Assembly: GCA_019347945.1 (NCBI GenBank)
Contig: JAHWKK010000025.1
Location: 1-58,509, forward strand
Reading direction: 5' to 3'
DNA length: 58,509 nucleotides
Source: Acidobacteriota bacterium
Lineage (GTDB): Bacteria > Acidobacteriota > Thermoanaerobaculia > Gp7-AA8 > JAHWKK01
Part shown: positions 1 to 58,509 of the stretch, in pieces
Position numbering within the stretch: position 1 is the stretch's first letter
Layout of the letters: each line of letters opens with the position of its first letter
Translations under genes and position numbers: made by a program
Notes under the pieces: generated by a model
Database searches by the model: none
Seen by the model: only the letters and a program-made list of their open reading frames with translations
What the model was told of the DNA's origin: nothing

Positions 1-403
1 AGCGGGCCCCCCGCTTCCACCAACCGGGTGGTCCCATTCCGGGGGCTTAAACTCTGTAGAACTCGAGGCCCAGGGGGAACCGTTGCAATTTTTTCTTTGC
101 GCGCGGTTTTCATCGGGGGGGGGGACGAACGTGGCAACTAAACCCAACGTGGGGCATAATTTGGCGGATTCCCCCCTTTAAGTTACAATGTCCCCCCCCG
201 ACCCCGAATGCCCGGCAAACTTTCACTCCCGATTCAGCCCGCGTCAGCGGGCGACAGATCCCAGCCCCCGGCTTCAGCCGGGGGGCAGACGCCGCTTACC
301 CAAACGATCTCGAGCCCGCTTCAGCGGGCGACAGAACGTCGACCATCCCCGGGAACGTCACACCCCCCCTTTCGAGGCGCAACGCGCTCAATCGTTCCTC
401 CCC
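1..403. other. Low-complexity left end without a supported gene
   Basis: No convincing gene was seen here. The stretch carries long G or C homopolymers (for example near 115-124 and 191-198) and irregular composition unlike the rest of the window, so open frames across it are not credible as proteins. It also holds the hairpin repeats listed separately. It may be a contig end of poorer sequence quality or a decayed intergenic region; the sequence alone does not decide. Confidence 0.6.
236..335. repeat. Duplicated GCCCGC-TCAGCGGGC hairpin repeat
   Basis: A 23-base unit occurs at 236-258 and again at 313-335 with one mismatch; each copy contains a short palindrome (gcccgc / gcgggc around tca). 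Between them, at about 263-288, is another strong hairpin pairing gccccc with ggggggc. The pattern resembles short REP-like intergenic palindromes. Function is unknown. Confidence 0.65.
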
Positions 404-739
404 TCAGTCGTCCCTTCCGTGAAGATGTGCCGGAGGCGCCGTCGCTTCGACCGCCGTGAACGTCTCGAGAATCTCGTATCGGTGGTCGACGTCCTTCGGC
501 ACCAGCCAGCTGTCCCCTTTCTCCAGCGTCACCATCTGTTCGCCGACGTGAAGCTTCGCCTTCCCGGAGATGACGAACCCGACCGTCTCGTATGGATTCC
601 GGTGCGTCTCCTTCTTTTTCGTCGGTGCTTTCCGCTTCCAAAGTCTCATCGCGAGGCCGATTCCGGAGACGAGATACGTCTCACCATCGTCGCCCTCCGG
701 TGAGTGAGCCGAGCTCACCTTCTTGATCGTCGTGTCCAT
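404..739 (-). CDS. Small cupin-domain protein
   Basis: This 111-residue protein is the size of a single-domain cupin (small beta-barrel). Visible features are the stretch around NPYETVGFVISGKAKLHVGE, which fits the first cupin strand block, and GDSWLVPKDVDHRYEI, which fits the second block with a late histidine. Such proteins often bind a metal or small ligand, and many act as sensors or isomerases, but no substrate can be read here. The ATG start sits 75 bases from the divergent ligase gene, so the two probably use separate promoters in that gap. Assignment to the fold is fairly sure; the function is open. Confidence 0.75.
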   Translation of the reverse strand: MDTTIKKVSSAHSPEGDDGETYLVSGIGLAMRLWKRKAPTKKKETHRNPYETVGFVISGKAKLHVGEQMVTLEKGDSWLVPKDVDHRYEILETFTAVEATAPPAHLHGRDD

Positions 740-813
740 TTTTCCTCCTCGTCATCTCTCTTTTCACATCGGAAGCCAGCGTCGGGCAGGGAAAATGCGA
801 GAATCACCACGCG

Positions 814-2631
814 ATGGCCAAAGCAGACAAGGCTCGCAGGCTTCTCGAAAAAATTTTCCCCCCGATGCTCGCGACATCGGTCGAGACTCTTCCGGCGAGC
901 GTGACGGAATGGATTCTCGAGCCGAAATTCGACGGCTACCGCGGCCTCGCCGGCATCAGCGGCGGCGAAGTCTCGCTGCTCAGCAGAAACCGGCTCGACC
1001 TCGGGCAACGCTTTTCGGGCATCGTCGCCGCGCTCGGAAAGCTCGGGCTCGATGACACGGTACTCGACGGCGAGATCGCGGCTTTCGACGAGAACCGGAT
1101 TGCGCGCTTCGAGATGACGCAGCACTCGAGCGACTCGGCCTTCTTCGTCGTATTCGACATCCTCCATCACGACGGCCGTGATCTCCGCAATCTTCCGATC
1201 GAGGAGCGGCGAGAGGTCCTCGAAAAAGTTTTCCGGCGAAAGCGAAATCGAACCGTGTCGGTCGTCTCCCGCTACGAGGCTGGTCTCGACGACGCCCTTG
1301 CCGATGCGGAGCAGGCGGGGCACGAAGGTCTGATCGCAAAAAAACCCGGCTCCCGCTACGAGCCGCGCCGGTCGCGTGCGTGGCTCAAGATCAAGTTCGG
1401 CGGGAATCAGGAGTTGATCGTCGTCGGCTACACGCTGCTGAAAGACCGGACCGACGCGATCGGCGCGCTGCTCCTGGCCGTTCGCGAAGGGCGGTCGCTT
1501 CGCTACGCCGGCAAGGTCGGCACCGGCTTCTCGACGCGTCAGCGCCACGAGCTGTTCGATCTGCTCGAATCAATCGAAGTGCCGAAGCCGCCGCTTCCCC
1601 TCGGCAAGAACCGTATCAAGGGGGCGAAGTGGGTCGAGCCGAGGCTCATCGCGCAGGTGAAATTCTCGGAGTGGACCCATGAAGGACAGCTCCGGCATCC
1701 GTCTTTCGTCGCGATGCGGGACGACAAGGAGGTCGCAGACGTGGTCCGTGAAAAAACAATGAGCACCGCTCCCGAGGTCCGGTTCACGAATCCCGACCGG
1801 GTTCTCTATCCCCGGCAGGGCTACACCAAGCGGGATCTCGCCGAGTACTACTCCGCGGTGGCCCATGCGCTCGTCCCCGCGCTCGAAGGGCGCCCGCTCG
1901 CGCTGGAGCACTGGAACGACGGAATCGACGAGGAGCCGTGGTTCGAGCAGAGCGTGCGCGACAACATCCCAGGTTGGCTCACCGTGGTCGAAACTCCGAC
2001 GAGAACGAGAAGGGGGACGGCGCGTCATCTCGTCGTCGATCGTCCCGAGACCCTTCTCTATCTCGCTCAGCACTCTGTCCTGACGATCCACACCTGGGCA
2101 TCGCGAGCGGGTTCTCTCGAGTCACCCGACTGGATGATCTTCGACCTCGACCCGGCAAAAACCAAAGGCTTTCCACAGGCGATCGAGGCTGCCCTCGTCT
2201 TCAGAGCGCTGTTCGACACGCTCGGGCTCCCCTCGTTTCCGAAAACGTCCGGCAAGAATGGCCTGCACGTCCTCGTACCGCTTCAGCCGGGTTACGACTT
2301 CGAACGTGTCACGAACTTCGCCTGCCGGGTTTCCGAGACGGTGGCCGCGGAGGTCCCCGGAATCACGGTCGAGCGGACGGTGGCGAAGCGACGCGGTCGT
2401 CTCTACGCCGACTGTCTTCAGAACGGATACGGTAAAACGATAGTCGCTCCCTATTCGCCTCGAGGGATCGACGGCGCTCCGGTCTCCGCGCCGCTCGAAT
2501 GGAAAGAGGTCAAACCGGGGCTCGACCCGGCGGCATTCACGATCAAGACGATGCCGAAGCGACTCGAAAAGAAAGGCGATCTCTTCGCCCCCGCTCTGCG
2601 GGAAGGAGTGGCGATTCCGACGACGTCATGA
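814..2631 (+). CDS. ligD: DNA ligase D-like protein (ligase plus polymerase domains)
   Basis: A 605-residue ATP-dependent DNA ligase fused to a LigD-type primase/polymerase, as used in bacterial end joining. The ligase half comes first: the nucleotidyl-lysine motif EPKFDGYRG has its lysine at residue 38, followed by LDGEIAAF, EGLIAKKPGS and AWLKIKF further on. The polymerase half begins near residue 320 (VRFTNPDRVLYP) and includes IFDLDP, with the paired metal-binding acids, and TSGKNGLHVLVPL. There is no separate phosphoesterase domain, unlike full-length LigD of Pseudomonas or Mycobacterium. No Ku gene lies in the window. Its 3' end overlaps the convergent thpR gene by six bases. Confidence 0.9.
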   Translation: MAKADKARRLLEKIFPPMLATSVETLPASVTEWILEPKFDGYRGLAGISGGEVSLLSRNRLDLGQRFSGIVAALGKLGLDDTVLDGEIAAFDENRIARFEMTQHSSDSAFFVVFDILHHDGRDLRNLPIEERREVLEKVFRRKRNRTVSVVSRYEAGLDDALADAEQAGHEGLIAKKPGSRYEPRRSRAWLKIKFGGNQELIVVGYTLLKDRTDAIGALLLAVREGRSLRYAGKVGTGFSTRQRHELFDLLESIEVPKPPLPLGKNRIKGAKWVEPRLIAQVKFSEWTHEGQLRHPSFVAMRDDKEVADVVREKTMSTAPEVRFTNPDRVLYPRQGYTKRDLAEYYSAVAHALVPALEGRPLALEHWNDGIDEEPWFEQSVRDNIPGWLTVVETPTRTRRGTARHLVVDRPETLLYLAQHSVLTIHTWASRAGSLESPDWMIFDLDPAKTKGFPQAIEAALVFRALFDTLGLPSFPKTSGKNGLHVLVPLQPGYDFERVTNFACRVSETVAAEVPGITVERTVAKRRGRLYADCLQNGYGKTIVAPYSPRGIDGAPVSAPLEWKEVKPGLDPAAFTIKTMPKRLEKKGDLFAPALREGVAIPTTS

Positions 2632-3183
2632 GCGGAGGGGGAAGCGTGCGGCTTCGACATGTGTGGCGCCGCCGCTTCCGAGCCGGCTCTCGTAGAGGGA
2701 GATCGCGGAGACCGGACACGATCGCCCCCGAAAGCTCTCGAGAGCGCCCGCGAGATTCTCGAGGTCGGCTCTCCGCCAGCGGTCCTTCGCTCTTCCGAGC
2801 GTGAGATGGCTCCTGAACGGCTTTCGATCGTAGTCGACATTCGCCGAGTCGAGTGCTGTCCGGACCGAATCTGCGATCGCTTCCAGACCGGAGTTGCGCT
2901 CGAGTCCAATCCACAGAACCCTCGGCCGGCCAGGCTCGGGAAAGGCAGAAACTTCGGAAAGCCGGACGTCGAATGGCCCCGAGGATCTGGCGGCGTTGTC
3001 GAGACCCTCTGAAACTCGGGGGACGACGCTCACATCCTGTTCCCCGAGAAAGGCAAAAGTCAGATGAAGCTGCGCCGGCTTCGTCCAGGAGGCGCGTGGC
3101 AACGCGCCCCGAATCTGCTCGATTCGAGCGTGGATCTCGGTGGCCAGAGTCTCCGGAACCGTCCAGGCGATGAAGAGACGCAG
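2626..3183 (-). CDS. thpR: RNA 2',3'-cyclic phosphodiesterase (2'-5' RNA ligase family)
   Basis: A 2H-phosphoesterase of about 185 residues. The two catalytic motifs are visible as HLTF and HLTLGR, each H-x-T-x, spaced as in ThpR/LigT. Known members hydrolyse RNA 2',3'-cyclic phosphates; some ligate 2'-5' ends in vitro. The best start is a CTG at 3183, giving an N-terminus LRLFIAWTVPET that matches the family's usual MRLF(I/V)A opening, with AGGTG a few bases upstream; a TTG at 3102 would lose that first strand. The start lies four bases after the aspA stop, so it is the last gene of the operon that begins with glycerate kinase. The CTG choice is inference from family alignment and ribosome-site spacing. 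Confidence 0.85.
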   Translation of the reverse strand: MRLFIAWTVPETLATEIHARIEQIRGALPRASWTKPAQLHLTFAFLGEQDVSVVPRVSEGLDNAARSSGPFDVRLSEVSAFPEPGRPRVLWIGLERNSGLEAIADSVRTALDSANVDYDRKPFRSHLTLGRAKDRWRRADLENLAGALESFRGRSCPVSAISLYESRLGSGGATHVEAARFPLRS

Positions 3184-3187
3184 CGGA

Positions 3188-4726
3188 TCACCTCTTCTTT
3201 TTCGCTGATCCGCTTCTCTTCTTCGACTTCGACCCGGGTTTGCGGGAAGGTCTCCGATCGGCCTGGCCCGTCAGAAAGCCAGGGCTGAAGATATCTTTCA
3301 TCTGCCGGTCGGTGACGCCGATGTCGCGGGACTTCATGAGCTCCGGAATCGGCTCTCCGGTCCTGGCGGACTCTTTCGCGAGAATCGCCGCTTCGTCGTA
3401 CCCGATGATCGGATTGAGCGCCGTCGCCAGCGACGGCGACGCGATGTAATAGCCCTCGGCGCGCTCTTCGTTCGCTTCGATTCCGTCGATGCACTTCTCC
3501 GCGAACACCGGCACGAAGTTCCGGAGAATCTCCATGCTGAAGAGGGTTTCGTAGATGATCAGGGGCATCATGACGTTGAGCTCGAGCTGTCCTGCCTGAA
3601 CGGCGAATGCAACGGTTGCATCGGCCCCGATCACATGGAACGCCACCTGGTTCATGCACTCGGGTATCGAAGGATTCACCTTGCCGGGCATGATCGACGA
3701 GCCGGGCTGAACGGGTGGAAGGCGGATCTCGGCGAGACCGGTCAGAGGTCCGGACGAGAGCAGACGGATGTCGTTCGTGATCCGCGTGAGCTCGAGCGCG
3801 AGATTCCGGAGCGCCGCGGAGAACGTGGCATTCGGCTGCTGCGACTGCATTGCCTCCCGAAGATCATCCATCGACGAGAGCTCGAGACCCGTCCGCTTCG
3901 ACAGCTCGCTCACGATCTCCCATCGATAACCGACTTCGGTGTTGAGACCGGTTCCGGTCGCAGAGCCTCCGATGGCGAGCTCTCTCAGCTCGTCGGCAGC
4001 CTGTTCGATCAACCGGATCGCCCGCCGAACCGCCGCCCCCCATGCAGCGAACTCCTGTCCGAGTGTGACCGGAACGGCATCCTGCAGATGCGTCCGGCCT
4101 GATTTGATCACCTTCCCGAACTCTTTTCCCTTACGCTCCAGACTGGACGCGAGCTGGTCGAGCGCAGGGAGAAGCTCGCGCAGATACAGAAGAATTGCAA
4201 GACAGGACGACGTCGGAAACGTGTCGTTGGTCGACTGCCCCATGTTGACGTGATCGTTGGGGTGAATCGGGTCGTACACACCCAGCTCACCACCGAGAGA
4301 ACGGTTCGCCAGATTCGCCAGAACTTCGTTCACGTTCATGTGAAATGAAGTACCCGCGCCCGCCTGAAAGACGTCGACGACGAATTGATCGACGTATTCC
4401 GGCGCGACGTAGTGTTCCGGCGGAGCCGCGCGAAGATCCCGCCGCCCCTTCGTCTTCGATGCCTCGCCGAGGATCTCGTCGCAGGCAGCGATGATGGCTC
4501 TCGATCTCTTTCGCGACAGCTGCCCCGTTCGCCCGTTGACGACGGCGGCGGCCCGCTTCACCTGGACGTAGGCATGGATGAAAACGGGATGTTCGCGGAT
4601 GCCGCTGACTGGAAAGTTCTGGACCGCCCGCTGGGTCTGCGCTCCGTACAACGCTTTGGACGGAACGCGGACTTCGCCCATGGTGTCGCGCTCGATACGG
4701 CCTCTGGATGATCGCTTTGAGCTCAT
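3188..4726 (-). CDS. aspA: Aspartate ammonia-lyase (aspartase)
   Basis: A 512-residue member of the aspartase/fumarase class II superfamily, predicted to convert L-aspartate to fumarate and ammonia. Visible signatures are DQFVVDVFQAGAGTSFHMN, HPNDHVNMGQSTNDTFP, SGRTHLQDAVPVTLGQE and the flexible catalytic loop GSSIMPGKVNPSIPECMNQV. The residues after that loop (IPEC.NQVAF, then AGQLELNVMMPLI) follow aspartase rather than fumarase, which usually has TQCEA there. Oddities are a short insertion near residue 95 (SKTKGRRDLRAAPPEHY) and a lysine/arginine-rich tail. It sits 61 bases after the Omp85 gene. The superfamily is certain; aspartase over fumarase is likely. Confidence 0.88.
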   Translation of the reverse strand: MSSKRSSRGRIERDTMGEVRVPSKALYGAQTQRAVQNFPVSGIREHPVFIHAYVQVKRAAAVVNGRTGQLSRKRSRAIIAACDEILGEASKTKGRRDLRAAPPEHYVAPEYVDQFVVDVFQAGAGTSFHMNVNEVLANLANRSLGGELGVYDPIHPNDHVNMGQSTNDTFPTSSCLAILLYLRELLPALDQLASSLERKGKEFGKVIKSGRTHLQDAVPVTLGQEFAAWGAAVRRAIRLIEQAADELRELAIGGSATGTGLNTEVGYRWEIVSELSKRTGLELSSMDDLREAMQSQQPNATFSAALRNLALELTRITNDIRLLSSGPLTGLAEIRLPPVQPGSSIMPGKVNPSIPECMNQVAFHVIGADATVAFAVQAGQLELNVMMPLIIYETLFSMEILRNFVPVFAEKCIDGIEANEERAEGYYIASPSLATALNPIIGYDEAAILAKESARTGEPIPELMKSRDIGVTDRQMKDIFSPGFLTGQADRRPSRKPGSKSKKRSGSAKKKR

Positions 4727-4787
4727 GTTCGGGGGTCGTGCACGCCTCGTTCCGAGAGGAGCGGCGGCTCGGACGAGTCATGCCTCG

Positions 4788-7643
4788 TCAGAAAGCGTAT
4801 CCGAGGGTGAGGAAGATCTCATAGCGGTCCTCATAGGGAGCGGGGTCGAGATTGAATCCGACGTCGAGACGGACCGGACCGACGGGTGTGAGGTATCGCG
4901 CACCGAGGCCCGCGCCCCAGCGGATCTCGGAGGTGTCGATGTCCTCGATCTCACGCCAGACATTGCCACCATCGACGAACACCGCTCCGTGAAGGCTGCC
5001 GAAGATCGGATATCGATACTCGACATTGATGATCGCGAGCGCGTTTCCCCCGATCGGAATCAGCCTTACGTCTTCGGCAGTCTCGACATACTCCTGGCAG
5101 CTCTGCCCCTCGGGTACGTCGGCGGGATCGGGGATGAGAGTCTGGCAGGGGATGCCGAGACGGTCGAGCTCGAAGCCGCGATGCGTCCGCTCACCTCCGG
5201 CGAGAAACCTCTCGGCGAAGGGGACGGTGCGTGCCAACTCGACGTCCCCGAGCGGCTCGGTCATGCCGAAGCGTCCGGCGAAAACGAACTGAGTGCGCTC
5301 GGTCACCGACCAATAGCCTGCACCCTGCAGAAATCCCTTCAGGAACTCGGTCTCGGCTCTGAGCATCGGAAATGCGTACTCGATGGAGAGGCCGGCGTAA
5401 AAGCCGTTGCTCGGATTGACCGGATCGTCGCGGCGATCCCAGAAGGCGCTGGGCGTGATGCTGGAGATCTGGATCTCCTGGTCCTCCGGATCGATGCCCT
5501 CGATCGGAAAGCCCGAGGTGGCGAGGTCGCACAGCTCCCCCGAAACGCAGTCGTTCAATCGGTATTCGTAGCGTAGGCCCCAGCGGAACTGCTCGGCGAG
5601 AACGCGGGTCAGCTCGACCGAGGCGCCGAAGGTCGAAATGCGCGCGGCACCGTCTGCACGTTCCTCGTCGCGGCTGTAGAGGTTCGCCTGGGTCGGGATG
5701 TCGTAACCGAAGAGGAATGGTTCCCGATACGTGAGGACGAAACGGTCTACACGTTGCGAGACGGTACCGTCGAGACCGAGATAACGGCCGGTTCCGAAGA
5801 GATTGCGATGCGATACCGCGGCGCTTCCACGCGCCTGATCCTCGGTGGAGTATCCGACTGAGCCGGAAACCGTCAGGACGTTTCCCTCTCTGACCTGGAT
5901 CGAGATGTCGCGGATCTGCGCGGCGCTCGGGGAGGGATTCGGAAGAATCTCGACGATGCTGAATATGCCGAGCCGGTAAAGGCGTTGCTGCGCTTCGAGC
6001 AGGGCTCTCCAGGTGAACGGCGCCCCCTCCTCGAGCCGGGCTTTCCGGAGGATGACCGACTCCTTCGTATAGGTGTTGCCGCGGACCGCCACTTTTCCGA
6101 TGAAGGTCTGCGGGCCCTCGGTCAATTCATAGCGGACGATGGCTTCGGTTCGGTCGTCGCTGAACTCGATCACCGGTTCGACTCTGATCTCGGCGAAACC
6201 TTCGTCACCGTAGGCGCTTCTGATCGAGACGATGTCGAGTCCGACCGACTGCGGATTGAGGGGCTCGCCGGGCTCGACCAGCAGGTCTGGAAGGTCTCCC
6301 TCTCTCTGTTCGATACCGATCACCTCGACAGCGGTGACGATCGATCGTGGCCCCTCGACGATCGGGAAGGTCACGGCGATCGAGGTTTCATTGATCGGTT
6401 CGACGACGGGTCTTCGAACCTCGACGGTCGTGAAGCCTTCGAGAAGATAGAAAGCCTCCAGGGCGTCTCGGTCGTCCTGAAGCTCCCGGGTCGTGATGCC
6501 TGTCCTCCGCCGGATGATCGCCGCGAGCAGTTCGGTGAACACGCCCGGAGGAGCCGTCGCAACGACATCGCGAAGCTCGGAATTCGAGAAAGTCTCGTTG
6601 CCCGAAAATCGGACGTCCTCGAGCTCGTAGCTCTGCCCCGGATCGATGGTGTAGGTGATGACGTAATCCCCATCGACGGTTCCTTCCCTGGTGTCGACAT
6701 CGACGAAGTAGTAGCCGCGCCTCTGATAACGCTCGACGAGGTCGTCAACCGTTCGCCCGACCTTGTCCACGGTGTAGCGTTCAGTTCCGCTGAAGCGAAC
6801 GATTCTCCGGACATCGTCCTCGTCGACGCCTTCCACCTCGACACGGACTTTCGGTCCGATCTGGACCTCGTAGAGCAGCCTCACCGATGCCGATTCGTCG
6901 TCGTACACACCCTCGGCGAACCGAACGTCAGCCCTGCGGAAGTTTTCGCGTGCGAGAAAGTCCTCGATTCGGTCGGCATCGCTTCGCGCGCGATCGACTT
7001 CGTACGCCGCGCCGACTCTGCTGTCCATCTTTCCTTCGAGCTCGGCCGGAGCGAATGGCCCCGTATCCCCGTCAAAGGTGATCGCGCTGACCGTGGCCCG
7101 GGGGCCGGGAACGACGTAGAACGTCACGTCCGCCCGGTCGTTCTCCCGCGAAAACGCGACTGCCGGATCGACGACAGCCTCGAGGTAGCCCTCCCGCACG
7201 TACGCTCTCTGCACCGCCACCGCGTTTCGATCGACCGCGCTGAGGCTGAACACCTTCCCGCTCTCCAGTTTCGACTCCCGCCGCGGGCGAACGTCCGTGT
7301 CGGCACCTTCGATCTCCCATCTGATGTCGCCGACGAAGTAGTGGAGCGTCATGCGGAAAGTGACGTCGACGCCAGCGCCGGAGGGACGTGCGTCGACCCG
7401 GATGTCGCGAAATCTGCCGGTTCCGAACAACGTCTTGATCGAGCTCTGAACCTCGGTCAGCGACAGAGGCTGGCCCGGCTCGACGCTGATCAGAGGACGA
7501 AGCGCCGGCTCGTCGATGGCCGATTCCGAAAACAGATCGACCGTGCCGACGATCTCGCCATAGAGCTCGCTCACCTGTCCGAAGGCGGAGCCGGCAAAGC
7601 CGGCCGCCATCAGAACGACCATCAGTGCGCAGCCTCTTCTCAC
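4788..7643 (-). CDS. Omp85-family outer-membrane assembly protein (BamA/TamA-like)
   Basis: About 950 residues: a signal peptide (ALMVVLMAAGFAGSAFG), a long periplasmic part of roughly six or seven POTRA-like modules up to about residue 590, and a C-terminal 16-strand barrel region ending in the aromatic residue of LTLGYAF. The barrel contains GGERTHRGFE, the family's conserved RG(F/Y) loop motif. The GTG at 7643 gives a clean signal peptide and a GTGA overlap with the tamB stop; a TTG three bases upstream is the alternative. Direct coupling to tamB suggests a TamA-like partner, yet the POTRA number is higher than TamA (three) or E. coli BamA (five). It may be the main BamA of this organism or a dedicated TamB partner. 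Confidence 0.88.
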   Translation of the reverse strand: MRRGCALMVVLMAAGFAGSAFGQVSELYGEIVGTVDLFSESAIDEPALRPLISVEPGQPLSLTEVQSSIKTLFGTGRFRDIRVDARPSGAGVDVTFRMTLHYFVGDIRWEIEGADTDVRPRRESKLESGKVFSLSAVDRNAVAVQRAYVREGYLEAVVDPAVAFSRENDRADVTFYVVPGPRATVSAITFDGDTGPFAPAELEGKMDSRVGAAYEVDRARSDADRIEDFLARENFRRADVRFAEGVYDDESASVRLLYEVQIGPKVRVEVEGVDEDDVRRIVRFSGTERYTVDKVGRTVDDLVERYQRRGYYFVDVDTREGTVDGDYVITYTIDPGQSYELEDVRFSGNETFSNSELRDVVATAPPGVFTELLAAIIRRRTGITTRELQDDRDALEAFYLLEGFTTVEVRRPVVEPINETSIAVTFPIVEGPRSIVTAVEVIGIEQREGDLPDLLVEPGEPLNPQSVGLDIVSIRSAYGDEGFAEIRVEPVIEFSDDRTEAIVRYELTEGPQTFIGKVAVRGNTYTKESVILRKARLEEGAPFTWRALLEAQQRLYRLGIFSIVEILPNPSPSAAQIRDISIQVREGNVLTVSGSVGYSTEDQARGSAAVSHRNLFGTGRYLGLDGTVSQRVDRFVLTYREPFLFGYDIPTQANLYSRDEERADGAARISTFGASVELTRVLAEQFRWGLRYEYRLNDCVSGELCDLATSGFPIEGIDPEDQEIQISSITPSAFWDRRDDPVNPSNGFYAGLSIEYAFPMLRAETEFLKGFLQGAGYWSVTERTQFVFAGRFGMTEPLGDVELARTVPFAERFLAGGERTHRGFELDRLGIPCQTLIPDPADVPEGQSCQEYVETAEDVRLIPIGGNALAIINVEYRYPIFGSLHGAVFVDGGNVWREIEDIDTSEIRWGAGLGARYLTPVGPVRLDVGFNLDPAPYEDRYEIFLTLGYAF

Positions 7644-10600
7644 CAATGCCCCGGGTATCTGCGGCGGAAGCGCCCATCGACCGCCGTGATCACATAGCGA
7701 TTGTCATCCTCGGAATCGCGAGTGAACTGGATGACCCAGTTCCTCGATGCTTCCCACTGGATGATCTGGATGTTCTCGGCACTCGACGTGTCGTAAATGA
7801 TGATTGCGTAAAGATCGTCCGCGATCTGCTTTTCGAAAGTAACGGTCGGAGCGAACGAGCCGTTCTCCCCGACCGACTCCACGCGCAGCGCATCGGCAAA
7901 GGGGAGAATGCGGGAGCCGATCGCTTCGCCGACCGTCGAAAGGAGCAGAGAAGTTCCCGCGGCGGTAAACGTCTGCGAACCGAAACCGCCGGCCGAACCG
8001 CTGCCGACGTCTCCGGCGAGCAGGGTCAGCAGAGTCAGATCGCCGAGCGGGGGCTCGCTCGAAATGCTGGGGGTGATCTGATCGAGCGTTCCCGTCAGGT
8101 TGATCGTGAGCTCGTACTCCTCGACGTCTCCGAGCGCCTGGCCTCGTGCTCTCATCAGACCCTCGGCCGAGATGTCGAAGTACGGATCATTGCGGAAGGG
8201 ATTCTGGAATGTGATCGTCCCCTGCACCACCGTATAGTCGATGTCCCTGAACGTGATCTCGCCGCCCTCATCGAGGACCACCCTTCCGAGCAGGACCGGA
8301 TTCCCCAGCGTTCCGGTCAGGGTGAGATCGGCGCTCGCCGTAACGTTCGCAATGTTATTGGCGACCGAAAGCGTTCCCGGCGCATTCACATCGACTTCGA
8401 GCGCGATGTTGTCCTGCCAGGAGGCCGACACTCTGGGTACGACCGCCTGACGGCTGAGAAGTTTCTCGACGATCGTCGTCGCCAGCTCGACATCCTTGTA
8501 GTACTGACCCTCGGTCACGTCCAGGCTTCCCTGAAGAACCATCCTCTCGTCATCTCCCGAAAGCACCAGATCGAAATCACCTTCGACAGTCAATCCTTCG
8601 TAATATCGAATCGTGACAGCGTCTCCCTGCGCCGTGAGCCGGATCCGGCCGGGGCGGAAGTTCTCGTGCGTGACGAATCCGCCGGCGATGATCTGGCCTC
8701 CACCGAGGGTCGCTCTCATCGCGTCGAGCTCGATCCGGTTTCCCCGGAAGAGAATCGTACCGAAGATGTCGCTGATGGTCTGGGGGAACGTCTCGAGACG
8801 GAGCGATCCATTCTGAACTTCGACCGTTCCGCTGATCCGCGGCGAGAGGATGGCTCCTCCGATATCGGCTCGGACCACCAGATTTCCCGAGATTCTCGAG
8901 TCGGGCACGAAAAGCTGTGCGAGCGCTGCATCGATCGAGCCGCGGAGAGTCAGATTCATCGGCTCATTCGTAGAAAGCGGGATCCGCCCATCCACATAGA
9001 AGTTCGTCTCGGCCGTCCGGAGCTCGACCTCGTTCAACAGAAGATCGCCGCCGGCGATCTGGAACGTCAGCGGCCGGGTGGTGACGACGTCCTCGCCCGA
9101 GATATTCACCGCAAAGGTGGTAAAGGCGCCGTCGATGACGACCGAATCGAGGCCGTCGCCGAGAGATCCCCCAAGAGCGAGGTCGGCCGTGAACGCACCG
9201 GAGACGGGGACTTCGCTCGCGGGCGCGAGAATCCGGAGAACCTGCTGAAGATCGGTGACCGCGAGCGTGACGTCGCCGCTCAGCTCGCCCCCCGTCCCGA
9301 CGAAGCCACTCCCCTCGATGGCGACGGCGTCGAAGGCAGTCCCTCGAACGACCAGCTCTCCTCCCCGAATCGCCAGATAGAGCGAGGGAGGCTCGACACC
9401 GGCAGGAATCGGGACTCCGCCGATACTTCCCTCCTCAAGCACGGCGTCGACCACGATCTCCGGCTGCTCCGCCGTTCCGGCGCCGGTCGACTGGATTCGA
9501 AGTTTCCCGCTGATTACATCGCGAAAATCGGCCAGGGCCTCGATCTCCGAGAGATCGATCACGGTCGGCTGGATCGTCCATGAGATCCGGTCTCCGTCGA
9601 AGCTGTAGCTCGCCTGGCCGATGATCGTTCCCGCCGCGGACCGCAACTCCAGATGCTCGACATTCAGAGTGCCGGAATCGAAGACGAGATCGGCGGTCAC
9701 CTGCTCGACCGGCTCACCGGCGATCAGGGCCTGGCGAATCGTCACCGACCCGGCGCCCTCGAGCTCTTCCTTCGGACCTTCGATGTGAAGAGTGCCGGTG
9801 AGCAGTCCGTCGACGGGAATGTCACCGAGGTCGAGAAAAGCGACCAGCCTGGAAACCGGGAAGGTCTCTGCCGCGATGTCGAGATCGAATGCGAGATTCC
9901 CCTCACCCGGAAGCCATTGGACCGTTCCGCCCAGGACGAGCCTCGACGAATCCTCCCGGATCGTCAGCTCGTCCATGGTGACCGTCCCCGACTCGGGAGT
10001 TCCCACGACGAGCAGCCGGCCGGTCCCGATACCCGCCACGTCGAGGTCGAGGTCGACCAGGTCGAGTGCTTCCGCCACGTCCCATCCGGCAGCGTCGATC
10101 GCGAGATCGAACCGCGGCGCTCCACCTTCGGGGAACCCGATCGTCCCGCTCATGGCCAGCGTTCCATCGTTTCGCACGAATCGGGATCGCTCGAATCTGA
10201 GCAGATCCCGGGCTCCGTTCCAGACGAGATCGATCGATGCCCTCCCGAGCGGAGCGTCGTTGTACCGCGCTCCCGAAGCTTCGATTCGGGCGGTCACCAG
10301 GGCTTCGGCAATCGCCCCGTCGACAGTCCCGCGAATCGATCCGGTACCTCCCAGCCCGAGAAGCTCGGCCTCGCCCGTTCCGAGAGAGCGGGAGAAGTTG
10401 ACGGCGAGGCGGTCGAGCTCCGCGAAATCGTCGCTCTCGATCGTGTAATCGAGATCCGCGACAAGGCCGTCGAGTCCGATCGTTCCGGTTGTCCGAATCA
10501 CCGACTCGGGCGTCTGAAATCTCGCGTTCCGGAGCCCGAGCACTCCCTGTCGAATCGTGAACTCCGTTCCGCCGCTCACCGCGATCGGATACGGAGCGTT

Positions 10601-11884
10601 CCCGAAAGCGCGTGCCCCGGCGGCGAGCGTCGCCGATCCGGATCCCTCACCACCGAGGAAATCGGTGCCATTCCAGGCATGCGCGAACGTGCCCGTGGCC
10701 CGTCCGCGAAGTCCTGTGTTCTCGACGTTCCAGTCCGCGAAAAGCTTTTCGATCGAGACATCGCGGAATCGAAGATCGATGTTCATCGGGAGCGGATCCG
10801 ACAGTTGTGTCAGCTCGTATTGCCCTTCGACGGTTCCTCCGCCGTAGCCGGCCTGTTCGATATCGAATCGAGCTCCTTCCGGTGTCACCGAGAGTGTGCC
10901 TTCGAGAGATGCAAGATCGTAGGTATCGGCGACCAGCCCGGCGGAGCTGACGCGCGTGACCAGCTCGAAATCGCCCGACCTCCCTTCGAGGGTTCCCTCG
11001 AAATCGACCCCTCCATGAAGCTCCTTCTCGATCGCCACGATCTCGCGGACGCGATCGAGCTCGAGCTGTCCGGCCAGGTCGAATGAATACACTACCTCCC
11101 TGATCGGATCGAACGCGCCATCGAACCCGACCGAAAGGCCGCGGCCGCGCGCACTTCCGTCACGGATCTCGAGTCGCTGATCTGCATACGAGAACCCGGA
11201 GACGAGTGCGAGGTGAAAAGGCTCGAGATTCGGGAATTCGAAGGTCGAGGGGCCGGAGGTGACCGTTCCCTCGTAAAGTCCTTCGTCAACGTCGGCCGTC
11301 ACGGTCGATGCGACGCCGCGAACATCGAAATGCATGTCCCGGCGCCGATCGAGAAAGTCGAGGCGTCCCCCCTCCAGCAGAATCTGATCGAGCTCTACGC
11401 GGGATATCTGGAAGCCTCTCGGCTCGGCCCGTTTCCACGACGGGATGTTGTGCGTCAGTTCGAACTCTTCGGGAAAGATCTCGATCCAGACCGTGGGTCG
11501 TTCGACTGTGACGGTACCGACTCGAATCGTCCGCGTCCGGAACGATTCGATGCCTCCTTCGATGACGACTCTGGGAATGATGGCGAAGTACGGCTCGAGC
11601 GTCCCTTCGACGTTCGAGATCCGGACATCTTCGAGGACGATCGAGTTGCGGCCACGGGAAATCGTGACGACGCCGATCGAAACATCGCGATCGAGCTTCG
11701 CCTCGAGGGTCAGCTCGATTTTCCGGCGAACGTAATCGGCGAATCCTTCCGACCCGGTATACCGATAGCCGACGATTCCAGCGATGATCAGGATGAGCGT
11801 GACGATGCCGAGAAAGATGAAGAGGCGCCTGCAGCCTTTTCGTTTCCTCGATTCCCTCAGCTCTCTGGTTTCCTCGTCCACCAT
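7640..11884 (-). CDS. tamB: TamB-like translocation and assembly module protein (DUF490)
   Basis: A very long protein (1414 residues) with one N-terminal membrane anchor (IFLGIVTLILIIAGIVGY, near residues 23-40) followed by an AsmA/TamB-type beta-rich body and a C-terminal DUF490 region (from about residue 1100). Known TamB-family proteins span the periplasm and form a hydrophobic groove implicated in lipid transport or outer-membrane assembly. The body shows repeated short motifs such as LxLRGxxD and GxxxVxNGxL typical of the family. It starts 18 bases after the glycerate kinase gene and its stop overlaps the Omp85 start as GTGA, so the pair is translationally coupled. An ATG at 11884 is preferred to the GTG immediately before it. 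Confidence 0.9.
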   Translation of the reverse strand: MVDEETRELRESRKRKGCRRLFIFLGIVTLILIIAGIVGYRYTGSEGFADYVRRKIELTLEAKLDRDVSIGVVTISRGRNSIVLEDVRISNVEGTLEPYFAIIPRVVIEGGIESFRTRTIRVGTVTVERPTVWIEIFPEEFELTHNIPSWKRAEPRGFQISRVELDQILLEGGRLDFLDRRRDMHFDVRGVASTVTADVDEGLYEGTVTSGPSTFEFPNLEPFHLALVSGFSYADQRLEIRDGSARGRGLSVGFDGAFDPIREVVYSFDLAGQLELDRVREIVAIEKELHGGVDFEGTLEGRSGDFELVTRVSSAGLVADTYDLASLEGTLSVTPEGARFDIEQAGYGGGTVEGQYELTQLSDPLPMNIDLRFRDVSIEKLFADWNVENTGLRGRATGTFAHAWNGTDFLGGEGSGSATLAAGARAFGNAPYPIAVSGGTEFTIRQGVLGLRNARFQTPESVIRTTGTIGLDGLVADLDYTIESDDFAELDRLAVNFSRSLGTGEAELLGLGGTGSIRGTVDGAIAEALVTARIEASGARYNDAPLGRASIDLVWNGARDLLRFERSRFVRNDGTLAMSGTIGFPEGGAPRFDLAIDAAGWDVAEALDLVDLDLDVAGIGTGRLLVVGTPESGTVTMDELTIREDSSRLVLGGTVQWLPGEGNLAFDLDIAAETFPVSRLVAFLDLGDIPVDGLLTGTLHIEGPKEELEGAGSVTIRQALIAGEPVEQVTADLVFDSGTLNVEHLELRSAAGTIIGQASYSFDGDRISWTIQPTVIDLSEIEALADFRDVISGKLRIQSTGAGTAEQPEIVVDAVLEEGSIGGVPIPAGVEPPSLYLAIRGGELVVRGTAFDAVAIEGSGFVGTGGELSGDVTLAVTDLQQVLRILAPASEVPVSGAFTADLALGGSLGDGLDSVVIDGAFTTFAVNISGEDVVTTRPLTFQIAGGDLLLNEVELRTAETNFYVDGRIPLSTNEPMNLTLRGSIDAALAQLFVPDSRISGNLVVRADIGGAILSPRISGTVEVQNGSLRLETFPQTISDIFGTILFRGNRIELDAMRATLGGGQIIAGGFVTHENFRPGRIRLTAQGDAVTIRYYEGLTVEGDFDLVLSGDDERMVLQGSLDVTEGQYYKDVELATTIVEKLLSRQAVVPRVSASWQDNIALEVDVNAPGTLSVANNIANVTASADLTLTGTLGNPVLLGRVVLDEGGEITFRDIDYTVVQGTITFQNPFRNDPYFDISAEGLMRARGQALGDVEEYELTINLTGTLDQITPSISSEPPLGDLTLLTLLAGDVGSGSAGGFGSQTFTAAGTSLLLSTVGEAIGSRILPFADALRVESVGENGSFAPTVTFEKQIADDLYAIIIYDTSSAENIQIIQWEASRNWVIQFTRDSEDDNRYVITAVDGRFRRRYPGHW

Positions 11885-11902
11885 CACCCGTTCCGATCTC
11901 GA

Positions 11903-13150
11903 TCAACCGCGCGCGACAAAAAAGATGTCGCGGAGATTGTTCCCCGTCGGTCTCGCCTCCATCGGAATCGCGAAGCTGTCGACGATACTCCAGCTGTTCG
12001 AATTTTCGAGCGCGCGGTCATAGATCCGGTCGTCGATCGCTCTGTCGAAGTATCGCGACGGCTCAAGGAGGTAACCGGAAGCGTCGGTGTCGCCATCCAC
12101 TCCGTCCGAGCTGGCAACGAGTGCGAGAAGGTCCCTCCGGCCCTCGTCCCTCGCGCGCTTTCCCAGCCGGACTGCGATCTCGCTGCATCGCCCGCCTCTT
12201 CCTTGGCCGGTGACTTCGACCGTCGGCTCCCCCCCGCCGGCCAGAATCTGCCCCTTTTCGAGATTCTGGAATTCGCTCCAGAGTCTCTCGGTGATCTCCC
12301 CGACGTCCGCATCGAGCTCCTGAGGAATCGCCACAGGCTCATAACCCATCATTTCGATCTGTACCGTCGCGTTCTCGACCAGCGTTCCGTTGTCGCCCAG
12401 AAGAAAGTGGTGCCGGTCCCGGAGAGTGCCGGGCGTATCCGGGACGTCACGATCCTTCAGTCTCATTGCGAGCTCCATCGCCCAGGCGTCGCCGAGATCG
12501 GCCAGAATCTCCGCGGCCTCGTGATTCGTCGACTCGTCGGGGAAGGTCGGACCGGAACCTACGACCGGCCAGCAGCCCCTCGAAACGTCGGAAAGAACCA
12601 GCGTCACCGTTCCGCTGGGCAACATCTCCCCGAGCCTCCCTCCTTTGATCGCCGAAAGGTGTTTCCGAACTATATTCATCCGTTCGATCGGAAGGCCGGA
12701 TCGAATCAGAAGGCGGTTCGCCTTTACCAGATCCTCACGCGTAAACCACGGTTCGAGCGGCTTGGCCAGACATGCGGACGATCCCCCGGAGACCAGAACG
12801 AGGGCAGAATACTTCAGTTTTTCGACGAAAGAGATCAGCTTCTCTCCCGCCTCGAAGCTCGCGTCCGAGATCTCGGGGTGTGTCCCGTAAACGACCTCGG
12901 TGAACGGCGGAAACGCATCCTGGCGATAGCGTTCCGGCAACACCGCGAACGCCTCGGCGATCTGGATCGACGCGGCAGCCCCCTTCATCAGCCCCGACGC
13001 GCTCTTGCCGAGCGCGACCAGCGATACCGGCTCTTCGAGCGACCTCTTGACTTCCTCCCGTGCCAGACACTCCTGGATCAGGAGGGCCGGCGTCGACCTG
13101 TAGAGGGTCTTCAGATATATCTGTCGAAGATCTTCGCTGAGGTCACTCAT
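11903..13150 (-). CDS. Glycerate 2-kinase (MOFRL/DUF4147 family)
   Basis: A 415-residue kinase of the GckA/TtuD type, which phosphorylates D-glycerate to 2-phosphoglycerate and feeds lower glycolysis. Motifs visible in order are LVALGKSAS, LVLVSGGSSACL, NIVRKHLSAIKGGRL, GGGEPTVEV, GRGGRCSE, SSDGVDGDTDASG and a final TGNNLRDIF, all characteristic of the family's two domains (DUF4147 and C-terminal MOFRL). I chose the ATG at 13150 because the family begins near LSEDLRQIYLKTL; an upstream in-frame extension to 13201 has no family resemblance. It is first gene of the operon leading into tamB and the Omp85 gene; the metabolic link between them is not obvious. Confidence 0.88.
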   Translation of the reverse strand: MSDLSEDLRQIYLKTLYRSTPALLIQECLAREEVKRSLEEPVSLVALGKSASGLMKGAAASIQIAEAFAVLPERYRQDAFPPFTEVVYGTHPEISDASFEAGEKLISFVEKLKYSALVLVSGGSSACLAKPLEPWFTREDLVKANRLLIRSGLPIERMNIVRKHLSAIKGGRLGEMLPSGTVTLVLSDVSRGCWPVVGSGPTFPDESTNHEAAEILADLGDAWAMELAMRLKDRDVPDTPGTLRDRHHFLLGDNGTLVENATVQIEMMGYEPVAIPQELDADVGEITERLWSEFQNLEKGQILAGGGEPTVEVTGQGRGGRCSEIAVRLGKRARDEGRRDLLALVASSDGVDGDTDASGYLLEPSRYFDRAIDDRIYDRALENSNSWSIVDSFAIPMEARPTGNNLRDIFFVARG

Positions 13151-13230
13151 CATTATTGTTGTCCGCACGGTCGCCCGGTACCGCGCATCGGATGCAGACA
13201 CGCTGCCCGCAATTCTCGCATGTGCGTTTC

Positions 13231-13259
13231 TGGACTGCCTCCGAAGTTTCCACTACAAT
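13231..13259 (+). promoter_or_regulatory. Sigma-70-like promoter for the 13309 gene
   Basis: TGGACT at 13231-13236 and TACAAT at 13254-13259 are separated by exactly 17 bases, close to the TTGACA-N17-TATAAT consensus. Transcription would start near 13266, just ahead of the AGGAGGG ribosome site at 13298-13304. This supports the ATG at 13309 rather than earlier in-frame starts. Confidence 0.6.
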
Positions 13260-13308
13260 GACGATGGCTGTGAAGGAGTCGTTCCGGCCTGGAATCCAGG
13301 AGGGTGTG

Positions 13309-13833
13309 ATGGGTGGTGAGAACCTGTTCCAGATCTGCTACGAGGGTGATCTCACAATCGAAGTCTGTGAGGCGCTCCGCTATCTGAGCGCCGAGCCCAA
13401 CTTCGATCGGAGTTGGCAGGTCCTTCTTCCCGACGACGGCAATTCCGAATTGCTCGTCCGGGAGCTCGAGCGGATGATCGGCGGCGACGCCCGTCTGCTC
13501 GTCGCCCGAACCTACTTCAGCACCAATCGCGATCATCTCCTGATCCGGCACAGCACCACCCCAGGAGCCGACTATCGCGAGCTCCACGGAGGGCTCTCCC
13601 GGCTCGGAACCGTGCTCGAGCTCCCCTTCGAGTCGACGTTCATCGTCGACACCACCAACCGCGCCGACGTCCGGATGATCGGGGAAGTGCTCGCCGAGCT
13701 CTGCCCGGACGAATCCGTCATGGTGATCGGAATCGCGAAGGACTTCGCCTGGACCACGGGGATATCGGCTGGTCTCGTCTCGGGGCCGGAAGCGGAATCG
13801 GAAATCGACTTCCGACTCATCCGCGAGCCATAG
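13309..13833 (+). CDS. Conserved-looking hypothetical cytoplasmic protein
   Basis: I do not recognise this 174-residue protein. It has no signal peptide or membrane segment and alternates hydrophobic strands and charged helices (LFQICYEGDLTIEVCEALRYL; WQVLLPDDGNSELLVRELERM; STFIVDTTNRADVRMIGEVL), suggesting a soluble alpha/beta fold. The start is well defined: AGGAGGG four bases ahead of ATG, preceded by a promoter-like pair. An ATG at 13258 or further upstream is possible but would overlap the promoter. It is monocistronic, divergent from the glycerate kinase operon and followed by a repeat-rich spacer. No function can be assigned. Confidence 0.75.
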   Translation: MGGENLFQICYEGDLTIEVCEALRYLSAEPNFDRSWQVLLPDDGNSELLVRELERMIGGDARLLVARTYFSTNRDHLLIRHSTTPGADYRELHGGLSRLGTVLELPFESTFIVDTTNRADVRMIGEVLAELCPDESVMVIGIAKDFAWTTGISAGLVSGPEAESEIDFRLIREP

Positions 13834-14358
13834 GTCGCACGGGGTCGTGTTCTTCGTGGCCCGGAAGTGGGGACCGGCTCGCGCGGTGGCCTACAGCGGG
13901 GGTCGGCTCTCCACGAGCTATTGCCCAAATCGAAAACCCGAGAGAACCGGTCAAGGTCACGCGAGCCTCTTCAACCGCGACTCACGAGCTTCCCCGGACA
14001 AGGTCGACGCCTTCACAACTCGTCATCCTGAGCCGCCGAAGGACGGCGAAGGATCTGGGGGTGGCTCGCGAATCATCGTCATGGCGGGCCGGAGGAATCA
14101 TTCATGAGCCCCCGCCCAGATCCTTCGCCGTCCTTCGGCGGCTCAGGATGACAAGGGCCGGACTTTTGTTCCCACGATCGTCTCTACCCCCGGGTTTGGG
14201 CAACAGTCCGTCCAGGGCCGACTCGCGTGGGGCTCCAGCCCCACAGCAAGCCGGGAAAGCCAGCAAATCATGTCGTGAATTCTCAACGCCTCGCGGGCGT
14301 ACTTGCGGGGGGCTGGAGCCCCACGCGAGTCGGCTCTGGAGAGCCGACCCCCGAAAAA
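13834..14358. repeat. Repeat-rich intergenic spacer with nested inverted repeats
   Basis: This 525-base gap has no convincing gene. It holds at least three inverted pairs: a 17-base element at 13897-13913 (cgggggtcggctctcca) matched in reverse at 14337-14353; a 26-base element at 14217-14242 (around ggggctccagcccc) matched in reverse at 14309-14334; and the 38-base REP-like pair at 14022-14152. The outer pair encloses the others. It looks like an accretion point for small palindromic elements between two convergent genes. Confidence 0.75.
14022..14152. repeat. REP-like 38-bp perfect inverted repeat
   Basis: Bases 14022-14059 (beginning gtcatcctgagccgcc and ending ggatctggg) are the exact reverse complement of 14115-14152, with a 55-base centre. 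The same element recurs at 18621-18658 and about 35175-35210. Each arm is itself partly palindromic (cgccgaaggacggcg). Related gtcattctgag...gaagaatctgg versions occur nearby. No transposase lies in the window. Confidence 0.85.
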
Positions 14359-15789
14359 CTACTCTCCCTCGCCTTCAACGACAAAGGCCATCGCATCCGC
14401 CGAGCTCGCCGCCCGCTGCGCGGGCTTCTTCCGCGTCGCCGTCGGAACATAGCGATCGACGAGCTTCCTGGTGTCATCCACACCCAGCCGGGTCATGAGA
14501 AGTTCGAACTTCTCCTCCAGGTCCGCCATGATCGCTTCGCGCACCGCGGACGGCATGCTCCAGATTTTCTTCTTGAAGGGACCCAGCGCACGCTTGCGAG
14601 CCTTGTAGATGAATTGCTCTTCGGTCTGGCCGTCCTTCCGGTCGCCTTTCGCATTCTCCCCGAGCCACTCGACGATCTCGGCCGTCAGAGTCTCGGGAAA
14701 GCGCTCGTGATCGTAAACGACGTTCTGAAAGCCGGTCGCGAGATGGATCTCGACCGTATCGGCCTTCGGGAACTGGTCGAAGACGTCCTCGGGGAGGGTC
14801 GAGGCACCATGCTGCACCGCGCCCGAGATCTGATACTCCTCGCGGGCGATTCGGGAAATCTCGGTAATCCGGTCGAAATCAATGCTCACTTCGGCGACCG
14901 ATCCGTCCGGCAGAGGAACCCCTCCATGAGACGTCCCGGTCTGGATGGAGACCTTGCTGATTCCGGTGCCCTCGCCGAAGGTCCGCCGGAATCCATCGAT
15001 GTAGGCGCGAAACTCTTCCGGCTTGGTGTTGTGCGCGCCGACCTCGCCGATCTCGCCGCCGATGGAAATGACGACGTCCTCCGGTTCGGTCTCCCGGATC
15101 AGGCGCGCGAACCGGGCGGTTCCCTCGTAATTTTCCTTCTGCTGCCGGTCGACCGATTCATGCTCGAGCTGAACGAGAGTGGAAGTGTCGATGTCGATGT
15201 TGTAGAACTCGGCGTTGATCGCTTCCCGGATCAGTCCGCTGATCGCTTCGATCTCGGATTCCCTCGCATCGCTGAACCATTTCTTCGCGCTGGCCTGGAA
15301 ATGATCTCCCTGAATGAAGACCGGGCCCTTCCACCCCTCCCGGACCGCTGCACCGAGAATGCAGGCGGCATACTCGGCCGGTCGTTGCTCGGTATAGCCG
15401 ATCTCGGACCGGGCGATCTCGAAGATGAAGGCGCCAGCCTCGAGCTCCAACGCCGTTCTGAAGACCGCTCGAGCAGTCTCGTAAGTCAGAATTCTCAGAT
15501 TGAATGCGGGAACCGTGAACCTCTCCTCGATCTCGCCTCGACCTCTGGCTGCATACAGAGCCTGGATCGACGACGGAATCGCACCGGTGGCCCAGGCGAT
15601 GTCGTGGATCCGCTCCCGGGCAGCCTGTCGAACCTCGTCGACGTCTCCGAATACGGCCGTCCAGACGAGATTGTCGATCAACTCCTCCCGGACGACTCTG
15701 GCATCCCCGACCTCGACATTTCCGTCAGTCGCTCTCACGGTGGCGGTTTCGAGCGCCACCTCCAGCTCACTCATCTCTCGAAAAATCAT
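14359..15789 (-). CDS. Class II fructose-bisphosphate aldolase family protein
   Basis: A 476-residue class II aldolase-like enzyme, predicted to cleave fructose-1,6-bisphosphate (or a related ketose bisphosphate) with a divalent metal. Recognisable blocks are FTVPAFN, QGDHFQ with the catalytic/metal region, SIGGEIGEVGAHNT, IQTGTSHGG and GAVQHGAST. The protein is longer than the usual 300-360 residues, with an N-terminal extension of about 90 residues and an extended C-terminus ending in an acidic tail, matching a long-form subgroup. The ATG at 15789 has GGAG eight bases upstream; the second ATG five codons in is possible. Substrate is inferred from the family, not read from residues. Confidence 0.82.
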   Translation of the reverse strand: MIFREMSELEVALETATVRATDGNVEVGDARVVREELIDNLVWTAVFGDVDEVRQAARERIHDIAWATGAIPSSIQALYAARGRGEIEERFTVPAFNLRILTYETARAVFRTALELEAGAFIFEIARSEIGYTEQRPAEYAACILGAAVREGWKGPVFIQGDHFQASAKKWFSDARESEIEAISGLIREAINAEFYNIDIDTSTLVQLEHESVDRQQKENYEGTARFARLIRETEPEDVVISIGGEIGEVGAHNTKPEEFRAYIDGFRRTFGEGTGISKVSIQTGTSHGGVPLPDGSVAEVSIDFDRITEISRIAREEYQISGAVQHGASTLPEDVFDQFPKADTVEIHLATGFQNVVYDHERFPETLTAEIVEWLGENAKGDRKDGQTEEQFIYKARKRALGPFKKKIWSMPSAVREAIMADLEEKFELLMTRLGVDDTRKLVDRYVPTATRKKPAQRAASSADAMAFVVEGEGE

Positions 15790-15875
15790 TCACGGTTCTC
15801 CTTCATCGGTTCATAGGAACGCAACCCGGAGCGTGCGCATCTCGTTCCAGATCGCATGCTGCCGGTTCACGCGCT

Positions 15876-16694
15876 TCACCGCTCGAGGTTCTTCGCCTCG
15901 GTCCAGAGCGCCTCGAGCTCGTCGAGAGAATAGCTCTCCAGTGCCCGCGCAGAAGCGTCCGCCGAGCGCTCGATATGCTCGAACCGGCGCATGAACCGGC
16001 CCGTTGCATCCTGAAGGGCATTTTCGGCGTCGAAGCCGAGCCGTCGGGCGAGATTCACGACGGCGAAAAGAAGATCACCCAGCTCGTGCCGGGGATCTCC
16101 ATCGCCCGCCATCGCCGCTTCCATCTCGGAAAGCTCTTCACGAATCTTTCCGACCACCCCTTCCGAAGAGCTCCAGTCGAATCCGATGCGCGAAGCTTTC
16201 TCTCCGACTCGCTGCGCTTTCATCAGCGCCGGAAGCCCGGAGGGTATCCCCGAAAAGAAGACTTTACCGGCGTTTTTTTTCTCGTCCTTCTTCATCTGCT
16301 CCCAGTTGCGAAGGACGGCGTCGGCATCGGGAGCCTCTACATCGCCGAACACATGCGGGTGGCGGCGAACGAGCTTGTCGTGGATCGCGGCGATCGCGTC
16401 GTCGATCGTGAAGGTCCCCTCCTCGGCGCCGAGCTGCGCGAGAAACACGACCTGAAGAAGGTGATCGCCCAGCTCATCGGCGAGCTCGGCGCGTTCGCCG
16501 CCATCAATCGCGTCGACCACTTCGTAGGCTTCCTCGATGACGAATCGTCTGAGGGATTCGAACGTCTGCTCGCGATCCCACGGGCAGCCGCCCGGGCCTC
16601 GAAGCCGTTGCATCAGCGACACGAGATCCTCGAATGAAGGCCTCTTCCTGGCGGCAGCTTCCTCGGAATCCGACCCGATCTTCTCCTCTTTCAT
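15876..16694 (-). CDS. mazG: Nucleoside triphosphate pyrophosphohydrolase MazG
   Basis: A 272-residue all-alpha NTP pyrophosphohydrolase that hydrolyses (d)NTPs to monophosphates and pyrophosphate, thought to clean nucleotide pools and, in some bacteria, to affect ppGpp. The first MazG domain shows GGCPWDREQTFESL, the metal-binding IEEAYEVVDAI (E-x2-E type) and ADELGDHLLQVVF; a second, less conserved copy follows from about residue 175 (KIREELSEMEAAM, HELGDLLFAVVNLAR). Two tandem MazG domains are normal for the E. coli-type protein. It lies 41 bases downstream of the small transporter-partner gene. Confidence 0.93.
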   Translation of the reverse strand: MKEEKIGSDSEEAAARKRPSFEDLVSLMQRLRGPGGCPWDREQTFESLRRFVIEEAYEVVDAIDGGERAELADELGDHLLQVVFLAQLGAEEGTFTIDDAIAAIHDKLVRRHPHVFGDVEAPDADAVLRNWEQMKKDEKKNAGKVFFSGIPSGLPALMKAQRVGEKASRIGFDWSSSEGVVGKIREELSEMEAAMAGDGDPRHELGDLLFAVVNLARRLGFDAENALQDATGRFMRRFEHIERSADASARALESYSLDELEALWTEAKNLER

Positions 16695-16735
16695 CGCCCG
16701 ACGTTATCAGGATTCGGCGCGAAGAGCCCGGAGGA

Positions 16736-16861
16736 TCAAAGCAGATCCGGACCTTCTTCGATCGGCTTGCTGCTGGTGAGGATTCGGCGATAACACCAGA
16801 TCAGAAGACCCCAGACGAACGTCAGTGAGACGACCAGGAGCACCCATCCAGCGAGCGTCAT
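16736..16861 (-). CDS. 41-residue membrane protein, likely transporter small subunit
   Basis: A tiny one-pass membrane protein. Residues 1-23 (MTLAGWVLLVVSLTFVWGLL and on) form a single hydrophobic helix; the tail is short and polar (RRILTSSKPIEEGPDLL). Its ATG overlaps the stop of the SLC6 transporter as ATGA, so it is translated by coupling. Small hydrophobic proteins encoded directly after NSS/SLC6 genes are known, for example the MetS partner of the methionine/alanine transporter MetP in Corynebacterium. A similar role here is inference from position, size and topology. Confidence 0.8.
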   Translation of the reverse strand: MTLAGWVLLVVSLTFVWGLLIWCYRRILTSSKPIEEGPDLL

Positions 16862-18468
16862 GAGATTCCTCCTTCAATCCGGCGCTGCCTGTCATCGATG
16901 TCCAGCCCTGCTGCGTACCAGCGCTTCTCTCCGATTCGCAGGCAGATCAACAGAATGATCGTCACCCCGATGATGAGACCGAACGCCATCTGAGCAGCTG
17001 GCTGTTCGGTTACGGCTCGTATCCAACCGCCGAGACTCCCCCACGTGAAGGCGAGGAAGACGATGATCAGATAGACCGGCGTCACGTACTTCATGATGAA
17101 TGCATAAATCCTCGGTATCCGCATCTCTGCGCCTTCGTGAGCACTCCTGATCCCCTTGTCGACTCCGAAGATCCAGCTGAAGCAGATGATCTGGATCATG
17201 GCCAGAACGAAAATGAGGAAGGTCCCGACCCAGTTGTCGATCGTCGACCAGAAAACGCTTCCCTTGCTGAACCAGATCGTCATGAAGGAGCCGACCAGAC
17301 AGATGCTGACCATCAGAAGAGTCGCGCGGTTCCGTGTGATCCCCAGCGACTCCTGGAAGAACGCCACCGCCGGCTGATACATCGACAATGAGCTCGTGAT
17401 TGCCGCCAGAAACAGCATGAAGAACCAGATCGCGCCGATCAGATTACCGAACGCTCCCATGTGCGCGAAAACCACGGGAAGAGTGACGAATCCGAGTCCG
17501 AAGCTTCCCGTCGACACCGCTGCAATCGTCCCGCTGAGACCCAGGAAGATGAACGATGAAGTGAGGGTGATCAAACCGCCGAAGCTGACCTCGAATACTT
17601 CATTCGTCGCCGTGGAGCTGAGACCCGACAGAACCACGTCGTCGTTCTTCTTCAGATAGGACGCGTAGTTGAGAATGATTCCGAACCCGACTGAAATACT
17701 GAAGAAAATCTGCCCTGCCGCCGCGAGCCACGTCTGCCCGTTGAACAGAGCGCTGAAGTCGGGATTCCACATGTAGCCGAGCCCGTTGATGACGTTCTGA
17801 TCGGGCAGAGCCGGATCCGGAGTTCCGAGCGTCAGAACGCGTATCAGGACGATCGCCGCCATGATCGCCATCATCGGAAGCGCGATCCGGCAGAAGAGCT
17901 CGATTCCCTTCGAAAGCCCTCTGAAAATGAAATAGATGTTGAGGGCGAACGTGAGTCCCCAGAAGACGAAGGTCGCGTAGCTTCCTCCGAAGAGCAGCCC
18001 GTTGGCGTCGGTCCCCGTGAACGCGTTGTAGAAGTTCGATGCGACCGCGGTCTGAGTTTCGACCGGAGCCGACGGATCGATCCCCATCCCACCCGTCGCG
18101 AACTGCCAGAAGTATCCGAGACACCAGGCCTCGATGAAGGTGTAATAGAAGGAGACTGCGAGGGGAATCAGCACGCCGATGATGCCGAAATAGCGTCCGA
18201 TCCGACCTCCGAACAACCCGAGAATCGCGGGAGCCGAGTGGAGTCCCTTCTGGCCGCCGTAACGGCCCATTGTCCATTCCGCCCAGCCGATCGGAATCCC
18301 GACGAGAAGAAGCGCGCAGAAGTACGGAATCATGAACGCGCCACCGCCGTTGGCGGCCGCCTGCCCTGGAAACCTCAGAAAGTTCCCGAGACCGACCGCC
18401 GATCCCGCCACAGCGAGGATTACTCCGATTCTCGTCGTCCAGCCTTCGGTGTGCGCCGTCAGGTTCAT
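16858..18468 (-). CDS. Sodium-dependent SLC6/NSS-family transporter
   Basis: A 536-residue secondary transporter of the neurotransmitter:sodium symporter fold, predicted to import an amino acid or amine with sodium. The unwound first helix region GSAVGLGNFLRFP and the following NGGGAFMIPYF closely match LeuT. About 12 hydrophobic segments follow, for example IGIIGVLIPLAVSFYYTF-like and FLIFVLAMIQIICFSWIF. The start is the ATG at 18468, preceded by AGGGGGCGGA; an in-frame extension to 18606 reads through a ccggtgg repeat and is unlikely to be translated. It is followed by the overlapping 41-residue membrane protein. Substrate is not predictable. Confidence 0.92.
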   Translation of the reverse strand: MNLTAHTEGWTTRIGVILAVAGSAVGLGNFLRFPGQAAANGGGAFMIPYFCALLLVGIPIGWAEWTMGRYGGQKGLHSAPAILGLFGGRIGRYFGIIGVLIPLAVSFYYTFIEAWCLGYFWQFATGGMGIDPSAPVETQTAVASNFYNAFTGTDANGLLFGGSYATFVFWGLTFALNIYFIFRGLSKGIELFCRIALPMMAIMAAIVLIRVLTLGTPDPALPDQNVINGLGYMWNPDFSALFNGQTWLAAAGQIFFSISVGFGIILNYASYLKKNDDVVLSGLSSTATNEVFEVSFGGLITLTSSFIFLGLSGTIAAVSTGSFGLGFVTLPVVFAHMGAFGNLIGAIWFFMLFLAAITSSLSMYQPAVAFFQESLGITRNRATLLMVSICLVGSFMTIWFSKGSVFWSTIDNWVGTFLIFVLAMIQIICFSWIFGVDKGIRSAHEGAEMRIPRIYAFIMKYVTPVYLIIVFLAFTWGSLGGWIRAVTEQPAAQMAFGLIIGVTIILLICLRIGEKRWYAAGLDIDDRQRRIEGGIS

Positions 18469-18858
18469 TCCGCCCCCTTCGCGGCGGAGATTGTCGTACA
18501 AACGAGCCCGATCCTCAAAATGACGCAGGATGTTCGGGTCGGTTGCCGTGGCTGGAGGCCGGTGGCCGGTGGCCGGTGGCCCAACTGCATGCGCTTGCAC
18601 CGTCATTTCACGAGTCCGCCCCCAGATCCTTCGCCGTCCTTCGGCGGCTCAGGATGACGAGGGGGGATTTCGCAAGAGCGCACATTCCATGATCGTCGCT
18701 TCGCGCAAACACAACACTCGTCATTCTGAGCCCGGCGAAGCGCGGGTGAAGAATCTGGGCGGGGATCGTGGATCACCGCTCCACGCACTCGCAATGCGAC
18801 TTCGTCAATCCGGCAACCGGTCACCGGCAACCGGCTACCGGCAACCGGCTACCCTCCA
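18469..18858. repeat. Repeat-rich spacer between aroC and the SLC6 gene
   Basis: This 390-base gap holds no gene but three kinds of repeat: three tandem 7-base ggccggt units at 18557-18577; a REP-like arm at 18621-18658 identical to that at 14115-14152, followed by a diverged partner in the opposite sense at about 18720-18770 (gtcattctgagcccgg...gaagaatctgg); and three tandem 14-base ccggcaaccggcta-type units at 18810-18851, ending seven bases from the aroC stop. The SLC6 promoter presumably lies near 18480-18550 but I see no clear pair. Confidence 0.8.
18810..18851. repeat. 14-bp tandem repeat array (3 units)
   Basis: Three adjacent 14-base units at 18810-18823, 18824-18837 and 18838-18851, consensus ccggcaaccggcta (the first ends gtca). 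The array abuts the 3' end of aroC. It has the same 14-base period as the 34952 array but a different sequence. Confidence 0.85.
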
Positions 18859-20031
18859 TCACCAGCCTCGCAGCTGGCCGCGGTAGCCCTCGAAATTGCG
18901 TTTCATCTCCACCATCGAGTCCCCCCCGAACTTCTCGCGCATCACCGAGGCCAGCACGAGCGCTACCATCGCCTCGCAGACGACCCCGCAGGCGGCAATC
19001 GCGGTGACGTCGCTTCGCTCCCACTGGGAGCGGTGTGGCTCCCGCGTATCGAGGTTGACCGATGCGAGGCCGCGGCGGAGAGTCGAGATCGGCTTCATGT
19101 AGCCCCGAATCACCACTTCCTTCCCGTTGGTGACCCCTCCCTCGAGACCTCCCGCCCGATTGGTTGGCCGCGAAAAGCCCTTCGATTTCTGGTGGACGAT
19201 CGGGTCGTGGACCTCCGAGCCGAACAATCCGGCGGCCGTGACACCATCGCCGATCGAGACTGCCTTGACCGCGTGCACCGACATGACTGCCTGCGCGAGC
19301 CGGCCGTCGAGCTTTTCGTCCCAGTGAACGTACGAGCCCAGCCCCACCGGCAGCCCCTCGGCGACGACCGCGACGACTCCCCCCAGTGTATTTCCATCGA
19401 GCTTTGCGCGGTCGACCTCTTCGACCATCGCTCCTTCGACCGTTCGGTCGATTGCGCGGAGAGGACTTTCGTGATCGACCTCACTCATGTCTTTGGCGGT
19501 GACCGGCCGGTTCGGATCGCCGACACGACCGACGCTGAGCGTCGCTGAGGAAACCTTGACGCCCAGCTCGTAGAGGAGCTCCTTCGCCACGGCTCCCGCC
19601 GCGACGCGCGCCGCGGTCTCGCGTGCCGAGGCACGCTCGAGCACGTCGCGCAGATCTCTTCGATTGTACTTCTGACCTCCGGCCAGATCCGCGTGTCCCG
19701 GACGAGGGGAGACGAGCCTCCGGTTTTCAGCCTCCTTCTCGTCGACCGCCCATGGGTCCATGGCGGCCTTCCAGTTCTCCCAGTCCCGATTCCTCACCGT
19801 CATCGCGATCGGGCTCCCGAGCGTTTCGCCTCCTCTGACCCCGGCGGTCACCTCGATCCGGTCCTGCTCGATCTTCATCCGCCCGCCGCGGCCATAGCCG
19901 TGCTGCCTCCGGGTCATTTCTCCATTCATCCGATCGAGGTCGAGCCGGAGTCCGGCAGGAATCCCTCGGACGATGATCGACAGCGACGGACCGTGAGACT
20001 CCCCCCCGGTGGTGAACTCGAGGCCCTTCAT
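18859..20031 (-). CDS. aroC: Chorismate synthase
   Basis: A 390-residue chorismate synthase, the last step of the shikimate pathway, converting 5-enolpyruvylshikimate-3-phosphate to chorismate with reduced FMN. Family signatures are GESHGPSLSIIVRGIPAGL at the N-terminus, RRQHGYGRGGRM, SPRPGHADLAGGQKY, the block ERASARETAARVAAGAVAK, and GLEGGVTNG with the later AVPA-region equivalent (DVTAIAACGVVCEAM). Length is normal. Its start overlaps the lgt stop as ATGA, placing it at the end of a tig-clpP-lgt-aroC run. Confidence 0.96.
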   Translation of the reverse strand: MKGLEFTTGGESHGPSLSIIVRGIPAGLRLDLDRMNGEMTRRQHGYGRGGRMKIEQDRIEVTAGVRGGETLGSPIAMTVRNRDWENWKAAMDPWAVDEKEAENRRLVSPRPGHADLAGGQKYNRRDLRDVLERASARETAARVAAGAVAKELLYELGVKVSSATLSVGRVGDPNRPVTAKDMSEVDHESPLRAIDRTVEGAMVEEVDRAKLDGNTLGGVVAVVAEGLPVGLGSYVHWDEKLDGRLAQAVMSVHAVKAVSIGDGVTAAGLFGSEVHDPIVHQKSKGFSRPTNRAGGLEGGVTNGKEVVIRGYMKPISTLRRGLASVNLDTREPHRSQWERSDVTAIAACGVVCEAMVALVLASVMREKFGGDSMVEMKRNFEGYRGQLRGW

Positions 20032-20828
20032 CCTACCGTCTCCGGGGTCTTTCTCCGAACGCGCATCAGCAGACCCACACCCACCAGGATGACGGCAAAA
20101 CTGATGATCTGAGCGAGCGTCAGCTCGCCGAAGAATCGGTCGTCCTTGGCGCGGAAGAACTCGATCAGGAGTCTTTCGGCTCCCAGAAGAATCAGAAAGA
20201 GTGCCCAGACGAAACCGGGAGGATTCGGACGGCGCCCGGCCTTGATCAGAATCCAGAAGATCAGGAAAAACGCTGCAGCGGTATACAACTGGGTCGGGTG
20301 GACGGCGAGCAGCGTGTCCCCCGGCAGAGCAGGGTCGACGTCGACCCCGAACTGCCGCAGCGATCGAGCCGTCGTCGGTGGGGCGCCCTCCGGAAACGCG
20401 ATGCCGAAGACCGAGTCGGTCGGCTTGCCGTAATCATCGCCGACGAGAAAGCAGCCGATTCTCCCGAGAGCGTAACCGATGGCGAGCCCGGGAGCTCCGG
20501 CGTCCGCAACGGTCCGAAAATCGAGTTTCTTGTAGTAGACGACCGCAGTCGCCGCCAAGAATCCCCCGAGGAGGCCACCGTACCAGACCAGGCCAGCCCG
20601 CGCGAAGAGAAGGCTCAGGTCGCCATAGAGAATCGCGTAGTAGAGCTTCCCGCCGACGATGCCTCCGATCGCGGCGGCGGCGACGATGTCGCCGACGGCT
20701 TCGGGATCGAGGCCGAGCCGGCGGAACTCTCGCATCATCACCCATGCGCCCACCGCAAAGGCGACGAACATCATCAGACCGAAGGTCGTGACTTCGAAGC
20801 TGCCTATTCTGAAGAGTACCGGCCACAT
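20028..20828 (-). CDS. lgt: Phosphatidylglycerol-prolipoprotein diacylglyceryl transferase
   Basis: A 266-residue integral inner-membrane enzyme that attaches diacylglycerol to the lipobox cysteine of prolipoproteins. Visible features are about seven hydrophobic helices, WYGGLLGGFLAA, the signature region GRIGCFLVGDDYGKPT (family consensus GRIGNF.NGE, here a cysteine/DDYG variant seen in other lineages), HPTQLYTA and RLLIEFFRAKD. It would act on the lipoproteins in this window. It lies 84 bases after clpP and overlaps aroC by four bases. Confidence 0.95.
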   Translation of the reverse strand: MWPVLFRIGSFEVTTFGLMMFVAFAVGAWVMMREFRRLGLDPEAVGDIVAAAAIGGIVGGKLYYAILYGDLSLLFARAGLVWYGGLLGGFLAATAVVYYKKLDFRTVADAGAPGLAIGYALGRIGCFLVGDDYGKPTDSVFGIAFPEGAPPTTARSLRQFGVDVDPALPGDTLLAVHPTQLYTAAAFFLIFWILIKAGRRPNPPGFVWALFLILLGAERLLIEFFRAKDDRFFGELTLAQIISFAVILVGVGLLMRVRRKTPETVG

Positions 20829-20912
20829 GTGATTCGGGAACCCCTCCCTATTGTTTCGGTCATCGTACGCGCCGGTTTCGAACCGGAAGAATCACCAGCC
20901 GGGCACGATGAC

Positions 20913-21515
20913 TCAGGTTGGTACCGCCGTGAGATCCCGTCGCGACATGACCTGATCGACGATGCCGTACTCCTTCGCCTCCTCAGCGTCGAGAATGTAG
21001 TCCCTGTCGGTATCCCTGTCGATCTTGTTGATGTCCTGGCCGGTGTGATCGTGGAGGATCCTGTTGAGTCTCTGCTTGAGCTTGACGATCTCACGCGCGT
21101 GAATCTCGATCTCGGTAGCCTGTCCACCCAGCCCGTACATGAGCGGCTGGTGGATGAGGACGCGAGAATTCGGGAGCGCATATCGCTTTCCGGCAGCGCC
21201 GGCAGCGAGAAGCACAGCGGCCATCGACGCCGCCTGTCCGATGCAGATCGTGGCTACGTCCGGTTTGACGTACTGCATGGCGTCGTAGATCGCCAGTCCT
21301 GCGGTGATCGAGCCTCCGGGCGAATTGATGTAGAGCCAGATGTCGCGCTCCGGATTCTCGGCTTCGAGAAAGAGCAGCTGCGCGATGACGAGATTCGAAA
21401 TGTGATCATCGACCTGCTGCCCGAGAAAGATCAGGTTGTCTTTCAGCAGACGAGAGTAGATGTCGTAGGCGCGTTCGCCCCGGTTGGTCTGTTCGATAAC
21501 TGTCGGAATCAGCAT
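20913..21515 (-). CDS. clpP: ATP-dependent Clp protease proteolytic subunit
   Basis: A 200-residue ClpP serine protease that forms the tetradecameric proteolytic chamber served by ClpX or ClpA. The catalytic serine is in [15 protein letters not shown], the histidine in VLIHQP and the aspartate in the DRDTDRD segment; [17 protein letters not shown] is the substrate-binding strand. The ATG at 21515 gives the family N-terminus [20 protein letters not shown] with GGAGAG upstream; a longer reading to 21608 is not supported. It follows tig by 19 bases. Unusually, clpX does not follow. Confidence 0.95.
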
Positions 21516-21534
21516 TGGTGTCCGATCTCTCCTG

Positions 21535-22788
21535 TCAGCTCGTTCTCGATTCTTCGACGACTCGCTCCATCGCCTTGTGCCGGCGCACGGATATGCGGAG
21601 TTTCTCATAGTCGCCCGACGCTTTCATGCTCCGGATGACGGTGGCGGTCTCCTCACCGGCGTCCTGATGTACGTAGTCGCGCATCTCCTCGTCGCTCACC
21701 TCGATCGCCTCGGCCTCGGCGATCCGGTCCAGAACGAGAATGCGCCTCACTCGCCGCACCGACTCTGCGCGCATGTCCTGCTGCAGCTGCTGCCAGTCGA
21801 TCTCGGCGTAACGCGGATCGATGCCCTGCGAGGCGAGAAAGCGGAGATACTCCTGAATCGATCGCTCGAGCTCTTCCTCGACCAGGGCCTGGGGAACCTC
21901 GAAGTCGTATTGCTCCACGAGCGCGGTTGCGAGATCCGCCCGGCGCTGCGACCTGGCTTCTCGAGACTTTCGCATCTCGATGTTCTGTCGGACCGAGCTT
22001 TTCAACTGTTCGAGATCGTCGTAATTGAGACTCTTGGCGAGGTCATCGTCGATGTCGGGAAGCTCGAGGTTCCTGACGTCCTTGACGGTGACTTCGTATC
22101 GGACCGTCTTTCCACGAACCTCCTTGTTGGGAGCCGTTTCATCCCAGCTCTTCTCGAAGCTGAGCTCGTCGCCGGGCTTCTTGCCGATGATCAGTTCGTC
22201 GAGCTCGGCAAGCGGAGAATCACCAGCTTCGAAAGTGTAGTCCTCGGTTGTTCGTGTCTCGAGACCTTCGCCGGAGGCCGTGATGTCGACGGTCACGCGA
22301 TGTCCCTCGGCGATTGCCCCTTCGACGGGACTGAGGGTCCCGGCATGGGTTCTCAGTCGCTCGATCTCCGCGGCGACTTCCTCCTCGTGGACCTCGGTGG
22401 GCCGTTCCTTCGAGACGAGGCCCTTCCACTCGGCGAGCTCGAACTCGGGAAGGATCTCGAATCCGACGGTGAATGCGAAATCCTCGTCGGCCCGTAGCTC
22501 ATCCATTCGGACGATGTGGGGAGATCCGACCGCATGCAGCCGGGTTTCCTGCAGTACCTTCCCTGCGAACTCGGGAAGGAGCCGGTCGACGATCTCTCCC
22601 CGAATGTCGCTCTCGTACTTTTTCTGTACGACCGACAGCGGGGCCTTCCCCTGCCGAAAGCCCGGAATCCGGGCGGATCGCGCAAACTCTCGCGATACCT
22701 CGCTCCATTTCTTCCCGACTTCGTCAGCTGGAACCGTGATATCGACTTCGCGTGTGATCTGAGAACGTTCGTGTAGCTCGAACTGCAT
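21535..22788 (-). CDS. tig: Trigger factor (ribosome-associated chaperone)
   Basis: A 417-residue trigger factor, the chaperone that meets nascent chains at the ribosome exit. The N-terminal ribosome-binding domain shows [19 protein letters not shown] (the GFRxGKxP signature as [10 protein letters not shown]), followed by an FKBP-like PPIase domain from about residue 150 ([11 protein letters not shown]... [14 protein letters not shown]) and a helical C-terminal arm. The ATG start lies 27 bases downstream of tRNA-Leu on the same strand, so the tRNAs and tig may be co-transcribed. The tig-clpP order is a common bacterial arrangement. Confidence 0.95.
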
Positions 22789-22815
22789 ACCGGAGCCCTT
22801 TCAGTGAAGAGTTGC

Positions 22816-22900
22816 TGGTGCGAAAGGGGGGACTCGAACCCCCACGGCAAGAGCCACTGGATCCTAAGTCCAGCGCGTCTACCAGTTCCGCCACTTTCGC
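22816..22900 (-). tRNA. tRNA-Leu (anticodon TAG)
   Basis: The minus strand folds as a class II tRNA: acceptor GCGAAAG...CTTTCGC, D-arm with AACTGGTAGACGC, anticodon stem CTGGA/TCCAG around loop CTTAGGA (anticodon TAG), a variable arm (GGCTCTTGCC) and T-arm GGGGGTTCGAGTCCCCC, with CCA encoded. The long variable arm and anticodon make leucine clear. Confidence 0.97.
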
Positions 22901-22964
22901 GCTCGAGGAAACAAAAAGCAGACATCGGCAATCATTCCGGCGTCTGCTGAGACTGTATCAAGGT

Positions 22965-23040
22965 TGGTGCCCCCACCAGGACTCGAACCTGGAACCAACG
23001 GATTAAGAGTCCGCTGCTCTACCAATTGAGCTATGGAGGC
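22965..23040 (-). tRNA. tRNA-Lys (anticodon CTT)
   Basis: The minus strand gives a standard 76-base cloverleaf with CCA encoded: acceptor GCCTCCA/TGGGGGC, D-arm AGCTCAATTGGTAGAGC, anticodon loop CTCTTAA (anticodon CTT) and T-arm CCAGGTTCGAGTCCTGG. It lies 64 bases upstream of tRNA-Leu, in the same direction. Confidence 0.97.
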
Positions 23041-23097
23041 TCACTTTCCGGACACGCTGGCTGCTCGCAAGCCCTCTAAATGTTCTCTTCATGATCG

Positions 23098-23709
23098 CTA
23101 TTCCTCTCCATCGAGGGGCTCGACGCCATACTGCTCAGCCCAACCTTCGACCTCGAGAATCAGAGCCCATCGCCGTACGTAATCGAGTCCGGAGATCACG
23201 GTCATCGCGAGTGCGAGTGTGTGGAAGGTGGACAGGATCGGGAGTGCCACGGGCTTCAGCCACATATTGGCGGCGATTGTCACTCCGAGCGCAACCGCCT
23301 GCAGGATTGTCGAGACTTTTCCGGGAATCGAAGGAGGGAAGCTTCGCACGCGCACCCGGCTGAAGAGAAGCCAGGCGGCGAATACGATCAGAACGTCCCG
23401 CGCAAATACGCTGATGGTGAGCGCAATGGGGAGGGGAGTCGCCGCGATCGCGGGGAACGTGTAGACGACATAACCGCTGACCAGCATCAGCTTGTCCGCC
23501 GCCGGGTCGAGAACGGCACCGAGCTTCGACCTCTGATTGAAGGTTCGAGCGATCCAGCCGTCGAGAGCGTCGGTGATCGCGGCGCTGACGAAAACGAAGA
23601 AAGCCACATCATGCCGCTGCCGGATCGCGGCGAGCACGAGGATCGGAACGAGTACGACCCTTGCGATGGTGAAAAGGTTGGCGATCGTCATCACTACGGG
23701 ACGAGGCAC
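23098..23709 (-). CDS. pgsA: CDP-diacylglycerol-glycerol-3-phosphate phosphatidyltransferase
   Basis: A 203-residue multi-pass enzyme making phosphatidylglycerol phosphate from CDP-diacylglycerol. The CDP-alcohol phosphotransferase signature D-G-x2-A-R-x8-9-G-x3-D-x3-D is visible in DALDGWIARTFNQRSKLGAVLDPAADK. The N-terminus (TIANLFTIARVVLVPILVL) is typical of PgsA, and at least four further hydrophobic helices follow. The GTG at 23709 directly follows the stop of the Crp/Fnr gene; an ATG six codons in (23691) fits the family N-terminus equally well. Other CDP-alcohol transferases are possible, but PgsA fits best. Confidence 0.88.
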   Translation of the reverse strand: MPRPVVMTIANLFTIARVVLVPILVLAAIRQRHDVAFFVFVSAAITDALDGWIARTFNQRSKLGAVLDPAADKLMLVSGYVVYTFPAIAATPLPIALTISVFARDVLIVFAAWLLFSRVRVRSFPPSIPGKVSTILQAVALGVTIAANMWLKPVALPILSTFHTLALAMTVISGLDYVRRWALILEVEGWAEQYGVEPLDGEE

Positions 23710-24399
23710 TCAGCCCTGCGCAGACAGATCGTCCATCGCCGCACGTCTCAGATAGATCGTCCGCCCTTCCTCCCGCAATACATTGCGCTCGATCAGATCG
23801 TGCATCAATCGGGAAACGGTTTCCCGGGAGGTACCGATCGTACTGGCGATCGCCTGATGGGTCGGCCTCTGAATCGCAATGTAACCACTCTCCTCGTCAA
23901 TTCCTTCCTTTTCAACGAGATCGAGAAAGAATCTCGCCAGTCGTCCGTAAACGTCCATCGTAGCAAGCGACTCGATCCGGCTGGAGGCGAGTCGCAGACG
24001 TCTGGAGAGCTCCGCGAGCACTCCCCGCGTTACTGAAAAGTTGCGCTCGAGCAGAGCGAGGAAATCGTCCTTGTGGATCGTGATGATCTCCAGCGGCTCC
24101 ATCGCGACCACCGCCGCCGACCTCGGTTCACCCTCCAGGATCGCCATCTCCCCGAAGAACTCCCCTTTTCCCAGCATCGAGAGGATGATCTCCTTCCCAT
24201 CCGCCGAGGTGATCGCAACCTTGACCTTCCCACTGAGAATCAGGCAGAAGGTGTCGCCGAGCTCATCGGCGTGAACCACCGTCTGTCCGCGATCGAACGA
24301 GCGTGATCTCGCCAGGTTCGCAACGGCTTTCAACTCCTCGGCGCCCAGGTCCGAAAACAGAGCGCAGTTGACCAGCTGATCCTCGTGAGCCTCCTTCAT
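23710..24399 (-). CDS. Crp/Fnr-family transcriptional regulator
   Basis: A 229-residue regulator with an N-terminal cyclic-nucleotide-binding fold (residues 10-125; GDTFCLILSGKVKVAI, GKGEFFGEMAILEGEPRSA matching the phosphate-binding cassette) and a C-terminal winged helix (THQAIASTIGTSRETVSRL, the Crp HTH). The arginine-serine pair after GEMAIL.GEPRSA resembles cyclic-nucleotide binders, so cAMP or cGMP sensing is possible; there are no FNR-type iron-sulphur cysteines. The ATG at 24399, 28 bases after the mlaF stop, is preferred over a long upstream reading that overlaps mlaF. Targets are unknown. Confidence 0.9.
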   Translation of the reverse strand: MKEAHEDQLVNCALFSDLGAEELKAVANLARSRSFDRGQTVVHADELGDTFCLILSGKVKVAITSADGKEIILSMLGKGEFFGEMAILEGEPRSAAVVAMEPLEIITIHKDDFLALLERNFSVTRGVLAELSRRLRLASSRIESLATMDVYGRLARFFLDLVEKEGIDEESGYIAIQRPTHQAIASTIGTSRETVSRLMHDLIERNVLREEGRTIYLRRAAMDDLSAQG

Positions 24400-24427
24400 T
24401 TGCAGCTCCGCTCTCGGCTCGTCGAGC

Positions 24428-25207
24428 TCATTCGGTGAACGGTCCCTCCGCTTTTCCCTCGATGAACTGCCTGACCAGCGGCTTCGGGGACGAACGGAAC
24501 TCGTCCGCCGTTCCCTCCTCGACGATCTCACCCTTGTGAAGCATGGCAATGCGATCGGCGATCCTGAACGCCACCTTCATGTCGTGCGTGATCGTGACCA
24601 TGGTCGTATTGAGTGTCTCGTCCATCTCGACGATGAGCTCGGCGACGACGCCGCTGATGACCGGGTCGAGTCCGGTCGTCGGCTCGTCGAAGAGCAGAAT
24701 CTCCGGCTCGAGACTGATCGCTCGCGCGAAACCGACGCGCCTGCGCATTCCTCCCGAGAGCTCCGATGGACGCTTTTCCTCCACGTCATCCAGGTGAACG
24801 AGATCGAGGCATTCCCGAACCCGGTCTCTGATCTCGGCCTCGCTCATCTTCGTGTGGCGACGAAGGGGAAACGCGACATTCTCGAAGACCGACATCGAGT
24901 CGAACAGCGCCCCCTCCTGAAAGCTCATGCCGAACCGGCGACGAAAATGGTTCAATTCCGTTCTCGTCAGCTCGGCCAGGTCGGTGCCTGCCACCACGAC
25001 CTTCCCTCGATCCGGCCGGACCAGCCCGATGATGTGCCGCAGCGTTACACTCTTGCCGGTCCCCGAACCGCCTACGATTACCAGCGTTTCTCCACGCTCG
25101 ACGGTCAATGAAACCCCTTTGAGCACCTGGTTGTCACCAAAGCTCTTCCAGATGTCGACCAGCTCGATCATCGGTTCCGGAGCGGTCTCAGCCTGCACTG
25201 CCGTCAT
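24428..25207 (-). CDS. mlaF: MlaF-like ABC transporter ATP-binding protein
   Basis: A 259-residue ABC ATPase of the Mla/Mce lipid-transport type. Walker A is GGSGTGKS, the Q-loop FQEGALFDSMSVFENVAFPLR, the signature LSGGMRRRVGFARAI, and Walker B ILLFDEPTTGLDP, followed by TITHDM. The GALFDS(M/L)xVxENVAFPL segment and the GMR(R/K)R signature are typical of MlaF. These ATPases power phospholipid trafficking between membranes with MlaE and MlaD, neither of which is in the window. The start at 25207 follows from family length; an upstream in-frame reading to 26191 runs through another gene. Confidence 0.88.
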   Translation of the reverse strand: MTAVQAETAPEPMIELVDIWKSFGDNQVLKGVSLTVERGETLVIVGGSGTGKSVTLRHIIGLVRPDRGKVVVAGTDLAELTRTELNHFRRRFGMSFQEGALFDSMSVFENVAFPLRRHTKMSEAEIRDRVRECLDLVHLDDVEEKRPSELSGGMRRRVGFARAISLEPEILLFDEPTTGLDPVISGVVAELIVEMDETLNTTMVTITHDMKVAFRIADRIAMLHKGEIVEEGTADEFRSSPKPLVRQFIEGKAEGPFTE

Positions 25208-25279
25208 GCCAATGATTATACGGCCCGAATAGTTCAGCACTCCGATCGGGTTCTCTGCCATCCGAACGGACTCGACCCG

Positions 25280-25852
25280 ATGACATCTCCCGAAATCTCC
25301 GCCTGGATCCTGACCCCTCTGCTGATCTTCACTGCCCGGCTCGTCGACGTGGGACTCGGAACCGTGCGAATCATCATGCTCGCTCGCGGGCGCAAGCTGA
25401 TCGCCTCGGGACTCGGTTTCATCGAAGTCCTCATCTGGCTCGTCGCGATCCGCCAGATCTTCCACCATCTCGATAACGTCGCGGCGTTTTTCGCCTACGC
25501 CGCGGGATTCGCAGCCGGTACGGCGGTCGGGATGCTGATCGAGGAGAAGCTCGCTCTCGGACTCGTATCGATACGGATCATCACAGACGAGGATGCCCGC
25601 GATCTGACGAGCAAGCTTGCTGCGGCGGAATTCGGGGTCACGAGTTTTGCCGCGGAAGGAGTCGCGGGAAGGGTCCGGCTCCACTTCACCATCGTTCGAC
25701 GAAAGGATCTGCGGCGTGCGCTCGAGATCGTCCGGGAGCGGCATCCGGAAGCATTCATCTCGGTTTCGGACGTGCGAACGGTCAGCGAGGGCTTCTTTCC
25801 GGAAACCTCCCCCAGGCTCCGCTTTCCGAGCTTCGGTCGCAAGGCGAAGTAG
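25280..25852 (+). CDS. DUF2179/DUF5698 (UPF0316) membrane protein
   Basis: A 190-residue protein with three N-terminal membrane helices (residues about 8-85; LLIFTARLVDVGLGTVRIIML, FIEVLIWLVAI, FFAYAAGFAAGTAVGMLIEE) and a soluble C-terminal DUF2179-like domain with HFTIVRRKDLRRALEIV. This matches the UPF0316 family, whose function is unknown; related DUF2179 domains are thought to sense small ligands. It is divergent from mlaF with a 72-base gap. Confidence 0.85.
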   Translation: MTSPEISAWILTPLLIFTARLVDVGLGTVRIIMLARGRKLIASGLGFIEVLIWLVAIRQIFHHLDNVAAFFAYAAGFAAGTAVGMLIEEKLALGLVSIRIITDEDARDLTSKLAAAEFGVTSFAAEGVAGRVRLHFTIVRRKDLRRALEIVRERHPEAFISVSDVRTVSEGFFPETSPRLRFPSFGRKAK

Positions 25853-25893
25853 CGAAAAGGACTGATGAGTGCGACCGGTCGAGATCGCGACCC

Positions 25894-26268
25894 TCAAAGA
25901 GACGGACGGTTCTTGCGATAGGAATTCTTCAGAGCGATCCTGCCCCCTCGGAACGTGAAGAGGTCGCAGCCATGAACTTCCACCCGGGTACCGTCCGCTC
26001 GTGTTCCTGAGAACGTCCATTCGGAGACACCGCGCGCGCCATGAACGACGTGCCGGGCGTCCCCCCAGTGCGCATCCGGAAAGTTCGCCCAGCCTTCCCA
26101 CGAACGCCGCTTTCACTGCGTCGCGGCCGGCGTACTTGGTCCCGCAGATCTCGACTCCGGCCGACGATTCGAACACGCAGTCGTCCGACATGAACGCGAT
26201 GATCGCGTCGGCGCGTCTGCAAACGCCTCGAGGATCTCTACGGTTACCTCTGAGCTCTCGCTCGACAT
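25894..26268 (-). pseudogene. SnoaL-like/NTF2-fold protein with two frameshifts
   Basis: Three frames must be joined to read one NTF2-fold protein. The start (SSESSEVTVEILEAF) is in one frame; after a shift near 26218 comes ADAIIAFMSDDCVFESSAG and GRDAVKAAF; after a second shift near 26105 comes WANFPDAHWGDARHVVHGAR then GVSEWTFSGTRADGTRVEVH and GCDLFTFRGGRIALKNSYRK, ending at a stop at 25894. The reconstructed product is about 124 residues, normal for SnoaL-like proteins, which include small isomerases and hydrolases. Each shift looks like a single-base change. It is either a recent pseudogene or two sequencing errors. Confidence 0.85.
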
Positions 26269-26404
26269 GACTTCGTCCCCCTGAAGTTCAGCGCTGATTT
26301 CTCTCCGCAGAAACCGAGCGCTTCCATGGTTCCAGGATCCCTGCCGGTCAGTCTGGATTCATCGCGGCGAGCGGACCATCCCCTGCGGTAGACGCGGACC
26401 CCAG

Positions 26405-26902
26405 TCAGTCGACCCATGGGATCTTAACCCTCCAGTGATTGTCACCTTCCAGATAGGATGTCATCAGAGCCGCCGCTTCCTCCAGGGACCGAGGCGCGCG
26501 AGCCGACACTTTCTCTTCGCCCGACTCCATGACACGGGCGCTCAGGCCGTCGAACGGTTGGATGCTGCCGGATATCTCGAACCAATCGTCGTCGTCAGCC
26601 TTGAGGACGACGAACGTGATTTCATTCCAATCTCGATCAAAGATGGCGGATACGACGTCCTCCCGCGTGGCATTCTCCGCGAGAACGACTCGCTCGTTGG
26701 CGGGAGGTGGGTAGAGCTCGAGAATCATGGCGGGGAGACCCCCTCGGTCAACCGCTAATCCGTCATCCGACGATGATGGCGCGCGCAATGGTGGCCCGGG
26801 TTCCACACAGGAGCCGAGCCCCAGGCTGATGAGACCAAGCAGGAGAAGTGTCGCTGCCGCGGAACCGCAAGTGGCCGAGTCGTGAAGCCGCAACACCTTC
26901 AT
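26405..26902 (-). CDS. Putative lipoprotein, function unknown
   Basis: A 165-residue secreted protein. The N-terminus has a hydrophobic signal (AAATLLLLGLISLGLGSC) ending in a lipobox-like LGSC, so cleavage would leave an acylated cysteine at about residue 32. The mature part has no motif I recognise; it contains an acidic DRDWNEITFVVLKADDDDWFEI stretch. It lies 34 bases downstream of holB and may share its transcript. The bases before it (26269-26404) show nothing notable. Confidence 0.7.
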   Translation of the reverse strand: MKVLRLHDSATCGSAAATLLLLGLISLGLGSCVEPGPPLRAPSSSDDGLAVDRGGLPAMILELYPPPANERVVLAENATREDVVSAIFDRDWNEITFVVLKADDDDWFEISGSIQPFDGLSARVMESGEEKVSARAPRSLEEAAALMTSYLEGDNHWRVKIPWVD

Positions 26903-26936
26903 GTGCTCAACTTACCATGCCGCTCACTCGAACCGT

Positions 26937-27842
26937 CTACCTGCGCGGGATGAGCTCGAGGACGACGCCGTCGAAGGTCAGTCGCGGGTCGACGTTGACC
27001 GTGAATCTCTCGATCGCTTCCAGGCTCGCTCGGGCCGACTCGACGATCAGGTGGTCCGCGATCCTGCTTCGGATCAACTCCGCCGAACCCCCCCGCGTCT
27101 CGTTCCCGGCCGTCGCCACGATGTCGCGAAGCGTTGCCGCATAGACCGTGGCGGCTCTCGCGGGATCATCGGTTGCGGAGATGATCGCGCTCAGCTCCAG
27201 AAGCGCAGCGGTATCCCGCTCGGAGGCCCAGCTCTCGAGGCAGCGCGCGATCTCCTTTGCAAGCGCCACATCCTCGTCAGCCTCCTCGGATGACAACGCC
27301 ATCGACCGAAGCCGCGCCTCGGCGAGGTCGATCCCCTCAGCGCGGGCCAGTTCCGAGCCAACCGGTCCGCCGGCGGGCCGGATCGCAACTGCCTGCGCCC
27401 GGGAGCGAATCGTAGGCAGCAGCTTGTCCGGCATCCGGGTGAGAAGGAGAAACAGGCTTTCGCCGGGCGGTTCCTCGAGCGTCTTGAGCAACGCGTTCGC
27501 ACCCTGAGTCGTCACGCCGTCGATCGGATCGATGATGAAAACTTTCGAGCTCGACTCGTAGGGCTTCATCCCCGCTTCGGCGACGATCCCCCGGACCTGC
27601 TCGATCGAGATCCACTTCCGGCCCTCCTCGATGATGACGTGATGAACATCGGGGTGGATGCCTCGTTCGACTCGCGAACAGGATGTACAGTCGTCGTCGC
27701 CGCCACCGCGACAACAGGCGGCGCGTGCTACCTCGAATGCGGTTTCGCGAAGCTCTCGGGACGACGGCCCGTGAAGAATCACGGCGTGGTGAAGGACTCC
27801 CTTCGCTGCCGCCTCGACGACCGCCTGACGCGGCGTTTTCAT
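26937..27842 (-). CDS. holB: DNA polymerase III delta' subunit
   Basis: A 301-residue clamp-loader subunit of the AAA+ fold. Visible features are the N-terminal HHAVILHGPSS (Walker A position, degenerate as is usual for delta'), a zinc-binding cluster C-x8-C-x2-C (CCRGGGDDDCTSC), KVFIIDPIDGVTTQGANALLKTLEEPP and the SRAQ sensor-1 region (SRC-like in homologues, here RSRAQ). Its start overlaps the tmk stop as ATGA, the common tmk-holB pairing. Confidence 0.92.
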   Translation of the reverse strand: MKTPRQAVVEAAAKGVLHHAVILHGPSSRELRETAFEVARAACCRGGGDDDCTSCSRVERGIHPDVHHVIIEEGRKWISIEQVRGIVAEAGMKPYESSSKVFIIDPIDGVTTQGANALLKTLEEPPGESLFLLLTRMPDKLLPTIRSRAQAVAIRPAGGPVGSELARAEGIDLAEARLRSMALSSEEADEDVALAKEIARCLESWASERDTAALLELSAIISATDDPARAATVYAATLRDIVATAGNETRGGSAELIRSRIADHLIVESARASLEAIERFTVNVDPRLTFDGVVLELIPRR

Positions 27843-28492
27843 TCGAACAACGCGGGGACGCGCGCCTCGAGAAGAGCGAGAATCCTCTTGAAGACCTCAT
27901 CGGCGTCGCCGGTCGCTTCCACCACGGCGTAGCGCGACTCATCGCTCCGCGCCAGCGCGAGATAACCCTCACGGACGCGCCTGTGAAATGCGAGATCCTC
28001 CCCTTCCAGTCGGCTCTCGTGATGGAGGCCTCCGGTGACATTCCGGTCCCGGGCGCGCCGGAGTCCCGCGTCCTCGCTGACGTCGAGTACGACCGTAAGC
28101 GTCGGCTTGACACTGCCGGTGACCCATTCGTTGAGTTGCTTGAGGAGATCGAGCTGCAGCGTCCGGCCGTATCCCTGATACGCGAGCGTCGCGTCGGTGA
28201 ATCGGTCGCAAAGGACGGGAACACCCGTCTCGAGCGCGGGCCGGATCACTTCCACCACGTGTTGCCGGCGCGAAGCTGCATACAGAAGAAGCTCGGCGAG
28301 AGGATCCATCCCCTCTTCCCCGGGATCGAGAAGAATCGCTCGAATGCGATCACCGAACGGGGTCCCTCCCGGCTCCTTCGTCAGGACATGACGCCTGCCG
28401 ATCGATCGAAGGTGCTCGCTGAGCGTAGTCAGCTGGGTCGTCTTGCCTGATCCCTCGATACCTTCGAAAACCAGAAACGGAACTTTATTCAC
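27839..28492 (-). CDS. tmk: Thymidylate kinase
   Basis: A 217-residue dTMP kinase making dTDP. The P-loop is FEGIEGSGKTTQ, the DR(F/Y) substrate motif is CDRFTDATLAYQGYGR, and KEPGGTPFGDRIR is the family's conserved EPGGT segment. Start is a GTG at 28492 that overlaps the upstream glycosyltransferase by eight bases; no better ATG exists nearby. The C-terminus overlaps holB by four bases. Confidence 0.95.
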   Translation of the reverse strand: MNKVPFLVFEGIEGSGKTTQLTTLSEHLRSIGRRHVLTKEPGGTPFGDRIRAILLDPGEEGMDPLAELLLYAASRRQHVVEVIRPALETGVPVLCDRFTDATLAYQGYGRTLQLDLLKQLNEWVTGSVKPTLTVVLDVSEDAGLRRARDRNVTGGLHHESRLEGEDLAFHRRVREGYLALARSDESRYAVVEATGDADEVFKRILALLEARVPALFE

Positions 28493-29432
28493 TTGCGGAA
28501 CCTCCGGAAGAATCGAGAGCCCTGAGCCCTGCCTCGAGCCCCTTGAGGTAGTGAATTCTCATCAGTCGCTCGAATACGCGCGGATGTGCGGCCAAAGAGA
28601 ACCGCTCGCCGGCGCGAGCGGCCAGTTCCAGCCAGGCTCGTTCGAACCGCCCGCCCGACCCTTCATCGGCCAGCTCCTCGATCCCGAGAAAATGGCGGAG
28701 CTCCGGATGCTTGCTCGCGAAGATTGCGCCGGAGCGCCCGACCGTGAACTGGCGTCTCGAGAATGATTCCACAGTCGTGGGATGGTGATGCCGGGTCACT
28801 GCATTCGCGTTGTAGCGGATCGTGAGCCCCGTCTTTTCGAGACGATAGGCCAGCTCAATGTCTTCCCACGCCGCGGAAGGAAAGGTCGTGTCGAACGGAT
28901 GATTGGCGATGACCTCGCGCGACAGCGAGATGTTCGACGTGTAGAAAAAATTGAAGGGAACGACCTCGCCGTGCCGGATCAACGAATACCCGAACTGAAG
29001 ACCGTACTCGTTGATGTAGTCCATGAACGGCGTCACGTCCTGTTCCCGAGGCCATCCGGTATATCCGAGACATGCGACCCAGGGATCGTGACCCGTCTCC
29101 TCGTGAACCGAGTAGTGCTGATTCAGAAAGTCTCGAGCCGGAACCGTATCGTCTCCCATGAACAGAACGGTGCGGCCTGAGGCGAGGGTGACGCCGTGGT
29201 TCCGCGCCTTCCCCGGGCCTCCGTTCGGCTGGGAGCGAAAGATCAACGGTGCCGATGAAAATCTGGCTTCGCCGATCCATGACTCGACTTTTTCGGCGGT
29301 TCCGTCTCCGGACCCGTCATCCACGACGATGATCTCGTGCTCCGGAGCGTTCACCTGGCCTTCCAGCGCGTCCAGTACGCGCTCGAGCATGCCGATCCGG
29401 TTGTAGGTGGGGATGACGACGGATAGTTCCAT
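28485..29432 (-). CDS. Family 2 glycosyltransferase
   Basis: A 315-residue GT-A fold glycosyltransferase. The N-terminus VVIPTYNRIGMLERVLDAL, the acidic VVDDGSGDGT and the metal-binding FMGDDTVP (DXD position) are typical GT2 features; WEDIELAYRLEKTG contains the ED catalytic-base motif. No membrane helices are evident, so it is probably cytoplasmic. It sits between fabG and tmk in the acs-fabG-GT2-tmk-holB run, away from the polysaccharide island; its acceptor is unknown. Confidence 0.88.
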   Translation of the reverse strand: MELSVVIPTYNRIGMLERVLDALEGQVNAPEHEIIVVDDGSGDGTAEKVESWIGEARFSSAPLIFRSQPNGGPGKARNHGVTLASGRTVLFMGDDTVPARDFLNQHYSVHEETGHDPWVACLGYTGWPREQDVTPFMDYINEYGLQFGYSLIRHGEVVPFNFFYTSNISLSREVIANHPFDTTFPSAAWEDIELAYRLEKTGLTIRYNANAVTRHHHPTTVESFSRRQFTVGRSGAIFASKHPELRHFLGIEELADEGSGGRFERAWLELAARAGERFSLAAHPRVFERLMRIHYLKGLEAGLRALDSSGGSASE

Positions 29433-29453
29433 GAGGATGTTGCCCGCGGGGTC

Positions 29454-30185
29454 CTACGCGCTCGTCCCGCCGTCAACGCAAAGGACTTGACCGGTGATTC
29501 CACTGGCGTCGTCCGAGAGAAGAAACGCCACCGCCGCGGCAACCTCGGCGGGTCTCACCAGGCGGCGCATCGGAATGTCACGAATCATCTTCTTCTTTAT
29601 CTCCGGATCCATGTCCGCGATCATGTCCGTCTCCACCAGCCCCGGTGCGACACAGTTGATTCTGATCCCGCTGCGAGCAACTTCTCTCGACAGCGATCTC
29701 GTCAGGGCGATGACACCGCCCTTGGAGGCCGAATAGTTGGTCTGTCCTGCAACACCATGGAGCCCCGAAAGCGAGGCGATGTTGATCACCGAGCCTTTTC
29801 GCTGACGGAGCAGCAGCGGCACCACCGCCCGGGTCGTCGAAAAAACCGCATCGAGATTGGTCGCTCTCACCTCCTGCCACTGCTGGTCGGTCATGTTGAA
29901 CATGAGCGCATCGTCCCGGATACCTGCGTTGTTCACGAGCGCGTCGATTCTTCCAGACTCCGCAAAAAGATCCTCGACGACACGTTTCATCGCCTCCGCA
30001 TCCGTCACGTCGGCCCTCACCGAATCGGTCGAGCCGCTTTCGAGCTCGGCTGCTGCTTCCTCCGAGCCGATCCATGTAAAACGAACCCTCCATCCGTCGC
30101 GCACGAGACGCTCGACGATCGCTCGTCCGATTCCCCGCGACCCCCCCGTGACGAGCGCAACTCTCTGATCGGAGCCTTCATCCAT
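29454..30185 (-). CDS. fabG: 3-oxoacyl-ACP reductase-like short-chain dehydrogenase
   Basis: A 243-residue SDR, predicted to reduce 3-oxoacyl-ACP with NADPH in fatty-acid synthesis. The nucleotide motif is TGGSRGIG, NNAG appears as VNNAGIRDD, and the catalytic serine and Y-x3-K are in NIASLSGLHGVAGQTNYSASK. The RINCVAPGLVETDM segment is typical of FabG. It follows acs by eight bases. Other SDR substrates are possible since FabG paralogues are common. Confidence 0.85.
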   Translation of the reverse strand: MDEGSDQRVALVTGGSRGIGRAIVERLVRDGWRVRFTWIGSEEAAAELESGSTDSVRADVTDAEAMKRVVEDLFAESGRIDALVNNAGIRDDALMFNMTDQQWQEVRATNLDAVFSTTRAVVPLLLRQRKGSVINIASLSGLHGVAGQTNYSASKGGVIALTRSLSREVARSGIRINCVAPGLVETDMIADMDPEIKKKMIRDIPMRRLVRPAEVAAAVAFLLSDDASGITGQVLCVDGGTSA

Positions 30186-30193
30186 CGATGCGG

Positions 30194-32173
<1,980 letters not shown>

Positions 32174-32276
32174 TGGAAGCCTCCTTACCTGACGTTTGCG
32201 GCATTCTATCGGGCGCCCGGGATCGATCGAAACAAAACGTCGCGCGTTCCGTACCAACTCACAGGGTAAAAAGACT

Positions 32277-32708
32277 ATGGACTATCAAACGGAGTCGGCA
32301 AAGAGTCAGTTGAGCGTCCTCGGCGCTCTCCTCATCGGCTACGCGATACTCGGCCTCGCAATCGGAGCGATCGCAGTCCTGATCCTGTTCGGTGTCGGAT
32401 GGGCATCCGGCGATGGAGAAGCACTGGTGGTCCTGACGAGTATCGCGACGGGCGTCGGGATTCTCTTCGCAATCGGCTCGGCGCCCAGCCTCATCGCGGG
32501 GATCGGGCTTCTGAAGAGACGGCCCTGGGCGCGAGTCCTCACCCTCGTCGCATCTGCGATCAACCTGGTCAATTTCCCCTTCGGGACCGCGCTCGGCATC
32601 TATGCGATCGTGCTGCTGTCGAGCCCGATGGCCGCGAACGTTCTCGCCGGCACGGCGGATGACCGAACGGCGCCTCCGCCAGCTCCTTCGACCCCAGCGC
32701 CACAATAA
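32277..32708 (+). CDS. Small four-helix membrane protein, function unknown
   Basis: A 143-residue protein with about four hydrophobic segments: [52 protein letters not shown] and [15 protein letters not shown], then a proline/threonine-rich tail ([12 protein letters not shown]). The ATG at 32277 starts a normal N-terminus; an ORF extension to 32196 is not needed. It resembles generic small membrane proteins seen in many bacteria, and I cannot assign a role. Confidence 0.75.
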
Positions 32709-32751
32709 GATCGCCGCCCTCGTTGCATCGCCGGCAACCCGCTTCGTTTCG

Positions 32752-32780
32752 TTGACTTTGCGCGGTGCCTTGGCTAGATT
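32752..32780 (+). promoter_or_regulatory. Strong sigma-70-like promoter of the response regulator
   Basis: TTGACT (32752-32757) and TAGATT (32775-32780) are spaced by exactly 17 bases, about 45 bases ahead of the response-regulator start with a CGGAG ribosome site. This is the clearest housekeeping promoter in the window. Confidence 0.7.
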
Positions 32781-32825
32781 GCTAGGGTTCAGTTTTCCTC
32801 TTCGAAGGTCTAACCCGGAGATCAG

Positions 32826-34421
32826 ATGGCAACCAGAATCCTACTCGCCGACGACAGCGTGACCATTCAGAAAGTCGTAGAGCTCACCTTTTCGGATGGA
32901 GACTACGAGGTAACTGCCACCACGAATGGCGCCCAGGCGATCGAGATGGCCGTGAAGCTTCGGCCCGACATCATCCTCTCGGACATCATCATGCCCGAGA
33001 AGAATGGTTACGAGGTTTGCGAATACGTCAAGTCCCATCCCGAGCTCCGATCGATCCCCGTCATTCTTCTGACGGGCACCTTCGAGCCGTTCGATCCCGA
33101 GCGTGCCGACAAGGCAGGCTGCGATGCCGTCGTCACCAAACCCTTCGAATCCCAGAGCCTCATCCAGAAGGTCGAAGAGCTGACGAGCAGCGCGCAGGCA
33201 AACCGGGAGAGCTCAGCAGCTGATTCACCGTCGGAGACCGTTCCTCTCGGTACCCTGTCCCCTTTCGAGAACGAGGCTGATCAGGAAGCGCCGGCCGACT
33301 CGGAAACAGGCGGCGATCCCTTCGCCGAGTCCTCCGAAGACAGCGAGCCCGTCCTCGAGCCTCAAACCGAACCCCCGGCTCCCACCGGCGATGTCTTCGA
33401 CGAACCCGCGGGACTGAGCGGAGCCGAAGACGAATCCGCGGCGACGAGGATGATCCCGAAGATGACCTTCGAGGATCTCGATCGCATCAAACAGGAAAGC
33501 TCCGCGGAAACAGAACAACCTCGGGAGGAGCAACCCGTCTTCGAGCAGAGTGCAGAAGCATCCTCCGCAGCTCCCTTCGAAGACCAGGAAGCGCCGGAGG
33601 AGGAGAGCGTTCCTCCGCCTCCCTTCGCCCAGGAGACGGGTTCCGCCCCCTTCCGGATCCCGGATTCGCCCGAGCCGGGAGTCCCCCCGGCCGAGCCGAC
33701 CGGCCCGCTCGCGGAAGAACCCTCCGACGACTCGGCGACCAGAATGATCCCGAAGATGAGCTTCGAGGATCTTCAGCGCGAGACAAAGCAGGAAGATGCG
33801 GAAATGGCTCCGGATTCTTTCGAACAGCCCGAGCCGGAACCCGAAGAGCCCGCTTTTCCCTCGGCACCCACCCGTGCGTCGGCTTCGCCGGAGAGTTCCG
33901 AGGAGGAGGATCCGTTCGGCAGCAGCGCCGGATCGACGGACATCGACGATTCGTCGACCCGCATGATCCCCAAGATGAGTTTCGAGGATCTTCAGCGGCT
34001 GCAGCAGCAGGAAGCGGCCAGCGAGGAGACATCTTCCGCGGAGCCCGACTCAGGCGAAGAGCAGCGTCCGGCGTACGAGCCCCCATCAGCCGTCGAGGGC
34101 TCCCAATCGGAGTGGGAGTCAGCTCGACAGGAAGAGTCCCCGGTCGAAGCCACATCTCCCGGAGGAGACGACGAAGCGACCCCCTTCGGTCGCGAAGATG
34201 ATTCGAGCGAACAGGGCTGGGCGCCGGCAGGACCGACCGAAAGTCCCGAGACTGCTTCCGACTCCCCCTATCCGGATGACGAGGTCGAACGAATCGCTCG
34301 AAGAGTCGTCGAAATGCTGTCGGATCGGGTGCTCCGCGAGATCGCATGGGAAGTGATCCCCGAGGTGGCCGAGATGGTGGTGAGAGAGAGGGTGCGCGAG
34401 CTCGAGTCGCAGGACTCCTGA
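32826..34421 (+). CDS. Response-regulator receiver protein with three TRMIPKM repeats
   Basis: A 531-residue protein. Residues 3-120 form a CheY-like receiver: the acidic pair is in LLADDS, the phosphoacceptor aspartate in DIILSDIIMP, the threonine in VILLTGT and the lysine in VVTKPFE. A long acidic, proline-rich, apparently disordered region follows, interrupted by three near-identical modules at about residues 205, 304 and 376: (A/S)TRMIPKM(T/S)FEDL(D/Q)R. The end (residues 485-525, DEVERIARRVVEMLSDRVLR and on) is a conserved-looking amphipathic helix region. No DNA-binding or enzymatic domain is seen. The repeats look like short docking motifs, perhaps binding partner kinases or motor components; this is inference. 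Confidence 0.85.
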   Translation: MATRILLADDSVTIQKVVELTFSDGDYEVTATTNGAQAIEMAVKLRPDIILSDIIMPEKNGYEVCEYVKSHPELRSIPVILLTGTFEPFDPERADKAGCDAVVTKPFESQSLIQKVEELTSSAQANRESSAADSPSETVPLGTLSPFENEADQEAPADSETGGDPFAESSEDSEPVLEPQTEPPAPTGDVFDEPAGLSGAEDESAATRMIPKMTFEDLDRIKQESSAETEQPREEQPVFEQSAEASSAAPFEDQEAPEEESVPPPPFAQETGSAPFRIPDSPEPGVPPAEPTGPLAEEPSDDSATRMIPKMSFEDLQRETKQEDAEMAPDSFEQPEPEPEEPAFPSAPTRASASPESSEEEDPFGSSAGSTDIDDSSTRMIPKMSFEDLQRLQQQEAASEETSSAEPDSGEEQRPAYEPPSAVEGSQSEWESARQEESPVEATSPGGDDEATPFGREDDSSEQGWAPAGPTESPETASDSPYPDDEVERIARRVVEMLSDRVLREIAWEVIPEVAEMVVRERVRELESQDS

Positions 34422-34422
34422 G

Positions 34423-34953
34423 GTGAAGATCTACACGCGCAGCGGTGACGACGGTACGACGTCGTTGCTCGGAAGCACGCGAGTCCCGAAACACTCACCG
34501 AAGGTCGAAGCCTACGGAACGGTCGACGAGCTCGCCTCGGCTCTCGGCGTGGTTCGCGCTCACTGGAAGGACTCGGTGCTGGACGACCAGATCCATCAGA
34601 TCCAGGCGGATCTGTTCGAGATCAACGCACGCCTCGCGTCTTCCGGCGACAGGTTTCCCGGTGCGAATCCCATCCGCGTCGACGCGCTGGAAACTTCGAT
34701 CGATGAGATGGAGAAGGAGCTCGAGCCTCTGCGAAGCTTCATCTTTCCCGGCGGGTCGGTTCCGGCGGCGCACCTTCACGTCGCCCGGACGATCTGTCGT
34801 CGCGCCGAACGAAGGACCTCGAGACTCGACGAGGACGATCGCGGTGCGCATACCCTCCGCTATCTCAACCGGCTGGCTGACTGGCTTTTCGTCGCGGCGC
34901 GCTACGCGAACCACACGCTGAAGGTCGATGACATCCCCTGGGTCAGGGATTAG
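34423..34953 (+). CDS. Cob(I)yrinic acid a,c-diamide adenosyltransferase (PduO type)
   Basis: A 176-residue ATP:corrinoid adenosyltransferase, which makes adenosylcobalamin, the cofactor of methylmalonyl-CoA mutase. The N-terminal KIYTRSGDDGTTSLLG ATP-binding motif and VEAYGTVDEL are diagnostic, and the cobalamin-side RRAERR and LNRLADWLFVAARY follow. The start is a GTG at 34423, directly after the upstream TGA stop. A methylmalonyl-CoA epimerase in the window needs the same cofactor pathway. The stop codon begins a 14-bp tandem array. Confidence 0.93.
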   Translation: MKIYTRSGDDGTTSLLGSTRVPKHSPKVEAYGTVDELASALGVVRAHWKDSVLDDQIHQIQADLFEINARLASSGDRFPGANPIRVDALETSIDEMEKELEPLRSFIFPGGSVPAAHLHVARTICRRAERRTSRLDEDDRGAHTLRYLNRLADWLFVAARYANHTLKVDDIPWVRD

Positions 34954-35063
34954 GATTCAGGAGCCAGGATTCAGGAGCCAGGATTCAGGAGCCAGGATTC
35001 AGGAGCCAGGATTCAGGAGCCAGGATTCAGGAACCAGGATTCAGGAGCCAGGATTCAGGAGCC
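34952..35063. repeat. 14-bp tandem repeat array (8 units)
   Basis: Eight head-to-tail copies of aggattcaggagcc, units starting at 34952, 34966, 34980, 34994, 35008, 35022, 35036 and 35050. Only the 35022 copy differs (ggaacc), and a partial unit follows. The first unit starts within the stop codon of the adenosyltransferase gene. No spacers, so not a CRISPR array. Confidence 0.97.
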
Positions 35064-35088
35064 AGGAGAGGGTTGAAGAGCGAAACAC

Positions 35089-35429
35089 TCGTCATTCTGA
35101 GCCCGGCGCAGCGCGGGCGAAGAATCTGGCCGGGGGATCGTGAGTCACACTTGACGTTGACTCACGAGCCCACGCCCAGATCCTTCGCCGTCCTTCGGCG
35201 GCTCAGGATGAAACGGCCACGAAATTGCTGGACTTTGACCCTTTTGCAGCGCTTCGCCTGGTCTGATGTCCCAACCTGCGAGGTCCTTCGCCTGCCCGCC
35301 CGACCGCCCGCTCAGGATGACGTCGTTTTGAGTACGCGAGTGCGGTTGTTTCTGCACTCACGGGTGTCATTTCCGTTTCACCGGCGCAAGGCGCCGGTCA
35401 CTCGCTCAGGATGACGAGTGTGAATACCT
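35089..35429. repeat. Cluster of REP-like inverted elements
   Basis: Directly after the 14-bp array come a gtcattctgagcccggcg-type arm at about 35089-35148, a reverse-oriented cccagatccttcgccgtc-type arm at about 35175-35210 closely matching 14115-14152, a partly degenerate copy near 35283-35322 (tccttcgcc...ctcaggatgac), and a further ctcaggatgac end near 35405-35417. The 365 bases between the adenosyltransferase and the nuclease gene otherwise hold nothing gene-like. Confidence 0.8.
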
Positions 35430-36335
35430 CTACCTGGCCTCTGCCTCCTGGCCCCCGGCTCCTGTTCCCCTGGACCAGGTTGTCCACCAGAGATCACGCA
35501 GCCACGACGCTCCAGTGGCGAGGCGCTCCGTAGCGAAATCCCGCCCCTCGACGGTTCCGGGGTCGAAGCCGCCATCGCGATCGATCCGGTAGAGGTCCTC
35601 GACTCTCGAGTTCGAGTCGAGAATCATCGCCATCGCCGCTCCGAAGTAATCTCCCCTTGCAACGGGATCGCCCATAGCGCGTCTCACCCAGTCTCTGTCG
35701 ATCTCCCGCGTGACGAACCAGGTCTCGAAGCGGTAGTGAAACGAGCAATCGATCGCATATCCACGATCGTTCGGGACGCCGACCCATCCGTTGTAATGAA
35801 TGGTCGAGTGATGCGGATTCGCGGCATCGGCGACGTAATGCCCGAGGACCCCGGCGTTGTAAATGATGCTCTGTTCCACCTGCCGGCGTTCCGCTACGGT
35901 CAGGTTGCCGCGGAGCCATTCTCCCCACTGGTCCTCGAGCTTCTCGCAGATCTCCGCGATCCGCCACGGAAGAAACCCCGCGGTCGTCAGATCGATCCCC
36001 TTTTTCCGAAGCGTATCCGAGGCCGTCAGCAATTCGAGAAAGTCGTACCGTCCGACAGGCAGTTCGAGATGCTCGACGTATTCGTAGTCGAGGAAATGGT
36101 CCGGCGGGTTGAGATCGTCGATCGACGGCCCGGCGCCTCTCCACCTGTCGGGCTCGTAACCGAGATGAACGAGACCGGGATACGATTCGTGGAAGAACCG
36201 CGGCATTTCGGAAGGGAGGCCCCAGGTGGCTGCCTCGTTCACAATTTCGTGCCCCTTCCGTCCCCAGGCGGAGGCGGGGATCGCGATGATGACCGACATC
36301 AGGGCGACGAGCGGCAGCGCGATCAATCGTTTCAT
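35430..36335 (-). CDS. Secreted zinc-dependent phospholipase C/P1-nuclease-like protein
   Basis: A 301-residue exported protein. A signal peptide (IALPLVALMSVIIAIPASA) ends right before WGRKGHEIV; in P1/S1 nucleases and zinc phospholipase C the mature N-terminal tryptophan and following histidine bind zinc, and that pattern fits here. GHYVADAANPHH supplies further H/D zinc ligands (H-x3-D), and HYNGW follows. Known relatives cleave single-stranded nucleic acid or phospholipids; which applies is unclear. The last dozen residues (RGTGAGGQEAEAR) are encoded by sequence resembling the caggagcc repeats, so the tail may be repeat-derived. Confidence 0.8.
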   Translation of the reverse strand: MKRLIALPLVALMSVIIAIPASAWGRKGHEIVNEAATWGLPSEMPRFFHESYPGLVHLGYEPDRWRGAGPSIDDLNPPDHFLDYEYVEHLELPVGRYDFLELLTASDTLRKKGIDLTTAGFLPWRIAEICEKLEDQWGEWLRGNLTVAERRQVEQSIIYNAGVLGHYVADAANPHHSTIHYNGWVGVPNDRGYAIDCSFHYRFETWFVTREIDRDWVRRAMGDPVARGDYFGAAMAMILDSNSRVEDLYRIDRDGGFDPGTVEGRDFATERLATGASWLRDLWWTTWSRGTGAGGQEAEAR

Positions 36336-36432
36336 GTCTCCGATTCTCTGCCGTTGAGCAAGGGCGAATCAAGCTGGAATCTAACCAGGGGGCTCCGCGG
36401 TTTAGGCACGCGTCTCAACGGGACGGCATCAT

Positions 36433-36510
<78 letters not shown>

Positions 36511-36522
36511 TCACCCGCATCC

Positions 36523-37557
36523 TCAGAAGAGATACCCTTCTCTCGCTTTGACGTTGAACTCCGGATTCCTCAGCTTCACTTCGATCTCCTGGTACCCGTG
36601 CTCTCCGCTCGGTTTGGACGTTCGGTAGGTCAGAAGGTAATAACCGTTGTTCTCGTTCTCGATTCGCCGCAGCGGGGACGTGAATGAGACCGCTCGCCGA
36701 TAGTATTCACCACCTGTTTCCGACGCCAGCCGCGACAGGTATTGCTCGATCGCGCTCCACGCCGGCTCTTCGAGCAGACTCAGAATATAGACGCTGGTGT
36801 GTGCCTGGTTCAGGGTCCGGACCATCGGGTCGAACCAGATGTCGTCGTTCCGGGCGGCCGACCCGAATCCCGAGGCTTCGCCGAAGCCGGGCGTGAAGAG
36901 AATCATCACCTTCCGTCCGTCCGTCGCACCGATTGCTTCTCCGAGTACCCGGATTGCGTCGTAGATCCGCCCGGTATGGCCCATCACCTCACCGGCGTCG
37001 AGCTCCGACAGAATCGGCCCGGTCGCCTTTGCGGGGTCGATGCCGTTGCCGAACTGAACCGCTTCGTCGATCGCCTCCATCACGGCGGCGTGGTCACTGG
37101 AAAAGTCGGAATAGATCTCCAGTCTCGCACGATGAGCAGCAACTGCCACACGATCCCCCTCGGCCAGCTCCTTCTCCACGAATTCGCGGGCCTGCTTCCC
37201 CGCCCGCCAGAGCCGGCTTCGGCTCGATTCGCCTATGACCTCGGCTTTGTCGAAAAAGAGAACGAAGTTTCGGGGCTCTTCCGTTCGCACCGCAGAAAAG
37301 GGAGCCTGGCTCTCGGGCTGGTCGAGCAGCCGGCGATTCGTGTAGTACTCGACCGACTCGATTCTCTGCTCGACACCGTTCTCGAAAACCTCGAAGTCTT
37401 CCGCTCCGAGCCCGAGAATCTGCTCTCCGCGGCTGTTCGTGACGATTGCATCGACGAGAACGATCTCGACATCGACCGTCTCCTCGAAACGCTCTTCTTC
37501 CTGGGCTTGAAGCGGAACTGCAAGGAAGAGTGTGACCGCGGCAAGAAATAATCTCAT
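36523..37557 (-). CDS. Secreted VWFA-related domain protein
   Basis: A 344-residue exported protein. The signal peptide is MRLFLAAVTLFLAVPLQAQ; this ATG at 37557 is preferred over a 16-residue upstream extension. The mature start VDVEIVLVDAIVTNSRGEQI and LGAEDFEVFENGVEQRI matches the VWFA-related family (TIGR03436) that is greatly expanded in Acidobacteriota. Later segments (NFVLFFDKAE, DGRKVMILFTPGFGEAS) correspond to the von Willebrand A core, although the MIDAS motif is not canonical (FFDKAE in place of DxSxS). Function is unknown; adhesion or envelope roles are guesses. Confidence 0.85.
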   Translation of the reverse strand: MRLFLAAVTLFLAVPLQAQEEERFEETVDVEIVLVDAIVTNSRGEQILGLGAEDFEVFENGVEQRIESVEYYTNRRLLDQPESQAPFSAVRTEEPRNFVLFFDKAEVIGESSRSRLWRAGKQAREFVEKELAEGDRVAVAAHRARLEIYSDFSSDHAAVMEAIDEAVQFGNGIDPAKATGPILSELDAGEVMGHTGRIYDAIRVLGEAIGATDGRKVMILFTPGFGEASGFGSAARNDDIWFDPMVRTLNQAHTSVYILSLLEEPAWSAIEQYLSRLASETGGEYYRRAVSFTSPLRRIENENNGYYLLTYRTSKPSGEHGYQEIEVKLRNPEFNVKAREGYLF

Positions 37558-37627
37558 GATGCCTCCTGTCAGGAAGCAACGCGAGCGAGCTACCAGTTGC
37601 TCCATCTTTCGTTACGGGCACGCAACA

Positions 37628-37834
37628 TCACGCCTTCGACTCGTCCTCTCCGGGCGGAGTGCCTGGTTGGACGCCGTCGAACGCGTCGAGGTCGAGGCGA
37701 AGCCCTTTCCGCACCGGCTTTCGGCTTCCCGGGTACCCGCTGGTGCGACCTCCCGACTCTCGCGCCGTACCGTGGCCCCGGCGACCTCCATCCCAAAATC
37801 CGCGATTGGCGTTTTCTCTCGGATTCGCAGGCAT
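37628..37834 (-). CDS. Possible small Gly/Arg-rich protein after fabI
   Basis: A 68-residue reading frame 27 bases downstream of fabI, with GGGAG about ten bases before its ATG. The product (MPANPRENANRGFWDGGRRG at its start) is rich in glycine, arginine and proline and looks disordered; I recognise no family. It could be the last gene of the gdhA-fabI operon or a chance frame in GC-rich DNA. The bases around it (37558-37861) hold no other candidate. Confidence 0.35.
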   Translation of the reverse strand: MPANPRENANRGFWDGGRRGHGTARESGGRTSGYPGSRKPVRKGLRLDLDAFDGVQPGTPPGEDESKA

Positions 37835-37861
37835 GATCAGTCGGCTCCCTTCACGAAGCTC

Positions 37862-38641
37862 TCAAATCGCGATGATGTTGAATCCACAATCGACATGCAG
37901 CACCTCTCCCGTGACACCGCTACCCAAACCGGATGCCAGAAAGAGCGCGGCATTCGCGACTTCTTCGACTTCGATGTTTCTTCTCAACGGAGCCTGCTCG
38001 GCGTGATGGGCAAGCATCTTCGTGAAACCCCGGATACCCCCCCGGGCCGCGAGTGTGTTCACCGGCCCCGCTGAAATCGCGTTGACCCTGATCCCCTTCT
38101 CACCGAGATCCGAGGCGAGATATCGGACGCAGGCTTCGAGCGATGCCTTGGCAACACCCATCAGGTTGTAGCCGCGCGCGACTTTCTCCGCCCCGTAGTA
38201 GGTCATTGTGAGCACCGAGCCGTTGTCGCTCTTCTCGAGAAGAGGCATCGCCCCCCGCGCCAGCGCCACGAGCGAATAGGCCGAGATGTTCTGTGCCTCG
38301 AGAAACCCTTCCCTCGAAGAGTACACGAGACCCTTCTCGAGCTCTTCCTTTTTCGCGAAAGCCACCGAATGGAGAAGCATGTCGAGCGAACCGAAATCCG
38401 ACCCGAGCTGATCGAACACCCTCTCGATCTCGTCGTCGGACGTGACGTCGCACGGGTAAACCGGTGACTCGCCGGGCAGCTCGGTGACCAGCTTCTCCAC
38501 GGATTCGCGCAAACGGTCTCCCTGGTATGTGAACGCCAGCTGCATCCCGGCATCCGAAAGCGCCTTTGCGCAGGCCCAGGCGATCGAGCGCTTGTTCGCA
38601 ACTCCGAAAATGACTCCTTTCCGCCCTTCGAGAAGCTTCAC
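37862..38641 (-). CDS. fabI: Enoyl-ACP reductase (NADH)
   Basis: A 259-residue SDR-type enoyl-ACP reductase, completing each round of fatty-acid elongation; the target of triclosan-type inhibitors. The altered nucleotide motif GVANKRSIAWACAKAL is diagnostic for FabI, as are DVTSDDEIERVF, LLHSVAFA and the catalytic Y-x6-K (YNLMGVAK). AISAGPVNTLAARGG is the family's substrate loop. It overlaps the DUF962 gene by four bases, in the gdhA-led operon. Confidence 0.95.
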   Translation of the reverse strand: MKLLEGRKGVIFGVANKRSIAWACAKALSDAGMQLAFTYQGDRLRESVEKLVTELPGESPVYPCDVTSDDEIERVFDQLGSDFGSLDMLLHSVAFAKKEELEKGLVYSSREGFLEAQNISAYSLVALARGAMPLLEKSDNGSVLTMTYYGAEKVARGYNLMGVAKASLEACVRYLASDLGEKGIRVNAISAGPVNTLAARGGIRGFTKMLAHHAEQAPLRRNIEVEEVANAALFLASGLGSGVTGEVLHVDCGFNIIAI

Positions 38642-38982
38642 TTTTCCTCCCCCCGATCAGTCCTGTGCCTGGCAACCTCGGCGTCCATCCTTCCGAGCAG
38701 TCCCAGAAGCAGCATTCGATAGTCGGCAGCCAATGAGTAAAAAGGGTGGCCGAACGTCGCTGGCCTGTTCCCCTCGACGAAGAAATGACCATACCAGGCG
38801 AGCCCATAGCCGACGAGAGGAGCCAGCAGCAGATACCAGGGATTCAAGACGATCGCCATCACGACGAACACGATCGCTGCAATCGATCCCGCACCATGCA
38901 GGAACCGCGTACCCCGTTTGTTGTGAGCTTTCACGTAGTACGGCCAGAATTCATGAAACGTCATTCGGTCCTTCTGCTCCAT
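38638..38982 (-). CDS. DUF962/Mpo1-like membrane protein
   Basis: A 114-residue protein with two to three membrane helices (AAIVFVVMAIVL, WYLLLAPLVGYGLAWYGHF). The motifs H-x-K-x2-TRFLHGAG (as AHNKRGTRFLHGAG) and GHFFVEGNRPATF with the conserved histidines match DUF962. The yeast member Mpo1 is an iron-dependent dioxygenase of 2-hydroxy fatty acids, so a fatty-acid role next to fabI is plausible. It overlaps fabI by four bases (ATGA type). Confidence 0.85.
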   Translation of the reverse strand: MEQKDRMTFHEFWPYYVKAHNKRGTRFLHGAGSIAAIVFVVMAIVLNPWYLLLAPLVGYGLAWYGHFFVEGNRPATFGHPFYSLAADYRMLLLGLLGRMDAEVARHRTDRGEEK

Positions 38983-38983
38983 C

Positions 38984-39580
38984 TCATTGCTCCGGTAGTT
39001 CCTGGACCATCAGAATCATCGTCGTATCCCTCACTTCTCCGGAAATGAAGTCGTACCAGGGCCTCTGGAGACTCACGCGCGGGAACAGATCGATGCCGTC
39101 GACGTGAGCTCCGGCGAAATCACCCGACACGTCCGAGATATCGGAGTCGTAGCCGAGCTGCTCGATGATCGGCACGATCGCCCGTGTGGCTTCAGCGAGA
39201 TCGCCCCTGGTCAGGTACGCGTGAGGAGGATAGGGGCTGAAGTCGTTCACCGCATTCGGATGAACCCGCTCGTATCCGTAGATCTTTGCGTAGAAACCCG
39301 CAACCGTCTCCACCGGATCATTGCTTTCGTAAAACGCCATCGGCGGAATCGTCTTTGAACGGGGATTGAGGATCGAATGGCTTCGCCGATAGGCCTCCGT
39401 ATGCTCCTCGAGGAAGCTCGAGCCCGGATAGACCTGAAAATCCATCGAGCGCGTCCTCACCTCGCTCGATTCGTATTCGTCGAGAGCCTCTCCCTTCGGC
39501 TCACGACAGCCGGCAAATGACAGGAGCAGCGGGACCGCGAGGAGTAGGCAGAACGACCGCAGATGTCGGCGAGAGCTCAA
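38984..39580 (-). CDS. Putative lipoprotein, function unknown
   Basis: A 198-residue exported protein with a signal (FCLLLAVPLLLSFAGC) and a clear lipobox FAGC, so it should be lipidated at cysteine 25. The mature part begins with an acidic stretch (EALDEYESSEVRTRS) and contains MDFQVYPGSSFLEEHTEAY and NDPVETVAGFYAKIYG, which resembles small lipoproteins of unknown function in other bacteria. It sits between the DUF962 gene (one base away) and a small gene it overlaps by four bases. Confidence 0.75.
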   Translation of the reverse strand: MSSRRHLRSFCLLLAVPLLLSFAGCREPKGEALDEYESSEVRTRSMDFQVYPGSSFLEEHTEAYRRSHSILNPRSKTIPPMAFYESNDPVETVAGFYAKIYGYERVHPNAVNDFSPYPPHAYLTRGDLAEATRAIVPIIEQLGYDSDISDVSGDFAGAHVDGIDLFPRVSLQRPWYDFISGEVRDTTMILMVQELPEQ

Positions 39581-39924
39581 TTCGCGGAGTCTCCTTCACC
39601 CTTTGTCGTGAGCCCGAGATAGTCGGCGGGCGTCAGGCCGACAGTCGCTTCGAACTGAGCGCTGTAAGACCGAACCGCCCCTACAGTTTCGTCGAGAAAC
39701 AGACGCTCGATCCTGAACAACGGCACGAACATCGTGGCCAGCCCGAGTGTCGGCTCGGCGTCCTTCCTCGCGAGTTGCCGCACCCAGTCGTCGAAGCTTT
39801 CGAGATTGATTCCAGTAAAGGTCACGCCCACCTGCGACAGACCGACGACGGTGCCCCAGAACTTCTCTTTCGGGTTGACCAGGTGAAGGATGACGAGCGA
39901 TCCGCCTGGAAATCCTTCAATCAT
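39577..39924 (-). CDS. Small conserved-type protein between epimerase and lipoprotein
   Basis: A 115-residue soluble protein I cannot name. It begins GGSLVILHLVNPKEKFWGTV, then VTFTGINLESFDDWVRQL and LATMFVPLFRIERLFLDE, a pattern of short beta strands that suggests a small barrel, perhaps of the Sm-like or PRC-like kind; that is a guess. It overlaps the lipoprotein by four bases and the upstream epimerase by eight, so it is translated as part of the operon. Confidence 0.7.
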   Translation of the reverse strand: MIEGFPGGSLVILHLVNPKEKFWGTVVGLSQVGVTFTGINLESFDDWVRQLARKDAEPTLGLATMFVPLFRIERLFLDETVGAVRSYSAQFEATVGLTPADYLGLTTKGEGDSAN

Positions 39925-40327
39925 CTTCGACCCTCTCGGAGAGCTCGATCAACACTCCCCTGCCTGCCGACGGATGGAGGAATGCCACGCGACATCCATG
40001 CGCCCCTTCGAACGGCTGTTCGTTGACGAGCCGATAGCCTTTCGCCTTCAGCTTCTCGAGCTCGAGCTCGATGTCGGCGACGCGAAAGCAGAGATGATGG
40101 ATACCTTCTCCACGCTTCTCGATGAACCGCGCGACTGCCGACCCCGGATCAGTCGCCTCGAGAAGCTCGAGGCGCGAGTCGCCGGCAGGTATGAATGCCG
40201 TCCGGACCCGTTGGCTCTCGACCGTCTCGACGTGATCAACCTCCAGGCCGAGGTCACGGTAGATCCGAGCCGCTTCATCGAGGTTCATCACCGCAATGCC
40301 GATGTGATCGAGTCTCGTACCTTCCAC
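39917..40327 (-). CDS. mce: Methylmalonyl-CoA epimerase
   Basis: A 136-residue vicinal-oxygen-chelate enzyme that interconverts D- and L-methylmalonyl-CoA for propionate metabolism. Family features are LDHIGIAVMNLDEAARIYRD with the first metal histidine, GEGIHHLCFRVADIE with the second, and LLEATDP and LIELSE at the edges. A GTG at 40327 gives the expected N-terminus (VEGTRLDHIGIAV) 13 bases after gdhA; the earlier start at 40369 overlaps gdhA and adds no family sequence. Adenosylcobalamin supply by the PduO-type gene fits the same pathway. Confidence 0.9.
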   Translation of the reverse strand: MEGTRLDHIGIAVMNLDEAARIYRDLGLEVDHVETVESQRVRTAFIPAGDSRLELLEATDPGSAVARFIEKRGEGIHHLCFRVADIELELEKLKAKGYRLVNEQPFEGAHGCRVAFLHPSAGRGVLIELSERVEDD

Positions 40328-40340
40328 GAGATCAGTTTTA

Positions 40341-41678
40341 TCACACGACCCCATAGGCGAGCATCGCATCCGCTACCTTGACGAACCCTCCGATGTTGGC
40401 ACCTTTGACGTAGTCGGTCGTTTCGCCGTTCGCGCCATACAGGACGCACTGCTCGTGGATCCGGACCATGATGCGCTGAAGCCGCTCATCCACCTCTTCC
40501 CGCGACCATTTGAGACGGATCGCGTTCTGCGTCATCTCGAGGCCCGAGATCGCGACTCCTCCCGCATTCGCCGCCTTCGAGGGGGCATACAGCACTTTCG
40601 CCGCCTCGAATATCTTCGCCCCCGCCATTGTCGTCGGCATGTTCGCTCCCTCGGCGACCAGCCGGCATCCCCCCGATACGAGAGCTCTGGCGTCCTCCTC
40701 TTCAATCTCATTCTGAGTCGCACAGGGAAACGCGAGGTCACAATCGACTATCCAGGGCTTCTTCCCTTCGTGATACTCGAGACCGTATTCCGATGCGAAT
40801 GTTGCGAGCGACCCCCTCCTGTCCGTCTTGAGCGTGATGACGAAGCTCAACTTCTCTTCGTCGATGCCGTTTGGGTCGTAGACGAATCCGTGGCGATCGG
40901 AAATTGTGATGACTCTGGCCCCCAGCTCGATCAGCTTCGCGGCAGCGTACTGCGCCACGTTTCCCGAACCCGAAATCACACAGCGCTTTCCTTCCAGCCC
41001 CTCACCGACTCGACCGAGCATCTCTCTGGCGAAATAGATACATCCGTAGCCGGTGGCCTCGGTGCGAATCAGACTTCCTCCCCACTCGATCCCTTTTCCA
41101 GTCATCGCACCGGTGAATTTGTTCGTCAGCCGCTTGAACTGACCAAAGAGGAATCCGATCTCTCTCCCTCCCACACCGATGTCACCTGCCGGCACATCGG
41201 TGTCTTCCCCGATATGACGATAAAGCTCCGTCATGAAAGACTGACAGAACCGCATGACTTCCCGGTCGGACTTCCCCTTCGGATTGAAATCAGACCCTCC
41301 CTTGGCTCCCCCCATCGGAAGCGTCGTGAGGCTGTTCTTGAAGACCTGTTCGAACCCGAGGAACTTGAAGATGCTCAGATTGACTTCCTTGTCGAACCGG
41401 AGACCCCCCTTGTACGGGCCCAGCGAGTTGTTGAACTGGATTCGATACCCCCGGTTCGCCCGGACGTTCCCCTCGTCATCTTCCCAGCTGACTCGAAAAA
41501 TGACGACTCGATCTGCCTCGGTCATTCTTTCGAGAATCCCGTCCCGCTGGTATCTGGGATTCTCGTTGATGAATGGAATGACCTTCGACGCCACCTCCAG
41601 TACGGCCTGATGAAACTCGCTCTCGCCCGGATTCCGCCTCTTCAGACCTTTCATGAATCTGTCGAGATCCATCGTCAT
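40341..41678 (-). CDS. gdhA: Glutamate dehydrogenase (NADP type likely)
   Basis: A 445-residue glutamate dehydrogenase interconverting glutamate and 2-oxoglutarate plus ammonia. The catalytic lysine region PMGGAKGGSDFNPKGKSD is diagnostic, with DVPAGDIGVGGREIGFLFGQF and the glycine-rich Rossmann motif ISGSGNVAQYAAAKL. Length and the KGGSDFDPKGKSD-type loop match hexameric GdhA of E. coli, usually NADPH-linked; cofactor is inferred. It heads an operon with mce, two unknowns, DUF962 and fabI. Ammonia metabolism links it loosely to aspA. Confidence 0.94.
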   Translation of the reverse strand: MTMDLDRFMKGLKRRNPGESEFHQAVLEVASKVIPFINENPRYQRDGILERMTEADRVVIFRVSWEDDEGNVRANRGYRIQFNNSLGPYKGGLRFDKEVNLSIFKFLGFEQVFKNSLTTLPMGGAKGGSDFNPKGKSDREVMRFCQSFMTELYRHIGEDTDVPAGDIGVGGREIGFLFGQFKRLTNKFTGAMTGKGIEWGGSLIRTEATGYGCIYFAREMLGRVGEGLEGKRCVISGSGNVAQYAAAKLIELGARVITISDRHGFVYDPNGIDEEKLSFVITLKTDRRGSLATFASEYGLEYHEGKKPWIVDCDLAFPCATQNEIEEEDARALVSGGCRLVAEGANMPTTMAGAKIFEAAKVLYAPSKAANAGGVAISGLEMTQNAIRLKWSREEVDERLQRIMVRIHEQCVLYGANGETTDYVKGANIGGFVKVADAMLAYGVV

Positions 41679-41991
41679 CGCTCGCCCCTTTCACAACGCA
41701 CTCCCTCGCGTGCCCGGTCCCCGAACGGGGTCTCGATCTGCAGATGATAACCCGGATGATTCGTGAGATGTCGTCGCGAGAAGGTGGAAAGTGGCGTGGA
41801 TACGAGGCGCGCGACGAGCTCGGCGACGCAGGCATACTTGCGGTATGTCGAGGGAGCCGAATCGAGCGCAATGCTGTAGCCGCGCTGCTTTCCGCCTCCG
41901 CAGTAGACGTCTCATGAATCATCCGGGTCAAACCCGCACCAGGGGTCTGGCACGATCCCGGCGTAAGTTCTCTCCGACGAGGGGAGGCTCT
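41679..41991. other. Divergent intergenic region, gdhA and glutaredoxin-like gene
   Basis: A 313-base gap between divergent genes with no convincing coding frame. It presumably holds both promoters, but I see no strong -35/-10 pair. GGGGAGG at 41981-41987 is the ribosome site of the rightward gene. Confidence 0.6.
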
Positions 41992-42270
41992 ATGCCAAGC
42001 GTGACCGTATACGGGACCGGATGGTGCCCGGACGTGCGACTCGCCCGTCGCACTCTCGACGAAGCCGGTATTTCGTACGACTACATAGACATCGATGCGG
42101 ACGGCGACGCGGAAAACCGCGTACTCCGGTGGAACGCTGGCCGGCGACGCGTCCCGACGATCGTGGTTCAGAGCTCCGAGGGACAGCAGGTGCTGTCGAA
42201 TCCGCCGCGCGAGGAGCTCGCGGCCCTGGTCAACTCGCTCGGGAACGGTGAAAAGGCGGCGGTCAAATGA
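41992..42270 (+). CDS. Glutaredoxin-like/mycoredoxin-like protein
   Basis: A 92-residue thioredoxin-fold protein. The N-terminus VTVYGTGWCPDVRLARRTL matches glutaredoxin with the active site reduced to a single cysteine (WCPD instead of C-P-Y-C), and VPTIVVQ is the conserved cis-proline loop. Monothiol forms can still use glutathione or a protein thiol. The ATG is set by GGGGAGG, four bases upstream. It overlaps the DUF427 gene by four bases, which may mark a functional pair. Confidence 0.85.
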   Translation: MPSVTVYGTGWCPDVRLARRTLDEAGISYDYIDIDADGDAENRVLRWNAGRRRVPTIVVQSSEGQQVLSNPPREELAALVNSLGNGEKAAVK

Positions 42271-42545
42271 GAGCAGAATGGAACGGCGTCGTCCTGGCTG
42301 ACAGCGAAGATACCATCGTCGTCGAAGGGAACCACTACTTTCCTCCCAATTCGCTCAACAGGGAGTACCTCCGGGAGAGCGCCACGCGAACCCATTGCCC
42401 ATGGAAAGGTGAGGCGAGCTATTACGACATCGTCGCAGGCGATGACACGAATCCGGATGCGGCATGGTATTACCCCGATCCGAGCGAGGCAGCCGAAGAG
42501 ATCCGGGACCGCGTTGCATTCCGGAAAGGCGTCCGGGTCGAGTAA
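42267..42545 (+). CDS. DUF427 domain protein
   Basis: A 92-residue soluble protein. VVEGNHYFPPNSLNREYL, THCPWKGEASYYDI and AAWYYPDPSEAAEEIRDRVAF are the conserved blocks of DUF427, a small beta-barrel-like domain of unknown function. Overlaps the glutaredoxin-like gene by four bases (ATGA type). Confidence 0.9.
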   Translation: MRAEWNGVVLADSEDTIVVEGNHYFPPNSLNREYLRESATRTHCPWKGEASYYDIVAGDDTNPDAAWYYPDPSEAAEEIRDRVAFRKGVRVE

Positions 42546-42594
42546 CCGGATGATGGCGCACTGTTTGCTGCCCTGAAGAATTGGGAGGGATGAC

Positions 42595-43047
42595 ATGAAC
42601 TACAAGACGATTTCTTCACTCTTTCTGGTGCTCATCTTCGTTGCGGTTCCCGCGAGCGCTCAGGAGGATTGGATCTTCGGCGTCCGGACCGGGTTCTACA
42701 TCGATCAGGGTGACGCGTTCCTCGGCGTGGAAGGGCTGACTCCGATTTCGCGCTCGCTCGTATTCAATCCCAACATCGAATGGGTCTTCGCCCAGGGTGG
42801 TGACTTCGGCACGATCAACGCCGACGTGACCTACGACCTCGGGAACGACGGAGAGAAGTTCTGGTGGGTCGGCGTCGGAATCGCGGGCGTTTATGACAAT
42901 CTCAACGACAGCGAGTTCAGCGTCGGGGGTAACATCCTCGGTGGAATCAGCTGGCGAATCAATACCTGGGAACCTTACGCTCAGGTCAAGGTGCTCATCA
43001 GCGATGCCAAGGACGACGTGGTCGCCGCGGTCGGCCTCCGATTCTGA
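42595..43047 (+). CDS. Small secreted beta-rich, porin-like protein
   Basis: A 150-residue exported protein. The signal peptide is ISSLFLVLIFVAVPASA, then EDWIFGVRTGFYIDQGDAFL and alternating hydrophobic strands (WVFAQGGDFGTINADVTYDL, WWVGVGIAGVY) ending in AAVGLRF. The pattern and terminal phenylalanine suggest an eight-stranded outer-membrane barrel. The ribosome site GGGAGGG lies upstream. No ligand is predictable. Confidence 0.75.
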   Translation: MNYKTISSLFLVLIFVAVPASAQEDWIFGVRTGFYIDQGDAFLGVEGLTPISRSLVFNPNIEWVFAQGGDFGTINADVTYDLGNDGEKFWWVGVGIAGVYDNLNDSEFSVGGNILGGISWRINTWEPYAQVKVLISDAKDDVVAAVGLRF

Positions 43048-43218
43048 TTTCCAATTTACACCGGGACTGATCCTTACGCTAGAAGCCGTAGACTCAGTCT
43101 CGCCACCTGATCTGGGATCAGACTGATTCTGCCGTTGCAGCCAAACCCCACCGTTCAGGGATTCCCGACCGTCTACGTCAAACCGCGAGCCCCGGTACAA
43201 TACGGTCGGAGATCAAAC

Positions 43219-43932
43219 GTGCAGGATCTGTTGTTCATCGTCCCGACCTTCAACGAAGAGGAAGCGATCCACGGTGTCGTGGCCGACCTGCGCGAGCACT
43301 ACCCCGAGGCGGTGGTTCTGGTCATCAACGATGGGTCGACCGACGGAACCGCCACCGCCGCCCGGAAAGCGGGCGCGATCGTGGTCGATCTTCCATACAA
43401 CCTAGGGATCGGCTCGGCCGTTCAGACGGGATTCATCTTTGGTGCGAGGATGGGGTGCTCGATCGCAGTGCAGTTCGACGGCGATCGCCAGCACGTCGTC
43501 GAGGAGGTCGAAAAACTGCTCCGTCCGCTGCGTGAGAACATGGCGGATGTGGTGATCGGGTCTCGATTCGTCGAAAACCGAGGATACCGCGGACCGATTC
43601 TCCGCCGGATCGGAATATCGATCTTTTCTCTGGTGAATTCACTGCTGACGCGACAGCCGGTCACCGACAGCACGTCGGGATTCCGCGGATACAACCGCCG
43701 GGCGATCGAGCTCCTGGCGAAGAACTATCCCCACGATTACCCCGAGCCTGAATCGATCATCACGCTCGCCCGCCACAAATTGCGAATCGTCGAAGTGCCG
43801 GTCGACATGCGACCGCGCCAGGGGGGGCGATCCTCCATCACGCTCTTCAGGTCGGTCTATTACGCATTGAAAGTCATGCTCGCAGTCGTCATCGGTGCGA
43901 CGCGCCGGAGAGAGGAGAAGCTTCTTCCATGA
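43219..43932 (+). CDS. Family 2 glycosyltransferase, polyprenyl-phosphate type
   Basis: A 237-residue GT2 enzyme resembling dolichol-phosphate mannosyltransferase. The nucleotide region LFIVPTFNEEEAIHGVV, VINDGSTDGT and the DXD-like VQFDGDRQHV are present, then DSTSGFRGYNRRAIELL and RQGGRSSI, typical of enzymes that load a sugar on undecaprenyl phosphate. The GTG at 43219 has GGAG seven bases upstream; a longer reading to 43135 has no family sequence. It overlaps the DUF2304 gene by four bases. Confidence 0.85.
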   Translation: MQDLLFIVPTFNEEEAIHGVVADLREHYPEAVVLVINDGSTDGTATAARKAGAIVVDLPYNLGIGSAVQTGFIFGARMGCSIAVQFDGDRQHVVEEVEKLLRPLRENMADVVIGSRFVENRGYRGPILRRIGISIFSLVNSLLTRQPVTDSTSGFRGYNRRAIELLAKNYPHDYPEPESIITLARHKLRIVEVPVDMRPRQGGRSSITLFRSVYYALKVMLAVVIGATRRREEKLLP

Positions 43933-44318
43933 GCACAGTCGAGGTCTTCAGCATCGTCGGCAGCCTGATCGTTCTCACGATGGTGACCCAGTTGATCCGC
44001 AGACGGCGCCTGAGAGAAGAATATGCGATCCTCTGGTTCATCTCGAGCGTATTTCTGATCGTGCTCTCCCTCCGCCGCGACTTCCTCGAGCAGGCGGCCG
44101 CACTTCTCGGCATCGCGTACCCTCCGTCTCTTCTCCTGCTCGGCGGCCTGATTCTCGGGTTTCTCCTTTCGATGCACTTCTCGATTGCACTCACGCGGCT
44201 GTCCGAACAGAACAAGATTCTCGCCCAGGAGCTCGCGCTGCTGAGACTCGACCTGAAACTAAACGGCGTACCCCTCCCGGAGTCTGACGGTTCAGCCGTT
44301 CTCGAGGGGCAGTCCTGA
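43929..44318 (+). CDS. DUF2304 membrane protein
   Basis: A 129-residue protein with three membrane helices (VFSIVGSLIVLTMVTQL, YAILWFISSVFLIVLSL, LLLLGGLILGFLLSMHFSI) and a helical tail (RLSEQNKILAQELALLRLDL) that could be a coiled coil. It matches DUF2304, which is often encoded next to polyprenyl-phosphate glycosyltransferases, as here, with a four-base overlap. It may anchor the neighbouring GT2 at the membrane. Confidence 0.87.
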   Translation: MSTVEVFSIVGSLIVLTMVTQLIRRRRLREEYAILWFISSVFLIVLSLRRDFLEQAAALLGIAYPPSLLLLGGLILGFLLSMHFSIALTRLSEQNKILAQELALLRLDLKLNGVPLPESDGSAVLEGQS

Positions 44319-44367
44319 GAGAGGAACCCATCGGGGCCGCAGCAATCTCATCGAGAGACGGCCATCG

Positions 44368-45366
44368 ATGAAACGTCTCGCAGCCGTTCCGATCTACAAC
44401 GGAGAGCGCTTCCTCGATCGTACTCTCCGCTCCCTTCTGGAGCAGAGTGTTCCTCCCGACGAGATCATATGCCTCGATGACGGCTCGACGGACCGATCCA
44501 CTTCGATCGTCACCCTTCTCGATGATCCATCCATACGGCTCATCCGAAACCCGCGGCGACTCGGCCTCGCCGGGAACTGGAACCGCGCGCTGGAGCTCGC
44601 TGAAGACTTCGATTTCCTGACGATTGCCCACCAGGACGATATTTACGAGAGGGACTACCTCGAGAAGGTGACCGGCGCTCTCTCGACTCATCCGTCCGCC
44701 TTCATCGCCCACACGAAAGCGACCGTCATCGACGAGGCGGATCGCGTCGTAACGCTTTCAGCCACGCGCTACAAGGACAAGTTCTGGCCGCACGAACCTC
44801 TGGTGGAGCGTGGCGTCGATGAGGAGCTCCGTCTCCTCATCCGCGGTGACTACATCTTCTGCCCCTCGGTGACGTTCCGTACTTCAGCCCTCACCACCAT
44901 CGGAACGTTCGACGAACGATTCGAGTTCGTGCCGGACTGGGACTTCTGGCTCCGAGGGCTGTTCGAAGGATTCACGATCGTGGGAGTGAACGAGAGGCTC
45001 ATTCGATACCGGAGCCATCCCCAATCGGCGACGAAGCTTGCGGAGAAAACACTTCGCAGATATCAGGAAGAGATTGACATCGTGGAGCACTACGCGCGAA
45101 CTGCTTCCTCGAGAGGGATGGCGATCAGGGCCGATCACACGCCAGCAGAGAATACACTTGCCGGCGGTGTCATGGGTCTGCTGCTCTCCGGTGACCGGGC
45201 TGAAGCAAAGAGGGTAATGCGATTCGGGACCGAGAATATCCCCGGTTTCCGCCAGCGATTCCCCGGACTGGTCCTGGCTCTCGCCATCCCTTTCGGCCGG
45301 CTCGGAGGCTGGATTCTCCATGCCGGCATGAACCTCTATCTGCTCGTTGCCCGTCACCCTCGCTGA
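44368..45366 (+). CDS. Family 2 glycosyltransferase
   Basis: A 332-residue GT2 enzyme. AVPIYNGERFLDRTLRSLLE and CLDDGSTDRS open the GT-A fold, and IAHQDDIYERDYLEKV carries the acidic DXD-type motif (QDD). EFVPDWDFWLRGLFEG contains the family's ED-like acid block (PDWDFW). The C-terminus has a hydrophobic segment. It is 49 bases after the DUF2304 gene and probably in the same transcript. The gap to the convergent membrane protein (45367-45572) shows nothing notable. Confidence 0.85.
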   Translation: MKRLAAVPIYNGERFLDRTLRSLLEQSVPPDEIICLDDGSTDRSTSIVTLLDDPSIRLIRNPRRLGLAGNWNRALELAEDFDFLTIAHQDDIYERDYLEKVTGALSTHPSAFIAHTKATVIDEADRVVTLSATRYKDKFWPHEPLVERGVDEELRLLIRGDYIFCPSVTFRTSALTTIGTFDERFEFVPDWDFWLRGLFEGFTIVGVNERLIRYRSHPQSATKLAEKTLRRYQEEIDIVEHYARTASSRGMAIRADHTPAENTLAGGVMGLLLSGDRAEAKRVMRFGTENIPGFRQRFPGLVLALAIPFGRLGGWILHAGMNLYLLVARHPR

Positions 45367-45572
45367 CGGCGCAGCTGTGATCGAATGCGGGCGGGCCGTT
45401 CGTCGCGGAAGCTTTTCAGCACAGAGCGAGCCTATAACCCCATCATTTCGACGAGCGCCTGGCCGCCTCCCTCGATTCCGGCAGATGAATCGCGCGAGGA
45501 GAAATCTCCCGGGCCGTGCGCAATCTCCGCTTTTCGCCATCACCCGGTAGTGCGCGGCTCATCTTCCTTCCG

Positions 45573-47174
45573 TCACCGGACGGGCCGGAGCAGGAAAATC
45601 TCTCCGTTTCCGAAAGCTCCGACAGGTTCCAGTACATCGGCCAGTTGCGATTTCGCCTGATAAGGACAGCGCTCCTCGAAACCATAGACGATCACGTAAT
45701 CGATCGGGAGATGCTCGATCATCATGCGCGTCCTCTCCGGCGGATCGTCGCAGGTCATCCAGTGGAAGTTCGCATCCATGAAGACGGAAAGATTCTGTGC
45801 ATGCGTCGTGAGGAGCGTCGGTCTCTCGCCGTGGTTCCGATCGAGCCATCGCATCATCTCGATCTCCGCCGGTGCCGGGGTGAACCTCTGCGGCCGGCTG
45901 ATCTGGTTCGCGAGCGCCCCCAGACCGAGAGCGACGCTCCAGACGATCAGCAGCACCGTTCCCCAGCGAACCCATCCCTCCCTCCGCTCCGAAAGGAGGT
46001 AGATCGTCGAAGGCAGAAGCAGGAAGATGTACGGCAGGCCGTGCCTCCAGCCAAACAGCCACGGAAGAAAGAACTGCTGGTGAAAGAGGTTCAGGACTCC
46101 GAAGAACGCGATCCCGGCAAGGATGGTCGCAACTGCAACCGAGGGTGCCGGGGGACGCGGTCTGAATCTTTTTCTCGCGGCCACGATCAATAGACTGACC
46201 AGGGCAAGAACCGGCAGATACGCTGCCGGACCGAAAAGATACACGTACGACAGCGTGGAGAACGGATCGAGACTGACCGCCAGCCCGATCAGTCTCTCGA
46301 CCACCCAATCCCACCATGACTCCGTGGCGACCCACATCCGGAAGCCGGGCACGTCGGCTCGCTGGGTCGGGGCGGTGTAGACGAAAAAGTACCATCCAGT
46401 CAGGATCACGAGCACGGGTGCGACCGTCCCGATCAACAGTTTCGTCGGGCGTCTCTGAACGATCACTCCCCATGACGCCGCCAGCCCCAGCCCCCCCGCC
46501 AGGAGGATCATCTGCGTCCTGGTCAGGAACGCCAGCCCGGCCAAGAGGCCGGCTGCCAGAGACCAGGCCAGCCCCCCACTTCTCGATGCCCGATCAAACG
46601 CCAGCAGCGCGCCGAACGCGAATGCGAACGCGAGCCCCTCGGTGTAGGGGTGTGAGGTCGCGAAAAAGAACGTCTGATTGGTCGCAAACAACGCGACGAG
46701 GAGATGGCCGGCGTCAATCGGCGTTCTCTGAATCGCACTCACGATTCCCATCGATCGGGAGATCGCCGCCGCCAGAAAGTACAGCAGGACGAGATCGAGA
46801 ATGTAGAGGATCTTCGGGAGCAGGAGCGCTGCCGGCATCACTCCGATGACCCGACCAGTCATCCCGAGAACGTAAGGCCACGCAGGGTACACCGTGGAAG
46901 ATGCCTGAGGGAGGGGGTCGAGCGCCTGGTGGTAGAGCGAGACACTCGTGACCAGACCCTGGCCGGAAGCCACGTTTCCCGCAACCTGAAAGTAGTAGGC
47001 TGCATCCAATCCGAAATTTCTCGCGCCCGGAGTAAACGAAATTTTGATCAGGGCTAAGGGCAACAGAAGCAGGGCCAGCATGATCAGACGGACGTGGAGG
47101 CGATCGAAGCGCCGTTTTGGGCTGTCCGGAGACGGAAAGTCTCGAGGATCTTCTTCCCCTCCTCGGTCGCTCAC
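45573..47174 (-). CDS. GT39-like membrane glycosyltransferase
   Basis: A 533-residue polytopic protein with about ten or more hydrophobic helices, opening with LIMLALLLLPLALIKISF and a periplasmic loop containing GLDAAYYFQVAG. This acid-bearing first loop and the overall layout match the PMT/ArnT (GT39/GT83) superfamily, which moves sugars from polyprenyl-phosphate to a periplasmic acceptor. A polyprenyl-phosphate glycosyltransferase at 43219 could supply the donor. It overlaps the flippase gene by four bases and ends the nine-gene sugar operon. Confidence 0.75.
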   Translation of the reverse strand: MSDRGGEEDPRDFPSPDSPKRRFDRLHVRLIMLALLLLPLALIKISFTPGARNFGLDAAYYFQVAGNVASGQGLVTSVSLYHQALDPLPQASSTVYPAWPYVLGMTGRVIGVMPAALLLPKILYILDLVLLYFLAAAISRSMGIVSAIQRTPIDAGHLLVALFATNQTFFFATSHPYTEGLAFAFAFGALLAFDRASRSGGLAWSLAAGLLAGLAFLTRTQMILLAGGLGLAASWGVIVQRRPTKLLIGTVAPVLVILTGWYFFVYTAPTQRADVPGFRMWVATESWWDWVVERLIGLAVSLDPFSTLSYVYLFGPAAYLPVLALVSLLIVAARKRFRPRPPAPSVAVATILAGIAFFGVLNLFHQQFFLPWLFGWRHGLPYIFLLLPSTIYLLSERREGWVRWGTVLLIVWSVALGLGALANQISRPQRFTPAPAEIEMMRWLDRNHGERPTLLTTHAQNLSVFMDANFHWMTCDDPPERTRMMIEHLPIDYVIVYGFEERCPYQAKSQLADVLEPVGAFGNGEIFLLRPVR

Positions 47175-48706
47175 ATTCCTCTCCTGTCACCAGCAGATCG
47201 TGGCTGGCTGTTCTGGCTTTGGCGCACCAGGTCTCGCACTAGCCGTCGGGTATCGGGCAAAACGACCAACGTCGACACAACAGCCGTCCCCGCCATGATC
47301 GGCAGCCACAGAAGCGCGGATCTGAGATCCTCGATATCTGAAATCAGGGAGATTGCCCAGACGACCGAAACCGAAATGAGTAGTGGAAGAAAAAGATCGA
47401 CCACGTAGTATTTCCGTCGTTCGTGCTCTAGCAGACGTCGATGCATGATACCTGCTCCCACCGAGACGTACATCGCGTTGACAATAATCCAGATGGACGC
47501 AACGCCGGCTGCCCCGTACCAGTAACCCGCCGCTATCGCCGAGGGTACGAGAAAGATCACAGCTGTGGCCGTCAGGACAAGGGGAAGCCGTGTCCATCCG
47601 GCCGCGAGCTGTAGCGCATAAGGCATGTGCGCAGTGGCAGAGAGCGCCGACCCTATGACGAGGAGGCGAGTAACGAGCGCACCATGAACGGCAATGTCCG
47701 GATTCCTCGTCCACAGCAGCAGGACCTCTTCCGCCTGGAGAACTATGATGGCCATTGCAGAAAAGACGAGCGTCGACAACAGCTGGGCGGAAGTATGATA
47801 GGTGTTCGCGAGCGTCCGACCATCTTCCCTGGCCAGCAACTCCGAGAAGCGAGGGAACATTGTGGCGAAAAAAGGAGCCGCAATGATCGCAATACCGGAG
47901 GCCACAGCGGTAGCGATCATGTAGTGGCCGAATTCCGACAGGGAGATCATTCTGCTCAGTACTATCTTGTCGACCTGCGTGAGGAGTGTTGAGAGAACGG
48001 TGATGCCGCCAACCCCGAGCGCAAATTTGCCAACTGATGACAACAGGTCGAGCCGGAAAGTCGGCTTTTCTTCAGGTCTTGGTAATGCCCGCTTCAGTGC
48101 AACTTTTGCTGCTCCGGTATGAACGACGGCAGCTATGATCTGCCATATGAAGAAGGCTTCGATCGTCGGCGATACGACCACCAGAATCAGCAAGGCTCCG
48201 ACCCAGCGGAAGGTGGAGGAACCGACCAGAATCACGTTGAGAATCGTATGTCTTTGAAGCCCCAGCAGTCCTCCGGAATAAAGAGCGTAAGGAAGGTGAA
48301 GAATGAGTGCAATCCCCATGAGCCGAATCGCCTGAGCGGTGCGATCGACCGCCATCGTCGATTCGAGCCACCGAGCCGCGATCACAGGTGCCAGAAGAAA
48401 AACGGTGATGCCGCAAGTAAATGCAAGAAGCCAATAGACACGCTCGAGCGTCACCACGAGGTCCATGTGAGCCCCTCCTGGTCGTGAGTCAGGGAGCGTA
48501 CGAGCAAACTCTCGGTTCAAGGCTCTGCTGAGTCCAACATCAACTAAAGATCCGACCGTCTGGAGTATCACAAAGAAACCGACGAGGCCGTATTCTTCTA
48601 TTCCGAGATAGTGCACATAGAACGGTATCACCGCCAGGGCGAGAATCGCCGTCCAGACAATTCCGACCGTATTTGCCAGCAGATTTCTGCTCACATATCC
48701 AAGCAC
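47171..48706 (-). CDS. Wzx-like polysaccharide flippase
   Basis: A 511-residue MOP-superfamily protein with about 12-14 membrane helices (for example GIVWTAILALAVIPFYVHYL, ILQTVGSLVDVGLSRALNREFAR). The N-terminal pattern of hydrophobic segment, YLG.E.YGL, and a conserved arginine-bearing loop is typical of O-antigen flippases that move lipid-linked repeat units across the inner membrane. Codon use and A/T content of this part of the window look visibly richer in A/T than the flanking genes. It starts three bases after the upstream GT2 stop. Confidence 0.88.
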   Translation of the reverse strand: MLGYVSRNLLANTVGIVWTAILALAVIPFYVHYLGIEEYGLVGFFVILQTVGSLVDVGLSRALNREFARTLPDSRPGGAHMDLVVTLERVYWLLAFTCGITVFLLAPVIAARWLESTMAVDRTAQAIRLMGIALILHLPYALYSGGLLGLQRHTILNVILVGSSTFRWVGALLILVVVSPTIEAFFIWQIIAAVVHTGAAKVALKRALPRPEEKPTFRLDLLSSVGKFALGVGGITVLSTLLTQVDKIVLSRMISLSEFGHYMIATAVASGIAIIAAPFFATMFPRFSELLAREDGRTLANTYHTSAQLLSTLVFSAMAIIVLQAEEVLLLWTRNPDIAVHGALVTRLLVIGSALSATAHMPYALQLAAGWTRLPLVLTATAVIFLVPSAIAAGYWYGAAGVASIWIIVNAMYVSVGAGIMHRRLLEHERRKYYVVDLFLPLLISVSVVWAISLISDIEDLRSALLWLPIMAGTAVVSTLVVLPDTRRLVRDLVRQSQNSQPRSAGDRRGM

Positions 48707-48709
48707 GCC

Positions 48710-49795
48710 TCAGCACTCCAACTTCGGGAACTCGTTGACCTCGCCTGTCTCCGTTCTGGCGCTGCCCCGTCCGCTGACGATCACGAACATTCGCTGCATC
48801 TGTATTACCAGGTATGACAGCAGCCGGGACAGGAGTCTCCAGCGAGCAGATCTGGCTACGATGCCCAACACAAAAGCACTGAAACGCGACAGGCGGAACT
48901 TCTTTCGGGACAAAACTACGTCGCGCAATTCCTCATGTCGACCAGATGGAAGCGCCTTTGTCATCAGCACGTACAACACATCTCGCTCATAGCGTTTCCA
49001 GAGACGTCTGCGAACATACAAAAGCTCAGTGTTGCCGATCGAACTAACGTTTTCCAATCGCTGGTCGAGCTCTTCGTAGGCACCCAGAACATACGAGGAG
49101 TTGAGCCCGACTTTTGCCTCCTCCTCAGTAGTCGCCCCCCCACTGAAGCTGCCGGAATGCAGTGAAAGCCGACCACAGATTTCCTCGGACACGATGAATG
49201 GATGCAGGGACGCGGCGATGATCATGTAATTGCGGTCCGAGCCCCAACGGTCGAGCACACCGACCGAGTCGAGAACTACTCGTCTGAAGAGAACTCCCGT
49301 GGTGATGAAATGCTCATCGATCATGTGAAGTACAGCATTCGAATCGGGGCGATATAACCCCCCCCTCCACGATCTGCCTTGGATTCTCTCGATTCCAAGC
49401 TGCTGATCCTGAATACTGGTGCGTCCCGCAAAAAAACCAGTACCCGGACATTTCGAGATCTCATTCACCCCGTGTTCATAAAAATGCGGAGCGAGCATGT
49501 CGTCATCGCCCAGAAGGGAGAAGTATGGCGTTTTAACGCGGCCAAGACCGAAGTTGTAATTGTTAGTGGCGCCGATATTCTTCTCATGTCGGTAATAGCG
49601 GATTCGGGGATCGCATCTCGCCATCTCACGCACCACATCTTCAGTCTCGTCACCTGACGCGTTGTCGTATACACAAATCGTCACACGCTCATAGGTTTGT
49701 GCGGCAACGCTGCGGATCGCTCGTGACAGCAAGGCGGGACGCCTGAACGTTGGAATGATCGTGGTCACTTCCGGCGCGTGGGGCCCTTGAGTCAT
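48710..49795 (-). CDS. Family 2 glycosyltransferase
   Basis: A 361-residue GT2 enzyme. TTIIPTFRRPALLSRAI, CVYDNASGDETEDV and the metal motif SLLGDDDMLAPHFYEHG are clear. The C-terminal third has basic helices and a hydrophobic stretch (AFVLGIVARSARWRLL) that may touch the membrane. I start at the ATG at 49795, which overlaps the upstream stop as ATGA; an eight-residue extension is possible but lacks support. Likely adds a residue to the surface polysaccharide. Confidence 0.87.
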   Translation of the reverse strand: MTQGPHAPEVTTIIPTFRRPALLSRAIRSVAAQTYERVTICVYDNASGDETEDVVREMARCDPRIRYYRHEKNIGATNNYNFGLGRVKTPYFSLLGDDDMLAPHFYEHGVNEISKCPGTGFFAGRTSIQDQQLGIERIQGRSWRGGLYRPDSNAVLHMIDEHFITTGVLFRRVVLDSVGVLDRWGSDRNYMIIAASLHPFIVSEEICGRLSLHSGSFSGGATTEEEAKVGLNSSYVLGAYEELDQRLENVSSIGNTELLYVRRRLWKRYERDVLYVLMTKALPSGRHEELRDVVLSRKKFRLSRFSAFVLGIVARSARWRLLSRLLSYLVIQMQRMFVIVSGRGSARTETGEVNEFPKLEC

Positions 49796-50289
49796 ACCGG
49801 TCCCTGATGACTTTCGCAAACGACTCGATTTTCTCCGAGAGGATGAATCGATTCGAGCACCTCGATAATGATTCGGAAACGTCCCTCTACCTTTTCAGCG
49901 AACCATGGCAAGAAGGTTGTCGGCGAAGTTCGGAGGTCCGGGAAGAAGCGCTGCCAGAGAAACGCCACCAGTGCCTTGATCTTGACGCCCACTTGCCGGC
50001 CTCCTCCAAATGCTAGCCACTCCCCAGTTCCGTACGCTACCAGCTCCCACAGTCTCAAGTGTCGCCGGTGTTCGGTCGTCTCCTCTGGAGCGACTGCTCG
50101 CTCGACAATGATTGTCACGGAAGCGTCTGGAAATGCTGAACGAATCTTACCGCACTCCCCGCAAAAATACGGATTGCATCCAATAACCCTCTGTTTCGAT
50201 CCCGCGTCTCGAACAGCCATGCAAGCAGGGCGGATGTGATCCCCGGTCGAGCCTTCGTACGGCAGTTCTGTCGAACTAAAATCGATCAC
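49792..50289 (-). CDS. Hypothetical protein in the CDP-sugar operon
   Basis: A 165-residue protein I do not recognise. It contains a CNPYFCGECGKIRSAF segment (C-x6-C-x2-C pattern, perhaps zinc-binding), a basic-hydrophobic middle (LWELVAYGTGEWLAFGGGR) and a C-terminal helix-rich part. The start is a GTG at 50289 that overlaps the reductase gene by 14 bases; its stop overlaps the next gene as ATGA, arguing that it is translated. It could be a truncated enzyme fragment or a novel accessory protein. Confidence 0.65.
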   Translation of the reverse strand: MIDFSSTELPYEGSTGDHIRPACMAVRDAGSKQRVIGCNPYFCGECGKIRSAFPDASVTIIVERAVAPEETTEHRRHLRLWELVAYGTGEWLAFGGGRQVGVKIKALVAFLWQRFFPDLRTSPTTFLPWFAEKVEGRFRIIIEVLESIHPLGENRVVCESHQGPV

Positions 50290-51181
50290 TCATCCGGCCC
50301 CACCATTCAGCTGTTTCACTCAGACCGAGACTGAGGCTTCGGCTGGGTTTCCACCCTACTTCATTACGCAACCTCGCTATATCGGGAACAACAATTGAGG
50401 CGCTCGTCGGAGTCTCCGGATCTTTCGCAAATTCAAGTCGAGCTGTTGGATCGATCTTATTGGCGATCGTCCTCACGAGCTCTCTGATCGTCAGAGGAAT
50501 CCCAGAACCCACGTTGATGGGACCTTCAACTGTTGAACAGAGTATTTCTACAAGCGCCTCGGCGCAATCTTTTACGTAGAGATAGTCTCGGACCTGTCTA
50601 CCGTGGGAACATTGAACAATCTCGGCTGAGAGAAGACTTCTGAGAACTGAGGCGACGAGGCGGTCGGGATGCTCGCCAGGGCCATAGAGATGAAACATTC
50701 TGGGCCACGCCCAGCTCATGCCTCTGATCGTCATCAAACCGTCGAGCACGTGATAGAGGCCCAGTTTGCAACTACCGTAAAACGAGTTCGGCGCCATTGG
50801 AGTTCGATATTCGTGGCAGATCCCGGAGCTCCAGTCATATTCGGCACACGTTCCGGCCACGACTATTCGCTCCCCTCCCACAGACGCAAACTCCTCGGCC
50901 AATTCGATGCTACAACTCAACCATTTCAGGTTCTCCGGCGAAGTCCAGTACAGATCATGCGTCGTATACCAAGCGAGGTGGAGAAGATGCGTCGGCTTGG
51001 TTCGTTCCAGAAGAGCGATCCGATCGGCTTGGCACAAAAGGTCGACCTGGTGCCATTCCACGTCGGCGTCGAATGCTCCGGAGCGCGTTGTCACCGCATG
51101 CACTTCCGCTCCTCGGCTCTTGAGCAGATCGAGCGTCCAACGTCCGATGAAACCATTTGCACCGGTGACCAGCGCTCTCAT
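50276..51181 (-). CDS. NAD-dependent epimerase/reductase (sugar SDR)
   Basis: A 301-residue extended SDR. The Rossmann motif is MRALVTGANGFIG, HLAWYTTH resembles the HxA region, and the catalytic tyrosine-lysine should lie in NSFYGSCKLGLYHVL (Y-x3-K). DYLYVKDCAEALVEIL is the conserved late motif. By position after a CDP-glucose dehydratase, methyltransferase and epimerase, it likely reduces the 4-keto group of the final sugar. Exact product stereochemistry is unknown. Overlaps the epimerase gene by four bases. Confidence 0.85.
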   Translation of the reverse strand: MRALVTGANGFIGRWTLDLLKSRGAEVHAVTTRSGAFDADVEWHQVDLLCQADRIALLERTKPTHLLHLAWYTTHDLYWTSPENLKWLSCSIELAEEFASVGGERIVVAGTCAEYDWSSGICHEYRTPMAPNSFYGSCKLGLYHVLDGLMTIRGMSWAWPRMFHLYGPGEHPDRLVASVLRSLLSAEIVQCSHGRQVRDYLYVKDCAEALVEILCSTVEGPINVGSGIPLTIRELVRTIANKIDPTARLEFAKDPETPTSASIVVPDIARLRNEVGWKPSRSLSLGLSETAEWWGRMSDRF

Positions 51182-51714
51182 CCGACGAAATCCTCGAAAG
51201 ACTGATCGCGCGGCGAAATAATCCTCTTCTCCGCTTCAGGCCATTCAATATCGAACGCCGGATCGTTCCAGCGGACCCCTTTCGCCGCTTCTGGAACGAA
51301 GTTCTGGGAGATCTGATAGAACACTTCAGAAGCATCTTCGAGGGTCTGAAAGCCATGGGCCACGCCCGGCGGAACCAGCAACATCTGTCGATTCTCCTGA
51401 CTCAGCTCTCGCCCATACCACTGCCTGAATGTAGAAGAGGAAGGTCTCAGATCGAGTGCCACATCAAAGATCCTCCCTGCCGTACATCGGACGACTTTGG
51501 TTTCCCCGTATGGCTCATCCTGATAGTGCATTCCTCGTAACGTACCTCGCTTCTCGTTGAAGGAAATCGAGCACTGCTGGATTTCGGCTTCGATACCACG
51601 GTCCTCTAACTCCCTCCTGCTCCAGGTCCGCGCGAAGAAACCCCGCTCGTCCTGCTGTTTGATATCGAGCTCGATGACATAAAGTCCCGGGACCTCGGTT
51701 TCGATGAGCTTCAC
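51178..51714 (-). CDS. dTDP-4-dehydrorhamnose 3,5-epimerase-like protein
   Basis: A 178-residue cupin-fold RmlC-like epimerase. DERGFFARTWSRRELEDRGI, the catalytic histidine block RGTLRGMHYQ, TKVVRCTAGRIFDVALDLRP and the PPGVAHGFQTLED block are all present. The best start is a GTG at 51714, giving KLIETEVPGLYVIE and a GTGA overlap with the methyltransferase stop; the in-frame extension to 51810 is unsupported. In a CDP-sugar operon it probably acts on CDP-4-keto-6-deoxy-hexose at C3/C5 or only C5. Confidence 0.9.
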   Translation of the reverse strand: MKLIETEVPGLYVIELDIKQQDERGFFARTWSRRELEDRGIEAEIQQCSISFNEKRGTLRGMHYQDEPYGETKVVRCTAGRIFDVALDLRPSSSTFRQWYGRELSQENRQMLLVPPGVAHGFQTLEDASEVFYQISQNFVPEAAKGVRWNDPAFDIEWPEAEKRIISPRDQSFEDFVG

Positions 51715-52937
51715 TCCAGCACCTCTACTTCGGGAATCGGCAGAATGAACTTCCCTCCCCACTCGCGAATGAATGACATCTGCTCCATGATCTCGTCCTT
51801 GAGATTCCACGGAAGAATCAGAAGATACCCCGGCCTGGTCTCGCGGATTCTGTCCGGATGCTCGACCGGAATCCGACTTCCCGGAAGGTATCGCCCCTGT
51901 TTGTGAGGATTCCGGTCCACTGTGAAGTCAATGAAATCAGTGCGTATTCCGCAATAATTCAGGAGAGTGTTCGCCTTTGCGGGAGCGCCATACCCCACAA
52001 TTGATGAACCGGACTCCTTGATCCTGATCAATTCGCTCAGTAGTCGGCGCTTGAGTGCTCTGACGCGAATCCCGAAGTCTGAGTATCCCTCGACAACACC
52101 AAGCCCGGCGGTCAGCTCTTCGTTCTTCAGCATCATTACAGAGTCACGGATCTCGACCGAACTATCGCTCCTCACGCAGAACACTCTCAGCGAGCCGCCA
52201 TGAGTTGAGATCCGGTCCACGTCGAAGACTTCGAGACCATGAGCTGCAAAGACCTGTTCCACCACAAGAAAGGAGAAGTAAGAGAAATGCTCATGATAGA
52301 TAGTATCGAACTGGTTCATGCGAATCAGCGACAGGAGATGAGGAAACTCCATCACCAGGATGCCCTGCGGTTTAAGAATCTCCCTCAAACCCTCAACGAA
52401 ATCATTGAGAGCAGGAACATGGGCGAGAACATTGTTTCCAACTACGAGATCGGCTGCCCCCCACTTTTCTGCCAACTCAGAGGCCACCTTGCTCCCGAAG
52501 AATACCTCGATCGTCGGGACGCCTTGAGCTCTGGCCGCTTCCGCGACGTTCGCGGCCGGCTCGATGCCGACCACCGGAATGCCTTTTGCGACGAAATTTC
52601 TCAGCAGGTAGCCGTCATTGCTGGCGATTTCGATGACCTGACTCTGGGGTCCAAGACCGAATTTCTCGATCGATTCCTCCGCAAAAACCTTCGCATGATC
52701 AAGCCAGGTGTCGGAATAGGAGGAGTAGTAGGCGTAGTCGCTGAAGATCTCAACCGGTGACACCGCCTCCGGCAACTGAACCAGTAGACAGTGATCGCAG
52801 ACGTATGCCACGAGTGGAAAGTGCGACTCGGCTTGCCCCAGCATCGACTCTTCGAGGAATGCGTTCGAGAGAGGCGAAGAGCCGAGGTCCACAAAGACGG
52901 TAGTCAGCCTCGCCGCACAGAATCTGCAGTTCAGCAT
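51711..52937 (-). CDS. Sugar C-methyltransferase (NovU/TylCIII type)
   Basis: A 408-residue SAM-dependent methyltransferase with the three-domain layout of sugar C-methyltransferases: an N-terminal zinc cluster (CRFCAARL and CDHCLLVQL, two C-x2-C pairs), a central Rossmann SAM fold (VIEIASNDGYLLRNFVAKG, GIEPAANVA, VGNNVLAHVP) and a C-terminal domain with GYGAPAKANTLLNYCG. Known relatives add a methyl group to C3 of 4-keto-6-deoxy-sugars (as in mycarose, noviose, virenose). The ATG at 52937 overlaps the rfbG stop by seven bases. The CDP linkage is inferred from the neighbours. Confidence 0.9.
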   Translation of the reverse strand: MLNCRFCAARLTTVFVDLGSSPLSNAFLEESMLGQAESHFPLVAYVCDHCLLVQLPEAVSPVEIFSDYAYYSSYSDTWLDHAKVFAEESIEKFGLGPQSQVIEIASNDGYLLRNFVAKGIPVVGIEPAANVAEAARAQGVPTIEVFFGSKVASELAEKWGAADLVVGNNVLAHVPALNDFVEGLREILKPQGILVMEFPHLLSLIRMNQFDTIYHEHFSYFSFLVVEQVFAAHGLEVFDVDRISTHGGSLRVFCVRSDSSVEIRDSVMMLKNEELTAGLGVVEGYSDFGIRVRALKRRLLSELIRIKESGSSIVGYGAPAKANTLLNYCGIRTDFIDFTVDRNPHKQGRYLPGSRIPVEHPDRIRETRPGYLLILPWNLKDEIMEQMSFIREWGGKFILPIPEVEVLE

Positions 52938-53998
52938 GAACACTCTTCCTCGAATCGCTGAATGTCGCTCGACACCAGATCGTAGGCGGGCATTCCCGAG
53001 TGGAAGCTCCGGTACCACTCTGCGACGCATTCGATCGTCCGCTCCAAATTCAGGTGCGGACGCCACCCGAGGTAATTCCGTGCCCTGGAGCTGTCGAGCC
53101 GTAATGTGGAAGCTTCTGCAGGATGCTCTCCCTCGTCGTGCTCCACTTCGTCGATACCCCAATGTTTCATGAACTGGCGGGCGAGAAGTACAACCGAAGT
53201 ATGGGACTCCGAATCAGGTCCGAAATTCCACTCGCTCGGAAGATCAGAGTGCCCTTCATACAGCGCCTCAGCAAGGAGGAGGTAACCATGCAGAGGATCG
53301 AGAACATGTTGCCACGGTCGGATGGAAAATGGATTTCTCAGGCGGACCAGGTCTCTTTGTTTCAGCGATCTCGCCAGGTCAGGCACTAGACGATCCTCCG
53401 CCCAGTCACCTCCTCCGATCACATTGCCGGCACGCGCTGTTGCCACTCTCGCGGCTCCCTGCTGGTGGTAAAACGATCGCCTGTAGGCGGAGACAACCAA
53501 CTCCGCACATGCCTTACTGGAGGAATAGGGATCGTGCCCACCCAGGACATCGTCCTCGCGGTATCCCCACAGCCAGTTCCGATTCTCGTAGACCTTGTCG
53601 CTCGTGACCACGAGAATAACCCTCACCCCAGGAGTTTCCCGAGCTGCTTCCAACACGTGAGCGGTACCCATCACGTTCGTCGTGAACGTCAGAACAGGTG
53701 CGTCATAAGACCTACGAACGATCGACTGCGCAGCGAGATGAAAGACAATCTCGGGTCGCGAAGAGTTGAGCTGCTTCCTCAGCTCCTCGAGATTTCGAAC
53801 ATCTCCGATTACCGAATTCATGATGTTCGACACCCGGGCTTCCTCGAACAGGCTCGGCTGTGAGGGAGGTTCGAGCGCATAACCGGTGACATCGGCTCCC
53901 AGACGGGACAGCCAGATCGAGAGCCAGCTACCTTTGAAACCGCTGTGTCCCGTGATCAGGACCCTCTTTCCTGACCAGAAGCCCTCCCTCACGTCCAC
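52931..53998 (-). CDS. rfbG: CDP-glucose 4,6-dehydratase
   Basis: A 355-residue extended SDR that converts CDP-glucose to CDP-4-keto-6-deoxy-glucose. The cofactor motif is TGHSGFKGSWLSIWL, diagnostic for RfbG; HLAAQSIVRRSYDAP and DPYSSSKACAELVVSAYR (with the SxSK/Y region) follow, then RAGNVIGGGDWAEDRLVPD. It overlaps the upstream cytidylyltransferase by ten bases. Confidence 0.94.
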   Translation of the reverse strand: MDVREGFWSGKRVLITGHSGFKGSWLSIWLSRLGADVTGYALEPPSQPSLFEEARVSNIMNSVIGDVRNLEELRKQLNSSRPEIVFHLAAQSIVRRSYDAPVLTFTTNVMGTAHVLEAARETPGVRVILVVTSDKVYENRNWLWGYREDDVLGGHDPYSSSKACAELVVSAYRRSFYHQQGAARVATARAGNVIGGGDWAEDRLVPDLARSLKQRDLVRLRNPFSIRPWQHVLDPLHGYLLLAEALYEGHSDLPSEWNFGPDSESHTSVVLLARQFMKHWGIDEVEHDEGEHPAEASTLRLDSSRARNYLGWRPHLNLERTIECVAEWYRSFHSGMPAYDLVSSDIQRFEEECSC

Positions 53999-54759
53999 AC
54001 CTTCCAGGGCGCTCTATCTTCTTTCCACATCTGCTCGAGCAGACGCTTTTCGCGCAATGTGTCCATCGGCTGCCAAAATCCCTGATGCCGATAGACACTG
54101 AGCTCGCCCTCTCTGGCCAAGCTCTCCAGCGGCTCCCGTTCCCACATGACTGCATCTCCGCTGATCAACTCGAACACGGATGGTTCGAGAACAAAGAATC
54201 CGCCGCTGATCCAACCTTCGTCCGTCTGCGGTTTCTCGAGAAAAGCAGTCGCACGATCGCCGTCAAGCTTCAGAGTTCCAAAGCGGCCCGGCGGTCGAAC
54301 CGCTGTGACCGTCGCCTTTGCTCCCATCTGGCGGTGAAAGTCCACCAGCGCGGAGAGGTCGATGTCGGCGACACCGTCGCCATACGTGAGACAGAAGCTG
54401 CCGTTGTCCAGGTAACTGCGGACTCGGGCCAGTCGCCCGCCAGTCATCGTGTCCGAACCCGTATCCACCAACGCGATTTTCCATGGTTCTACCTTCTGGT
54501 GATGGACGATCATGTCGTTCTTCGTCAGATCGAGGGTCACGTCGGACATGTGCAGTAAATAGTTCGCAAAGTACTCCTTGATGACGTAGCCCTTGTACCC
54601 GAGGCAGATCACAAACTCGGTGAAACCGTGATAGGAATACAGTTTCATGATGTGCCAGAGCACAGGAAGTCCACCAATTCGGATCATCGGCTTCGGAGTC
54701 ACCTCCGTCTCTTCCGATAGACGTGTTCCGTATCCACCTGCGAGAATGACGACCTTCAT
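53989..54759 (-). CDS. rfbF: Glucose-1-phosphate cytidylyltransferase
   Basis: A 256-residue nucleotidyltransferase making CDP-glucose from CTP and glucose-1-phosphate, the entry step to CDP-sugars. LAGGYGTRLSEETEVTPKPM is the catalytic loop, and MTGGRLARVR, TYGDGVADIDL (metal-binding aspartate) and GFWQPMDTLREKRLLEQMW are RfbF hallmarks. It is the first gene of the nine-gene minus-strand operon. Confidence 0.95.
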   Translation of the reverse strand: MKVVILAGGYGTRLSEETEVTPKPMIRIGGLPVLWHIMKLYSYHGFTEFVICLGYKGYVIKEYFANYLLHMSDVTLDLTKNDMIVHHQKVEPWKIALVDTGSDTMTGGRLARVRSYLDNGSFCLTYGDGVADIDLSALVDFHRQMGAKATVTAVRPPGRFGTLKLDGDRATAFLEKPQTDEGWISGGFFVLEPSVFELISGDAVMWEREPLESLAREGELSVYRHQGFWQPMDTLREKRLLEQMWKEDRAPWKVWT

Positions 54760-54820
54760 CGGACCCTCTCATGAACCATCAGACCAGATGCGTAGGTTAA
54801 CATCTCTTCACCCCCTCACG

Positions 54821-55191
54821 ATGGCTCGAGACCGACGATCGAAACTGATACGATGCACTGCGGGTCGTGCCTTCGACGTCATCGTCGATCTCGGGGCTGA
54901 ATCGCCAGGTTTCTTCGCTGCTACGGGGTCGAATTGAGCGCGGTCAAAGGGGTCGCGATGTACGTTACCGAACGGTTCGCTCACGGTTTCCAGACACTGG
55001 AAGACGATACCGAACTGTTTTATCAGATGAGTCAGTTCCACCATCCGGAATCGGCCAGAGGTTTTCGGTGGGACGATCCAGCCCAGGGAGTCGCCTGGCC
55101 CCGGATCGACGCACGCACGATCTCGGCGGCGGATCACGCGTTACCCCCTCTCGTGCCTTCGGAGCTCGCTGGCCAGTTTCCCCCGGAGTAA
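54821..55191 (+). pseudogene. Frameshifted remnant of an RmlC-like 3,5-epimerase
   Basis: Two frames make one 3,5-epimerase C-terminal half. 54821-54937 reads SKLIRCTAGRAFDVIVDL and then stops; after a shift near 54912 the second frame reads LRCYGVELSAVKGVAMYVTE then RFAHGFQTLEDDTELFYQMS, ending at 55191 with SARGFRWDDPAQGVAWP. The N-terminal half, including the catalytic RGMHYQ block, is absent. The C-terminal half resembles the intact paralogue at 51178, so it is a duplicated or alternative epimerase in decay. Confidence 0.88.
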
Positions 55192-55205
55192 TCAAGGGAG
55201 GTCCT

Positions 55206-55937
55206 TTGTCTATCGAAGACCCGCTCGATCCCCAGAGGATTCACGAAATGGCTTCCAGCCAGGAGGTGCGAGATATCGCCGCCCAGTTCATCAATCGGAC
55301 TGCGCCTTACAAGTACGTCTACAACTTCAAGTGGCTCGGACGCCCCGTGATTCAGTTCCCGCAGGATCTGATCGCCATTCAGGAGATCGTCTGGAACGTG
55401 CAGCCCGCATTCATCATCGAGACCGGCGTCGCCCACGGCGGCTCGCTCGTGTTCCACGCGTCTATCCTGGAGCTGATCGGGAAAGGTCGGGTGATCGGGA
55501 TCGAAGTCGAACTGCGGGAGCACAACCGGCTCGCTTTGGACGCACATCCCCTGGGGCACCGCGTCGAACTGGTGGAAGGATCCTCGCTCGACGCCAATGT
55601 CGTGAGAGAGGTCTCCCGGTTGGTCGGGGGGGAGGGGCCGGTTCTGGTGATTCTCGATTCCAATCACACGCATGAACACGTTCTCGAGGAGCTGAGGGTA
55701 TATTCGCGGTTCGTCACCCGTGGGAGTTATCTCATCGTCCTCGACACCATCGTCGAGATGATGCCGGAGGACGCTTTTCCGGACCGCCCGTGGTCCCGAG
55801 GTAACAACCCTTACACAGCGGTTCAGCAGTTCCTCGGCGAAACTCCCCGATTTGAGGTGGACCCGCTCTATCCGGAGAAGCTCCTGATCACATCTGCTCC
55901 CGGTGGCTATCTCCTCTGCGTCGAGGAGCAGGAGTGA
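55206..55937 (+). CDS. Cephalosporin hydroxylase (CmcI)-like methyltransferase-fold protein
   Basis: A 243-residue protein of the CmcI/rhamnosyl-O-methyltransferase family. Features are YNFKWLGRPVIQFPQDLIAI, the SAM-site motif IIETGVAHGGSLVFHASI, GIEVELREHN, VLVILDSNHTHEHVLEEL and YLIVLDTIVE, with a histidine/aspartate-rich active site. In polysaccharide loci such proteins are thought to be O-methyltransferases. The start is a TTG at 55206, four bases after GGAGG; an in-frame extension to 54867 runs over the pseudogene. Its stop overlaps the broken aminotransferase as GTGA. Confidence 0.87.
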   Translation: MSIEDPLDPQRIHEMASSQEVRDIAAQFINRTAPYKYVYNFKWLGRPVIQFPQDLIAIQEIVWNVQPAFIIETGVAHGGSLVFHASILELIGKGRVIGIEVELREHNRLALDAHPLGHRVELVEGSSLDANVVREVSRLVGGEGPVLVILDSNHTHEHVLEELRVYSRFVTRGSYLIVLDTIVEMMPEDAFPDRPWSRGNNPYTAVQQFLGETPRFEVDPLYPEKLLITSAPGGYLLCVEEQE

Positions 55938-56121
55938 AGCGCATCCCCTTTGCCGCCCCCTGGATCACCGAGATCGAGGTCGAAGCCGTCTCCGAGGCTG
56001 CGAGGAGTAAGGATGGTACGAAGGAGCCGGTAGGTTCAGCCGGGACTTCGAGGAAGCTTTCGGCAAACAGGATCGTGGCGCGAATGAGTGACCCGGCAAC
56101 TGGAAATCGTCCGTATCTTCC
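55934..56121 (+). pseudogene. Truncated DegT/DnrJ/EryC1 aminotransferase remnant
   Basis: The first 20 or so codons (KRIPFAAPWITEIEVEAVSE) match the N-terminus of PLP-dependent sugar aminotransferases. A frameshift near 56007 moves the family sequence to another frame (GWYEGAGRFSRDFEEAFGK), and the remaining 300 or more residues, including the PLP lysine, are deleted. It starts with a GTG overlapping the CmcI-like stop. A 63-residue frame through it ends in an ATGA overlap with the next gene. Non-functional as an enzyme. Confidence 0.85.
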
Positions 56122-57129
56122 ATGATTCCGAAAGTCTCTGCTATCGTCGTGAACTTCAACGGCCGCGAATTCGTTGGTCAGGCGATCGAGTCCCTGATGA
56201 GTCAGTCGCAGCCAGTTGATGAGATCATCGTGGTCGACAACGCCTCGACAGATGGAACGATCCCATACCTCGAGCGCAACTTTCCCACGATCGTGGTGAT
56301 CGAGCTGGAGGAGAACCTCGGATTCACCGGAGGTTGCAACGCGGGGTTCCGGCAGGCGCGCGGTGATTTCATCGCCCTGCTCAACAGCGATGCGCGCGCC
56401 GATGTTGACTGGATCCGAATCCTCTGCGACGTGATGGCGGCGAACGATGAGATTGCCTCTGCCCAGGGAAAGATTTACGTGTCTGGCGCAGAACCGGTCA
56501 TTGATCAGGCAGGCGCCGTGTTCAACCAGCTCGGGAACTACTGGGGAAGGGGCCACCTGGAGCCGGACGTCGGCCAATTCGACTCGGAGGCCGAGGTCCC
56601 AGGACTGACCGCGTGTGCGACACTGATCCGCCGCACTGCGGTGGACGGGGAGGATCTTTTCGATCCGGACATCTTCATGTACGGCGAAGAACTCGATCTT
56701 ACGATCCGCTTGCGCCTCCGGAACCACCGGATCGCATACGTTCCGGATGCAGTCGTGCATCATGCTGGAAAGCAGTCCCTGAGACGATCGGTCGAGGACG
56801 CGAACCTCTTCCAGCAATACCATTCGAACCGCAACCGGTTGAAGATTCTGTTCCGATGGTACCCGGTTCGGACCCTTCTCCGGCACGCTCATCTGCTCGC
56901 GCTCGGACTGGTTTACTGGAACCTACACTTTTTTCGCCGCCAGGGAGCCCGCTTCGCAGCGCGGGCGGCCGCGGATCAGATCCGGTACGCAACGAGGGGG
57001 ATTCGCCAGCGCGATCGGGAGCTGGTTCGTCGTTCCGAACGCTGGATGCGATGGATGGAGAATCAGCCGCTACAGGAGGTTCTCAGACAGAAAGAGCGCA
57101 TGCGCCATTTCGATCAGAAGGCGCCGTAG
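56122..57129 (+). CDS. Family 2 glycosyltransferase (rhamnosyltransferase-like)
   Basis: A 335-residue GT2 enzyme. AIVVNFNGREFVGQAIESLM, VVDNASTDGTIPYLE, LGFTGGCNAGFRQARGDFIA and the metal-binding LLNSDARAD are classic for dTDP-rhamnosyl-type GT2 enzymes; FMYGEELDLTIRLRLRNHR contains the catalytic-base acids. C-terminal basic helices may touch the membrane. It ends 93 bases before the rRNA terminator on the opposite strand. Confidence 0.9.
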   Translation: MIPKVSAIVVNFNGREFVGQAIESLMSQSQPVDEIIVVDNASTDGTIPYLERNFPTIVVIELEENLGFTGGCNAGFRQARGDFIALLNSDARADVDWIRILCDVMAANDEIASAQGKIYVSGAEPVIDQAGAVFNQLGNYWGRGHLEPDVGQFDSEAEVPGLTACATLIRRTAVDGEDLFDPDIFMYGEELDLTIRLRLRNHRIAYVPDAVVHHAGKQSLRRSVEDANLFQQYHSNRNRLKILFRWYPVRTLLRHAHLLALGLVYWNLHFFRRQGARFAARAAADQIRYATRGIRQRDRELVRRSERWMRWMENQPLQEVLRQKERMRHFDQKAP

Positions 57130-57221
57130 CCTGGCCGGGTCGGAGGTGATCGGGGGGCAGGATCGAAAGCAGTAATGCCGTGAGGAGCCCGCATGTAGCT
57201 GGATCCTCGTGGGAGAGGCGG

Positions 57222-57261
57222 TAAAAAGAAAAAGGCCCTCGGAATCTCTCCGAGGGCCTTT
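57222..57261 (-). terminator. Rho-independent terminator of the rRNA operon
   Basis: A 13-base perfect stem (231-243 and 249-261 of the 57 kb line: aaaggccctcgga / tccgagggccttt) with a five-base loop, followed on the minus strand by TTTTTCTTTTT. It lies directly after 5S rRNA and ends the operon. Confidence 0.93.
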
Positions 57262-57267
57262 CATAAA

Positions 57268-57384
57268 TCCCGGCGACGACCTACTTTCCCACGCAGTTGC
57301 CCACGAAGTATCATCGGCCCGAAGGAGCTTAACTGCCGTGTTCGGAATGGGAACGGGTGTTTCCTCCTCGGTACGATCACCGGA
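57268..57384 (-). rRNA. rrf: 5S ribosomal RNA
   Basis: About 117 bases on the minus strand beginning TCCGGTGATCG and ending GTCGCCGGGA, with the conserved CCGAACACGGCAGTTAAGC and CGATGATACT blocks. The ends pair as the 5S helix I. Ends are accurate to a few bases. Confidence 0.95.
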
Positions 57385-57465
57385 AAACTTTATATTTTGT
57401 ACAGTACTGAAATACGGGTTATCTGCGCAGCTCAAAAGACAGACAGCATCAATTCAAGGCACTAT

Positions 57466-58509
<1,044 letters not shown>

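Follow-up and report, generated by a model that had tools for sequence, protein, structure and literature searches.

In the window, the 58,509-nucleotide stretch of acidobacterial DNA analysed here, a 531-amino acid open reading frame with an ATG start encodes a receiver (REC) domain, then an acidic disordered linker and then a helical tail. The locus raises the question of what kind of regulator this is and of what is done by its linker, in which three near-identical copies of a short peptide, TRMIPKM[TS]FEDL[DQ]R, are present. A preliminary description had read the protein as a response regulator lacking any classical output domain, with the peptides as repeated docking sites. Judged by its sequence, the protein is orthologous to Myxococcus RomR, a member of a family of cell-polarity regulators. 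RomR helps rod-shaped bacteria to distinguish front from back. The occurrence of RomR in Acidobacteria and the lineage-specific nature of its linker are already known; the repeated linker motif appears to be the new part. The features of the region are collected in Table 1.

Table 1. Features of the romR region and its surroundings, in positions of the window.
Feature	Position	Strand	Evidence
Promoter-like TTGACT-17-TAGATT upstream of romR	32752..32780	+	consensus scan, 9/12 matches
romR orthologue, 531 aa	32826..34421	+	homology to Myxococcus RomR
Receiver domain, residues 5-117	32838..33176	+	PF00072, E 4e-22; pLDDT >90
Acidic disordered linker, residues 126-482	33201..34271	+	composition; pLDDT mostly 40-50
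Motif copy 1, TRMIPKMTFEDLDR, residues 207-220	33444..33485	+	pattern, HMM; predicted helix 215-224
Motif copy 2, TRMIPKMSFEDLQR, residues 305-318	33738..33779	+	pattern, HMM; predicted helix 313-325
Motif copy 3, TRMIPKMSFEDLQR, residues 378-391	33957..33998	+	pattern, HMM; predicted helix 386-399
RomR-C helical tail, residues 484-530	34275..34415	+	identity to Myxococcus RomR-C; predicted helices
W508 codon, counterpart of M. xanthus W394	34347-34349	+	alignment to Myxococcus RomR-C
Cobalamin adenosyltransferase, directly downstream of romR	34423..34953	+	PF01923, E 2e-55
301-aa protein	35430-36335		no Pfam match
5S and partial 23S rRNA, contig end	57268-58509	-	

Domain organization and identity of the protein

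The receiver domain, already claimed in the preliminary description, is confirmed by Pfam (Table 1), and its residues D9, D10, D53, T83 and K105 are all in place. When the protein was scanned against Pfam and NCBIfam, REC alone passed the cut-off and no second domain was found; there was no DNA-binding, GGDEF or AAA output domain (PhoB, PleD and NtrC types), and the NCBIfam matches listed, all below their cut-offs, covered REC only. The earlier statement that any classical output domain is lacking is thus correct with respect to Pfam and NCBIfam domains but not with respect to the tail (...VERIARRVVEMLSDRVLREIAWEVIPEVAEMVVRERVREL...), which on alignment is RomR-C, a known output domain without a Pfam entry, and the C-terminal helix that had looked conserved is genuinely so. 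As the tail is RomR-C, the protein is to be regarded as a RomR orthologue, and the notion of an orphan response regulator without output domain is ruled out.

As a reference, a Myxococcus RomR of 420 amino acids (L148) was picked by residue positions. It fits the published M. xanthus numbering at D53, A138, A139, A327, A370, D371, E390, K391, W394, E402 and H420, and the sole mismatch among the landmarks checked is residue 326, which is P in L148 and A in the paper, so that L148 is M. xanthus itself or a close relative. The receiver domain of the window protein is 53% identical to that of L148 over 119 amino acids, and its tail is 38% identical to RomR-C over 42 amino acids, with W508 aligned to W394. 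Both the invariant Trp and the invariant Pro of RomR-C (W508 and P512) and a Glu at W+8 are present. With a REC model made from myxobacterial RomRs alone the window protein scored 161 bits, compared with 81 bits for the highest-scoring single REC of the nine top REC paralogues tested from the same genome. A RomR-C model made only from myxobacteria recovered 97 of 108 homologues tested, the window protein among them at 20.7 bits.

Two other polarity proteins were considered and rejected. FrzS is also a receiver-domain polarity protein, and its structure (PDB 2gkg) is matched by the window REC alone; the output of FrzS is a coiled coil, which differs from the RomR-C tail, so that the likeness is confined to REC. 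The appearance of the tail suggested PopZ-type polar hubs of alphaproteobacteria, in which an acidic disordered linker is combined with C-terminal oligomerising helices. The Pfam scan gave no PopZ-family match and the window protein has a REC; PopZ is kept as a works-like comparison only.

With RomR from M. xanthus (MXAN_4461) the window protein shares REC, a long unstructured linker and a RomR-C with the invariant Trp and Pro. The linkers differ, being acidic with three TRMIPKM repeats in the window protein and Pro-rich and motif-free in Myxococcus RomR (L148). In the available text of Keilberg et al. 2012 (PMC3441718), RomR is placed in Acidobacteria, and its linkers are described as lineage-specific in length and composition and not conserved family-wide; an unstructured, lineage-specific linker between REC and RomR-C, as expected of a RomR, is found in the window protein. 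The RomR homologues of Acidobacteria, Geobacter and others treated there belong to the same family as the window protein, and that text, as far as it is available, notes no repeated motif in them, in contrast to the bounded conserved repeat of the host order. RomR from Bdellovibrio bacteriovorus (Bd2761) likewise has a REC, a conserved C-terminal region and a non-conserved centre; it is located at one pole, part of its REC is not expressed, and a motif is not reported for it in the available portion of the source (PMC6428892).

The preliminary description had also assigned to romR its own strong promoter at 32752. A promoter-like site does exist there, and the consensus scan of the romR region found 2 sites versus 0.2 expected from shuffles, but a consensus match is no proof of strength. 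The cobalamin adenosyltransferase gene lies 3' of romR in 9 of 9 host-order loci, on the opposite strand in one of them (L056), and no functional link is claimed. The gene for the 301-amino acid protein is found near romR in most host-order loci, and the W-G-R-K-G-H close to the N-terminus of its product resembles zinc-dependent nuclease or phospholipase types, to which it may be related.

A repeated linker motif conserved in the host order

An acidic disordered region with three motif copies had been described before, and the copies are confirmed: the linker, predicted to be disordered, contains 92 D/E versus 18 K/R among 357 residues, and the motif Thr residues are 207, 305 and 378, close to but not at the positions of about 205, 304 and 376 given previously. 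Copies 2 and 3 have the same 14 residues (TRMIPKMSFEDLQR), 2 of which are replaced in copy 1. When the whole 3.7 Mb genome was searched with the degenerate-codon pattern TRx[IF]P[KR]M, matches occurred only at the three romR copies, and the reversed-pattern control gave 0 matches genome-wide. A repeat test with 2000 shuffles of the linker, which was limited to repeats of up to 9 residues and reached 9, did not serve as the main control. It is the genome-wide uniqueness of the pattern, the empty control and the conservation in orthologues that argue against chance.

The strict pattern [FY]xGETRA[FI]P[KR]MSF[ED][ED][LM]Q is present in 2-5 copies in all 17 sister-family orthologues that could be recovered. 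With a motif HMM of 22 positions, 3-5 copies were detected in 18 of the 19 host-order genomes, always in RomR, and none in the 130 remaining genomes of the class (149 searched); in the sole motif-negative genome of the host order, romR is broken by the assembly. The consensus in the host order is x-x-x-[EAS]-T-R-[AM]-[FI]-P-[KR]-M-[STN]-F-[ED]-[ED]-[LM]-Q, with a length of 12-15 residues, and its Thr is invariant, being found in 66 of 66 copies from 18 proteins including the window protein and never replaced by Ser. The copies are conserved across 12 genera whereas the rest of the linker diverges. Homologues in which the motif is lost or varies freely, the outcome that would have spoken against the preliminary description, were not what was found: the orthologues keep a constrained sequence, though the copy number ranges from 3 to 5.

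In proteins other than RomR no significant match to the motif was detected in the host genome or the host order; one weak extra HMM match (G015 C507; E 0.001, 12 residues in a 77-amino acid frame) looks like chance. Searched more widely, RomR had 553 relatives (Acidobacteriota, Desulfuromonadota, Anaeromyxobacter and others), and among the best 80 of these REC and, where not truncated, RomR-C are kept and no motif occurs outside the host order. The motif is undescribed in the literature that was searched, a scope that did not include most subscription journals.

The copies of one protein resemble each other (identity 0.80) more than those of different proteins (0.67; 0 of 2000 permutations), and pN/pS calculated between copies amounts to 0.26 overall, the value for the window gene being 0.08. 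Within proteins, same-codon identity reaches 0.66, where codon usage alone predicts 0.53, so that recent duplication or conversion accounts for part of the within-protein similarity. Several proteins, however, are at or below the codon expectation and yet keep the amino acids. The motif is real and under constraint. In the lineage of the window protein all three copies changed alike (A to M and F to I), and this concerted change fits a single common partner as well as homogenisation through duplication.

AlphaFold2 monomer models were obtained for the window protein and a four-copy orthologue (L058) with a 25-sequence alignment (pTM 0.41). In both, REC is modelled with confidence, the linker is disordered and the RomR-C helices are present (484-505 and 512-530 in the window protein). 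The only helices within the linkers begin exactly 8 residues past the motif Thr in 7 of 7 copies, at moderate confidence only (pLDDT of about 58-78 versus about 45 around them). S, T or N at +7 and the acidic residue at +10 are read as a helix capping box, and the models suggest that an extended TRxFPxM half is followed by a helix that would fold on binding.

Polarity partner genes in the host genome

As in M. xanthus, RomR is encoded together with MglA, MglB, an MglC-like protein and type IV pili. The genes for MglB and MglA are adjacent in the host genome (L050; 4e-56 and 7e-100 to the M. xanthus proteins). A second roadblock protein has MglC as its best PDB match (E 7e-6), and its GKAR is aligned to GKGR of MglC, that is, the counterparts of K104 and R106, residues placed at the RomR interface in the literature, are kept. 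The gene for this MglC-like protein is on a different contig from mglBA; by eye, it follows a TPR-like gene and precedes genes resembling those for a biotin carboxyl carrier and a biotin carboxylase (L051, 4956-8011). The PilT family, taken as the sign of type IV pili, has 6 matches in the host genome (best 8e-150). With all core genes identified, the MglA/MglB/MglC/RomR module is extended to the host lineage.

At a cut-off of E <= 1e-28, 47 of 61 relatives yielded a RomR, and all 47 had a roadblock match. In one genus (g20), all 10 genomes (G026, G029, G032, G035, G038, G044, G047, G050, G053 and G056) had no RomR at E 1e-28, no PilT-family match and no roadblock match above the Pfam cut-off, as would be expected if type IV pili and the polarity module had been lost together. 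Being confined to one genus or clade, this co-absence counts as one evolutionary event. With a weaker search, a RomR tail was also obtained from G019, and a fragment of one at a contig edge from G018; in G041 and G057 RomR was not found even by this search.

A docking role for the motif and competing explanations

According to the available text of PMC3441718, the M. xanthus linker by itself takes up an asymmetric position at the poles, and motility requires it as well as RomR-C. The linker there is one of two pole-targeting determinants, although it has so far been regarded as non-conserved. Given that it is polar by itself and needed for motility, pole-linked docking is the most economical reading of the motif copies, although the M. 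xanthus linker has no motif and its pole-targeting role is not simply transferable. We consider it probable that the window protein acts as the RomR orthologue of an MglA/MglB/MglC/RomR polarity module and that its linker motifs serve as multivalent docking sites for one common partner. The idea of repeated docking sites is well supported as an inference by order-wide conservation, purifying selection, predicted helices and the likeness of the copies within each protein. It does not extend to a general code: the motif is private to RomR in the genomes searched, and a widespread docking code is ruled out by its absence from every other protein of the host genome and order.

In such a front-rear polarity module, which would work with type IV pili, REC would receive a signal, and RomR-C would oligomerise and, through W508, dock on the MglC-like roadblock dimer, thereby reaching MglB and MglA. 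The linker would be a flexible tether with 3-5 copies of a linear motif in the host order, in each of which the extended half leads into a capped amphipathic helix formed upon binding. The copies would all bind the same folded partner and so provide the valence for polar clustering or recruitment. From these considerations we infer a polarity-regulator function, motif docking to a common partner and polar clustering by valence, and equally the REC input, the binding of RomR-C to the MglC-like protein and a role in the polarity of type IV pili.

A more elaborate version, which we regard as rather doubtful, is that in the host order the linker has become a multivalent scaffold: its 3-5 tandem motifs, helical under certain conditions and perhaps controlled by Thr phosphorylation, would capture one dedicated folded partner and determine the size of the polar cluster. 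If true, a bacterial polarity protein would here use a code of repeated short linear motifs.

The chief competing explanation is that the motifs are phospho-switches, the invariant Thr being the target of a Hanks-type Ser/Thr kinase and, once phosphorylated, recognised by an FHA domain; the linker would then integrate Ser/Thr kinase signals with the REC input. Kinases of Mycobacterium tuberculosis prefer a hydrophobic residue at +3 and Pro at +4, and the motif has Thr and never Ser, an aliphatic or aromatic residue at +3 and mostly Pro at +4. In addition, Thr and an acidic environment are preferred at mycobacterial phosphosites (PMC6554272). The invariant Thr and the 18 FHA domain matches of the host genome are compatible with this explanation, but such abundant domains, like the Thr, do not discriminate. 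The conservation, moreover, runs on into MSFE[ED][LM]Q, beyond what a kinase or FHA site needs, and a kinase site of general use should recur in further proteins, whereas the motif is private to RomR. We know of no phosphoproteome of the host order, and on the above grounds phospho-switching appears unlikely.

Somewhat less likely still is an intramolecular role, in which the motifs would bind REC or RomR-C and hold an autoinhibited or oligomer-stabilising state that is released by REC phosphorylation. Strict confinement to RomR is what would be expected of an intramolecular ligand, and REC could be contacted by basic motifs lying in an acidic linker. Against this, though weakly given the low pTM of the models (0.41), REC and RomR-C are equally conserved in RomRs without the motif. 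That the copies lack a function of their own and simply arose when a low-complexity linker underwent recent tandem duplication would agree with the excess of same-codon identity, the variable copy number and the repeat-rich linker, but is hardly credible in view of the low pN/pS, the retention of the copies in 12 genera while the remaining linker diverges and the synonymous sites near saturation in several proteins.

The host-order RomR linker offers a discrete conserved module in several copies, the size of which suits peptides, pull-downs and point mutants, and the finding suggests that repeated short linear motifs are possible in bacterial polarity scaffolds.

Further recurrent peptides were noticed in RomR linkers. 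A second one, SPWDE, is absent from the window protein and occurs in the sister-family linkers (L011-L027; 29 copies in 12 proteins), often before the TRAFP motif. RomRs from other families of the class (L031, L032, L033, L035, L037 and L039) have a different linker motif, [DE]F[ST]T[ST]GF[DA][RE]M, usually as a single copy shortly past REC, and lineage-specific linker motifs may be a general feature of RomR. The linker of the RomR from L037 also contains five near-identical tandem units, PPTAAELLTDEHVERVAKRAIELMPPPVA, which resemble the first RomR-C helix.
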